A DNA stretch of 52,885 nucleotides, taken from NCBI GenBank assembly GCA_009995545.1, contig JAACPI010000008.1:1-52885 (forward strand), given 5' to 3'. The translations under genes and the position numbers were made by a program. Shown one piece after another: positions 1-52,885 of the stretch. Every line of letters begins with the position of its first letter. The first letter of the stretch is position 1. The notes beneath the pieces were generated by a model. That model did no database searches. It was not told the origin of the DNA and worked only from the letters and a program-made list of their open reading frames with translations. Source of the stretch: a bacterium (GTDB taxonomy: Bacteria; Patescibacteriota; WWE3; 2-01-FULL-39-13; JAACPI01).

Positions 1-55
1 GGAATTCCCCCCAACCCCCACTTCCGCCCGCCCGCAGAAGCGACTCTTTCGGATT
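1..55. repeat. Left copy of a perfect 55-bp inverted repeat (GC-rich, palindromic element, cut by window start)
   Basis: Bases 1-55 are the exact reverse complement of 1311-1365. Confidence 0.95.
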
Positions 56-208
56 GAAAAACTGCCAAAGAACCTGAAAAAATATCGTCTCGAACTTCAT
101 TTTGGGCCAAAAGCGGGCTTCCCTCATTTTTAATTGGACTAAATTCATTTTACTTGTTATCATATTTATGAAGGGTTAGATAAGCACCCATACTAATACT
201 ATCATACT

Positions 209-433
209 TTGGAAACTATGAAAAGTCAAAACAATAGTGAAACAATTGGGGATAAGATAAAACTACTTAGAAATAAGCAGGGTTTAACGCAGGACGAATT
301 GGCGAGAAAATCAGATCTTCCCTATACAACGCTGACCAAAATTGAAACAAATGTTATCACTAAGCCTTCTATTCAGACCGTTATGAAGATAGCCAAGGGT
401 TTGGGGATGACAATTGATGAGTTAATGAACTAA
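209..433 (+). CDS. XRE/Cro-type helix-turn-helix transcriptional regulator
   Basis: IGDKIKLLRNKQGLTQDELARKSDLPYTTLTKIE is a typical HTH_3 sequence. Confidence 0.9.
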   Translation: METMKSQNNSETIGDKIKLLRNKQGLTQDELARKSDLPYTTLTKIETNVITKPSIQTVMKIAKGLGMTIDELMN

Positions 434-438
434 ATTGT

Positions 439-1302
439 ATGAGGAATTTTCAAAAATTGTGGAATAAAAGTGCTGTAATTTATAACAAGTACGGTTTAAC
501 ATTTCCACAATATAAAAAAACGAATAAATTTATAACTGAAATCGTCCCCATTAAGCACGGGCAGATTGTGGTCGATTTAGCCTGCGGTACTGGGTTTACA
601 ACAAAATATATTTTGGAAAAGTTAGGTATCACTGGCATGATTTATGCTTTGGATTTTTCGTTTGAAATGATAAAACAAGCCAAAAAGAATATAGACGCAA
701 AAAATGTAAAATTTATTTTAGCCCCAGCAGAAAAAATATCCACTATCATCCCCGAAAAAGTCGACCTAGTATTATGTAATTCTTCTTTTTGGCAATTTAC
801 CGACTACGAGAAAGTATTAAGGGGCGTTAGCAAAACCTTAAAAGATAACGGAGTTTTTATTTTTAATCTCAATCAGCAGTTTTATGACTTTGGAATAAAA
901 GAGATATCTCACAGAAAAATGATTCTACAAGCTATATTTTCAGAATTAAAGGACAGAGGATATAATCCTGAGAATAAATTAAGAGAAAAACTTAATCAAA
1001 ATCAAATAAAACAATTGGCTATTAAAAATGGATTGAAACTTATGGAAGCAAAAATCCTTGAATTTCCAGGTTCCACATTAGAGGATAATATTAATTTTTT
1101 CAAAATTCCAGCTGTTGCACCATTTTTTGAAAAGGTCCCCGACTCAGTTCGTCAAAGCATTCTAAAAAAAGTTTACAATACATTAAAAACTAAGATAGAC
1201 AATACCTCGAAAAATAAATGGGTTTATTTTACTTTGAAAAAGAATTTGCCGCCAAACCGAGCGAAGCTCGAGGTTCCGCTAAAAGCGGAACGAAAAACTT
1301 AA
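439..1302 (+). CDS. Class I SAM-dependent methyltransferase (UbiE/Methyltransf_11-like)
   Basis: VVDLACGTGFTT motif I and downstream Rossmann pattern; C-terminus runs into palindromic repeat sequence. Confidence 0.85.
   Translation: MRNFQKLWNKSAVIYNKYGLTFPQYKKTNKFITEIVPIKHGQIVVDLACGTGFTTKYILEKLGITGMIYALDFSFEMIKQAKKNIDAKNVKFILAPAEKISTIIPEKVDLVLCNSSFWQFTDYEKVLRGVSKTLKDNGVFIFNLNQQFYDFGIKEISHRKMILQAIFSELKDRGYNPENKLREKLNQNQIKQLAIKNGLKLMEAKILEFPGSTLEDNINFFKIPAVAPFFEKVPDSVRQSILKKVYNTLKTKIDNTSKNKWVYFTLKKNLPPNRAKLEVPLKAERKT
1257..1291. repeat. Two adjacent small palindromes (CGAGC-GAA-GCTCG; GTTCCGCT-AAA-AGCGGAAC)
   Basis: Direct inspection; the second is a perfect 8-bp stem at 1273-1280/1284-1291. 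Confidence 0.8.
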
Positions 1303-1310
1303 AATCGTCC

Positions 1311-1373
1311 AATCCGAAAGAGTCGCTTCTGCGGGCGGGCGGAAGTGGGGGTTGGGGGGAATTCCGCCCGCCC
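1311..1373. repeat. Right inverted-repeat copy with its own hairpin (GGGCGGGCGGAA...TTCCGCCCGCCC) and G-quadruplex-type G runs
   Basis: Exact reverse complement of 1-55 over 1311-1365; hairpin arms 1333-1344 and 1362-1373. Confidence 0.9.
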
Positions 1374-1624
1374 TACAAATTTTGGGCGAAATCTGTTCGA
1401 ATTTTTTCGAACGCACACCGCCATTAAAATAAGAAATTATTAGAATACAATCCACAGGAAAGTCTGAGTTATTCGAAGTTGCTAAAATTTTATTCGTTAC
1501 AGATCTTAAAACCTCGACGGGAAATTACCTTTTGGGTTTTTAAGGACGAGTTAGTATTAATAACCGATATAGTCACAAAACGTTTTTGTGTTGTGCTAGA
1601 ATTAAAGTATATAGATAGCTGAAA

Positions 1625-2236
1625 ATGCCCAAAAGAAAAAAAGTAGTTTTACCACCACATAAAAACCTTTTACTTGTAATTCAACAGGTATTTGATCGAC
1701 ACCCAAAAGTAAAATTTATTTCTGTTGTAGTATTATTATTCTCTTACTTTTTGTTTGTGTCTTTTGCCCACGGAATAAAGCAAGGTTTGCTAATAAGTGT
1801 TCTTACTTGGTCTTTTTTTGTGCTTTGTACGCCCGTAGCCGAGGCAGGGATACTTATTGATTTTCCAATGCGTTTAATTACCAAAATTAGAATGGTATAT
1901 TCCGAAATAATGGTTTGGTTAGTAGCGATAATAATAAACATTGTTGTATTTATTACTAATCCTAAAATTTATGAGCAAACATTACTTTTGTCTCTTTTTA
2001 AACATGTATTAGATGCCCCTTATCCTTACTGGATAATTATATTCTTTTCTGCAGTAGGAACTTTTTTATCTATTTATATTGCAGATTCTATAATGGACTC
2101 AAAAAAACATAAAAACATACACCCCAGTTTTTTGTTTAAACACAAAACAGTTGTTTTTATTTTTTTAATTATTCTAGTTGTGGTTTTTTATGATTTTCTG
2201 CTTAATAAGATGGGTGTATCTATACCTCTAATTTAG
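1625..2236 (+). CDS. Polytopic membrane protein of unknown function
   Basis: Several hydrophobic segments; long uninterrupted ORF. Confidence 0.75.
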   Translation: MPKRKKVVLPPHKNLLLVIQQVFDRHPKVKFISVVVLLFSYFLFVSFAHGIKQGLLISVLTWSFFVLCTPVAEAGILIDFPMRLITKIRMVYSEIMVWLVAIIINIVVFITNPKIYEQTLLLSLFKHVLDAPYPYWIIIFFSAVGTFLSIYIADSIMDSKKHKNIHPSFLFKHKTVVFIFLIILVVVFYDFLLNKMGVSIPLI

Positions 2237-2279
2237 CGTCTTTCTTTTCTTTTTAACCATTAATACGCATAATCAGCAC

Positions 2280-3446
2280 ATGTCATACCCTATTTTAAAA
2301 TTAAAGTCCGGTCGAGAAGCAAGTGTTGGATTCAAACACCCCTGGATTTTTTCAGGTGCCCTAGAAGAAATAACTACCTCTGTTGAATTAGGTGCTTTGG
2401 TTCATATAGCAGATCGAAACGGTAGAATTATAGCGACTGGTGGGTATGAAGGAGAATCAAATATAGCAGTAAGAGTCTATAGTTTTTCCGAAACTGAAAT
2501 TGATGAGGCCTGGATAACAAAAACTTTAGAAAATGCCCAAGGCAAGAGAGAAATTTTAGGGTATGGTCCAAAAACAGATACTACTGGTTATAGATTGGTT
2601 TTTAGTGAGTCCGATAATCTTCCAGGTTTAGTTATTGATAGATATAGTGATGTTTTAGTGTTTCAAGTTTCCACAGCAAGTATACGTTTGTTACTTCCAT
2701 TAATCACTAAAGCTTGTGTAGAAGTTTTTAAACCAAAGTCCGTTATTTATAAAAATGTTGAGGTAAATGAAATTTTACATGGAGAAGCAGAAGAAAATGT
2801 AGAATTCTTAGAGTATGGAAAAAAGTTCGTATCCAACGTTTTGAAGGGGCAAAAAACAGGTTTCTTTTTAGATCAAAAAGATTTAAGACAGTTAGTTTCT
2901 AAATATTCTGATGATAAGAAAGTTTTAAACCTGTTTTCTTACACTGGGGCAACTAGTGTTGCAGCTCTTTTAGGTGGTGCTTTATCAGTACACAATGTTG
3001 ACGAGTCCGAGGCTGCTCTAGAAGTCAGCTCTACCCTTGCCAAGTTAAATAAGGCAGACCCGAAAAAACTAACAACCGATAGGGCTGATGTTTTTACATG
3101 GTTAAACGAAAACACTAAAGATTTATACGATATGGTAATTTTAGATCCACCTGCATTAACCAAGACTAAAAAAGATAAAGAGTCCGCTGGTAAGGCATAT
3201 CATTTTTTAAATAGAGCTGCAATGCGTCTTGTAAAAGAAGGGGGTATTTTAGTAACTTCCAGCTGCTCACACTTTTTTACTGTTGATGACTTGGCCTTTA
3301 CACTTAGGCGTGCTTCGGTTCAGGCTGGAGTTAATTTAGAGGTTTTAAACTATACAATTCAGTCACCAGATCACCCACTTTCGGTTTACTGGCCTGAAGG
3401 TTTGTATTTAAAATCTTTTATTTGTAGGGTTACAAAAAATAACTAA
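2280..3446 (+). CDS. RlmI/RlmK-like 23S rRNA (cytosine-C5) methyltransferase
   Basis: PUA-like N-terminus (GREASVGFKHPWIFSGAL), VLNLFSYTGATSVAALLGGA and LDPPALTK motifs. Confidence 0.85.
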   Translation: MSYPILKLKSGREASVGFKHPWIFSGALEEITTSVELGALVHIADRNGRIIATGGYEGESNIAVRVYSFSETEIDEAWITKTLENAQGKREILGYGPKTDTTGYRLVFSESDNLPGLVIDRYSDVLVFQVSTASIRLLLPLITKACVEVFKPKSVIYKNVEVNEILHGEAEENVEFLEYGKKFVSNVLKGQKTGFFLDQKDLRQLVSKYSDDKKVLNLFSYTGATSVAALLGGALSVHNVDESEAALEVSSTLAKLNKADPKKLTTDRADVFTWLNENTKDLYDMVILDPPALTKTKKDKESAGKAYHFLNRAAMRLVKEGGILVTSSCSHFFTVDDLAFTLRRASVQAGVNLEVLNYTIQSPDHPLSVYWPEGLYLKSFICRVTKNN

Positions 3447-4810
3447 AGATTCTGCTTAATTGTAACTGCTAAAAAGATTACAAAAAATACTAAGGCGATA
3501 AACATTAGCGCTATTCTCCAAAACTTTGGCTGGTAATGCTTTTTTAGGTATTTTTTGTTTAAAATATATACTAAAGGAAAGGCTACCATCATCGCTGCAG
3601 CATTAAGTAGGGCACTTAAAGTTAACAAAAGTCTTGGTTCTTTTACTCCAAACATAAGCAAGGCTATTCCTAATATAATTTGAGCCCACAAAGCCATGTA
3701 AAAAGCCAAGCTTAGATTAAACTTTTTGCCCTTTTTATAGGTAGTTAGCAAAATATTTTCACTAATAATTCGGCTACTGCTTTCTAAAACACCTATTTGG
3801 GTTGAAAACAGCATAAGCAGGGCAGTAAGTAAAAAAGATGTACCTACGAAAACATTGGTTCTTTGGCTTATTACCTCTACTTCTTTATAAATAAAACTTA
3901 ATCCGTCTTCTACCTGTAAACCGTGCAAAAGGCTTTTACTTAAAACAGCTAAAATGGCGATAGTAATAAAACCTAAACCAAAGAATACTAAAAAATGTTC
4001 GGCATTTACTGTTTTCCAAAGTTTTTCCCAGGTTTTCCTATTTTTATCATTATCTTCAAAGGTTTGCCCCTCAATATCTACAACTTCGTTTGATTTGGTA
4101 AACAAGGAGGTTATTTTTGCGGCAAATTTACCCATACCCAAACCCTTCTCTTTAATATAGTAACTTTGTGCAAAGTTTAAATTTCCCCCAGCACCACTAA
4201 ATGCAAAAGCCCCTAAAAAAGCTGCAATACTTACACCTTTTGGAAAAAACCAAAAACCTTCGCCTTTACCTACCAAACCCAGTGTAAAATCTGCCCAGTC
4301 TTTAGAGTTTGTTAAATAGATAGTTAAGATTAATATTAAGGGTAGCCCAACCATTATTATGGTTTTTTGTAGCGTTTCCATAGTTTTATAAAGGGATTTT
4401 CCTACAGTTAAAATAACCCCCACTACTAGTAAAATTACAATGGCAATTAATGTTTGGCTATTTAGGTTAAAAAGTTTCGAAATTATCTGTGCGCTTGCAG
4501 AGGAAAATCCGGGTAAAGCCCAAGGTATAAAAGTAGAAATTACAAACCAATAAGGCAGTGCTGGGTGGAGTTTTTTAAAGCCTAAGAATATGCTCTCACC
4601 CCAATATAGGGTGTAGCGCATAATTTCGGTGTTTAAGATAAACTGGAAAGCTATTCCTAGAAGAGCCCCCCAAATTAGCCCTAGGCCGTAATTGGCAGTA
4701 ATATACGGCCACAAAATAAGTTCCCCACTTCCTAATGCTAAACCTAAAAGTATAAAAGTTGGTCCTAGGGTTTTTTTAAGGCTTAAGGGCTGTGGTAGGT
4801 CATTCTTCAT
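3443..4810 (-). CDS. Nramp-related divalent metal transporter-like membrane protein (non-canonical motifs)
   Basis: LGPTFILLGLALGSGELILWPYITANYG in TM1 and 11 or so TM segments; overall Nramp-like pattern. Confidence 0.7.
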   Translation of the reverse strand: MKNDLPQPLSLKKTLGPTFILLGLALGSGELILWPYITANYGLGLIWGALLGIAFQFILNTEIMRYTLYWGESIFLGFKKLHPALPYWFVISTFIPWALPGFSSASAQIISKLFNLNSQTLIAIVILLVVGVILTVGKSLYKTMETLQKTIIMVGLPLILILTIYLTNSKDWADFTLGLVGKGEGFWFFPKGVSIAAFLGAFAFSGAGGNLNFAQSYYIKEKGLGMGKFAAKITSLFTKSNEVVDIEGQTFEDNDKNRKTWEKLWKTVNAEHFLVFFGLGFITIAILAVLSKSLLHGLQVEDGLSFIYKEVEVISQRTNVFVGTSFLLTALLMLFSTQIGVLESSSRIISENILLTTYKKGKKFNLSLAFYMALWAQIILGIALLMFGVKEPRLLLTLSALLNAAAMMVAFPLVYILNKKYLKKHYQPKFWRIALMFIALVFFVIFLAVTIKQNL

Positions 4811-4894
4811 CTTTCTATTTTAACATAATTGTTGTTGTAAATTGCCAAGTATTTTGTTGTCATATTTCCTTACTTATGTTATATTTTCCTTACT

Positions 4895-5167
4895 ATGTCT
4901 AAGACCGTAAGGATTACAAGTAAACGTCAACTGACCATCCCCGTTGAAATTTTTGAGAAAATGGGCTTAAAAAGAGGTCAAAATCTTTTAGCCGAAGAGA
5001 GAGACGGTGCGTTAATATTAACTTCTGCTGAAAGCAAATTACAAAAATTAAGAGGTAGTTTAAAAGTTCCTAAAAAGTATGTAGGTTTAGAGATTAATGA
5101 TTTAGTTGAGCAAGCTAAAAAAGACTATTTTAAAAAGATTTATGGCACAGGTAAAAAAGAAGAATAA
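4895..5167 (+). CDS. AbrB/SpoVT-type antitoxin (VapB-like)
   Basis: VRITSKRQLTIPVEIFEKMGLKRGQNLLAEERDG swapped-hairpin AbrB pattern; adjacent PIN toxin. Confidence 0.85.
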   Translation: MSKTVRITSKRQLTIPVEIFEKMGLKRGQNLLAEERDGALILTSAESKLQKLRGSLKVPKKYVGLEINDLVEQAKKDYFKKIYGTGKKEE

Positions 5168-5558
5168 ATATTTTGTAGACGCTAATTACTTTATTCGGTT
5201 TCTGATAGATGACTCAGCTAAACAAGTAGCTGAGGTCGAAAAGCTATTTTTAGATGCTTCTAGGGATAAAGTAAATTTACATACCTCAGTTTTGGTTATC
5301 TTTGAGATAAAATGGGTTTTATCCTCTCTCTATGAGTTTAAAAAGACCCGCATCGTAGATTCTATAGAGGAGTTGCTATCACTGGACTTTATAAAGTTTG
5401 AGGAAAAAGATCTTTTAAAAATATCTTTAGGCCTGTACAGGTATTCCAACTTATCTTTAGAGGATTGTTATCACTTAGTTCTTGCAAAGAGCTTAAATGT
5501 AGACAGTATTGCTACCTTTGATAAAAAATTATCCCGCTACTTTAAAAAATATGAATGA
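5142..5558 (+). CDS. PIN-domain toxin (VapC-like)
   Basis: YFVDANYFIRFLIDD... LEDCYHLVLAKSLNVDSIATFDKKL; start placed at the internal ATG at 5142, overlapping the antitoxin gene by 26 nt. Confidence 0.85.
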   Translation: MAQVKKKNKYFVDANYFIRFLIDDSAKQVAEVEKLFLDASRDKVNLHTSVLVIFEIKWVLSSLYEFKKTRIVDSIEELLSLDFIKFEEKDLLKISLGLYRYSNLSLEDCYHLVLAKSLNVDSIATFDKKLSRYFKKYE

Positions 5559-7278
5559 TCTTGTAACTGAGGTAAAAACTAGAATAGATATCATTGATGT
5601 AATTGGCAAGTACGTTACTGTAAAAAAAGCCGGAAGTAACTACCAATCACTTTGCCCTTTTCACAGCGAAAAAACCCCAAGTTTTATGATTAATCGGGAG
5701 TTGCAGATATATAAATGTTTTGGTTGTGGAAAAGGGGGGGATGTTTTTGATTTTGTTATGGAAATGGAGGGAATAGAGTTTGCCGATGCACTAAATAAAC
5801 TCGCAGAAGAGCTGAGTATAGACACCTCTTTATACGGTCACACAAAAAAAACCACAAACAACAGTATTTTGTACGAAATAAATGAAGCAGCATTAAAATT
5901 TTACGAGTACACCTTGCTTAATTTAAAAGTTGGAAAAATTGCCTTAGAATACCTTAACGAGAGGGGCTTAAATGAGGACCATATTAAAGAATTTAGGTTA
6001 GGTTACGCCCCAAACTCTTGGAATTCTTTGTATAACTATTTAATAAAGAAAAAGTATAAAGAGGCAGATATTTTAAAAGCGGGCTTAATAAAGCAGGGTC
6101 AGGGGGGCGGTTATTACGACTCTTATCGAGGCAGAATTATATTCCCGCTAGAAAACCAAGGTGGAAAAGTTGTGGGATTTTCCGGTAGAACTATTATTGA
6201 TGAAGACCCAAAGTACATAAACACCAAGGAAACCCCTATTTTTAATAAAAGTGAGTTCGTATTTAACCTAAATAGAGCCAAAACAGAAATTAGAAGACAA
6301 AAGGAGGTTATTGTAACCGAGGGGGAATTTGACGCCATAAAACCCTATATTAAGGGTATTAAAAACATTGTTGCCTTAAAAGGCACCGCGTTTACCGCCC
6401 TCCAAGCAAAACTTTTAAAAAGGTATGCCGAAACAGCCTACATATTTTTTGATAGTGATAGTGCCGGAGATTCCGCTGCACTTAGGGGTATAGAGATAGC
6501 TACAAAGGTTGGTTTAGATATTAAGGTGGCTAGTTTACCTGGCAAATATAAAGATCCTGACGAAGCAGCAAGCCAGTCTATAGATTTAATATATAAAGCT
6601 GTAGAAAATGCTGTTCCTGCGTATGACTATTATTTTAGCTATGCATTAAAGCAAAATGACTATAAAGATGCTCTAGGTAAAAAGAATATTAGTGAGTTTT
6701 TAATGCCTAAAATCAATAAAATTGAAGACCCTATTCTTAAAGATCACTACACTAAAAAACTTTCTGAGCTATTAGAAATTTCGGAGGAGGTTTTAAAGAG
6801 TACTCCCCGCAGTGAGGATAAAAAAGAAAATCTTAAAATGGAAGAAAAATATGTGGATCCTGTTGAGGATGCTTTATTTGTCTATCTTATTAGGTGTAAT
6901 GAAGAAATTTTTAAAAAGAATTTTTCTGAGGTTTCTAAAGAAAAATTATTACCTGAAAATCTTCTTAATCTTCTTATTGCGTATGAACAAAAGGTTATCT
7001 TAGGCAAAGATAAAAAGCCCGGCTTTATTAAAGAGAACAAGCTAGAATCACTATTATTAAAGCAACTAGGGGATTTTGATGAGTCTGTAGAGTTTCAAGA
7101 TAGGGTAATTTTAAGCCATATTCGAAATTACAAAGAAAAAAAGATAAAGCTAGAAATTAAAAATTTAACTGCCCAATTAAAAGACGCACAAGAGCTTGGT
7201 GACAACGAAAGACTGGACAAATTACAAAAAAAGTTTAGAATGCTAACGAACGTACTAAAAAAGTCTGAAAAGCCTTAA
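5551..7278 (+). CDS. dnaG: DNA primase DnaG
   Basis: Zn-finger YQSLCPFHSEKTPSFMINRELQIYKCFGCGKGGDVFDFVM; Toprim VTEGEFDAIK, FDSDSAG; ATG at 5551 preferred over 5509. Confidence 0.95.
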   Translation: MNDLVTEVKTRIDIIDVIGKYVTVKKAGSNYQSLCPFHSEKTPSFMINRELQIYKCFGCGKGGDVFDFVMEMEGIEFADALNKLAEELSIDTSLYGHTKKTTNNSILYEINEAALKFYEYTLLNLKVGKIALEYLNERGLNEDHIKEFRLGYAPNSWNSLYNYLIKKKYKEADILKAGLIKQGQGGGYYDSYRGRIIFPLENQGGKVVGFSGRTIIDEDPKYINTKETPIFNKSEFVFNLNRAKTEIRRQKEVIVTEGEFDAIKPYIKGIKNIVALKGTAFTALQAKLLKRYAETAYIFFDSDSAGDSAALRGIEIATKVGLDIKVASLPGKYKDPDEAASQSIDLIYKAVENAVPAYDYYFSYALKQNDYKDALGKKNISEFLMPKINKIEDPILKDHYTKKLSELLEISEEVLKSTPRSEDKKENLKMEEKYVDPVEDALFVYLIRCNEEIFKKNFSEVSKEKLLPENLLNLLIAYEQKVILGKDKKPGFIKENKLESLLLKQLGDFDESVEFQDRVILSHIRNYKEKKIKLEIKNLTAQLKDAQELGDNERLDKLQKKFRMLTNVLKKSEKP

Positions 7279-7374
7279 TATAAATTTATACTCATAATTT
7301 TTAACAAATTAAAATCCCCCTTAAGTAATAATTTTTAAATCGCCTTTTGCGATTTGACATTTACAAATACCCTT

Positions 7375-8469
7375 ATGGCTAAAAAGGTAGAAAAACTAAC
7401 CAAGGAACAAATATTAGATGAGCTTGTTAAAAAAGGAAAAGCTCAGGGATACCTGTTACAAGATCAAATAATTAAAGAGTTTCCAGAGGCCGAAAAAAAC
7501 TTGGAACTTTTAGATCAACTATACGAAAAACTTATTGAAGAAGGTTTAGATGTACTTGAAAACGAAGAAGAAGTTAGAGAAATGCAAAAAGCACCTAGTA
7601 TGGATGATGAAGCTGTTTTAAAAACTGCTTTAGATAAAAGTATAGCTGGGGATCCTGTACGAATGTATTTGCGAGATATAGGAAAAGTTAAACTTTTAAA
7701 TGCAGCAGAAGAGGTAGATTTAGCCCAAAGAATTGAAAAAAATGACCCAGTAGCGCGTGAAAAACTAATAAATGCCAACCTTAGACTTGTGGTAAGTATT
7801 GCCAAAAAGTATATGGGAAGAGGTTTAACTTTTTTAGATTTAATTCAAGAGGGAAACATGGGCCTAATGAAGGCCGTTGAAAAGTTTGACTGGAGACGTG
7901 GCTTTAAATTTAGCACTTATGCCACTTGGTGGATAAGACAGGCCATCACAAGAGCTATTGCTGATCAGGCACGTACAATTAGAATTCCTGTGCACATGAT
8001 CGAAACTATAAACAAGTTTAAAAAGATGCAGAGGGAACTTGAGCAGAAGTTTGAAAGGCCTCCAACCCCAGAGGAAATAGCTGAAAAGATGGAGATTGAA
8101 CCAGAAAAGGCTAGGGAAATAATGAAAATTTCATTGGAGCCTACATCTTTAGAAAGTTCCATTGGAGAAGATCAAGACACACAGCTTAAAGAATTTATTA
8201 GTGATGATGCCAGTCTTAGTCCAGAAGATCAGGCAAGCTACGAGTTACTAAAAGGTCAAATAACAGGTGTGCTAGATACCTTAAGCCCTAGAGAAAAAAA
8301 GGTTTTAGAGTTACGTTTTGGTTTAGAAGACCACCAACCTCGAACTTTAGAAGAAGTTGGAAAAGTATTTGGCGTTACAAGAGAACGAATAAGACAAATA
8401 GAAGCTAAAGCTTTAAGAAAATTAAGACATCCAAGCCGAAGCAGAAAACTTAAAGATTATTTGAGGTAA
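7375..8469 (+). CDS. rpoD: Primary sigma factor RpoD
   Basis: [13 protein letters not shown] (1.2), [29 protein letters not shown] (2.4), [24 protein letters not shown] (4.2). Confidence 0.97.
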
Positions 8470-8602
8470 ATAGACTTAAGAACTGAAGAACAAAATAGTT
8501 GAAATCTAGATAGAAGGCTAGTATTTACTCACTGATTGTCTTTAGCGAGATAATTCTGTATTTGGGTGCGAGATTATTTCTAATTTAGCCTAAACTTTTC
8601 TT

Positions 8603-9331
8603 ATGCCAAGTAAAAGTGATTTTGATAGCCTATTAGAGTTTTGGAATTCTCGTATTTTAACTACCCCTAGTCTTAAGACCCTGAGTCCTAATATTGAAGA
8701 TACAGAATCTATTAAAGATTTTTTGTACCAAATAACTTTGGAGGATATCTACAAATTTTTAAGCGATTTTAATTTTAAAGTAGTTAAAAATGAAGATGAC
8801 TTACAACACTTACATAAAATACTCGTCTCTATACCTCCAATCGATTACGGCTTTTACCCCAAAATTATTAAACAAACCCTTTCTGCCACCTGTGCTGGCA
8901 GCACCTTATTAGCAAACGCTGTACTAGCCAAATCAGATATACAATTTGAATATGCTAGGGCTAAGGGACATTCTTATAATTTTGTTTGGTTAGGCGATAA
9001 TTTATATATTTTAGATGGTGCAGATGCTGTCTTTGTTAAAGTTGGTAAGGATCAATTTTCAGATCAAGTAATTGATGGGGTAAAACTCAGAAGTTTATCA
9101 CACGATATCAGTAGAATTTCACACGATTTGGTAATGGTACTAAAACCAAAAGGTATATTAGTTAGTGTATTTGGTAATTACAGGGGAGTTTTAGACTCGA
9201 GAGCTGCAAAAGAGGATTTAGAAAAAAATTACCCAAAACTTTTGGGGTTGTGGCATGCGTATTTATTTAAAAAGGAGTTATTTATAAGTAGTAATAATAC
9301 CAGTTTTAAAAACTCGATTTTTAGAGATTAA
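8603..9331 (+). CDS. Putative transglutaminase/papain-fold-like protein
   Basis: Ordered C...H...D candidates: TCAGSTLLANAVL ... AKGHSYNFVWLGDNLYILDGAD. Confidence 0.45.
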   Translation: MPSKSDFDSLLEFWNSRILTTPSLKTLSPNIEDTESIKDFLYQITLEDIYKFLSDFNFKVVKNEDDLQHLHKILVSIPPIDYGFYPKIIKQTLSATCAGSTLLANAVLAKSDIQFEYARAKGHSYNFVWLGDNLYILDGADAVFVKVGKDQFSDQVIDGVKLRSLSHDISRISHDLVMVLKPKGILVSVFGNYRGVLDSRAAKEDLEKNYPKLLGLWHAYLFKKELFISSNNTSFKNSIFRD

Positions 9332-9389
9332 GTAATACTTTACAAAAAGTATTACTTTTGATAAAGTAATACTATGAACAAAGTAATAC
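9330..9389. promoter_or_regulatory. Four-copy AAGTAATACT operator candidate of the second VapBC locus
   Basis: AAGTAATACTTT (9330-9341), inverted AAAGTATTACTT (9346-9357), AAAGTAATACT (9363-9373), AAAGTAATAC (9380-9389). Confidence 0.7.
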
Positions 9390-9625
9390 AAGCAACCGTT
9401 ACTCAAAAGGGACAAATAACTATTCCCAAAGAATTTAGAGATGCACTAGGAATTGAAAAGTATGGAAAGGTTTCTATATCTTGCATCGATAAAGCATTAA
9501 GGATATCTCCCACCACTGACTTTTTAGAACTTGGGGGTACTCTTAATAAATATGCTAAAAAGAATAAAGGGGTAGACCCCTTAAAAGCTAGAAAATACAT
9601 GGAATCTCATTACAAAAGAGTATAG
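9374..9625 (+). CDS. AbrB/SpoVT-type antitoxin (VapB-like)
   Basis: ATVTQKGQITIPKEFRDALGI; followed by PIN gene. Confidence 0.88.
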   Translation: MNKVIQATVTQKGQITIPKEFRDALGIEKYGKVSISCIDKALRISPTTDFLELGGTLNKYAKKNKGVDPLKARKYMESHYKRV

Positions 9626-9628
9626 ATT

Positions 9629-10069
9629 ATGAACTACTTGATCGATACAAATATTTTTTTAAGATATCTAGAGGCTAGTGACGAGAAATCGTATGAGGAA
9701 TGTTTAGTGTTATTAAGGGCTTTAAAAGAGGGCAAAATAAATGGGGTAACATCCCACTTAATTTTATCTGAAATTTACTGGACTCTAAAAACATACTATA
9801 AATTCCCTAAATCTAAGCGTATTGAAGTACTTGAAAATATTTATAATCTTTCTGGATTAAATTTTGTTGATGGTTATAACTTAGTTGTAGCTTTAAAGTC
9901 ACACAAAGAATCTAAGGCAAAGTTTATAGACTGTATGTTAGCTTCTATTCCAAAAGTTTTATCTAAAGAATGGGTGATTGTTAGTTACGATAAAGACTTT
10001 AAAAAACTCCCTATTATTAGCAAAGAACCTGGGGAGGTTATTAAGCTTTTAGTAAAAAGTAGCCCCTAG
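9629..10069 (+). CDS. PIN-domain toxin (VapC-like)
   Basis: NYLIDTNIFLRYLEASDEKSYEECLVLL... FIDCMLASI... IVSYDKDFKKLP. Confidence 0.88.
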   Translation: MNYLIDTNIFLRYLEASDEKSYEECLVLLRALKEGKINGVTSHLILSEIYWTLKTYYKFPKSKRIEVLENIYNLSGLNFVDGYNLVVALKSHKESKAKFIDCMLASIPKVLSKEWVIVSYDKDFKKLPIISKEPGEVIKLLVKSSP

Positions 10070-10081
10070 TAGGGCTTTTAC
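10060..10081 (+). terminator. Probable intrinsic terminator after second VapBC
   Basis: AGCCCCTAGTAGGGCTTTT stem-loop with T tract. Confidence 0.5.
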
Positions 10082-10149
10082 ACACAATTCTACTTTTTTA
10101 ATTTTACTGGCTTGTTTTACTTAAGGTAAATCTTCAATAGAATTATCCC

Positions 10150-11331
10150 ATGCATTTATTAAACTTTTACCAAAGGCATGGTTTATATAAACTCTCTTCA
10201 CACCCAGATTTAAACCATTTTGAGTTTTCTGTGTGGCTTCACACAATTGCCCGGTCTTTGGTTTCGGTTTTTATACCTATTTTTATGCTTAAAATAGGGT
10301 ATTCAATTCAAAACGTTCTTTTGTACTACCTTTTATATAACATACTCGATGTACCCTTAAATTTTATAGCCCATTTTTTAGTTAAAAAGTTTGGGGCTAA
10401 AAAGATAATGATACTTGGAACGGTATTTACAATAGGCTACTTTTTTATACTAAATGGCCTGGGGCCAAACAATTTTGGTACTTTAATTCTGTTAGCAATC
10501 TTTGCTGCTATTTACGACACTAGTTATTGGGTTTCACATATCTATATTTTTTATGAGGCCAACTTAAAAGAGCACCTGGACTCCGGTAGATCAGTAGGTT
10601 CTCTACAGGTAATAAGAAGACTTGGGGAGTTACTCGGCCCGGGTGTCGGTGCTTTAATTCTTATATTCTTTGACGAAAGCTTGTTAATTTACGCAAGCAT
10701 TTTTATATTTTTACTTTCGATTATTCCGCTTTTTAAACTTAAGCACGTGAATGATATCCCAAAAAAATCAAAGCAGTCTTTTTTAAAGTTTTTTTCGACA
10801 CCTGGGTTTAAAAAGAGCTATTTTTCTAAAGGGTTTTGGGGCATGCAATCTAGTATAGAGTCTATAATTTGGCCCCTGTTTATATATACACTGTATGGAA
10901 CCGTTGGTTCCGTTGCCCTTATACCCATAATTGCCTCTTTAAGTACATTGTTTTTTGCCAAGTTAATTGGAAATTTTTCGGGTAAGTATGCCGAAAAAAT
11001 GATTTTAGTAGGTTGTGCTTTTGTTTTTGTTGTTTGGTCGTTAAGGCTAAATATTGCAAACCCAATTTTTTATTACATGTCCACCTTGTTAGTAGGTATT
11101 TTCTCCTTATTTGTAGATATACCCTTGGATAATTACATGATAGGTATAAGCAAGAACAGTGATACGCTAACTTCTTCCACATACAGAAATGCTTTTGCTA
11201 TGGTTGGTAATATACCCTTGTTCTTGGTTTTGTACTTTAGCACCTACGTTTTTGAAACGGGTTACTACATAGCTATTTTTAGCGTTTTAGTGGTATTTAT
11301 GCTGGGTAAATTGCTTAAATATAAGTTTTAA
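10150..11331 (+). CDS. MFS-type transporter
   Basis: Polytopic, about 10-12 hydrophobic segments; same overall pattern as 44351-45574. Confidence 0.7.
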   Translation: MHLLNFYQRHGLYKLSSHPDLNHFEFSVWLHTIARSLVSVFIPIFMLKIGYSIQNVLLYYLLYNILDVPLNFIAHFLVKKFGAKKIMILGTVFTIGYFFILNGLGPNNFGTLILLAIFAAIYDTSYWVSHIYIFYEANLKEHLDSGRSVGSLQVIRRLGELLGPGVGALILIFFDESLLIYASIFIFLLSIIPLFKLKHVNDIPKKSKQSFLKFFSTPGFKKSYFSKGFWGMQSSIESIIWPLFIYTLYGTVGSVALIPIIASLSTLFFAKLIGNFSGKYAEKMILVGCAFVFVVWSLRLNIANPIFYYMSTLLVGIFSLFVDIPLDNYMIGISKNSDTLTSSTYRNAFAMVGNIPLFLVLYFSTYVFETGYYIAIFSVLVVFMLGKLLKYKF

Positions 11332-11450
11332 ATTGTATTTAGCACCCTAGCTTCAGACCTTTCTCCAATATCGTATTTTACCGAGGAAGTTAAAAGTTTA
11401 TCGTGTTAGTGTATTTTAGGTATAGTCCAACCTTCTGAAGCTTAGATTAT

Positions 11451-11999
11451 TTATTGTATTAGAACTTTTTGTGTTTTATCTACTTCAATTGGTCTTTTCG
11501 TACTAACTATTAAGTGGGGCACTCCACAGGCATACATCGCATTCGTTTTTGTAAAACTGCTCGAGTTGGTCCAATCTTTAAAAAAAGAGGGGTAAGTGCC
11601 TTTGTACTTTAGAATTTGTTTTTCCAGTGCCTCAAGGTTAGAACCTTTCTCTTTGAACAATACTTTTAGTATATTGTGAATTATTTTGTAGATGACTTTG
11701 CAGTATCTTTGGTGGGACCAAAAATTATTTCTTAAAAATACGTCCAAGGGTGACTCTGCAATTCTCCACCTATGAATATTTTCTAGGTTCTTTAAATCAA
11801 CCGTGTGGCAGTATAGGTATCTGCTATTGTACGCGTGTTTTTCTGGCCAATTAGACTTGGAAATAACTTCTGTGGGGATTTTATCAATCATGAAAGAAAT
11901 CTCGTCTAACCTATTAAAATCTTGGCCACCGTCACTTCTCTGAAGCTTTATTGTTAGTATTTCTTTCCTTGGTTTCGAGGAGTAGTGATATATCCGCAT
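11451..11999 (-). CDS. Hypothetical protein
   Basis: 182-aa ORF with no recognised motif. Confidence 0.5.
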   Translation of the reverse strand: MRIYHYSSKPRKEILTIKLQRSDGGQDFNRLDEISFMIDKIPTEVISKSNWPEKHAYNSRYLYCHTVDLKNLENIHRWRIAESPLDVFLRNNFWSHQRYCKVIYKIIHNILKVLFKEKGSNLEALEKQILKYKGTYPSFFKDWTNSSSFTKTNAMYACGVPHLIVSTKRPIEVDKTQKVLIQ

Positions 12000-12568
12000 C
12001 AGAATAATTATATCATTACGAACAGTTCATTCGCCTTGTTGTTTTGCCAATTTATTTTTTACCCCCAATTTTTATTTGTCTTTACCTTTTTTTATTTTAG
12101 TTTATTAGAAAGTTACTATTCATAGTCAGTTGTATTATTGTCCCGTGTCAAGTTGTATAAGGAATATTATTAGACCGGTAGACAGTTTATTTTTTCTTTC
12201 CTTATTTATAAGGAATAAAGAGTACAAATTTTTTTTAAGTTTTGCTGTTGTGGAGGCCAATACTCTGTTTTAATTGTGTTAGCTGCTGACACAATTTATG
12301 CTTAACTTTATAGGTATATTTTTAAGTACCCTTCTCCTTATCCCCCCTATATTTATAGTGAGGAATTTTATTCTTTTCTTATTTATAAGAATAAAGAAAC
12401 TAATATTAAAAATTATATTGCCTTTGTAGTAATCTTAATTAATTTTTGACGGCCATAGGTAGGTGTGGTGTTCTCATTTGTTGCTTTATCCTTGAATTTG
12501 TACTTAGTGGGGTACTTGTAGATTAAAAAAAGTTCTCTTCGAAAGTTTTTAAATAGTACTGAAGGGTT

Positions 12569-15500
12569 CTACAAAAGTGTATTCTGTTTATATTGTAATT
12601 TAGGAATTCCGTTGGGCCAGCAGTGTCTTTGGTAATCGCAATTGCCGCAAATTAAGTAGTCTGTAGTTCTTTCAAATTTTAATTCCCTAATGTCTTTCAT
12701 TGTTTGTATAATTACTTCCTTTAACTCTTTTACCTCTTCTTCGGTTATTATAAAAACTTCTTTTTTATACTTTCCCGTGTCGTTAGGTTCTACAAAATCT
12801 AGTTCAAATTGTTCTGCTTTGTATTTAAAAGTTTTGTCTAAATCACAAAGTAGTTTGTAAAAAACTAGTTGTCTTTTGTACCCCCCGTCGCTGTATTTAG
12901 TTTTCCCTTCTATTTCATTTTTACTTTTTGGTTTACCTGTTTTGTAATCTATTACTTTTACATAGGTTTGTCCGTCTTCTTTTTTTAATTGTTCTATTCG
13001 GTCCACTTTTCCAACAATAGGGGTGTCTCCGACATAAATTTTTGCAAATCCGTATCCGAATAATCTTTCTAAGTATTCTGGGTTTTTAAACTCCTTTGAA
13101 TAGTGCTTATGGTAATTCGCTAAAACACTTTTACCTTTTTTAATTAATGCTTCTCGTTCTGATTCTGTTAAAACCTCTTTTTCTAAGGCCTTTAGGTAAC
13201 TGCTGACTAACATTTGACTATCTGGCAGTGTGTCTTCCTCTAAATACTCATTGTAAAATTCCTCAAGCGCCTTGTGTACTGCTGTTCCAAAGCTTAAATA
13301 AATAGTTTTAGCACGTGGGGTTCTAAGTAAGTTATTTAATTTAAATTTATACCCACATTCTAAGTACGTGTTTAATGCCGTTACCGATAAATTTATGTCT
13401 TTAACAATTTCATCTAAATATTCTTTTTCATCGTTTTGCATTTGGTGATCTTTTACAAACGATAACTGAGTTTTTAGAGATGTGTTTACAAATTCTTTAG
13501 TTTCAATTTTTGCAGTATCTATCCCAGTAACAAATTCTTTAGGTAGCTCCAATAAAAACATACTTGCTTCCATTTGCCTTACACCCCAAGGGGTTTGGTA
13601 TTCATTTGATCTTGAAATATAAACACTTTGCTTGGCTCTCGTTAAGGCTACATAAAATAATCTACGTTCGTCCTCGTTAGGGTCAGAATCTGTTTCTTCG
13701 CCTACCTTAGTTTTGGAATTACTCGCAATTAAATCTGGTAGTTTTATAAGTTCCCGTGTGGGGTTATTACCCCACTTTTTATCATTAAAGGCGTAAATAA
13801 ATACGTGCTTAAATTCTAATCCCTTACTTTTATGCGCAGTAGAAAGGGTGACGGTGTTTTTTGCTATATCTAAATCTTTTTCGTATATACCAATATTGTT
13901 TTGCTCCATTAAAGTTAACCCCTCTAGTAAATCTTTTATTTGGGCTTTGTTGTTAGCTATAACTAACCTTTGAACTTCGTTATATAAAGTATTTATTTTA
14001 TTTATTTCTTCTACGCTATCTTTTTGCGATAACATATACTGCAGGTAACCGCTTTCTTCTAATACTTTTTCAAAGGTTCTGGTAATGGGGTTTTCGGCGT
14101 CAAAATTTTGCCACTCTACAATTGTTTGTTTTATAAAAGTTGAATATTTAGTTGGGTTTGTTAGCCCACTCTTTTTTTCAAAATCATCTTCTAAAATTAC
14201 TTGTTCTATAGATTTTCTCTTTGTAGAAGCATATTTTGCTAGTTTTAAATTTTCTAAATAATCAAAACCCAAATAGTTGTAACTTAAAATAGTAAATAGG
14301 TCTAAATTTTCTGTATTACTTTTTGAATATTCAATAACTTTTAGTAAATCCAAAAACTTTGCTATGTGTGGGCTTTTTAAAATGTTTTGTCCGCCCTCTA
14401 AATTGTAAAAAATACCAAGTTTACTGAATATTTCTGCTAACTCGTTACTATCAGAATTGTGCCTAAAAAGTACGGCTATTTCACTTGGGTCTTCGCCGTT
14501 ATCAATAAGTTTTTTTACTTGTGTTGCAATGTAATAATTTTCTATAAGGCCATTGCTAAAGGTGGAAGTTTGGATTTTGCTTGCCTGCACAGGCAGGGAT
14601 GTTGAAGTTTGAGTTTGAGATACTAATGCCTTATCAATACCTTTAACAAATTTTTCAATAGATTGTTGGTTATTACTTATAACATTTCTACTGGCATCTA
14701 AAATTAACTGAGTTGAACGATAATTGTTTTTTAAAGTTATTAACGTAGAGCCTACAAAGTCTTTTTGAAAATCTAGCATGTTAGCAACACTCGCACCCTG
14801 AAATCTGTAAATGGATTGATCGTCGTCTCCTACTACAAACACGTCGGCATCTTGGCCCCAGAAACTAGTTAAGTTTTTAATTATTGAATACTGTGCATTA
14901 TTTGTATCTTGAAACTCATCTACTAAAATATATTGAAACTTTTCTTGATATTTTTGAGCGAGTTCTTCTTCATTTTCTAACTTTTCGTTCACGTAGTTAA
15001 TCATATCTTCAAAGTCGTACAGCCCCAGTTCTTTTATTTTTACCTCGTAATGTTCATATAAAATTGATAGTTCTATTTGTTTTTTAAAATCTTTTATCTG
15101 CTTTTTTTCCTCATATGTTGTTTTTTCTTTATTTTCTAAATCGGTTGTTAACTGCTCGTTATTAACTATTAATTTTTCAAACTTGTTTAATGTAACGCCT
15201 TCTCTTTTTAAATCTTTTATTGCGCTAATAATTGAATTTACGTAAAAGTATTTGCTATTAGTTGGTTTTAAAAGTTCAATTTGTTTTTGTTCGTCTAAAA
15301 TTTGCTCAAAAATTTGTAATCGTTCTAAATCTCCAATAACTCTGGCATTTTCGTTAAAGTAAAAAAAGTCGGGATTATCGTTAATTACTGAACTTGCAAA
15401 TGAATGGAAGGTAGTAATGTTTACATAGTAGGCTTGCTTACCAATAATACTGGCTAGCCTTTCCCTCATTGCTTTTGCACCTGTTTCGGTAAAAGTAATA

Positions 15501-15691
15501 GCTAAAATACTTCCTGGGTCGGCATCGGTTTTTTGTAAAATGTTGGCAATACGCAGGGTTAAAATTTGAGTTTTTCCAGTTCCCGGACCTGCAACCACCA
15601 TTACTGGGCCGTTAAGGGTATCTACTGCCGCCTTTTGTGCTTGGTTTAATTGTTTGTAAAGTTTGTTAAATGTTTTTGAAGTATCAACCAT
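12569..15691 (-). CDS. UvrD/Rep (PcrA)-like SF1 helicase fused to C-terminal PD-(D/E)XK nuclease with Cys cluster
   Basis: LNQAQKAAVDTLNGPVMVVAGPGTGKTQILTLRI (Walker A), VDEFQDTNNAQ, VVGDDDQSIYRFQGA; C-term VDRIEQL...KVIDYKTGK and CGNCDYQRHC. Confidence 0.93.
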   Translation of the reverse strand: MVDTSKTFNKLYKQLNQAQKAAVDTLNGPVMVVAGPGTGKTQILTLRIANILQKTDADPGSILAITFTETGAKAMRERLASIIGKQAYYVNITTFHSFASSVINDNPDFFYFNENARVIGDLERLQIFEQILDEQKQIELLKPTNSKYFYVNSIISAIKDLKREGVTLNKFEKLIVNNEQLTTDLENKEKTTYEEKKQIKDFKKQIELSILYEHYEVKIKELGLYDFEDMINYVNEKLENEEELAQKYQEKFQYILVDEFQDTNNAQYSIIKNLTSFWGQDADVFVVGDDDQSIYRFQGASVANMLDFQKDFVGSTLITLKNNYRSTQLILDASRNVISNNQQSIEKFVKGIDKALVSQTQTSTSLPVQASKIQTSTFSNGLIENYYIATQVKKLIDNGEDPSEIAVLFRHNSDSNELAEIFSKLGIFYNLEGGQNILKSPHIAKFLDLLKVIEYSKSNTENLDLFTILSYNYLGFDYLENLKLAKYASTKRKSIEQVILEDDFEKKSGLTNPTKYSTFIKQTIVEWQNFDAENPITRTFEKVLEESGYLQYMLSQKDSVEEINKINTLYNEVQRLVIANNKAQIKDLLEGLTLMEQNNIGIYEKDLDIAKNTVTLSTAHKSKGLEFKHVFIYAFNDKKWGNNPTRELIKLPDLIASNSKTKVGEETDSDPNEDERRLFYVALTRAKQSVYISRSNEYQTPWGVRQMEASMFLLELPKEFVTGIDTAKIETKEFVNTSLKTQLSFVKDHQMQNDEKEYLDEIVKDINLSVTALNTYLECGYKFKLNNLLRTPRAKTIYLSFGTAVHKALEEFYNEYLEEDTLPDSQMLVSSYLKALEKEVLTESEREALIKKGKSVLANYHKHYSKEFKNPEYLERLFGYGFAKIYVGDTPIVGKVDRIEQLKKEDGQTYVKVIDYKTGKPKSKNEIEGKTKYSDGGYKRQLVFYKLLCDLDKTFKYKAEQFELDFVEPNDTGKYKKEVFIITEEEVKELKEVIIQTMKDIRELKFERTTDYLICGNCDYQRHCWPNGIPKLQYKQNTLL

Positions 15692-15756
15692 TGTTTATAT
15701 AGTATAACGTTTTTTGGGTTTTTGTTTGAGTGGGTAAGGGATTTTAAGGGTCGAGC

Positions 15757-15806
15757 GCTGGGCACAGATATGGTGGCTTTTTGCCAACTCACATACTGTG
15801 CCCAGC
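15757..15806. terminator. Long stem-loop after the minus-strand island gene (11-bp perfect stem GCTGGGCACAG/CTGTGCCCAGC)
   Basis: Arms at 15757-15767 and 15796-15806; no clear U tract. Confidence 0.5.
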
Positions 15807-15819
15807 TCTCATTCAGTGC

Positions 15820-17658
15820 TTACTGCGTTTCTTCAACTTCCGTCTCTGTCTCCGGTTCAGGTTCGGGTTCGAGTTCGGGAGTGGGTTGTACTTGTCCACC
15901 AAACTCAAACATCGGCTCGCCGATGATATAAATTTTGATGGAGTAGAGCCAATTCTCTTGAGACCCCTTGTTAACGGTCACAGAAACCTCTTGACCAACT
16001 TGGACGTAGGAACCTGCATCATCCGAGGTGGGTGTAAGGATATACCATGCACCGCCTGACGTATCGTCAACACGGATCTGGAATCGATCTTCCCATACAG
16101 ATTTGTGTGTGACAGTACCCTCGATCTGCAATGTGTTGGTCTGACCAGACAGTGTTGGGTCGTCCGAACGATCGTTGCTGATTGCCTGCTGCAGCTGCCG
16201 GTAGGCATCCTCTAGGTTGGAGGCAACGATAACCGCACTTTCGTTGTTTGCATCTTTGACGCGGACAAAGGATACTCCCGAGTAAGCCCCTGAGGACTCC
16301 CCATTGTTGCCACCACGCCCATTCAGGATGCCGTAGTATACGGGCTCCCCGAAGATGTTTTGGATTTCGACCTGTTCCGGCTCAAAACCTTCCGTGGATA
16401 GGCGCTTGCTGGCGGTGTCCATCAGATCGTCAATCGCGGAGATGTTCTTCAGGCCCGATTCACTGACGTCATACCGTAGCGATTCACCCGTTTTGGGGTT
16501 GACATATACGATCTCTGTGACCGTACTATCGTTTCCCTTGCTTGTGAAGGTTACTTGCCACCACAGTTCATCATCTCCTGCGAAGACGTCATTTACTTTG
16601 TCAACGTCGCGACGGCCGGCCGAATTCCACAGGCTGCAGATTGCTTCTGCGGCGTGAAATTCTCCCCACCAATTCGCATAGTCGCGGATGATATCACGGG
16701 TCCAGATGATGTCGATCCACTCTGGTACCTCTTCAAGTTCGTAGTAGGTTATGTCACCAGTTTGCGGGTCTATAACGGCTGTTCCGACAACTTCGTTTCC
16801 TGTGTAGCCAACCACGTGCTTTAGTCCTGTGGCGGTGTAGAAAGGCTGCCAGTTGTCATCGACTTCCAGCGTGCCCAGGTCCTCCCAAATCATCCCACTG
16901 TTTACTACCCAGTTGAGATAAAAGTACCTGTCTAGCTCGAACTCGTAGAACATACGCGGGCTGTCCACATATTTCATGGCATAGCCTCCACGGAACTCAG
17001 CCTCAGCATCTTTGTTTAGAGCGTCTACGACCAAGTATCCCGGTACGACACCACCTCGGTTCAGGAATCCCCTCCATTGACCATCTCGGATCTTCAGGTC
17101 GACGATGTAATAGGGATGTTTGTTAACCAGTTGAAGGTGTGCTGTCCCAATCTCCAAGTAGCTTCCCATGTCGCTAGGCATCTTGTCTTTTGCCTTTGCC
17201 ACAGCGTTTTCTGGGGTAACTCTTAGAAGACTGTCCAGATCTGTGTCATGGAACTCTTGTGAGGCACCCACAACTTTCCAAATGTCGGCTTTGCCGCGAA
17301 TTTGGGAGTCTACACACATGACCGGAGGTACGATGGCCAAGTTGCCCACCAGAAGTACTGCACCAAAAGCAAGGGTAATTCCCCAAGCCTTGGCATTAGC
17401 ACCAGAATCCGACCCGTAGGCGGTGACTGCTGATGCAACAACTAGTGCTGTTGCTCCTAGTAGTACATAACCTCCCGTTGTGTCTGCCCAGTGAGTGAAG
17501 TAAGGCTGTCCTATGAATATTATCAACAGACTTACCACGAATGTTATCAGCCCAGAGAATATTGCAGCCGGGGCCGCAAAATTTTCACGCGCGGATAGGT
17601 TACAAACCGCACCGAATATGGCTGAAACTGCTCCTGCTACTACCGCATAGATAAACAT
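15820..17658 (-). CDS. Multi-TM N-terminus plus large soluble region with PepSY-like motifs and OB-fold-like C-terminus; function unknown
   Basis: 4 or so N-terminal hydrophobic segments, AVIDPQTGDITYYELEEVPEWID, VYVNPKTGESLRYD, and LQIEGTVTHKSVWEDRFQIRVDD...VSVTVNKG; G+C-rich codon usage. Confidence 0.75.
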   Translation of the reverse strand: MFIYAVVAGAVSAIFGAVCNLSARENFAAPAAIFSGLITFVVSLLIIFIGQPYFTHWADTTGGYVLLGATALVVASAVTAYGSDSGANAKAWGITLAFGAVLLVGNLAIVPPVMCVDSQIRGKADIWKVVGASQEFHDTDLDSLLRVTPENAVAKAKDKMPSDMGSYLEIGTAHLQLVNKHPYYIVDLKIRDGQWRGFLNRGGVVPGYLVVDALNKDAEAEFRGGYAMKYVDSPRMFYEFELDRYFYLNWVVNSGMIWEDLGTLEVDDNWQPFYTATGLKHVVGYTGNEVVGTAVIDPQTGDITYYELEEVPEWIDIIWTRDIIRDYANWWGEFHAAEAICSLWNSAGRRDVDKVNDVFAGDDELWWQVTFTSKGNDSTVTEIVYVNPKTGESLRYDVSESGLKNISAIDDLMDTASKRLSTEGFEPEQVEIQNIFGEPVYYGILNGRGGNNGESSGAYSGVSFVRVKDANNESAVIVASNLEDAYRQLQQAISNDRSDDPTLSGQTNTLQIEGTVTHKSVWEDRFQIRVDDTSGGAWYILTPTSDDAGSYVQVGQEVSVTVNKGSQENWLYSIKIYIIGEPMFEFGGQVQPTPELEPEPEPETETEVEETQ

Positions 17659-17666
17659 TTTTCCTC

Positions 17667-18428
17667 CTAGTAACTGAGTGAAAGGTTGGGATTGGGTAAG
17701 ATAATAGTGTTCAACTCTTGTTGTACTACTGACACTTCCCTGAACTGAACCTCAGAAAGCATTGCCTCCCAAAGTCGACCGGAAGTGTCGAACAAAAAGA
17801 CCTTCTCGGGTCTGGATTCAACGGTGAATGGCTGTAGTAAATTGAGATTGTAGATTTTACCCTCAACCTCGAACGTTACGGCCGTCCCTTCTGGTGACGC
17901 TGCTTCAATTATAAAGGGTTTTGATCTCGCCCAGGTTGACCCTTCGATGTTGAAGGTTATCCCTAAGGAAGAGTACTTAGACCCCCCATTTTTGAGCACT
18001 GCCCAGTTTACAACACTTTCTTTCTCTCTTAACTCCCTTGCCTCCTCTTGGCTAAGCCAATCAAAAACGTCAATTGCGCGAATCTTCTTGGGTTCTGGAG
18101 TTGATGTTGGTGCTATTGTGGGGACTGCGTCTTGCAAAGCTGGGTTTGCCAGCTCTGGCCGACCTCCCACATAAAACAGGGCCCCAATCAGCATGGTAAT
18201 AATCATGAGGAAAATCCCCGCGTTTACAGCCACAAAGAATGGGACAAAGAGTTTTTTAACACCTTCAAATCCTACCGGTACGCTTACCTGAGTTTTCGGT
18301 CTGTCTGGGGTTTTTAATCCCTCAAAGCCCTTTTTTCTCAGGTCTCGTAGATCGTTTTTGCTCCTCAACCACCAGTACTTTACCAGTAGTCTTAAAGCAA
18401 TGACGATCTTTTGTCGTAAGTTCAACAT
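17667..18428 (-). CDS. Single-pass membrane protein, unknown function
   Basis: One strong TM (FFVAVNAGIFLMIITMLIGALFYV); SD GAGGAG before ATG at 18428 rather than 18461. Confidence 0.75.
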   Translation of the reverse strand: MLNLRQKIVIALRLLVKYWWLRSKNDLRDLRKKGFEGLKTPDRPKTQVSVPVGFEGVKKLFVPFFVAVNAGIFLMIITMLIGALFYVGGRPELANPALQDAVPTIAPTSTPEPKKIRAIDVFDWLSQEEARELREKESVVNWAVLKNGGSKYSSLGITFNIEGSTWARSKPFIIEAASPEGTAVTFEVEGKIYNLNLLQPFTVESRPEKVFLFDTSGRLWEAMLSEVQFREVSVVQQELNTIILPNPNLSLSY

Positions 18429-18556
18429 TAGGCTCTCCTCTCTATTCGAATAGACTTGCATTTTGCACTGAATTTTAAATGTTCAACTTTCAACCAGGTG
18501 GTTAAAAGTCCATATAGATTTTTAAAGTGATTAAAAACCTATATAAATACATATCA

Positions 18557-18585
18557 ATTATACCATTTTACCGTATAAGTAACAA
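18557..18585 (-). promoter_or_regulatory. Sigma70-type promoter for 17667-18428
   Basis: Minus strand TTGTTA - 17 bp - TATAAT. Confidence 0.65.
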
Positions 18586-18733
18586 TACTATAGGGTTAAG
18601 GTATATTTAACCTTAGGGTAATTAAACCATGCAACAAAAATAAGTATTTAATACTTCAAATACTATAGAATACGCATGAAATGGTATGTCATGTGTGTAC
18701 TATAAGACTTAATATAAATATTATTTTTTTGAT

Positions 18734-18805
18734 ATAATACTTCTAAGGGGGTTTGTAGACTTGTGATTTTGCGGTCAGCTAAGTTTTCTACAAACCCCCT
18801 CGTTT
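18734..18805 (+). ncRNA. Candidate short RNA: extended -10 (TGATATAAT) followed by GGGGGTTTGTAGA...TCTACAAACCCCC and T5
   Basis: TATAAT at 18734-18739 preceded by TGA; 13-bp stem and T tract within 70 nt downstream. Confidence 0.45.
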
Positions 18806-18814
18806 TTGCCGGTG

Positions 18815-19186
18815 CTACTGATCAACTTCGACCAGTATTTTTGGGACGCATACATGAATTTCACCCTCGCTTTCACAGTAAAAGGTGACATCATTAAATG
18901 GCCCAATTCCAACCGCAGATACCAGTTTTTCTCCTTTTTCAAAAAAGAGTTCCTCGCTAGTACCTTCTTTACTACACTCGTAGTACTTGTTTTCTACTTG
19001 GCAGTAGAAGTGTAGTACGGTAGAGTATCTTCCTGTAGCTGCAACTGCAACCACGTTTCCTGTAGGCGGGTTTGTGTCCACTAAACTTGTAGATACAGCT
19101 CCTCCAAACAGGAACAGGAGTTTTAGAAACATATACAGTGTAAAGATACCCAGGAATGTACTGATCCCGCTATTCTTGTGAGACAT
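18815..19186 (-). CDS. Small membrane-anchored/exported protein with paired cysteines
   Basis: N-terminal hydrophobic segment then FYCQVENKYYECSKEG...FYCESEGEIHVCVP. Confidence 0.65.
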   Translation of the reverse strand: MSHKNSGISTFLGIFTLYMFLKLLFLFGGAVSTSLVDTNPPTGNVVAVAATGRYSTVLHFYCQVENKYYECSKEGTSEELFFEKGEKLVSAVGIGPFNDVTFYCESEGEIHVCVPKILVEVDQ

Positions 19187-19197
19187 TGTTTTTTCCT

Positions 19198-19374
19198 TTA
19201 CTTAGAACGGGGGCCGTTGGAGTGAAGAACTCCCCAGCACTTGGAACACGAATACGTTACAAAGTATGTGAAACCTCCTCCGTACATGGTTTTCACCACC
19301 GAGGTGAGTTCCTCTTTGCAATGAGGGCACTTGGGATGTGGTCCCTGGCCCTTCGGTCGTAGTAGGTTTGTCAT
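19198..19374 (-). CDS. Small zinc-ribbon-like protein
   Basis: CPHCKEEL...YSCSKCWG two CxxC knuckles; SD GGGGAG before ATG at 19374. Confidence 0.6.
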   Translation of the reverse strand: MTNLLRPKGQGPHPKCPHCKEELTSVVKTMYGGGFTYFVTYSCSKCWGVLHSNGPRSK

Positions 19375-19385
19375 CTTTCTCCCCT

Positions 19386-19631
19386 TTACTTGCACCAAAC
19401 ACCCGAAAATCCGTAGAACTCTCCGCCAAAGGCTTTAGTTATAAAATACCCATAACAGGGGCCTTCTACTCCTGGTGGAGAGTTTACCGGTACCCATTTC
19501 AACTGAGTTTGTTCCTCTACAGTGCTTGTAGTCGGGCCAAACTTTTGTGAATCTAGAGTTTGGGCTGGTGCAGGTGCACAAGCTCCAAACAAAAACAAAG
19601 CCAGTACTAGTGCACCAATTAAGCTTTTCAC
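19386..19631 (-). CDS. Small lipoprotein
   Basis: GTG start at 19631 with SD AAAGGAGA (19638-19645); VKSLIGALVLALFLFGACAPAPAQ lipobox (FGAC). Confidence 0.65.
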   Translation of the reverse strand: MKSLIGALVLALFLFGACAPAPAQTLDSQKFGPTTSTVEEQTQLKWVPVNSPPGVEGPCYGYFITKAFGGEFYGFSGVWCK

Positions 19632-19667
19632 TCTATGTCTCCTTTTAGTTGGGTTGGATTTAAACGA

Positions 19668-19720
19668 TTGCCTTTCGACACAGTAAATACAGTGTCTGTA
19701 TTCACAATGCCAAAAGGCAA
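19668..19720 (-). promoter_or_regulatory. Structured leader with two mutually exclusive hairpins upstream of the lipoprotein gene
   Basis: Outer stem TTGCCTTT/AAAGGCAA (19668-19675/19713-19720); inner AATACAG-TGT-CTGTATT (19686-19702) competes with GACAC...GTGTC (19677-19696 region). Confidence 0.45.
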
Positions 19721-19773
19721 AAAACACCAGCAAATTTTAAATGTACTTTGCCGGTAATTAGTGTTTTAAACAC

Positions 19774-19933
19774 AAAAAAACCGGCCAGTACAGCCGGTTA
19801 AGAGTTTTAAACCTTATGAACGGCCATACAGTATGGCCGGTTGTAAATGATTTTAGATCACGGTTTTTGCAAAGTTTACCAAAGGTAAAACCAGTCTTTG
19901 CATAACTCCCTAAAATCCAAGGCGTTATTTAAT
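19774..19933 (-). ncRNA. Candidate structured ~160-nt RNA ending in an intrinsic terminator
   Basis: Promoter just upstream; nested stems 19849-19856/19910-19917, 19868-19874/19896-19902, 19875-19880/19884-19889; hairpin 19821-19839; terminator AACCGGC/GCCGGTT plus T7. Confidence 0.6.
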
Positions 19934-19939
19934 GATTAA

Positions 19940-19968
19940 AATATACACAAATAACTATAAGATGTCAA
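19940..19968 (-). promoter_or_regulatory. Consensus-like sigma70 promoter on minus strand
   Basis: TTGACA (19963-19968 rc) - 17 bp - TATATT (19940-19945 rc). Confidence 0.75.
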
Positions 19969-20040
19969 GTAAATTTAGTAAAATTAAGCGGAGTTTTATG
20001 GGTTACTATTAGCCTTATAACAACAACAAATAAGATTGAT

Positions 20041-20072
20041 AGTATATACTGAGTATATACTTAGTATATACT
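20041..20072. repeat. Three copies of the 10-bp palindrome AGTATATACT at 11-bp period
   Basis: 20041-20050, 20052-20061, 20063-20072. Confidence 0.9.
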
Positions 20073-20102
20073 ATTTTACTTCACATTTTTCTAAAAACTA
20101 GC

Positions 20103-21251
20103 CTATTCAACAAGCTTAATTTCCTCTTCGGCAAGTTCCTTTGTTGCTTTTGCTTCTTTTAACTTTGGTTTGTTATCTTTGCTCTTTTCCGATTCTTCGA
20201 TATTTTTAAAGCTCCTACCCATTTGTTTTACCCTAGTTTCTGAAATTTGTTGGTAATCTTTATATGCTGTGTCAAAGCTCCTACCTAACTTTTCAAACTC
20301 ACCTGTAAATTTTGTAAAGTTGTCTTTAAAAACTGCAATGTGTTTTATAACATCTTTAAGGTTTTGTTCGTAATAAAAGTTTCTGTATCCTTGCATTATT
20401 GTTCTGGCTATAGCATAAATGCTAAAGGGGGAGGCAATAATTATTTTTTTAGCAAAAGCTTCTTCTACAAGGGCTGGGAATTCTTTATTTATATAAGTAA
20501 AAACAACCTCGTTTGGAACAAACATTATGGCAAAATCTAAAGTTCCTTCTTCACTATTTATATATTCTCTTTTGGTAATATCTCTTAATTTAGTTCGTAC
20601 ATCTAACTCAAATTGCTTTTTTAAATTGGTTAAGTGAGTTTTATCTTCGGCATCGGTCATTTTTAATATTGCAGCTAAAGGAAATTTTGCATCTACACTA
20701 ATAGTGCGCTTTTCGGGAAGCATTATTATTACATCGGGTCTAACTCCACTGTCCATAACTTCTTGGGTTTTATAATGTACTCCTTTTTCAAGTCCGCTAC
20801 TTATTAGAATATCTTCTAATATTTTTTCTCCCCACTCTCCACGTACCTGGTTGTTGCTCATTACTCTGGCAAGTTTTGCAGCACTTGTTTCTAAATCTTT
20901 AGTAGCTTTTTGATGTTCTTCGATTTGCCTCTTTATATCACCAAAATACTTCATATTTTCTGTTCGGCTTTCTATTAGTTCTTTATGTCGTTTTTCTAGA
21001 TCTTCTTCAATTTTTTTAACCATTCCTTCCATAGCCTCTTTTTTATTTTTTAAATCAGTTGAAATCACTTCTTTATCTGCTTTTAAAGCATCCTTAGAAA
21101 TTTGAGTTAATTTTCCCATTCCCTCGTTCATTAGTTCATTAAACACATTTTTAAAATCTTCTTTTTGTTTTTTCTCCATATCTCTCTTAAACCAAAGTAA
21201 AAAGAGTAAGATTATAATTGTTACAGTAGTAAGGGCAATTATTATTTGCAT
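20103..21251 (-). CDS. rmuC: RmuC family DNA recombination protein
   Basis: Coiled coil then VRGEWGEKILEDILISSGLEKGVHYKTQ, VRPDVIIMLPEKRTISVDAKFPLAA. Confidence 0.92.
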   Translation of the reverse strand: MQIIIALTTVTIIILLFLLWFKRDMEKKQKEDFKNVFNELMNEGMGKLTQISKDALKADKEVISTDLKNKKEAMEGMVKKIEEDLEKRHKELIESRTENMKYFGDIKRQIEEHQKATKDLETSAAKLARVMSNNQVRGEWGEKILEDILISSGLEKGVHYKTQEVMDSGVRPDVIIMLPEKRTISVDAKFPLAAILKMTDAEDKTHLTNLKKQFELDVRTKLRDITKREYINSEEGTLDFAIMFVPNEVVFTYINKEFPALVEEAFAKKIIIASPFSIYAIARTIMQGYRNFYYEQNLKDVIKHIAVFKDNFTKFTGEFEKLGRSFDTAYKDYQQISETRVKQMGRSFKNIEESEKSKDNKPKLKEAKATKELAEEEIKLVE

Positions 21252-21355
21252 GAAGTCAGTATACAGTAGATAGTAGCCAGTAGTCAGTTATCTTTTAATT
21301 TTCTAGGTCTACTCTAATAATTTTAGAACTTTAAATTTTAGCGTATACTTTATTT

Positions 21356-21748
21356 ATGAAACGAGCATTTCACCCGCCTGTTTTTTTGTTTAAACATATT
21401 AGTCTTAGTGCTATAACTTTTACTGCTTTGCTTTATATATTTACCACTGTTGAGCCCACAAATGCTTTAATGGTTTTACTTTTTTTATTTTTATTGTTTA
21501 TTTTTTTATCTTCATTTTTGAGTTTGGTTACCTTTGTAATTAAGCACCGAGAAGATAGAAGAGTTTGGTATTTAAAAGAAAAAAACTTTGTTTCTCTTTA
21601 TAGTTTGTTTATTTTTTTATCTTTGGGAGCAGTTTTAATGATTTTTTTAAGCTATATAAAACAAATAAATTATGTGTCTGTTGGCTTAGTTGTAGCCTCT
21701 ACCCTTGGAGGATATATTTTAAATAAAAAAAGCTCTGCAGAAATTTAA
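21356..21748 (+). CDS. Small polytopic membrane protein
   Basis: Four hydrophobic segments; located just upstream of metG. Confidence 0.6.
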   Translation: MKRAFHPPVFLFKHISLSAITFTALLYIFTTVEPTNALMVLLFLFLLFIFLSSFLSLVTFVIKHREDRRVWYLKEKNFVSLYSLFIFLSLGAVLMIFLSYIKQINYVSVGLVVASTLGGYILNKKSSAEI

Positions 21749-21801
21749 CTGTTTGAAACCTCTGTTTTTGTCTTTATTCCCTGTTATAATGCTTATAAAT
21801 T

Positions 21802-23259
21802 ATGGACCAGACTAAAAACTTTTATTTAACGACAACCCTGCCTTACGTAAACAGTAGCCCGCATATTGGCTTTGCTTTAGAAATTATTCAGGCGGATGCA
21901 ATTTGTAGATATATGTCTAAGCAGGGCTATAGCGTTATCTTTAATACAGGTACGGATGAGCATGGTTTAAAGATATATCAAAAAGCTTTAGAAGAGGGAA
22001 AAGACCCACAAGTTTATACAGACGAATACGCTAAACATTTTAAAGATTTAAAGGAAAAACTAAATTTATCTTTTAACAGGTTTATTAGAACTACTGATAA
22101 AAATCATAAGGAGGCAGCTAAACATTTTTGGAACCTAAGCCTTAAAAATGGTGATATTTACAAGGATAAATACGCAGTTAAGTACTGTGTTGGCTGTGAA
22201 TTAGAAAAACAAGATAGTGAGCTTGAAAATGGAAAATGCCCAATTCATCCTAATATGAATATTGAACTTGTCGAAGAAGAAAATTATTATTTTAAATTTT
22301 CTAAGTATCAAGAGCCCCTTCTTAAAATTTATAATGAAAACCCCAGTTTTGTAGTACCCGCTTTTAGGTTAGAGGAAATTAAAAAATTTGTAAGTGAGGG
22401 GTTAAAAGATTTTAGTATAAGTAGATTAAAAGAAAAAATGCCTTGGGGTGTTGAGGTGCCGGGAGACAGCGATCATGTTATGTATGTTTGGTTTGATGCT
22501 TTAATAAACTACATTTCCACCTTAGGGTGGCCAAACAAAGATAGTGATTTTAAAGATTTTTGGCCTGGGGTACAAGTTGCAGGAAAAGATAATTTAAGGC
22601 AACAAAGTGCTATGTGGCAGGCAATGTTACTTTCTGCCGGTTTAAAACCCAGCAAACAAATTTTAATTCACGGGTTTATTAACAGTGACGGGCAAAAAAT
22701 GAGCAAAAGCCTTGGAAATGTTATTGACCCTCTTAAAATTGTAGACAACTACGGAATAGATGCCCTTAGATATTACCTTTTATCTGACGCCCCAACTTTT
22801 GGTGAAGATATGGACTATGCTGATGATAAATTTAAAAACAGGGTTAATGGAGACTTAGCCAATGGGATAGGTAACCTTGTTGCTAGGGTAACTAAAATGT
22901 GTGAAACAAGTGGTTTTGAATACATTTTAAACTTTAAAAAAGCCGAAATTGAAGGTGTTATTGATAAAACAGCTCAATTAATGAGTGAGTATAAAATAGA
23001 TGAGGTTTGCGCTGTTTTAACCTATGAAGTTTCCGTTTTAGATAAACATTTGCAAGAGACTAAACCCTGGGAAAATATTGCCGAAAATAAAGAACTTTTA
23101 GAATTGGTTTTAAATAAAATTTTATTCTTGTTAGACAATTTTGAATTTATTCTCCCTACTACTAAACAGCGGGTCTTTGACCATCTAGGTGTTAGTGAGG
23201 ATATAGAAACTGTTAAAAAAGTAACACATTTGACTGGGCTTTTTCCTAGAATCCAATGA
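21802..23259 (+). CDS. metG: Methionyl-tRNA synthetase
   Basis: TTTLPYVNSSPHIGFALEIIQADAICRY, Cys cluster CVGCELEKQ..CPIH, GQKMSKSLGNVIDP. Confidence 0.96.
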   Translation: MDQTKNFYLTTTLPYVNSSPHIGFALEIIQADAICRYMSKQGYSVIFNTGTDEHGLKIYQKALEEGKDPQVYTDEYAKHFKDLKEKLNLSFNRFIRTTDKNHKEAAKHFWNLSLKNGDIYKDKYAVKYCVGCELEKQDSELENGKCPIHPNMNIELVEEENYYFKFSKYQEPLLKIYNENPSFVVPAFRLEEIKKFVSEGLKDFSISRLKEKMPWGVEVPGDSDHVMYVWFDALINYISTLGWPNKDSDFKDFWPGVQVAGKDNLRQQSAMWQAMLLSAGLKPSKQILIHGFINSDGQKMSKSLGNVIDPLKIVDNYGIDALRYYLLSDAPTFGEDMDYADDKFKNRVNGDLANGIGNLVARVTKMCETSGFEYILNFKKAEIEGVIDKTAQLMSEYKIDEVCAVLTYEVSVLDKHLQETKPWENIAENKELLELVLNKILFLLDNFEFILPTTKQRVFDHLGVSEDIETVKKVTHLTGLFPRIQ

Positions 23260-24515
23260 ATTCAATGCCCAAGCGTAAAAAATTTTTATGGGGCGCAAGT
23301 AGTGCTGCTCATCAGGTAGAGGGAAACAACTATAATGATTGGACAGTTTGGGAGCAGGAAAACGCTTTTCGTTTAGCAAAAGAACCAAAAAAGTATTATT
23401 TAAAGTACTCTAAAATGTTTCTTAGTATTGAACCTCCTTGGGAGTTAATGAACCCTCACTTTGAAAACCCCAAAAACTATATATCTGGTGATGCTGTGGA
23501 TCACTACAACAGGTACTCCGAAGATTTTAAACTGGCCCAGGATTTGGGCCACAACGCACATAGATTTTCTATTGAGTGGTCTAGGATAGAACCTAAGCAG
23601 GGAGAATTTGATTCCAGGGAGATTGAACACTATAGAAATGTTTTAAAGGAGCTAAAAAGCCGTGGTTTGGAGCCCGTTGCTACTTTGTGGCATTTTACTC
23701 TTCCGGTTTGGGCATATGAGATGGGTGGGTTTTCTAATAAAAAAGTAGCTAATTACTTTTTGAGGTTTGTAGACCTTGTGTCGAAAGAGTATGCCGATCT
23801 GGTTACTTACTGGATAGTACTAAATGAGCCCGTGATCTATACTTTTGCAACTTATTTTATTGGTGTTTTTCCTAACGGAAACAAAGGTTTTTTCTCCGGA
23901 TTAAAGGCTATTAAAAATTTTATATACGTAACAAATCGTGCGGGTAGCTATATTAAAAAATATAATAATAAAGCCTTAGTAGGTGTTTCTAAGCAGGATT
24001 TAGATGCCAGATTCACTACCTCGTGGAACCACTTTTTAGCCTATTCCGTTGATTTCTTTTGGAATTTACTTTTTATAGTTTTAACGAAAAAGAACTTAGA
24101 TTTCATAGGTTTAAATTACTATATTTCTAAAATTTTTGGTAAGAAGAAAGCCGGACTAAAGTATTCTGATATGGGTTGGGGACTATACCCCAAAGGTTTA
24201 TATAACTTGCTTAAAAAGCTACAAAGATTTGGTAAGCCGATTTTAATCACAGAATGCGGTCTTGCAGATTCTAAAGACATTAAAAGAGGTTGGTACATTA
24301 AAGAGGTAATTGAAAATATTAAAAAAGCTAAGGCCGAGGGTGTTGTTGTCACCGGCTTTATCTACTGGTCTCTAACAGATAATTTTGAATGGGATAAAGG
24401 CTTTTGGCCCAAATTTGGATTAGTAGAGATTGACTATAATAACCGGTTATCAAGAAAAATACGCAGAAGCGGTTACATCTATAAAAAACTTATAGAGGAA
24501 AATTTTAATATCTGA
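23256..24515 (+). CDS. Glycoside hydrolase family 1 (beta-glucosidase-like)
   Basis: WGASSAAHQVEG, RFSIEWSRIEP, TLWHFTLPVW, LNEP acid/base, ITECG nucleophile region. Confidence 0.92.
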   Translation: MNSMPKRKKFLWGASSAAHQVEGNNYNDWTVWEQENAFRLAKEPKKYYLKYSKMFLSIEPPWELMNPHFENPKNYISGDAVDHYNRYSEDFKLAQDLGHNAHRFSIEWSRIEPKQGEFDSREIEHYRNVLKELKSRGLEPVATLWHFTLPVWAYEMGGFSNKKVANYFLRFVDLVSKEYADLVTYWIVLNEPVIYTFATYFIGVFPNGNKGFFSGLKAIKNFIYVTNRAGSYIKKYNNKALVGVSKQDLDARFTTSWNHFLAYSVDFFWNLLFIVLTKKNLDFIGLNYYISKIFGKKKAGLKYSDMGWGLYPKGLYNLLKKLQRFGKPILITECGLADSKDIKRGWYIKEVIENIKKAKAEGVVVTGFIYWSLTDNFEWDKGFWPKFGLVEIDYNNRLSRKIRRSGYIYKKLIEENFNI

Positions 24516-24525
24516 AGATTGTAAG

Positions 24526-25362
24526 ATGCACTATATTGATACCCACTGCCATCTATTTTTAAATGACGAAGGTTTTAGCTTTGACCCAGAAATAGTTGTT
24601 AAAAATAGTATTAAGGCGGGTGTAAAACAAATATGGCTTAGCTCAACGAATGTCTGGGATATTAAAAGAAATTTAGCTTTAACAAGTAAATACCCTGAAA
24701 ACCTTAAAACTTTTGTGGGTTTTCACCCAGAAGATTATTTGGAATATGACTCCTCTGAGCTAGAAAATATCCTCAAAGTATATTGCCGACCTACGACTTT
24801 AAACCCCGGCTCCCTAAACCCTAAATCCTCTAGTCCAAATCCTATTGCGGGTATTGGTGAGGTGGGTGTAGATCTGCATTGGAATGACATATCTACAAAA
24901 GACATACAAATGCAGGTTTTTAAAGATCAAATCGAGCTGGCTTTAAAGTATGATCTACCCGTGGCAGTACATTCTAGGGATGCTTACGAACTAACTATAG
25001 AAGTGCTAGAAAAATATAAAAACCTTAAATTTATTTGGCATAGCTACAATTTAGATAGTGATACGACCAAAAAGCTACTAGGCGTATTTCCCAATATTTA
25101 CTTTGGTTTTAATGCAGTAATTACTTATAAATCGGGGATATACATACAAGAAAGTATTAAAGTTATTCCGGATGATAAAATAGTGTTAGAAACAGATGCT
25201 CCTTTTTTATCTCCAAGGACTAAAGAAAGTTCAAATAGGGGGTATAATACTTCTGAAGGCGTTATCGACGTGTATCAGGCAGTGTCTAAAATAAGGGGCC
25301 TATCGGTGGAAAAACTACAGAGGCTAGTTATCAAAAATTGTTCTAAATATATAAATAACTGA
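24526..25362 (+). CDS. TatD family metal-dependent deoxyribonuclease/hydrolase
   Basis: YIDTHCHLF, GIGEVGVDLHW, PVAVHSRDA, LETDAPFLSP. Confidence 0.92.
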   Translation: MHYIDTHCHLFLNDEGFSFDPEIVVKNSIKAGVKQIWLSSTNVWDIKRNLALTSKYPENLKTFVGFHPEDYLEYDSSELENILKVYCRPTTLNPGSLNPKSSSPNPIAGIGEVGVDLHWNDISTKDIQMQVFKDQIELALKYDLPVAVHSRDAYELTIEVLEKYKNLKFIWHSYNLDSDTTKKLLGVFPNIYFGFNAVITYKSGIYIQESIKVIPDDKIVLETDAPFLSPRTKESSNRGYNTSEGVIDVYQAVSKIRGLSVEKLQRLVIKNCSKYINN

Positions 25363-25368
25363 TTTATT

Positions 25369-26925
25369 GTGTTAAAAAAATACAAATTTAAAATTTCTTC
25401 GCAAAGGATACTAGAAATAATTCCTGGGGCGTTAACTTGGTCTACGCTTTTATCCCCCTTGGTGTTAGGGTACTTTTACCCCGACTTTGTAGTTTTTATG
25501 TTAAGTTTTTTAACTATTTATTGGACTTTTAAAGTTACAAACGGTATGGCTGGTCTAGTAAATGGTTATAGAAAATATAAAGCGGAGACTTCTGTATCTT
25601 GGTTTGAAGAATCAAAAAAACTAGATTTTTCTAAACTCAACGATCCCCAGACACTTCCAGAATCTTTTGAAAAAATAAAACATTTTGTTTTGGTTCCAGT
25701 GTATTCGGAACCTTACACTATTTTGTCAGACAGCTTTAAAAGCTATTTGGCAACTTCTATTCCAAATAAAAGCCTAACTATAGTTTACGGGATTGAGCAA
25801 AAATATAGCGATAGGGTAATTGCTGATATTAAGAAGATTCAAAAAGAGTTTGATCCTAAAAATGAGATTGAAATAATGTATTTTGTCCACCCTCAGAATA
25901 TAGAAGGGGAGGTTTTAGGTGTTGCAGGGCCAAATAGGGATTGGGCTGCTAGAAGAGCTGTAGAAGAGCTACAAAAAAGAAATGAAAACTTGAATAATTA
26001 TATTTTTACTACAATGGACTCCGATACAAAGCCCCACCCAGAGTTTTTCGCTCGAATTACCTATCTTTATTTAACTACCGATGAGCGTAAAAAGAGGTTT
26101 TATGAAACAGCCGTGCACATATTTGATAATAATACTTACGAGGTTCCTGTAATTAACAGGGTAGCTGCCGATGGTATTATGGTGGCTCTTTTAGCTACTT
26201 GGTCTACATTAAACTGGCCTACGACAACTGAACAGATGGACACTTTTTCTTGTTACAGCTGTGCTTTGACCACCTTAGTTAAGGCGGATTATTGGGACCC
26301 TTCTTTAGGAATTGACGACTCGATATTTTTTTGGAGGGCGTTTAAGGCTTTTGAGGGAAACTTTGAAGGTGTACCTTTTTTTATACCTATTCATTTGGAT
26401 GCAGCTGAGGGTAGCGGTTATTTAGACTCGCATTTATCCTTGTACAAACAACAGTTACGCTGGGGATGGGGAGTAATAACTTTTCCAATCTCTGTAAAAT
26501 TAATTCCTTTTGCGAAAGATGCTAATATTGTGGATAAAATATCTCATATCTGGACCAAGATAGAGCATTTTGTTCTACTTCGTGCGACCCCTTTTCTACT
26601 TACTTTTGGCTTTTTAATGCTTACTTTTGTAAATGAAAATGTTAAACAAGCAAATTATGCTTATGCTATCCCTAAGATAAATAGCCTACTTCTTTCCATT
26701 GCTCTTTTAGGCCTGTTACCTTTATTTTTCGTACGATTAAAACTTAAAAAACCTATGCCAAAATCTTGGCCTTGGTATAAAAAATTCTTTATCTCGTTAA
26801 TAAGCTTACCAGCTCTTTATCTTACATACTTAACTTTTGCATTTATTCCTTGGTTAGAGGCTCAAACAAAGATGATGTTAGGAAAAAAATACAAAAGTTT
26901 ATATTACACGCCTAAGTTTAGATAA
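25369..26925 (+). CDS. Membrane glycosyltransferase family 2-like (processive GT type)
   Basis: FTTMDSDTKPHPEFF, LDSHLSLYKQQLRWGWG (QxxRW), C-terminal TM segments; GTG start. Confidence 0.8.
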   Translation: MLKKYKFKISSQRILEIIPGALTWSTLLSPLVLGYFYPDFVVFMLSFLTIYWTFKVTNGMAGLVNGYRKYKAETSVSWFEESKKLDFSKLNDPQTLPESFEKIKHFVLVPVYSEPYTILSDSFKSYLATSIPNKSLTIVYGIEQKYSDRVIADIKKIQKEFDPKNEIEIMYFVHPQNIEGEVLGVAGPNRDWAARRAVEELQKRNENLNNYIFTTMDSDTKPHPEFFARITYLYLTTDERKKRFYETAVHIFDNNTYEVPVINRVAADGIMVALLATWSTLNWPTTTEQMDTFSCYSCALTTLVKADYWDPSLGIDDSIFFWRAFKAFEGNFEGVPFFIPIHLDAAEGSGYLDSHLSLYKQQLRWGWGVITFPISVKLIPFAKDANIVDKISHIWTKIEHFVLLRATPFLLTFGFLMLTFVNENVKQANYAYAIPKINSLLLSIALLGLLPLFFVRLKLKKPMPKSWPWYKKFFISLISLPALYLTYLTFAFIPWLEAQTKMMLGKKYKSLYYTPKFR

Positions 26926-28430
26926 TGAATAAAATTAGTATTATTAAAAATCTTTTAATAAAGAATGTGTCACTTTTGGTTGGAGATAGGTTTGGCTTTT
27001 TTACTGATTTGAAGACTAATTACTTTTACCTACTGTCTCTAGTGGTTGTGATACTCCAATTTGTGTATGTTTTAATATATTATAAATATCTTTCTTCTAT
27101 AATCCCGCTTTGGAACTTTTTAAACTGGGGAGCTGATATTTTAGCCTCAAAGCAGTATATTTTTATACTTCCCACCTTGTCTTTAGTTGTAATGCTCTCC
27201 TGTGTTTCTGTGTCAGTATATTTTATGAAATACAACCTTTGGTCTGTTTCTAGGTTTATAGCCTATTTTAATTTGTTCAATGTTCTTGCTTTCGGGGTAG
27301 CTATTTTTACACTAATCGAAAGATCTAAAATTACAACTTTGAGTTTTGGTCCTTGGTTTAATCTATACTTTTTTCCTTTTTTAATTGCCTTTGCTGGAAC
27401 CTTTATCACTTCGAGGGTTTTAATCAAAAATGCAGATAAACTGGGGATTATAGAGTTTCCTGACCTGCGTGATGAGCCTGCAAAGGTTTTACAACGCCCT
27501 ACTCCAAGAGCTGGTGGTGTAGCTTTTTGGGTAGGTTTTACAATAGCTTGCTCCGCCTTTCTTTGGTACTCTCAAAGGGTTTGGGGTCTTATAATTGGTA
27601 CTTTTTTAATTTCTTTGGTTGGGTTTTTAGATGATAGATACAAACTTGGGTACCTTTCTAGGCTACTTTTAGTATTGCCTGTTTCCATCGTTATTATTGT
27701 TTTATCTGGTTTTATAATGATCTACATTCCAAACCCTTTTGGCCAGCCTCTAAAATTGGACTCGTGGGTATTTAATTTTCAACTGTTTGGCAATCACTCC
27801 ATAATCGTATTTGCTGCTATCTTTGCTTTTTTGTGGCTTCTTTGGTTAAGTCAGATGCTTTCCTTTAATAATGGTATAGACGGTCAATTTGTAGCCATCA
27901 GCTCAGTAACAGCTTTGGTAATTGGTTTGCTGTCCTTTAGATTTGGAAATCTAACTTATGAACAGCAGATTAGTGCTAAAATTAGTTTTATCACTCTCGG
28001 AGCTTTACTTGGATTGTTTATAGATACTTTTCCACCACAAAAAATAATCTGGGGGTGGGGGGCCACTGCTGTTGGCTTAATTTTTGCCTCTTTATCTCTT
28101 TTGTCTGGTACAAGAGTCGCCTCCGCCTTTTTGGTACTACTATTACCCTCGATAGATGTTGCTTACGTACTATTTGTACGTTTAAAAGAAGGTAAATCCC
28201 CCTTTAAAGGTGATAGAAACCACCTACATCACAAACTTATTGATTTAGGTTGGTCAAAAAGAAAAATAGCTAGTTTTTATTGGCTTATCTCTGCAGTTTT
28301 TGGTGTGTTAACGTATTATACTTCTGGAAGATCTAAAGCCTTAACTACACTAATGCTAACTGGTGTATTACTTTTTGCACTTATTGTCTTTAGAAGATAC
28401 GTAGGTAAGCTTACAGCACTGAAAAGCTAA
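26925..28430 (+). CDS. Undecaprenyl-phosphate glycosyl-1-phosphate transferase (WecA/MraY/TagO superfamily)
   Basis: PTPRAGGVAFW, GFLDDRYKLGYLSRLL, NNGIDGQ, HHKLIDLGWSKRK. Confidence 0.88.
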   Translation: MNKISIIKNLLIKNVSLLVGDRFGFFTDLKTNYFYLLSLVVVILQFVYVLIYYKYLSSIIPLWNFLNWGADILASKQYIFILPTLSLVVMLSCVSVSVYFMKYNLWSVSRFIAYFNLFNVLAFGVAIFTLIERSKITTLSFGPWFNLYFFPFLIAFAGTFITSRVLIKNADKLGIIEFPDLRDEPAKVLQRPTPRAGGVAFWVGFTIACSAFLWYSQRVWGLIIGTFLISLVGFLDDRYKLGYLSRLLLVLPVSIVIIVLSGFIMIYIPNPFGQPLKLDSWVFNFQLFGNHSIIVFAAIFAFLWLLWLSQMLSFNNGIDGQFVAISSVTALVIGLLSFRFGNLTYEQQISAKISFITLGALLGLFIDTFPPQKIIWGWGATAVGLIFASLSLLSGTRVASAFLVLLLPSIDVAYVLFVRLKEGKSPFKGDRNHLHHKLIDLGWSKRKIASFYWLISAVFGVLTYYTSGRSKALTTLMLTGVLLFALIVFRRYVGKLTALKS

Positions 28431-28434
28431 AGCG

Positions 28435-28890
28435 TTAGTGTAAAAAAGCTATATATACAAGTACAGATATAAATACTACCTGCAGGGTATAACCTATATA
28501 TCCCTTAACGTGGTTTTGAATTAGTCCTTGAAACTTGGCAATACTTTCGGAATAAAACCAGTTTTTTCTAAACATCGCGTAAGGACCAGTTAATATATCC
28601 GGAAGGTTTGCAGTGATCCCGCATATTATCATTATTGTCATGGCGTAATTGCTGTTAACAAACTTTCCGCTTAACAAATAGCTGTAAGCCGCCAATACGA
28701 CTGTCCCTATTACTATTTCTCCTAAAATTATTAAGTTTCCTACCCCCTTTGACTTTATGGGGTTAGGGTTTGAGTGAGGAAATACGTCGAAAAATAGATG
28801 GCTAACTAAAGACAGAATTATCGCAATGAAGGGGTTTGGTATAAAGTAAGCTATTGTCGCTCCCGTGATAGCGTGGGGTGTATAAAGCAT
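28435..28890 (-). CDS. YdjM/DUF457-like membrane-bound metal-dependent hydrolase family
   Basis: MLYTPHAITGATIAYF...SHLFFDVFPHSNPNP. Confidence 0.65.
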   Translation of the reverse strand: MLYTPHAITGATIAYFIPNPFIAIILSLVSHLFFDVFPHSNPNPIKSKGVGNLIILGEIVIGTVVLAAYSYLLSGKFVNSNYAMTIMIICGITANLPDILTGPYAMFRKNWFYSESIAKFQGLIQNHVKGYIGYTLQVVFISVLVYIAFLH

Positions 28891-28975
28891 AATAATGTTA
28901 AATTGTTATTTTCCATCTTTACCTTTTTCTTATTGGTATTTAAGGTAGAATAGATTTTGTAATATTATAGTCGAT

Positions 28976-29938
28976 ATGCTCAAAAGATTCAAAAATAGCA
29001 ATAATATGTTTTATCAATTAGTTAGAGAAGTTAGGCCTCGTCAGTGGATAAAAAATGCTATTATTTTTGGCCCTCTAGTTTTGGGTAACAAGCTTTTTGT
29101 TTTTGAGTCTCTTTTTAACTGTTTTGTAGCTTTTATTGTTTTTTCTTTTGCTGCCTCATTTGTGTACATAGTAAATGATGTAGTGGATATCGAAAAAGAC
29201 AGAAAGCACCCCATTAAAAGTAACAGACCTTTAGCCAGTGGTAAGTTAAAGATTAGTACTGCTTTAAAGGCGGCAATAGTTTTTTTAACTTTTGCTTTGG
29301 TTCTATCTTTAAAGGTAAACGATTTTTTGTTTTTTTTAACCCTAGCTTACGTATTGCTCCAACTTTCGTACTCTTTTTATCTTAAAAACTTTATTATTAT
29401 CGACGCTTTAATAGTATCCTTGGGTTTTATAATAAGGGTTTTTGCGGGTGGTGTTGCTGCTTCTGCCTCGATTTCTAGTTGGTTAATTTTATCAGTGATT
29501 GGACTATCTTTACTTTTGGCTTTTGGTAAAAGAAGAGGGGAAAGAACCATACTCTCTAGTAAACAACTTAGCTTAGATACTAGAGATACTTTAAAAAACT
29601 ACCCCGATACTTTACTAGACTCTATGATCTCAATGTCTGCAGCTTACGCAATTATTAGCTATTCTTTATTTGCCTTTCAAACTTCTCCCGACAGGCCAAC
29701 ACCCGAGCTTTTTAAAGACTTTTTGCCTTATACACTCTCGTCTCCAAAGTGGATGATGTTAACCATACCTTTGGTTATCTACGGTGTTGCAAGGTACTTA
29801 TATGTAATATATGAAAGCAAAAATGCGGAATCTCCTGAAAGGGCCTTATTACAAGACAAATTTCTATTAGGAGCTATTGGTATTTGGGGATTGATGATAT
29901 TGTTTTTTTACTACGTTCTAGGTACAGTTAATATATAA
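28976..29938 (+). CDS. UbiA-superfamily prenyltransferase (decaprenyl-phosphate phosphoribosyltransferase-like)
   Basis: VRPRQWIKNAIIFGPLVLGNKLF, YIVNDVVDIEKDRKHPIKSNRPLASG. Confidence 0.88.
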   Translation: MLKRFKNSNNMFYQLVREVRPRQWIKNAIIFGPLVLGNKLFVFESLFNCFVAFIVFSFAASFVYIVNDVVDIEKDRKHPIKSNRPLASGKLKISTALKAAIVFLTFALVLSLKVNDFLFFLTLAYVLLQLSYSFYLKNFIIIDALIVSLGFIIRVFAGGVAASASISSWLILSVIGLSLLLAFGKRRGERTILSSKQLSLDTRDTLKNYPDTLLDSMISMSAAYAIISYSLFAFQTSPDRPTPELFKDFLPYTLSSPKWMMLTIPLVIYGVARYLYVIYESKNAESPERALLQDKFLLGAIGIWGLMILFFYYVLGTVNI

Positions 29939-29960
29939 TCATAATTAATTTTTCATAGCT

Positions 29961-30302
29961 ATGGATACAAAAAAACTTGCTTCAAGACCCATATCTATAA
30001 CAATAATTTGTATTTTAGGTTTTTTGGGTATTCTTCCAAGTGTGTTCTTGGTCTTTAGCGAAGCTGCCAAATCAATCGGCTCTTGGTACCCCCCTTATTT
30101 GGGATTATCTATAGTTTTTGGTCTTATAAGTTTTACAGGGATGTGGTTAATGAAAAAGTGGGGTGCTTATCTTTACTCAGGATTTTTTTTATTAAATCAA
30201 ATACTAATGATTTACATGGGGGTTTGGAATATTTTTGCTTTAGTTCTGCCTGGGGTAGTTGTAGGAGTTGCTTTGTATAATTTAAAGAAAATGTCAGATT
30301 AA
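29961..30302 (+). CDS. Small polytopic membrane protein
   Basis: Hydrophobic segments throughout. Confidence 0.6.
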   Translation: MDTKKLASRPISITIICILGFLGILPSVFLVFSEAAKSIGSWYPPYLGLSIVFGLISFTGMWLMKKWGAYLYSGFFLLNQILMIYMGVWNIFALVLPGVVVGVALYNLKKMSD

Positions 30303-30332
30303 ATGGTTTTTTAATTAAGTTAAAAAACCATT
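30302..30332. terminator. Bidirectional intrinsic terminator between convergent genes
   Basis: AATGGTTTTTT-AATTAAGTT-AAAAAACCATT, 11-bp perfect stem. Confidence 0.7.
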
Positions 30333-30709
30333 CCTTTTACCCATACAGCACTGTCACTTAGGTTTATAATTTCAATTTCCCCATCTTTATTTGTGGCATA
30401 AGATTCTTTATTCCCTTCTGTTAGAACTATTTGTGAGGTGCCTGATGCCCCTTTTAAAGTTTTGGTAAAGTATTCCTTAGGTTCTAATATTATCTCAAAA
30501 CTAATTATCTTGGCTCGAGATTCTGTATATTTAACTCTTCCGTCTATTACACTGGTGCTTTTTATCGAAGTACCCAGAACCTTTGAATTATCTGCATTCG
30601 GGCCTTTAAACGAGTTAAAAGATATAATTGGAAGAGCCAGAAGTCCTAGCATTACAGCAAACAAAGCCAAGGAGCTCATTAATTTTTTAAAATAGTAATT
30701 TATATTCAT
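30320..30709 (-). CDS. Exported hypothetical protein
   Basis: N-terminal signal/TM segment; overlaps next gene by 4 nt. Confidence 0.6.
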   Translation of the reverse strand: MNINYYFKKLMSSLALFAVMLGLLALPIISFNSFKGPNADNSKVLGTSIKSTSVIDGRVKYTESRAKIISFEIILEPKEYFTKTLKGASGTSQIVLTEGNKESYATNKDGEIEIINLSDSAVWVKGMVF

Positions 30710-31245
30710 GAGACTGACACAAAAATTGCGTGCTCCTTTTCAATATCAATCACTGAAAGCACTGTTAGTACTGAGGACATAATAAGTGACCCGTATAGGA
30801 CCCAGTCACTCGTTAACCCTAAAAAATATTGGGTGATTATTAAAATTGCAATAATCCACATGAAAATTACCCAAGCTGCTAGTTTTACAAATAAGCCCAT
30901 ATTTTTAACTAGCAAACCTTCTAAATTTTGGCTATACAACCAGGAGCTTAGAGAGGGTTTTATATGTGAGTGGTGTAAAAAGTATCCTTTAAAAACCAAC
31001 CATGAGGTAAAGCTGAATGCTACTAAAAAGGTAAGTGCACTGGAGTAATCATTAGCCATCTTAAAGTTTGTAAAACTGCTAAAAATTATCCCATTAGAAG
31101 TAGCTTCGTACGAAAGACCGTAAAGTGTTGAAAAAAATATCATTGTTAAGGCCTTTGTAAAAACCAAAACTATTGAAGGCATTACACACATTCTTACAAA
31201 ATGAGCGAATATTGGGCTATGGTGAGTACTCTGGGCAGAATTCAT
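30706..31245 (-). CDS. Polytopic membrane protein, unknown
   Basis: Several hydrophobic segments. Confidence 0.6.
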   Translation of the reverse strand: MNSAQSTHHSPIFAHFVRMCVMPSIVLVFTKALTMIFFSTLYGLSYEATSNGIIFSSFTNFKMANDYSSALTFLVAFSFTSWLVFKGYFLHHSHIKPSLSSWLYSQNLEGLLVKNMGLFVKLAAWVIFMWIIAILIITQYFLGLTSDWVLYGSLIMSSVLTVLSVIDIEKEHAIFVSVS

Positions 31246-31361
31246 CTATGTATATAATAACTCTAAAGTTGATGCTATTGCAATGGATTTTGCCTTTAAA
31301 TAGGTTTGGTTTTAGCAATCAATACTTTTTCTTGGTTTTGATTTACTATAGTCATATAACT

Positions 31362-33047
31362 ATGAGATTTTATTTTAACAAAACAATTACAATACTTGAG
31401 TTTGTGCTAATCATTAGCCCTTCCTTGGTAATACCTTTTATGGTCGAGGCTTACGAACTTCCAAAAACATTGTTTATACTCCTTTTACTTTCTTTCTCAC
31501 TAATTACTTATAAGTTTAGAACGGGTACTGAAAAAAGTAATAAGATCCCTGGCCATAATTTGTCTTACTTAAATCTTGTGCTATTTGGGTATTTAACTTT
31601 GTATGTATTATCTAGTTTATTTTCGTCTAACCTTAGTACCTCTTTATTGGGATATTATGGTAGATTTGCAGGGTCCCTACTCTTTTTAGGTGTAACTATA
31701 TTTTTTTTAAACGAAAATGAGAAAAAACTAGCCAATTGGTCTGATTCTAGAATATCTTTTATTCTATCTTTGGGTTCTGTTGTTCCTGTTTTATTTTCTT
31801 ATGCCCAGATACTTAACCCTTCTGTGTTGTTTCAAACTTTTGGTAGAGTTTACTCAACTTTTGGTCAGCCAAATTGGTTTGGAGGTTATTTGGTAATTGT
31901 ATTGTTAATTCATACTATTTCATACGTGGTTGATAGGAGAAACCTTTCCCTCTTTTACTTTGTATTTACCTTAATTCCCATTTTTTATACTTTATCTCTC
32001 TCAGCTCTTCTCACTCTAATTTTGGCACTTTGTATTTTTTGGTTTGTACCCTTTACAAATAAAAGCAGTTTTAGGTTAAATATTATTCTGTTGTTTTTTA
32101 TACTGACTACCGTTTTGCATGGCGGAAGTTTAGTATTAAGACTTAATCATCAAGTTTTTGCAAGCGATAATAATGAGAACAGTATCCTAACTAATGACAC
32201 AGGTTATATTCGAGGTATCCTTGCAAAATCAGCTTTTTTGCAGGTGGTAAAATCCCCAAAACTGTTACTGATTGGGGCTGGACCCGAGAACTTCGCCTAT
32301 GATTTTAAAAGGCCTAGTAGTTTAAACCAAACATCCGAGTGGTCTTACTTGTACGATAAGCCACATAATTTTTTTGTCGAAGAATTTTTTGAAACAGGTA
32401 TCCTGGGTTTATTGTTTTTTACGGCCCTTTTTATTTTTTTAGCTTTTAATCTTAAAAAGAATATTTATTATATTTTACCTTTAGCCCTATTATTTAATTC
32501 TCTTTTTGGTTGGCTCACTGCTTACACGTATCTTTTATTATTTATCTTTTTAGTTAAATTTCTGATAAAACAAGGTTTTGACAGAAGATATGTAAGTTTT
32601 ACTTTTAGAGTGAAAAACTTTTTGATATACGATTTTATATTTGTGTTTACCTTGATATATGTTTTTAGCTTTTCGATAATTAAAGTCAATCCTTGTCTTT
32701 CCTTTAAACTATTCCCCTATTATCAAAATTTCTCTTGGTTTTGTTTGTCGGGTAATTTAAATGATGAAAATACTAAAACTATTCTAAATTTAAACCCTAA
32801 AAACAGGCTTTTAAAAGAGAGTTTGGCTTTAAAGATAATGAATAAGAACCCTGCCAAGTCTAAAGAACTTTTAGTAAGCTTATTAACTCGGGACTACACA
32901 AACCCGATATACTTTTATTACTTGGGTCAGTTGTATGAAAAACAGGGGGATACTGCGGAGGCTGTAAAGCAGTATACTCTTGCTCTAGAGCTGAAGCCAA
33001 GATTCCTACAGGCTCAATCTAGAATGCTATATTTAAATACTAAATAG
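31362..33047 (+). CDS. O-antigen ligase-like (Wzy/WaaL) membrane protein with C-terminal TPR
   Basis: Polytopic; GYYGRFAGSLLFLG, STFGQPNWFGGYL, LYDKPHNFFVEEFFETGILGLLFF; TPR NPIYFYYLGQLYEKQGDTAEAVKQYTLALELKP; start moved to 31362 to avoid overlap with 30706-31245. Confidence 0.82.
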   Translation: MRFYFNKTITILEFVLIISPSLVIPFMVEAYELPKTLFILLLLSFSLITYKFRTGTEKSNKIPGHNLSYLNLVLFGYLTLYVLSSLFSSNLSTSLLGYYGRFAGSLLFLGVTIFFLNENEKKLANWSDSRISFILSLGSVVPVLFSYAQILNPSVLFQTFGRVYSTFGQPNWFGGYLVIVLLIHTISYVVDRRNLSLFYFVFTLIPIFYTLSLSALLTLILALCIFWFVPFTNKSSFRLNIILLFFILTTVLHGGSLVLRLNHQVFASDNNENSILTNDTGYIRGILAKSAFLQVVKSPKLLLIGAGPENFAYDFKRPSSLNQTSEWSYLYDKPHNFFVEEFFETGILGLLFFTALFIFLAFNLKKNIYYILPLALLFNSLFGWLTAYTYLLLFIFLVKFLIKQGFDRRYVSFTFRVKNFLIYDFIFVFTLIYVFSFSIIKVNPCLSFKLFPYYQNFSWFCLSGNLNDENTKTILNLNPKNRLLKESLALKIMNKNPAKSKELLVSLLTRDYTNPIYFYYLGQLYEKQGDTAEAVKQYTLALELKPRFLQAQSRMLYLNTK

Positions 33048-33058
33048 TTAGGTTTACT

Positions 33059-34240
33059 TTATGGTGTCTCTGGCTCGGATTTTTTAAGATAACTAGAAAA
33101 TGCATATGCTTCTTTTTCTTCTTCACCCTCTTTATACTGTACTTTAAACCAATCTCCTTCTTGTCCTAAAACCTTTACTGTATCTCCAACGTTGAGTTGG
33201 TGGACTATCTCTCCTGTTAACTCAGGCTTATCTCTAACATTAAGGTATCCTAAACCTGTTTCTGTAACTTCGTAGAGTAGATTCTGCGTTGCTGCTACGG
33301 GGGAGTTAGTTATAGCACTTAAGGTGTCACTTGCCTGAGTAGACATTTCTTTAGCATTGTCATCCAAACTTAAATACCCAATTAAAATTAAGGTACCTTC
33401 CTTTGACTCCGTTAAGGTTACCGCATCCTTGTTTAAAACTTTACCATCTCCCGAGTAAAGTGTGCCTCCACTATCTATAAAGTAGTCAAAACCCTTTATG
33501 CTGTCTGTATCTATAATTGCCTCGCCTCTGGTTTTTAGCCAGTAATCTATGGCCTGAGCCCAGTCACCCTGTTGGTTACTTTTAATTAAGGGATCTATAA
33601 AGTTATATATTTTGTAGAAACTGTTAGATTCTAGTCCCATAGTATTTTTAGAAATAGGTTTTAAAAAAAGCTGTGATGAAACGTTTAAGGTAAAACCATT
33701 TTCTAGTTTTACGTTAAGTTTTTGGGCTTCGTAACCATCTTTTTCTATTACAATGGTGTATTCTCCATTATCACTTTCTAATAGATCTTTTTTTGAGATA
33801 GTAATTGGGGTAGAACCTAAAGACTTATTGTTAATTTTAACGGTAGCATCCTTTGGGGTTGAAGAAACAAAAAGGTCTGAGGTATTACTGTTGGCTTTGT
33901 CGTACCATAAAATTTGATTAGCTGAAAATTTGTCAGATACACCAACATCTATAGATATAGTTGTATAAGCGGCCTCGGTTAAAATTATGTCTTTGGTAAA
34001 GGAGTTATTGTCGGTTGAAATTTTTATTTGGTTAACCCCTGGTTTTAAATCTATCAGGTCCAAGGGGGCCTTACCCAACTCTTTGTTTTTAAGACTGACG
34101 GTAGCGTCTCGATACTTCGATGTTATGGATAACGCAGCGGGTTTACTCGATACATTCTTATAATATGTAAAACCTAAAAATATTACTCCAGTTAAAAAAA
34201 GTACTACAGGGGTTATGATGGGCAAGTAACTTTTGTTCAT
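33059..34240 (-). CDS. Membrane-anchored PEGA-domain protein with C-terminal bacterial SH3 domain
   Basis: VSSTPKDATVKINNKSLGSTPITISK (PEGA) and GYLNVRDKPELTGEIVHQLNVGDTVKVLGQEGDWFKVQY (SH3b). Confidence 0.85.
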   Translation of the reverse strand: MNKSYLPIITPVVLFLTGVIFLGFTYYKNVSSKPAALSITSKYRDATVSLKNKELGKAPLDLIDLKPGVNQIKISTDNNSFTKDIILTEAAYTTISIDVGVSDKFSANQILWYDKANSNTSDLFVSSTPKDATVKINNKSLGSTPITISKKDLLESDNGEYTIVIEKDGYEAQKLNVKLENGFTLNVSSQLFLKPISKNTMGLESNSFYKIYNFIDPLIKSNQQGDWAQAIDYWLKTRGEAIIDTDSIKGFDYFIDSGGTLYSGDGKVLNKDAVTLTESKEGTLILIGYLSLDDNAKEMSTQASDTLSAITNSPVAATQNLLYEVTETGLGYLNVRDKPELTGEIVHQLNVGDTVKVLGQEGDWFKVQYKEGEEEKEAYAFSSYLKKSEPETP

Positions 34241-34335
34241 AACAATATGTTAGCATAGAAGTATTCTGTTTGGCTTTAACAAAAATACACAGGTACCTGT
34301 ATATTTATTATGTTAAGAAGTTTATAATTTGTATA

Positions 34336-35352
34336 ATGCCTAATAAGAAAGTAGTTTTTTTTGAAACAAACGAGTTTCAAAAAAAATATTTAACTGCCAA
34401 ATTAAAAAACGATTTCGACACTGTATTTGTTTCGGATACTTTAAATGATAAAAATATTGGGTTAGCTGGTGAAGCTGAGTATCTTGGAGTGTTTATTAAC
34501 AGTAGGGTTGATTCAAAGGTATTACAAAAACTTCCTAAACTTAAGTCCATAGTAACCCTATCCACTGGGTTTGATCATATTGACTTACAAGAATGTAAAA
34601 AAAGAGGTATTACTGTAAGCAATGTTCCCCATTATGGAGAAAACACCGTTGCAGAGCACACTCTTGCCTTAATATTAGCAATCTCAAGAAAAATAATACC
34701 CGCAAATAATAGAGTAAAAGAGGGCCATTTTAGTCCTAAAGGTTTAGTCGGTTTTGATTTAAAGGGTAAAACTTTAGGAATTGTGGGGTGTGGTAGTATA
34801 GGAAAACACGTTGCTAAAATGGCTTTTGGTTTTGATATGAAGCTTTTGGCTATGGATTTATACGAAGATATCGAAATGAAACAAAAGTATGGTTTAAAAT
34901 ATTTACCTTTAGATAAACTTTTAGAACAGTCGGACATTGTTACCTTCCATGCCCCTTATAATAAAAGCACCCATCACCTTTTAAATAAAAGCAATATTAA
35001 TAAAACTAAAAAAGGGGTGGTGATTATAAATACTTCAAGGGGGGCTTTAATAGAAACTGATGCGTTGTACGATGCCTTAGTAGAAGGTCAGGTTAAAGCT
35101 GCCGGCTTAGATGTTTTAGAAGAAGAAAAGTTTTTAAGTGAAGAAGCGGAGCTTTTGTACAGTGATGAAAGTTTAGTAAAAGATTTAAAAACAGTTGTTA
35201 CAAACCATGTTTTAATTAACCACCCTAATGTATTAATTACACCCCATAGTGCTTTTAATAGCAAAGAAGCAATACAGCGAATCCTAGATACTACTTGTGA
35301 TAACCTAAGGGGGTTTTTCCAGGGAGAAGAAATTAATACTGTTGCATTTTAA
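34336..35352 (+). CDS. D-isomer-specific 2-hydroxyacid dehydrogenase
   Basis: LGIVGCGSIGKHVAKMAFGFDMKLLAMD, VVIINTSRGALIETDAL, LITPHSAFNSKEA. Confidence 0.9.
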   Translation: MPNKKVVFFETNEFQKKYLTAKLKNDFDTVFVSDTLNDKNIGLAGEAEYLGVFINSRVDSKVLQKLPKLKSIVTLSTGFDHIDLQECKKRGITVSNVPHYGENTVAEHTLALILAISRKIIPANNRVKEGHFSPKGLVGFDLKGKTLGIVGCGSIGKHVAKMAFGFDMKLLAMDLYEDIEMKQKYGLKYLPLDKLLEQSDIVTFHAPYNKSTHHLLNKSNINKTKKGVVIINTSRGALIETDALYDALVEGQVKAAGLDVLEEEKFLSEEAELLYSDESLVKDLKTVVTNHVLINHPNVLITPHSAFNSKEAIQRILDTTCDNLRGFFQGEEINTVAF

Positions 35353-35379
35353 CCTCCTTTTGTATACTATAAGATATCT

Positions 35380-36048
35380 ATGCCAAAAATAATTGAGATA
35401 ACCCCCTACCAATTAGAGGTAACCCGTGCAACCTACGATGCCTGTGCTTCTGTATATGCAGAAAAGGTTGAGTGGGCCGACCTTATATCCGATCAGGTAA
35501 AAAAAAGATTGGTACAGCCTTTAAACAATGAGATACCTCGGAATTCTTGCGTTGCAGTTCTGGGGTGTGGTACCGGGCGAGATGTTAAGGAATTCAAAAA
35601 ATATGGTCATAACGTCATAGGATTTGATCTATCTAAGGGTATGTTGGAAGTTGCAAAACAAAAAGTACCTAATGTGGAATTCAGAAAAATTGATCTGTCG
35701 AAGGACCCTCTTCCAGAGATCTTATTTGATGCCTTATATGCAGATAGTGTTCTATCTTATATACCCCATAACAGACTTTGTTTTACTTTAAATTCTTTTT
35801 ACAGTAGTTTGAAGCCTGGTGGTAAGGGGTTGTTGGGTTTTAAGATTAATGGGTATGGTGTTCTTCAAGACAATATTTTGAATATTGGAGGCGAGGTTAG
35901 TTCCAGATTTTATCAAACTTACCCCCGCGACTACGTTGAAGCTCAAGTTTTGGCGGCTAATTTTAAAATTATCAAAAGCAAAGTATACAAAGACAGTTTG
36001 GAGCGGCCTACAAAATGGTATGATATATTCGTTGTTAAACCTGATTAG
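35380..36048 (+). CDS. Class I SAM-dependent methyltransferase
   Basis: VAVLGCGTGRDVKEFKKYGHNVIGFDLSKGMLEVAKQK. Confidence 0.88.
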   Translation: MPKIIEITPYQLEVTRATYDACASVYAEKVEWADLISDQVKKRLVQPLNNEIPRNSCVAVLGCGTGRDVKEFKKYGHNVIGFDLSKGMLEVAKQKVPNVEFRKIDLSKDPLPEILFDALYADSVLSYIPHNRLCFTLNSFYSSLKPGGKGLLGFKINGYGVLQDNILNIGGEVSSRFYQTYPRDYVEAQVLAANFKIIKSKVYKDSLERPTKWYDIFVVKPD

Positions 36049-36066
36049 TACTGTTATCATTGAACA

Positions 36067-36657
36067 ATGAAGGTATATTACATTGCAGCCATATACGCAG
36101 CTGAAAAGTACAAGACTAGTTATGAGGGGATAAATAAAGTTCTACAAAAGCATGACCCTGCTTTAGTGAACGAAAATTTTTTTGGCCTTAGTCTAGAGAA
36201 ACTAAAAAACCCCCGTACTGGTGATTCTAGAGAGCAGCACTACAAAAAGGTTTTAGCGAGTATAAAAAAAGCAGATTTGATAGTAGCGGAGGTTTCTTAT
36301 CCTTCTTCAATTAATGTTGGTCATGAAATAACATTGGCGTTGGAGTTCGAAAAGCCCGTTTTGGCATTATACAGTGAGGGTAATAGCCCTATGTTTTTAG
36401 AGGGCTACCAATCTGATAAATTCATTTTAGCTCCTTACAGTCTAACAAAAATTTCAGATCTTGATAGAATTATAAATTCAAGCATAAAAAAACTGATGAA
36501 GGCTATTGATATACGTTTTAACTTTTTTGTTTCTCCAAAAATATCTACTTATTTAGATTGGGTAAGTAAAGAAAAACGTATCCCAAGATCTGTTTATTTA
36601 AGAAAACTAATTGAGGAGGATATGAGAAAAGAAAAAGATTATTCTGAGGGCAATTAG
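36067..36657 (+). CDS. Nucleoside 2-deoxyribosyltransferase-like protein with C-terminal ribbon-helix-helix-like tail
   Basis: VYYIAAIYAAE...ADLIVAEVSYPSSINVGHEITLALEFEKPVLALY; tail ISTYLDWVSKEKRIPRSVYLRKLIEEDM. Confidence 0.65.
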   Translation: MKVYYIAAIYAAEKYKTSYEGINKVLQKHDPALVNENFFGLSLEKLKNPRTGDSREQHYKKVLASIKKADLIVAEVSYPSSINVGHEITLALEFEKPVLALYSEGNSPMFLEGYQSDKFILAPYSLTKISDLDRIINSSIKKLMKAIDIRFNFFVSPKISTYLDWVSKEKRIPRSVYLRKLIEEDMRKEKDYSEGN

Positions 36658-36702
36658 TTTATATCTTACGTTTAGGATTTTAAAATAATTTTTTTTACTT
36701 TT

Positions 36703-37428
36703 ATGCAACAAGCACCAAACCCCCAAATGGCAGGTTTTTTAGAAAGATTTTTAGCTTCTTTTATAGATGGAATAATAGTAATGGTAGGTTTCTATATCGT
36801 AATGATACCCTTGGCGCTTATAGGCGGAGGTATGTCCACATTAATGCTTCCTGCAGATAATTCTGGCACAGACGCTTTGGGTATATTTATGATGTTGGTT
36901 ATCTACCTTATTGCTATGGTAATGCCCCTTTTGTATTACATTTATTTTTATACTAAAAATGGTCAAACCCTGGGTAAAAAGATTTTAAATATAAAGGTTG
37001 TTAGACCCGCCGATAATTCCTACTTAAGTTGGGGAAGAGTTTTACTGAGAGAAACTGTAGGTAAATTATTAAGTAGCTTCTTTTTTGGGCTTGGTTATTT
37101 CTGGTATTTTTCTAGTGCAGAAAGACAAGCCTGGCATGATAGCATTTCTGACAGTATAGTAGTAAAAACTGATTCCACGGGCAAAATTTTGCTTGACGGG
37201 CCAGATCTTTACCCTCAGGAATATGTTAAAACCTTTTTACCCTGTGGGTGTATTACTCTTTTTTATGCAGCACTTATTTTTGCAATAGTTATGTTTGGCA
37301 TTGCCGCGTCTGGGTCAGAGTCTGCTACTAAAAAAGCAATACAAAAAAGTAACACTACAGAATACGTCGATAAATATGATATCGCGCCTAAAACTCCCAG
37401 TGTTCTTGATCCAACAGAAACTAAATAA
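36703..37428 (+). CDS. RDD family membrane protein
   Basis: GFLERFLASFIDGIIVM...TLGKKILNIKVVRPAD. Confidence 0.85.
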   Translation: MQQAPNPQMAGFLERFLASFIDGIIVMVGFYIVMIPLALIGGGMSTLMLPADNSGTDALGIFMMLVIYLIAMVMPLLYYIYFYTKNGQTLGKKILNIKVVRPADNSYLSWGRVLLRETVGKLLSSFFFGLGYFWYFSSAERQAWHDSISDSIVVKTDSTGKILLDGPDLYPQEYVKTFLPCGCITLFYAALIFAIVMFGIAASGSESATKKAIQKSNTTEYVDKYDIAPKTPSVLDPTETK

Positions 37429-37442
37429 CTTTTTCTTTGTAA

Positions 37443-38168
37443 ATGAATTTAGCTGAGGGTTTAGATGCTGATATTTCCACCTCTGAATAACAATTACCAG
37501 AAACTGAATCTGTAAAAAGAGCGGTTAGTGAAGAAACAGTCCCAGTTATATCCCAAGTTATAGTTTCTAAAACTGTACCACAAACACCCACAACCGTGCC
37601 TACCGCAAGCTTAGACTCTTCTAGAAAAAAGAGAATTATAGTCATTTCTGCTGTTTTAGTTTTACTTTTCCTCAGACTTACTTTGGTGTTCTTAATTCTT
37701 TCCACACTGACCCTTATGAAACTTAATCCTGCTAAAACTTTAGCTACAGCAAAAGAAAGTTCCTGGATGAATATGTGTTTTAAACTGAGTTCTTCGATAG
37801 AAATAAATAAATTAGATAATGGTGTCTATGCTTGGGAAAAGGCACAAGACCCTAAAGTTAAGGATTCAGTAATTCTGCCTTTAAGTAAAGATACTAACTA
37901 CACTTTTAAGTGGTTTAGTCCAGAAGGCAAAACCGATTTAGAGGAGTTAATCACTCTTTCCGCTGGTTCCGGTTTAACATTTGAAGGCATATATTTTGTC
38001 ACAACTAAAGACTCTTATGGTTTCTGCTATATACCTGCAGATTTATCTATAACACTTAGTAAGAATACGAACCTTTCACAGTATGGGGATAAATATGCCT
38101 TTGTCATGAGTAAACTGAGTTTACCAGATTCAAAACCACCAAAAAGCGTTTTTGAAAAGTTTAACTAA
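37443..38168 (+). CDS. Single-pass membrane protein; reading frame contains one in-frame TAA near its 5' end (possible nonsense mutation; GTG restart at 37596)
   Basis: ATG 37443 ... GAA TAA(37488-37490) CAA TTA CCA GAA ACT... in frame with ORF 37596-38168. Confidence 0.6.
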
Positions 38169-38221
38169 TTGGGTTAGGTAGCTGGATTTATTTATAAATA
38201 TTCTGTAGAATCCCCTTTGTT

Positions 38222-39502
38222 ATGCACATAGACGATACCTATCAACAATTGCTAGACTCTGCAAATACCTATGATAGACAAAAAATCACCATATTTGTTG
38301 CTATGAGTGGTGGGGTTGATAGTAGTGTTGCAGCTTTCTTATTAAAGAAAGAAAATTTTAATGTTAAGGGTATCTATATGCAGTGCCACGGTAAAAACGA
38401 TCCTAAATGTAAGGCGCATAAGGATAGATCCGATGCTGTTAAAGTGGCTTCGTACTTAAATATTCCTATAGAAATATGGGATTTAGAGGAAGAGTACAAA
38501 AATCTTGTAATTGAATATTTTTATGAAGAGTATTCTAAAGGAAGAACTCCTAACCCGGATATTCTATGTAACAGTGAAATTAAGTTTGACCTATTTTTAA
38601 AGAAAGCTCTTAAAAGAGGGGCTGATTATGTAGCAACGGGGCACTACGCAAAAATTGTAAACTTTGACAAATTAACGACTAATCCCACACAATTTATAAC
38701 TAATGATAAGTCTACTATGAGTAGATTGATTGGTGATAAATTGATTAATAATTATTATCAAAAAACCAAATTTCTAAATCCAAAACCCAAAATCTCCAAG
38801 TCTCTTTTTATTGCATCTGGTTTTGATATGTGGAAAGATCAAAGTTACTTTTTATCAAGGGTAAAAATAGGTTCATTGAACAATATTATTTTCCCACTGG
38901 GCTCTGTTGAAAAAAAGGCAGAAAAATCAATAAACTCCACTAGAGAGATAGCTGTTAAAGTGGGTATACCTGTTGCAAATAAAAAGGATAGTACAGGTAT
39001 ATGTTTTTTAGAGGGAGTGGTTACCCAGGACTTCTTAAAAGAACGTTTTAGTGAAAAAAATGGAAATGTGCTGAACAAAAAAGGTGAAATAATAGGTGAT
39101 CATAAGGGAGCGTATTTTTACACTGTGGGACAAAGAAAGGATTTTCAAATTAATGCTTACCACAAAAGTCCTCTGTATGTTTTATCGAAAGATGTTAGTA
39201 AAAATACCATAACCGTAGGAATTAAATCTGATTTATTAAAAAATGAGATTAACGTAACGGACTTTGATCTTGCTATTACAGAAGCGACTCTTAACGAGTT
39301 CTGTGGTGATGGAAATATATTTGTAAGAATTAGAAATCTTGGTGACTTCGTAAAAGTTTCTAAAGTAGTATTAGGTAGTAAAGTTAAATTTTATTTGTCT
39401 AAGCCTTTAGATTCTATTGCTCCGGGCCAGTTTGCAGTTTTATATTTTTTTGACCCCTTAAGTGGTGAAAGAATTTTAGTTGGCTCCGGTGTTATAATTT
39501 AG
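38222..39502 (+). CDS. mnmA: tRNA-specific 2-thiouridylase MnmA
   Basis: FVAMSGGVDSSVAAFLLKKE, PNPDILCNSEIKFD, DYVATGHYA, KDQSYFLSRV, STGICFL, HKGAYFYTVGQRK. Confidence 0.94.
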   Translation: MHIDDTYQQLLDSANTYDRQKITIFVAMSGGVDSSVAAFLLKKENFNVKGIYMQCHGKNDPKCKAHKDRSDAVKVASYLNIPIEIWDLEEEYKNLVIEYFYEEYSKGRTPNPDILCNSEIKFDLFLKKALKRGADYVATGHYAKIVNFDKLTTNPTQFITNDKSTMSRLIGDKLINNYYQKTKFLNPKPKISKSLFIASGFDMWKDQSYFLSRVKIGSLNNIIFPLGSVEKKAEKSINSTREIAVKVGIPVANKKDSTGICFLEGVVTQDFLKERFSEKNGNVLNKKGEIIGDHKGAYFYTVGQRKDFQINAYHKSPLYVLSKDVSKNTITVGIKSDLLKNEINVTDFDLAITEATLNEFCGDGNIFVRIRNLGDFVKVSKVVLGSKVKFYLSKPLDSIAPGQFAVLYFFDPLSGERILVGSGVII

Positions 39503-39503
39503 C

Positions 39504-40148
39504 TTGACAATGAACCTCAATTTATCTGACCCTATAGGTAGTTTACGAGAAAAATTTATTTACGAGCTCTCCCTAGTCAGTTATAAATACGATTATCCCT
39601 TAAATGGCAAAGATATAGTCACGAAACTAGATGACTATATAAAGGAGGAGTCTTACTATAATTATTTTTTACTACAGCGAATACAAATAGAATACCCTGA
39701 TGGGTGCTTGATCCTTGGAACGGGGGAGTTTGGGAGGATTTTTAAACAGTACCTACACACTGCAAATTACGGGGGTAAATATGATATGTTGGTTTTGGAC
39801 ATAAGCAACTACAGTGATAAAACTTGTCCCAGTTATCCTTATACGCTTGATGAGCTACCCAAAGAAACCTCAAGTAAGGGTATTATTTTTATAGATGATA
39901 GCTATTCTACGGGGACTACTTTTTCTCAAACTACCGACTTTTTATCTGGTGTAGGTAGGAAGTTTAGTTCTGGTTTTGTCTTTAATTTTACGGGATATCA
40001 GAGTGCTAATATTTCCAAGCCTTTAAAATATTTCATAAATTTGAAGCATACTCTCGAAAGTTATTTGCACAACGCTGGATTGTCTAACATAGAAGTTATT
40101 TCTGAGAAAGGTTATGTATACTACAGAACCAAAACTGAAAATTTGTGA
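39504..40148 (+). CDS. Phosphoribosyltransferase-fold protein (PRPP-loop-like motif)
   Basis: SKGIIFIDDSYSTGTTFSQ. Confidence 0.6.
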   Translation: MTMNLNLSDPIGSLREKFIYELSLVSYKYDYPLNGKDIVTKLDDYIKEESYYNYFLLQRIQIEYPDGCLILGTGEFGRIFKQYLHTANYGGKYDMLVLDISNYSDKTCPSYPYTLDELPKETSSKGIIFIDDSYSTGTTFSQTTDFLSGVGRKFSSGFVFNFTGYQSANISKPLKYFINLKHTLESYLHNAGLSNIEVISEKGYVYYRTKTENL

Positions 40149-40299
40149 TAGAGTGGGTATCGGTTTTATCTTGTACCACACAATTGTTTAGTGTAATTAT
40201 AATACTTTATAAACCTTTATTATCTATACGGTATTTACTGAGCGGCAAGAAACAATTTCGGCTCGTGCCTTAATGCGTTTTACCTTATAATAAACATAT

Positions 40300-41304
40300 A
40301 TGAGACTGTCTATTTTTGGATTTGACCCTTTAGCTAAAAAAAGCAACCCAGTAATATCTAAAGATACTAAGGTTGTGGTTCCAAATGAAATAAAAAAGCC
40401 AGTTAAAAAATCATTTTTTAAATTTGCTTTATTAAAAAATAAATTAGTTGTTTTGTTTATAGCTTGTCTATTAACTTTTGTATCCCTAATTATTTATGTG
40501 TCTGTAAATAAAGGTTTTGGAGGGGATAAAGTAGTCTTAGAAAGTTATGATGGCCTTCCTTTTAATAAATCTAAGTTTGAACAAGGAGTTTTTGTGGGTA
40601 ACGTTACTGTACATTGGGAAGACTTACTTCGAAGATACGAGATACTTTATGATAATTCCCCTGAAAATTGGTCAAATTTGGCTAACTGGAAAAATGTCCT
40701 TAATCAGGTTAACAGTGAGGCTATATTACAAAATGAAGGTGCCAGAAAGGGCCTGTTTGAAAGCAAAGATAATTCAACGTTAGACCCTATTAAAGTAAAT
40801 AGGGCAAGGAATTATTTTGACTCTAAAGGCAAAGAGTATATAAGTGGTGAAGCTATAACTGTGTGGTTTTATAACGAACAGGTCCCTTCAATTGGTTTAG
40901 TTCCCGCCAAAGAAACGGCCTTAAAGTTTATTTCAGATGTACGTTCTAAAATATTGTCTAATGAAATTACTATGAAATCCGCTGGGGATCTTATATCTTC
41001 GAATTTTAGTTTATCTTCTATCGACCCCGCTTACCAGTCGAATGCCTATATGAAATTCACCTACATTTCACCTGATCAATCTGTTTTTCATGATGATTAT
41101 TTAGATAAAACGATGTGGGACTTAAAAGCCGGAGAGACTAGTGAAATACTTACCGGTCATGATTATAGTGGGGATGCTAAATTTGAAGCTTTTTTTATAG
41201 TTTTAAAGATAAGTGAAAAAACTTCCTCAAAAGAATTTCCTTTTAAGTCTTCTGATCAGATAATAAGAAAAAGAATTCTAGAAGGTTACAAACTCGAGCT
41301 TTAA
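40300..41304 (+). CDS. Membrane-anchored SurA/PPIase-like protein
   Basis: N-terminal TM; LVPAKETALKFISDVRSKI..., KTMWDLKAGETSEIL resembles parvulin-type proteins. Confidence 0.5.
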   Translation: MRLSIFGFDPLAKKSNPVISKDTKVVVPNEIKKPVKKSFFKFALLKNKLVVLFIACLLTFVSLIIYVSVNKGFGGDKVVLESYDGLPFNKSKFEQGVFVGNVTVHWEDLLRRYEILYDNSPENWSNLANWKNVLNQVNSEAILQNEGARKGLFESKDNSTLDPIKVNRARNYFDSKGKEYISGEAITVWFYNEQVPSIGLVPAKETALKFISDVRSKILSNEITMKSAGDLISSNFSLSSIDPAYQSNAYMKFTYISPDQSVFHDDYLDKTMWDLKAGETSEILTGHDYSGDAKFEAFFIVLKISEKTSSKEFPFKSSDQIIRKRILEGYKLEL

Positions 41305-41334
41305 AAATAAAAAGAATATTAACTTGAAAGCATA

Positions 41335-42474
41335 ATGAACAATTTGATTTTAAAATTATTTCGGTCGGATCTGGTTAAAAATCCTGCATTTAGATCTATA
41401 AACTTAGTCTTTGTTTTTAGAGTATTCTTTTTTATATTAGTTGCCACCTTTTTACTAATTTCAGTTAGTATAAATAATGTTTATGCCGGTCTGCCGTCCT
41501 CTGTTTCTGGAAAAGTGTACATTCAACTACCTACGGGAGAACAACTCCCTTTAAGTGGTATTCCTATTGTACGCACTGACTACGATTCTTTTGAATATTG
41601 TGAGGATGGTAAGGTGTGTTTTGGCACAAAGCATACCGTAAGTGTTTTAACTGATTCTGTAGGAAGCTATTTAATGGGAAATAGTAAAGACTCTCGGGGT
41701 GTTAGTTGTTTTCAAAAAGTTCCAGCTGGATCAAAATATGCCTGTTCTACCTCAGGTACCTCTTCAACAGAGACTGTCGAAAGTTTACCCGAGTGTTCTA
41801 GGGACTTACTGAAAAATTACTCAGGTATCTATAGTCAGGGATTAAACTGGTGTGGATTTTATGGGTTTTCCACCCCTCATAGATACCAACCTGTGTTTTC
41901 CCCGGAATATAGACTTCCCGGAAACTTGTCGAACTTGGGCTATAGTGTTGGTGGGGGGTCCTGGAAAACAGTGGATGCCAACGACCCAAATAAGTTACTA
42001 GAGTCTCCCTACTACGAAGACTCCTTGGGATCTTACGCTGATTTTTATCGACGTGACTTTATATTTGTTTTAGATCCTCTTAAGGAATTGGAAATTAATG
42101 TAGTTGAATCCTTTGATAGGGGGTCTGATGATTTTGTAGGGTGCAAAAGTTTGGTGGGAATAGCCTCCAAAGATGGGATCGAGTACCTCATGTCTGAGTT
42201 ACCTGAAGAATTCAGTGGGACTTTATTACTTACCTGTATTGCTGAAACAAAAGGATCTCCGCTTTCTAGAATTGATTTTACCTTTGAAAAAAGCGTGGGT
42301 GGTGAGCAGACTCTGCAAAGTAAATCCGTGCAAAAGCCCGATTTGGTTTCTTTATCAGTATGTACTGAAGGTTATAGTTGTTACTCCGCAACCGCAGACT
42401 TTGACTTAGATGGTGTAGGTAATTACAAAGTAACATCCAGGGTTTGCAATGAAAATAATTTGTGTAGCAAATGA
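41335..42474 (+). CDS. Exported Cys-containing surface protein
   Basis: N-terminal TM/signal; overlaps downstream gene by ATGA. Confidence 0.65.
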   Translation: MNNLILKLFRSDLVKNPAFRSINLVFVFRVFFFILVATFLLISVSINNVYAGLPSSVSGKVYIQLPTGEQLPLSGIPIVRTDYDSFEYCEDGKVCFGTKHTVSVLTDSVGSYLMGNSKDSRGVSCFQKVPAGSKYACSTSGTSSTETVESLPECSRDLLKNYSGIYSQGLNWCGFYGFSTPHRYQPVFSPEYRLPGNLSNLGYSVGGGSWKTVDANDPNKLLESPYYEDSLGSYADFYRRDFIFVLDPLKELEINVVESFDRGSDDFVGCKSLVGIASKDGIEYLMSELPEEFSGTLLLTCIAETKGSPLSRIDFTFEKSVGGEQTLQSKSVQKPDLVSLSVCTEGYSCYSATADFDLDGVGNYKVTSRVCNENNLCSK

Positions 42475-43817
42475 GGGATCTATTTAAAGCAAACTTAATC
42501 ATTTTAATTCTACTTATTTTGGCATTACTAGTAAGTTCTGCCTTTTTAGTTTTCAAGTATATTTTCCCCTTAGGCAAAAATGTAAGTGATAATTCTGGTC
42601 CTGGTAACTCCTGTATTATGCTATTTACTGTAAAAAAAAGAGATCTTAAAAATATGAGTGTTTCTTGTAGTAATTCTTTTTTGAACAATGAGGATAATGA
42701 AAAGCTGACTGAAAATTCTAGAGTAGCTCCCGACAATATTATTAAGGTAAGAATACTTCTTAATAATACCGGTGAGATAGCTTTAAATGACGTTTCTGTT
42801 GAAAGCCCTTTAGAGGGTACTTACGCAAGCAAAGGGGCAAGTAATCTTACTTGGTTACAGTTTGTAGATATATCTCCTACTTCTAGTCCTGGAATAAAAG
42901 ACAAGTGTACGTATTCCACGGACTTTAATTCTATACAGTGTAGAAACCTCAGTATCCCTTATACTGAAGAACTTTATATAGATTATATCGTTAAGGTTAA
43001 GAATACAATTGAAAGTGACTCCCAGATGGTAAATGTTACAAAAGTTTTTGTTGAGGGTACCGGCATAGATTACTACTGTAATTCTAGTATTAAGACTTCT
43101 CAAATAAGTAATGTTTGTAATAACTCAACCCAAAGTTGTGAAAAAGTTTACAGGGCTCCATTAGAGGGAGAAGTTTCTTGCAGTAGCAGCAGTGAATGTG
43201 GGGCTATCGAAAACTCTACACACTTAGAGTGCTTTGAAAACTCCTGTGTGACTGTAGATGGAGTAGCTCCCTCTACCTGTACGGATAACAACGATTGTTT
43301 AAGCCCCTCCCATTTGGTTTGTGACGGTTCAGCTTGCATTTTAGTTGACGGTCCTGGGTCTAATACCTGTTCTAGTGATCTAGACTGTGGGGTTAAGTCT
43401 CATTTAGAATGTAGAAGTAATGCCTGTACTAGTGTTAGCGGTTCCGGCTCTAGCACGTGTGCAAATGATGATGACTGTGTATCTGAAAATCATTTGGAGT
43501 GCGTGGATAGTAGCTGTTCTTCTGTAGAGGGTGCTGGTAAAAACCTTTGTTCTACCGAAGCTGAGTGTTCCCTATCCAGTCATTTAGAGTGTGTTTTAGA
43601 GTCCTGCAAAGAGGTTAGCGGTGGCGGTTCTAATCAATGTGCCTCTGATTCTGACTGTGCCTCTGGAGTTATAGTACCTGCACCTGATCCAAGCATAGAC
43701 CCCGAACAAGATCTGCCTGCTACAGGTATTTCGGGTTTATTATCTAGCTCACTTGTTTCGTTACTTGGTGTAACCATAGCCTTTCTACTTTTTAGGTATA
43801 GTCGGTCAAGAAGGTAG
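42471..43817 (+). CDS. LPxTG-type cell-surface protein with tandem Cys-rich repeats
   Basis: About five repeats of C..(D/E)C...HLxCxxxxCxxVxGxGxxxC; C-terminal DLPATG + TM + RYSRSRR. Confidence 0.85.
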   Translation: MRDLFKANLIILILLILALLVSSAFLVFKYIFPLGKNVSDNSGPGNSCIMLFTVKKRDLKNMSVSCSNSFLNNEDNEKLTENSRVAPDNIIKVRILLNNTGEIALNDVSVESPLEGTYASKGASNLTWLQFVDISPTSSPGIKDKCTYSTDFNSIQCRNLSIPYTEELYIDYIVKVKNTIESDSQMVNVTKVFVEGTGIDYYCNSSIKTSQISNVCNNSTQSCEKVYRAPLEGEVSCSSSSECGAIENSTHLECFENSCVTVDGVAPSTCTDNNDCLSPSHLVCDGSACILVDGPGSNTCSSDLDCGVKSHLECRSNACTSVSGSGSSTCANDDDCVSENHLECVDSSCSSVEGAGKNLCSTEAECSLSSHLECVLESCKEVSGGGSNQCASDSDCASGVIVPAPDPSIDPEQDLPATGISGLLSSSLVSLLGVTIAFLLFRYSRSRR

Positions 43818-43853
43818 TTCATTTTGTTCCAATATAGCTATAAGATTATATAA

Positions 43854-44297
43854 ATGAAAAAAATTAAACCACTTCTGATAATAATTTTGGTATATATTAC
43901 TTTTTTCTCCTTATTTGTTCGCCCAAAGTTTGGTCCACAAGCAGAAAAAATTCCTAGTCAGTTTGAAAGCGGCCCTCCTCTTGAATTAAATTTGAATAAA
44001 ACTAGTACGGGGATCAAAAAAGAGGATCTGACCCCAGAGCAATTAACCGCTTTTGAACGAGTAACTGCGGAATATTTTAGGGATACCCCAATTAGTATAA
44101 ATGCCGTGAATGAGGAAGATTTTGGAAATACTTCTTTGGGTTGTCCTGTTGAGGGTACAATGTACGCCGAGGTCATTACCCCGAGTTTTAAATTTGATCT
44201 GGAAGATGAGAGTGGAAAAAAACTAGATTACAGGATTTCAAAGGATTTAAAAATTATTAAAGAATGTTCTAGAGGTGGGGAAATACCCACAAAATAA
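43854..44297 (+). CDS. Exported hypothetical protein
   Basis: N-terminal hydrophobic segment; 147-aa ORF. Confidence 0.6.
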   Translation: MKKIKPLLIIILVYITFFSLFVRPKFGPQAEKIPSQFESGPPLELNLNKTSTGIKKEDLTPEQLTAFERVTAEYFRDTPISINAVNEEDFGNTSLGCPVEGTMYAEVITPSFKFDLEDESGKKLDYRISKDLKIIKECSRGGEIPTK

Positions 44298-44350
44298 GGT
44301 TAGTACGTTTATTAGTTTGCCCTATTAAAGTTTTTCCAATAATCTAAAAA

Positions 44351-45574
44351 GTGCCTTTAAATACCTTTAATAAACCACATTTAACGATTCCTCACGATTT
44401 TTTAAGTAGTGAATCTTCTGCCATTTATTTAAGTTCTATGCTTAGAACTTTTGGTTTGTCCCTTATTGGGATTTTTTTACCTATATACTTGTTTAACCTT
44501 TATTTACCTTATACTTTTAATCCAGACTCCTTTATAAATTCTGTGTTTATTATTTCTATATTTTTTCTTTTAGAATCTTTATCTACCCTTTTAACCCTGT
44601 TTATTTTCTCCAGATGGATTTATAAAAATGTACCTTTCCAAAAAATTCTTTTATTTAGCAACCTTGTTTTGGTAATAGCATTAGTTTGCTTATACAACTT
44701 AGAAAAATTACCAATACTCTATTTTATTACCCCTGGGTTTTTAGGATTAGTGATAACCTGCTATTGGGTTCCTTATCACTTATTTTTTATAGAAAAAAAT
44801 GGTGATAAAGAAGGGCATTACGGTAAAAAATTAGGTATGTCTGCCTTTTTAAGTAGGTCTGTAGATGCTCTAGGACCTCTTTTTGGTGGTGCTATTCTTT
44901 TTACCCTGGGTTTTAAAAGTTTGTTTTTAATATCGTCAATACTTATTGTAATAAGTAGTTTACCTATACTTTATGACATTAAAGATGTTCGTCACCATAT
45001 AGACAGCCCCAAAAAAATTATTCTTAGGTACTTACTAAATAAAAAGTATATCCGGGTTAGTCTGGGGCTTTTTGGTGCTACAGCAGTTTTTGTGGTTTTT
45101 AATCTTTTTTGGCCTATTGTATTACTAATTACCTTAAAGGATTTTTCTACCATAGGTATTTTAACTTTTTTTTCATTATTTTTATCTTCCGCTTTCGGGT
45201 TGATCGTGGGTAGAATCATTAATCCAAACAACAGCAAAAAGATACATGCCGTAGGTATAAGCTTGGCCAGCCTGTTACATTTACTGAGAATTTTCGTCTT
45301 ATTGCCTCTACATGTATACTCGTTAGACCTGTTTTCAAGAACAAACTTTGTTTTATATGAATTACCCTTTGTGTCCAAAACCTACGAAATAGGTCGTGGA
45401 AACGATGCTGCGGATTTTGTAATCTATCGAGAAGTTGCTATCCACCTTTTTAGAATCCCTGTAATTATTCTGGTCATGCTGTCATTTTTAGCATTCTCTA
45501 ATTGGAGATACATTTTCGTTTTTGCAGCGCTTGGAAGTGCCATCAGTTTTTTTATTAGCTTGCAAAAAAAGTAA
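44351..45574 (+). CDS. MFS-type transporter
   Basis: Polytopic; similar pattern to 10150-11331; GTG start. Confidence 0.7.
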   Translation: MPLNTFNKPHLTIPHDFLSSESSAIYLSSMLRTFGLSLIGIFLPIYLFNLYLPYTFNPDSFINSVFIISIFFLLESLSTLLTLFIFSRWIYKNVPFQKILLFSNLVLVIALVCLYNLEKLPILYFITPGFLGLVITCYWVPYHLFFIEKNGDKEGHYGKKLGMSAFLSRSVDALGPLFGGAILFTLGFKSLFLISSILIVISSLPILYDIKDVRHHIDSPKKIILRYLLNKKYIRVSLGLFGATAVFVVFNLFWPIVLLITLKDFSTIGILTFFSLFLSSAFGLIVGRIINPNNSKKIHAVGISLASLLHLLRIFVLLPLHVYSLDLFSRTNFVLYELPFVSKTYEIGRGNDAADFVIYREVAIHLFRIPVIILVMLSFLAFSNWRYIFVFAALGSAISFFISLQKK

Positions 45575-45583
45575 GTTATTTTT

Positions 45584-46222
45584 TTATTTACCTATATAAG
45601 GTAACGGGTTGTTGTAAACCCACTTTCCATTTTTATCTTTAATTTGTATAGCATAGTGCAGGTGGTTGCCTGTGGCATTACCCGTGTGTCCTATTAAACC
45701 TATGGGTTGACCAACCTCGATATTTTGCCCCGTTCTAATATAAGAGGCCTGCATATGTACATAGTGAGTTCTGATAGTATCGGCTGCATTCGTTATTTGT
45801 AAATAGTTACCTCCAAACTGATCTACAAAATATTCCGCCCTTCCTGAGTGTGTGGCAAAAAATACCATTTTATCGATATTAAGGTATACCCAGCTGTTTT
45901 TATAGTAGTTATCACTCGGAATTAAATCTACACCCCAGTGGTCTGCGCCAAAATTTTGTTTATAATCGCTTGCTAAGTAATAGGCTGTTATTGTTGTATT
46001 TTCTAGGCCCTTACCTCCCAAGGGGCTTCCAAAAGGGGTGTTTCTATTTATTAGACTTGGTTCTCGGTAAGTTTGTAGCAAAACAGGGTAGTTTTCCATT
46101 TCTAAAACGTTTATTTCAAAATCCGTTGAATTTCGATTTTCTAAATAAAGGCCTAGAGATATAACTGAAGGTATAAGCAATACTAAAAATAATAATACTC
46201 TATTCTTTTGAGGCAGGTTCAT
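45584..46222 (-). CDS. M23 family metallopeptidase (LytM-like)
   Basis: NFGADHWGVDLIP...THYVHMQASYIRTGQNIEVGQPIGLIGHTGNATGNHLHYAI. Confidence 0.9.
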   Translation of the reverse strand: MNLPQKNRVLLFLVLLIPSVISLGLYLENRNSTDFEINVLEMENYPVLLQTYREPSLINRNTPFGSPLGGKGLENTTITAYYLASDYKQNFGADHWGVDLIPSDNYYKNSWVYLNIDKMVFFATHSGRAEYFVDQFGGNYLQITNAADTIRTHYVHMQASYIRTGQNIEVGQPIGLIGHTGNATGNHLHYAIQIKDKNGKWVYNNPLPYIGK

Positions 46223-46306
46223 TATAGGTAGTATATATTTGAGTTCATCAAGTTACTAGAGTTAAATTTGTGCCTTAATTTACCTTTTACTACCTTATTT
46301 AATCCC

Positions 46307-46334
46307 TTGCTTTATGCTTTCATTTGTATATAAT
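46307..46334 (+). promoter_or_regulatory. Likely rRNA promoter
   Basis: TTGCTT - 16 bp - TATAAT; boxA-like TGTTCTTTTTAAA follows at 46458-46470. Confidence 0.6.
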
Positions 46335-46493
46335 TACTTCTGCTTAAACTATAGCTTTTTCCTGCAAGGGCTTACTTAAAGACAGTATTATATTGTTTTT
46401 AGTATTTGTACTTGTATTTGGAATCAAAATTAATAGCTCATTTACAATTTAATACTATGTTCTTTTTAAACTTTTAGTGAGAAAAGAAACGTC

Positions 46494-47918
<1,425 letters not shown>

Positions 47919-48331
47919 CTAAGGAGTAATAAGGTATTATCAGAGGATTATTTTACGTTCAATAAGAGGCGTAATGTAGTCGATAATATTTTCATACCGA
48001 ATCTTAAGCTTGGTAACATGATGCGTAACGTTACAACCTCTAAGAGAGTAAAATTTATTTTGCAATCTTAGTTGTAGATGTTTCTTTTCTCACCAAGAGC
48101 TTAAAATTATCAGCATAGTATTAGATTGTTATTTAGCTTTGCCCCTTTCTACTCACTATCATAATTTCACATATCTGTCTGATATATTGTCTATTGAGAG
48201 AATATATAAGTTATTTAGGGTAAATAGATAAATCTTTAAGCTCGTTTCTTACCCTAAGTTCTATAGTTACATAACACCCTAACTCTTTGCTAAAGCCACA
48301 TCTAAGTGTAAAATGTCTGCAGCCAATTTAA

Positions 48332-48407
48332 GGGCGTGTAGCTCAGGGGTTAGAGCGCTTATCTGATAAGTAAGAGGTCCCTAGTTCGATTCTAGGCACG
48401 CCCACCA
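48332..48407 (+). tRNA. tRNA-Ile(GAT), CCA encoded
   Basis: GGGCGTG acceptor, CTTAT-CTGATAA-GTAAG anticodon arm, CCTAG-TTCGATT-CTAGG T arm, CACGCCC-A-CCA. Confidence 0.96.
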
Positions 48408-48481
48408 TTTCAAATTATTTTCCTGCTTATTAATTAAATGTTATTTTAATTTCTTATTTTTCCTGTTAATCTGGTATTAAC

Positions 48482-49720
48482 ATGCCCAATAAAAAAAGAA
48501 TTAATAAGAGTTTTTCAAATAGTAGTGCTTTAGGAATATTACTTGTTTTTTCTATACTTCTAGGGGTTTTTTACTTTAATCGCTTTCTTAATCCCAACTT
48601 TTTAAACAAAAATACAGACAAAGAGATGGATGTATTTTTAGTTGCTCCCGAGGAAGTAGACTACACAGCTCACTTTTATATGGAGTCTAGCGATCCCGCA
48701 CCCCAAGTAGGTAAACCTTTTACTATAACTGTTAAGTTAGCTGGAGAAAAACATACTATTAATTCAGTTGTTATAGGCGGTTACAATCTTTCTTTGTTTG
48801 TTCCCTCTCCCTTAAAAGTAGTCAAGGATTCTTTAAAAATTCGGGATGATATTGGAGGTTTTGCTGATAATAATATAACAGAAAGCGCTGCCAATACTGA
48901 GGTATCATCTCTTTGGACCTCCTCTGGGTCAGAAGGGAATACAGAGTATCTTACTATAAAAGACCTTGCTGATAGTTCAAAATATATTATGCAATTTGAT
49001 GTAGTTTCTACGGAGGAGACAACAAAAAAGAATATAAACTTTAAAGTAAGTACTCGAAGTCCCAAACTGATAATTACAGATATTACAAAACCCGATCCTT
49101 TAGATATCCTTGATAGATCTAAACTAGTTTCACTACCTGTACAAATTAACCATGTTACAGTTCCTACCGTTACTAGTTATTCAGGTATAAAGTTTGAAAG
49201 GCCCTTAAATGGCGATAAATACCTTATGTATACTTCGGATCTGTTCTCTATTAGCTTTACCGATGGCACAAAGCCAGAGCCAGGAAAAATTATATTTACT
49301 ACATTTACACCCAACGGTACCGTTTTAGACACGAAGCAGTATTTAGCGGGTGTGGATGATTATATATTTAGAACGGGCGACACTGAAGGTGACTTTACAA
49401 TTAGGGCACAGGCTTTTGCCCAAGCAGAGGATGCCACACCAATTAGTGTAGTCAGCTCCAAGATTAAAATTAGAACAGGGGATTTAACCGGAGACGGTGA
49501 GTATGACTATAAAGATTTATTAGTTGTTGTTAATTGGATTTACTCAGATAAACCCTATTTGGGGGCATACGATATAAATGCTGATGGCAAAATATCCCCC
49601 AGTGAAGACCCCGACTTTAATAATGATAAGGAGGTTGATATAAACGACCTTATTAAATTATCTAAATGGACATACTCTTCCCTTGTAATCGGCGGTGGTG
49701 AATTGATCCCTCCTCCATAG
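48482..49720 (+). CDS. Exported protein with cohesin-like N-terminal region and dockerin-like C-terminus
   Basis: Signal/TM; GDLTGDGEYDYKDLLVVVNWIYSDKPYLGAYDINADGKISPSEDPDFNNDKEVDINDLIKLSKWTY. Confidence 0.75.
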   Translation: MPNKKRINKSFSNSSALGILLVFSILLGVFYFNRFLNPNFLNKNTDKEMDVFLVAPEEVDYTAHFYMESSDPAPQVGKPFTITVKLAGEKHTINSVVIGGYNLSLFVPSPLKVVKDSLKIRDDIGGFADNNITESAANTEVSSLWTSSGSEGNTEYLTIKDLADSSKYIMQFDVVSTEETTKKNINFKVSTRSPKLIITDITKPDPLDILDRSKLVSLPVQINHVTVPTVTSYSGIKFERPLNGDKYLMYTSDLFSISFTDGTKPEPGKIIFTTFTPNGTVLDTKQYLAGVDDYIFRTGDTEGDFTIRAQAFAQAEDATPISVVSSKIKIRTGDLTGDGEYDYKDLLVVVNWIYSDKPYLGAYDINADGKISPSEDPDFNNDKEVDINDLIKLSKWTYSSLVIGGGELIPPP

Positions 49721-49777
49721 TTCAAAAATGGTTTTAATGTCTATCTTTTATAGCTGTCTTTTGATATAAATTACACA

Positions 49778-52084
49778 ATGCCAATTAAAAAAAAGTTAGG
49801 GTTAACAATATCAATATTTTTTGGATTTGTTGCCCTTTTTTCTCTTATTATTCCATCTGTTTCACAGTTTAAATCCTTACAATTTTCTAATTTAAATCAA
49901 CTTGCAGGCTATTTTTTACCCCAAAATGACGTAGATATCGCTGTAATCAATTTGTCGGACTATGACTATGTTGTCTGTCCAGAGGGCGACACGGACTCTC
50001 TGTGTGGATATTTTGGCAATACGGGACTAGTAGATATGGTAAGTACTGCGCCGAAAATGGGTTCTCCTAATAATAAGACCAAAATCTTTATCAAAAATGG
50101 CACTTATGGGACCGCGGAACCTACTTTCAGGCGCCCCCTATATTGGGATATATCTGGGGAATCTCGTGAAGATACTGTGATTAGTGGGAGGGTAATTATT
50201 CAAGATTTGGCGGACATAAGTTTTAATAATCTGACTATGATCTACGTACAGAATAATGGTATGTCTCCTAGTTTGGGCGGTCCTAAACAAGCGTCGTTTA
50301 AAAATGTAAGAATTAAAGGGGCGTTAAATATTTTTACTGGTATGAATATTAATATCTTAGACTCAACTTTTTCTAGGGGAAATGTTCTGATGTCTGTCCC
50401 TTGTATAAATCTTCATGAGACAGAGCCTGTTAATCCTTACTCTAAGGTATCTAAACTTAAAATATCCGTTGTAAATACTACTTTCAGTTGTAATTGGGGT
50501 ATTTACATCCCGAATGCCGAATATGTTCCGATGGAAGTTTCTGTAGATGGGGTTATTTTCAATCGAGTGACAAACAACAGCTCTAGTATTTTTCCTTACC
50601 ACGATGTTAAACTAGATCCTTCATTTATAAACCCCCCTAAGATTACCCTTTTAAACTATACGTCGGCCTATGGAATAGAAAATCCAGGTAATATAAATAT
50701 AATCCAAGGAGTTAGTACACCACTGGGTTCCATCGATCTCATTGATTCTGAGGTAGTAGCGGCTGGCTGGACATGTGATGCTGATAAATTTGATAAATCT
50801 ATAGATATACATTTATATGCCGATGGACCTGCTGGTTCTGGTATATTTTTAGGTGGTTATAAAGCAAACGGCGAGAGAGCGGATGTCTCAGGATCCTGTG
50901 GCGGTACCACCAACCATGGTTACCATGTTACTTTAGATCAAATTAATACTAATAAAGATAAGATAGATGATGCTCGGAGGCATAAAATATACGTCTACGC
51001 TATAAATATAAAAAATGACGGTACTGGGGATGGTAATCTAAACAACCCTTCTTTGACTCATTCGGGAGGGCCTAGTGCTAATTTAAATTTTGGTCCAGAG
51101 GATAGCACTCTTCCCATTTGTGGTGATCTAACATTTACCCGACTTGAGGGCAATGGCAAAATAAAAATAACAGCCCGCGCCTCGGATTCTGGTAGTGGTT
51201 TAGTAAGAGGAGGTCTTTACATTAGCTCTAAACCAAACACTAATTCTGCAGATTTTGGGGCAATTCCTAACGATTATACCTTTGGTCCTCAAAAAGAGGG
51301 TATTCAAAACTATACTTGGGATACTAGTAATTTAGCACCGGGTAAATACGCCGTTGCCTCAAATTGGTGGGATAACTCGGGTAAACCTAATTCTTCGACC
51401 AACGATAAGCCAGGTGGGCACCTTGGTAACTTTGTACAGTGCAGAACGGAGTATACTGTGGAAGCAGTACCCCCCGTTGTTGATCGACCTGATTATTGTA
51501 AATCCATCTCATTAAGTACTGCCGAAACTGATAAGGAACTTAAAGAAGGAGAAACACTTACTCTTAAGTCTGTACCAAAAACAGATAAAATTAAAAAATT
51601 TAGCTTTGCCTTTTATAACAAAGACAATTTGACTACAGGACAAAACCCTACACCCAAAGGCATTATGTACGAGGCTGGAAAACAGTTTTACTCTTCTTTT
51701 GTCCCTATGCCCAATGAACCTGTTTATATAGGTAGTACACAAGTTTCTTATGCAGATCTATACAAACCAGATACCAACTGGAGCAATAAAATACCCCAAA
51801 ACATCCAGGTAAATGCTTACTTTACTGACTCTGACAACAAGGTTTCCGCAGCAGATCCTGTTTGTGTTGCTTTCTTCTCCCTGCAACCCGCTGTTTTAGA
51901 TTGCCCAAAGGGTGCTATAACTGAGGGGGATTGTGATATTGACATGTCCGATTTATTACTGCTTTTATCTCATATAATGGATGAAAAACCCTACAATGCT
52001 AAATACGATTTAGTTGAGGATGGTGCAATCGGAATGTCTGATCTTTTATTTATTATAAATGTAATATTTAGTTCGTCGCATTAG
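49778..52084 (+). CDS. Exported beta-helix-like + Ig-like + C-terminal dockerin-like protein
   Basis: Signal/TM; right-handed beta-helix-like N-half; KIKITARASDSGSGLVRGGLYISSKPN module; GAITEGDCDIDMSDLLLLLSHIMDEKPYNAKYDLVEDGAIGMSDLLFIINVIF. Confidence 0.7.
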   Translation: MPIKKKLGLTISIFFGFVALFSLIIPSVSQFKSLQFSNLNQLAGYFLPQNDVDIAVINLSDYDYVVCPEGDTDSLCGYFGNTGLVDMVSTAPKMGSPNNKTKIFIKNGTYGTAEPTFRRPLYWDISGESREDTVISGRVIIQDLADISFNNLTMIYVQNNGMSPSLGGPKQASFKNVRIKGALNIFTGMNINILDSTFSRGNVLMSVPCINLHETEPVNPYSKVSKLKISVVNTTFSCNWGIYIPNAEYVPMEVSVDGVIFNRVTNNSSSIFPYHDVKLDPSFINPPKITLLNYTSAYGIENPGNINIIQGVSTPLGSIDLIDSEVVAAGWTCDADKFDKSIDIHLYADGPAGSGIFLGGYKANGERADVSGSCGGTTNHGYHVTLDQINTNKDKIDDARRHKIYVYAINIKNDGTGDGNLNNPSLTHSGGPSANLNFGPEDSTLPICGDLTFTRLEGNGKIKITARASDSGSGLVRGGLYISSKPNTNSADFGAIPNDYTFGPQKEGIQNYTWDTSNLAPGKYAVASNWWDNSGKPNSSTNDKPGGHLGNFVQCRTEYTVEAVPPVVDRPDYCKSISLSTAETDKELKEGETLTLKSVPKTDKIKKFSFAFYNKDNLTTGQNPTPKGIMYEAGKQFYSSFVPMPNEPVYIGSTQVSYADLYKPDTNWSNKIPQNIQVNAYFTDSDNKVSAADPVCVAFFSLQPAVLDCPKGAITEGDCDIDMSDLLLLLSHIMDEKPYNAKYDLVEDGAIGMSDLLFIINVIFSSSH
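51158..51244. repeat. 87-bp direct repeat, copy 1
   Basis: Identical to 52799-52885. Confidence 0.95.
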
Positions 52085-52141
52085 AGATATATAAATAACC
52101 GTGCTTTTATGTTATTTTTAAATAGAAATAAAACTGTCTAA

Positions 52142-52885
52142 ATGAAACTAAAAACAAAAGACCTTCTATACTATTTAACACTTACTTTTTTTGTACTCTT
52201 GCCCTTTTTAGTAAATTTATTTACATCTTCGGGTACAAATAAAAAGAACGATATTGAGGTTTTTGTGGGTGAACCAGTTACCGTCACCCCTGCAATAGTT
52301 ATTTCTAACGAGGCTACAGTTGGTTCTGTGGTTGAGGGTAGGGTCACGCTTAATGCCTCTGATGCAGTTAAAATAAACGGGGCTATTTTGGGTATTTTAA
52401 TTCCTAAAAATTTAGAAGTTAGTGAGGTTAAAATTGGAGAAAAATTGGATAACTATATAAGTGAAACTGCCGCTTTAAAATTTACTAAAGATTATAATCC
52501 CTCTTATCACTTAATTCAGTACGTGTACTTAAATAATCCAGGAGTGGTAATTCCGAATACTCCAGTTACTATTTTTACCTTTAAGTTAAAGGGTACTACC
52601 AAAGGAGTGTATGAATTAACCTTTAACACCAGTATAAAACCAGAAATAAAGGGTCTAACCTCTGCTGCGAGGTATTCCGAGTACTACGTTGCAGGTATTA
52701 AGCAGAATATTGAGTTCAAAGATGCTACTGTGGTGCCTCCTGACACCACTTCTCCAACCTGCGGAGATTGGACTATCGAATCAACTAATGAGCCTAAAAA
52801 AATAAAAATAACAGCCCGCGCCTCGGATTCTGGTAGTGGTTTAGTAAGAGGAGGTCTTTACATTAGCTCTAAACCAAACACTAAT
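52142..52885 (+). CDS. Exported cohesin-like + Ig-like protein, 3' truncated by window end
   Basis: Open frame MKLKTKDLLYYLTLTFFVLLPFL...GVYELTFNTSI...KKIKITARASDSGSGLVRGGLYISSKPNTN; not in supplied ORF track because there is no stop. Confidence 0.75.
   Translation, partial: MKLKTKDLLYYLTLTFFVLLPFLVNLFTSSGTNKKNDIEVFVGEPVTVTPAIVISNEATVGSVVEGRVTLNASDAVKINGAILGILIPKNLEVSEVKIGEKLDNYISETAALKFTKDYNPSYHLIQYVYLNNPGVVIPNTPVTIFTFKLKGTTKGVYELTFNTSIKPEIKGLTSAARYSEYYVAGIKQNIEFKDATVVPPDTTSPTCGDWTIESTNEPKKIKITARASDSGSGLVRGGLYISSKPNTN
52799..52885. repeat. 87-bp direct repeat, copy 2 (cut by window end)
   Basis: Identical to 51158-51244. Confidence 0.95.

Follow-up and report, generated by a model that had tools for sequence, protein, structure and literature searches.

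The window analysed here, i.e., the whole stretch of 52,885 nucleotides of DNA from a bacterium of the phylum Patescibacteriota, carries on its minus strand an RNA that, judged from its sequence, structure, and gene context, probably belongs to a new family of cis-acting transcription-attenuation leader RNAs, most likely an orphan riboswitch class. The evidence is of the kind by which riboswitch candidates are recognized, namely a conserved, covarying structure in the 5' leaders of a defined gene set.

Structure of the Leader in the Window

Reading of the minus strand confirmed the stems, the −35/−10 promoter, and the terminator of the original prediction at their places, including both the closing stem and the compound hairpin of hairpin (a) (Table 1). 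The promoter TTGACA-17-TATATT was the top promoter-like site of 15 in the 6 kb that were scanned (15.5–21.5 kb) and would place the transcription start of the window leader near 19933. A −10-like box was also read by eye 7–40 nt 5' of the CCUUG motif in nearly every member of the family. Against dinucleotide shuffles, the folding energy of the 195-nt stretch (−53.6 kcal/mol) had a z of −4.5, and that of the entire 302-nt leader preceding the first gene (−100.6 kcal/mol) a z of −6.5. Structure continues further downstream in the leader, as far as about 19660, and includes a third terminator-like hairpin and one with 25-nt arms. The first downstream gene encodes a predicted lipoprotein of 81 aa with a Shine-Dalgarno sequence (AAAGGAG, 19645–19639), a single hydrophobic N-terminal segment with a lipobox-like LFGAC, and no Pfam match; it is the start of the genes of a GC-rich island.

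Two details of the terminator region differ from the original prediction. Terminator (c) was found with a T run of seven instead of eight, and hairpin (b), which had been described as an element of its own, is present but is not a separate module, as it equals the terminator of other members minus the U-run. Terminator (c), 43 nt further downstream, is a second copy of (b) (direct repeats D2 and D3). From the sequence, (c) is the predicted working terminator in the window and (b) the ancestral terminator position. The linker AUUUA-C together with AACCGGC would supply the 3' half of an internal loop between P1 and a further, proposed helix, P0, as well as the 3' strand of P0 itself (GGC, 19838–19836), and in the window this strand doubles as the 5' arm of hairpin (b).

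Table 1. Features of the leader RNA and of the first gene behind it in the window, with the basis for each assignment.
Feature	Position	Strand	Basis
Sigma-70-type promoter, TTGACA-17-TATATT	19940..19968	-	Consensus scan, 11/12 matches
P0 5' strand (GCC) and invariant UUG, G-CCUUG	19918..19923	-	CCUUG invariant in 18/18; P0 pair columns
Aptamer-like hairpin (a)	19849..19917	-	Covariation; structure-blind alignment
P1, GATTTTAG/CTAAAATC, closing stem of hairpin (a)	19917-19910/19856-19849	-	
Compound hairpin TGCAAAG-ACTGGT-TTTACC-TTT-GGTAAA-CTTTGCA, inside P1	19902-19868	-	
P2	19902-19896/19874-19868	-	
Bulge ACUGGU	19895-19890	-	
P3	19889-19884/19880-19875	-	
Kink-turn	19858..19908	-	Signature in 15/16 full members; 2-bp C-helix covaries
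Kink-turn, non-bulged strand	GA 19908-19907, GU 19906-19905	-	
Kink-turn, bulged strand	AC 19864-19863, 3-nt loop CGU 19862-19860, GA 19859-19858	-	
Invariant linker AUUUA-C and AACCGGC	19836..19848	-	Most conserved stretch of the family
Hairpin (b), CGGCCATA-CTG-TATGGCCG	19839-19821 (listed as 19819..19842)	-	Alignment with L101-L114; partial-transcript folding
Intrinsic terminator (c), AACCGGC-N7-GCCGGTTTTTTT (RNA: AACCGGC-UGUACUG-GCCGGUUUUUUU)	19774..19799	-	Terminator scan
Third terminator-like hairpin, ACCGGCAAA...UUUGCUGGU-GUUUUUU	19719..19755	-	Sequence; fold of −13 kcal/mol
Long hairpin with 25-nt arms, just 5' of the ribosome-binding site	19668..19720	-	Inverted repeat I1; −31.8 kcal/mol
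First downstream gene, predicted lipoprotein of 81 aa, GTG start	19386..19631	-	ORF read from the sequence

The flanks of the leader were inspected as well. Between the leader promoter and rmuC, three perfect palindromes (AGTATATACT) with 11-bp spacing together form a 36-bp inverted repeat (20040–20072). None were expected in shuffles, and they perhaps serve as a repressor operator or mark where the rmuC transcript ends. The RmuC protein itself (20103–21251) is 24–25% identical to RmuC of other genomes in the same order and has no near relative in GTDB contigs. On the other side lies the GC-rich island (15700–19800; 45–53% versus about 30%), encoding the lipoprotein, a zinc-ribbon-like protein of 58 aa, and proteins of 123, 264, and 612 aa without Pfam match. 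No relative of the 264-aa protein was found in viral contigs, and none of the 612-aa protein in viral contigs, the class, or GTDB genome contigs; matches of 20–26% identity link the 612-aa protein to membrane proteins of lactobacillus phages and plasmids.

Relatives and Distribution

The original prediction recognized no 6S, tmRNA, SRP, RNase P, or known riboswitch core, which agrees with the database scans. At the gathering score, Rfam 15 recognized only a 16S rRNA and one tRNA in the whole window, permissive settings yielded nothing credible for the RNA, and 4227 Rfam 15 models (6S, tmRNA, SRP, RNase P, riboswitches, etc.) at E ≤ 1 gave a single unrelated weak match. BLASTN against the 96 nearest genomes and phage records returned chance DNA matches only.

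Relatives were obtained with covariance models, the E-values of which are per genome and rough. Model R1, built from the window sequence alone and the structure of the original prediction, was used to search 380 genomes of the phylum and matched three of them over the full length: G175 (55.8 bits, E = 7e-10), G296 (53.3 bits, 4e-9), and G339 (32 bits, 2e-4). The four-sequence model R2 added G330, G028, and G228. Independently of structure, 381 genomes from another class were searched for the pattern CCTTG, gap, AWTTANAACYGG, gap, CYGGTT, which gained G528 and G701 along with two false matches (L065 and L067, dismissed by eye), and the reversed control gave none. Model R3 then added G031, G786, G812, G759, G839, G815, and G814; in the window's own class it found only G028 and G031, and in the order of G701 nothing further. 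R1–R3 matches at E-values of 0.002–0.05 were mostly other AACCGGC terminators and were not accepted as members. Scanning viral contigs with a pattern gave three matches, none of which R3 matched.

In total, 16 full-length members (the window and 15 further genomes) and two shortened copies (G151 and G112) were identified among 926 distinct genomes of the phylum. Members thus occur patchily in about 2% of the genomes with one copy each, and a mobile repeat (MITE) was rejected as an explanation since the RNA is single copy in its genome. No description of the motif was found in the literature that was searched, which lay mostly outside subscription journals.

Conserved Structure and Covariation

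The prediction of a novel structured RNA called for covarying stems among homologues, and this check came out strongly positive. In the model-based alignment of all 18 copies, which is biased towards the fitted structure, 94.8% of the cells are standard pairs and 23 of 27 pairs are changed on both sides, with two-sided changes in every pair of P1–P3 except one. None of 500 shuffles equalled the observed pairing and covariation, and pairing fell to 31–46% when partners were slid by 1–3 columns. To avoid the bias of the model-based alignment, MAFFT was used to align the 16 full members anew without structure (alignment A9). RNAalifold applied to A9 recovered P1, P2, and the 2-bp kink-turn helix; two-sided changes were seen at 16 of the 18 pairs. 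Furthermore, G528 and G701 form the helices P1–P3, about which the pattern that found both says nothing.

The consensus begins with (G/A)CCUUG, P1 (8 bp), N-GA-GY, P2 (6–7 bp), a bulge NNN(G/A)GU, and P3 (4–6 bp; reduced in G839, G815, and G814), and continues on the 3' side with P2', RC-NNN-GA-N, P1', AWUUA-N-AACYGGC, and the terminator. CCUUG is invariant in all 18 copies and the 3' AWUUA-N-AACCGG is near-invariant; with its last six bases, AACCGG, the latter also supplies the 5' arm of an intrinsic terminator just before a gene. A 5' extension of 10–40 nt before CCUUG, mostly ending in AACATCG or ATAACG, was observed in the window and at L101, L103, L104, L108, L112–L114, L115, and L116; it is absent from the TerC-type leaders, the transcripts of which are expected to begin near the first P0 base.

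The internal part of the hairpin corresponds to a predicted kink-turn (K-turn). The standard rule demands a three-nucleotide bulge followed by G.A and A.G (PMC4316175), and this signature, N-GA-G opposite C-NNN-GA-N, was read from the sequence of 15 of the 16 full members, with L102 lacking the consensus. In these 15, the RNA matches the K-turn definition by sequence (C helix, 3-nt bulge, G.A and A.G), and its C-helix covaries as GC/GC, GU/AC, and AC/GU. The two shortened copies keep CCUUG, AAUUA, and AACCGG, with a 4-bp stem in place of the K-turn hairpin. Between the AACCGG terminator and NUDIX- and HIT-like genes, their loci, L133 (G151:C8:45340-45800) and L134 (G112:C1:202380-202850), contain a conserved stretch (AACCTTTGTACTAGT...CTTTAGT...) that appears to be structured and may be a second RNA.

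A standard K-turn in nearly all full members invites the explanation that read-through is set by a protein, either a K-turn-binding one (L7Ae/YbxF-like) or an antitermination protein. L7Ae-family proteins bind K-turns (PMC4316175), and the retention of CCUUG, AAUUA, and AACCGG in the shortened copies is consistent with such an attenuator. However, these copies are without the K-turn, riboswitches too use K-turns as scaffolds, and the loci share no protein gene; we consider control by a protein unlikely.

Genes behind the RNA

The original prediction left two options, a stand-alone ncRNA or a terminator-controlled leader, and the genes behind the RNA argue for the second. The next gene encodes a TerC protein (PF03741) in six of the 16 full members (G296, G228, G701, G786, G812, and G759), a UPF0182 protein (PF03699) in five (G330, G839, G815, G814, and G175), and an FAD-dependent oxidoreductase (DAO, PF01266) in one (G339), with the proteins of G812, G759, G815, and G814 assigned by sequence similarity to Pfam-tested ones. 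The remaining four have other proteins, mostly membrane or exported, i.e., the island lipoprotein in the window and a membrane or small protein without known family in G528, G028, and G031. In 11 of the 16 members, a start codon on the same strand lies no more than about 40 nt past the U-run, and in G330 and G839 it follows directly. Since the next genes are non-random and start codons lie close after the U-run, a cis-acting leader is favoured over a free sRNA by sequence context, on counts that are small (16 of 926 genomes, patchy).

In G701 (L107), TerC is followed by UPF0182, and in G228 (L105) by DAO, so that the three targets appear to belong together. TerC or TerC-like genes (DUF475-type by eye), UPF0182, and DAO-type FAD oxidoreductases recur around the RNA at L103 (G330), L107, and L105, which suggests a functional set.

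The less favoured option, a trans-acting sRNA with its own promoter and terminator behind which the genes are incidental, draws on the presence of these two elements, on the variable upstream genes and the private promoter, and on the window, L101, L104, and L108, where second terminators stand in tandem and the next gene is 84–796 nt away. A free sRNA would, however, neither be expected to have a fixed gene relation such as that to TerC and UPF0182 nor require start codons 0–40 nt past the U-run, and no invariant single-stranded seed for target pairing was found beyond parts of the P0/terminator element. We regard a stand-alone sRNA as quite improbable.

The TerC genes also bring the yybP-ykoY Mn2+ riboswitch to mind, the fold of which has two docked helical legs and conserved L1 and L3 loops. 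The B. subtilis TerC gene meeY/ykoY is under a Mn-responsive riboswitch, and TerC proteins move Mn2+ (PMC10550928). The new RNA is likewise a leader of TerC-family genes and has a GGGGAG-like stretch 5' of P2. In contrast to yybP-ykoY, it is a linear, kinked hairpin of P1–P2–P3 without the branched two-leg architecture, its GGAG is accounted for by the K-turn, its other main targets are UPF0182 and DAO, and the Rfam scans gave no yybP-ykoY match, all of which makes a divergent member of this class very improbable.

Hardly credible at all is a ribosome-stalling leader peptide, as the Leu/Val-rich 16-codon ORF within hairpin (a) of the window (ATGCAAAGACTGG...TAA, with ATG at 19903 after GGGAGTT) is not conserved (no ATG there in L106, an unrelated short peptide in L100), its frame is not kept while the helices covary at nearly every position, and its GGAG lies just 2 nt from the ATG and is part of the K-turn.

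Proposed P0 Helix and Switch

The preferred reading as a transcription-attenuating leader, and most likely an orphan riboswitch, requires a state that competes with the terminator. A helix that could provide it, P0, was proposed by RNAalifold on A9 without having been entered beforehand: the base before CCUUG and its CC pair with GG(C/U) of AACCGG(C/U). P0, as (G/A)CC/GG(C/U), can form in 18 of 18 copies; its outer pair is A-U in L100 (G296) and L107 and G-C in the other 16. In L107, three strands change together (A, U, A), and the terminator 3' arm keeps pairing. The terminator uses the bases of GG(C/U) for its own 5' arm, so that only one of the two structures, P0 or the terminator, would form at a time. 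The terminator is present in nearly all members, and the case for its competition with P0 comes from one covarying pair, which may have changed just once, among related TerC leaders. With 3 bp, of which two are invariant, P0 is short, and minimum-energy folding alone does not predict it. The loop that it closes, UUG/AWUUA-N-AACC, holds the most conserved bases of the family, and exactly this P0/internal-loop part is kept by the shortened copies G151 and G112. The AACCGG stem is not merely the common terminator stem of these genomes, as only one other terminator with ACCGG was found in 286 kb of the loci.

The switch of the original prediction, an alternative pairing of GGTTTT with AAAACC within stem (a), is not conserved, and pairing of the 5' (G/A)CC with GG(C/U) of the terminator 5' arm is better supported. 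An antiterminator formed by the GGU bulge and AACC was likewise discarded, its register being inconsistent and covariation unsupportive; the weak couplings of columns 33:89 and 35:90 were not significant among the thousands of column pairs.

We infer an ON switch that responds to a ligand. In the ON state, the 5' (G/A)CC would pair with GG(C/U) of the terminator 5' arm as P0 beside P1 and thereby close the conserved internal loop UUG/AWUUA-N-AACC next to P1, onto which the K-turn would fold back the distal stem and the GU bulge to create a binding site. With ligand bound, P0 would hold, the terminator would be blocked, and the gene would be transcribed; without ligand, AACCGG would pair with the downstream CCGGUU and transcription would stop.

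In the window, this decision would have to pass through the duplicated terminator. Partial-transcript folding predicted that hairpin (b) forms when its 5' arm is available, with the arm of (c) left free. When the 5' arm of (b) was withheld, pairing of the (b) 3' arm with the (c) 5' arm was favoured over terminator (c) (−14.1 vs. −11.7 kcal/mol). Given these outcomes, hairpin (b) could relay the P0 state to terminator (c): capture of the 5' arm of (b) by P0 would free the 3' arm, which would capture the 5' arm of (c) and prevent termination, whereas without capture by P0 both (b) and (c) would form and transcription would end.

Because TerC genes follow the RNA, our guess by analogy for the ligand is an ion handled by TerC, e.g., the divalent metal Mn2+; the variety of next genes does not point to any one ligand. 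Tentatively, the RNA might be a new riboswitch class, so far known only from small-genome bacteria of one phylum, that builds its binding loop from the first nucleotides of the transcript and the 5' arm of the terminator and responds to an ion that both TerC and UPF0182 handle. If so, UPF0182 proteins would be part of the homeostasis of that ion.

Comparison with Known Systems

To our knowledge, regulation in uncultivated Patescibacteria-like bacteria is almost unexplored. A review from 2024 mentions riboswitches only as future tools (PMC11665869). This RNA family, which covaries and is clearly associated with particular genes, offers a concrete entry into the field: the RNA comprises about 100 nt, can be transcribed in vitro, and is amenable to ligand screening. 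Moreover, a shared regulator ties the unstudied UPF0182 proteins to TerC metal transporters and makes a guess at UPF0182 function testable.

Closest in logic is the HMP-PP (thiS motif) riboswitch, in which conserved aptamer nucleotides overlap the intrinsic terminator (PMC6478431). As in that riboswitch, terminator and bound state would be mutually exclusive in the new RNA, and the ligand would give read-through. However, sequence, fold, and genes differ, and the new RNA has a separate K-turn hairpin before the terminator and shares only the 5' arm of the latter. As in SAM-I and other K-turn riboswitches, the K-turn would bend the helix so that the distal part can meet a receptor (PMC4316175); unlike SAM-I, the new RNA has no multi-helix junction and no Rfam match, and its genes are unrelated to SAM. 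Orphan riboswitch candidates have been proposed on the same types of evidence, i.e., covariation, position in front of a gene set, and an expression platform, which for the new RNA is a proposed one (PMC2864571, PMC8632094, PMC11109978). In contrast to those candidates, the new RNA is unmatched by the Rfam 15 models and comes from a small-genome phylum, with its narrow distribution among the genomes there. We rate it as a new RNA family with a device type that is already known, that of a terminator-controlled, riboswitch-like leader.
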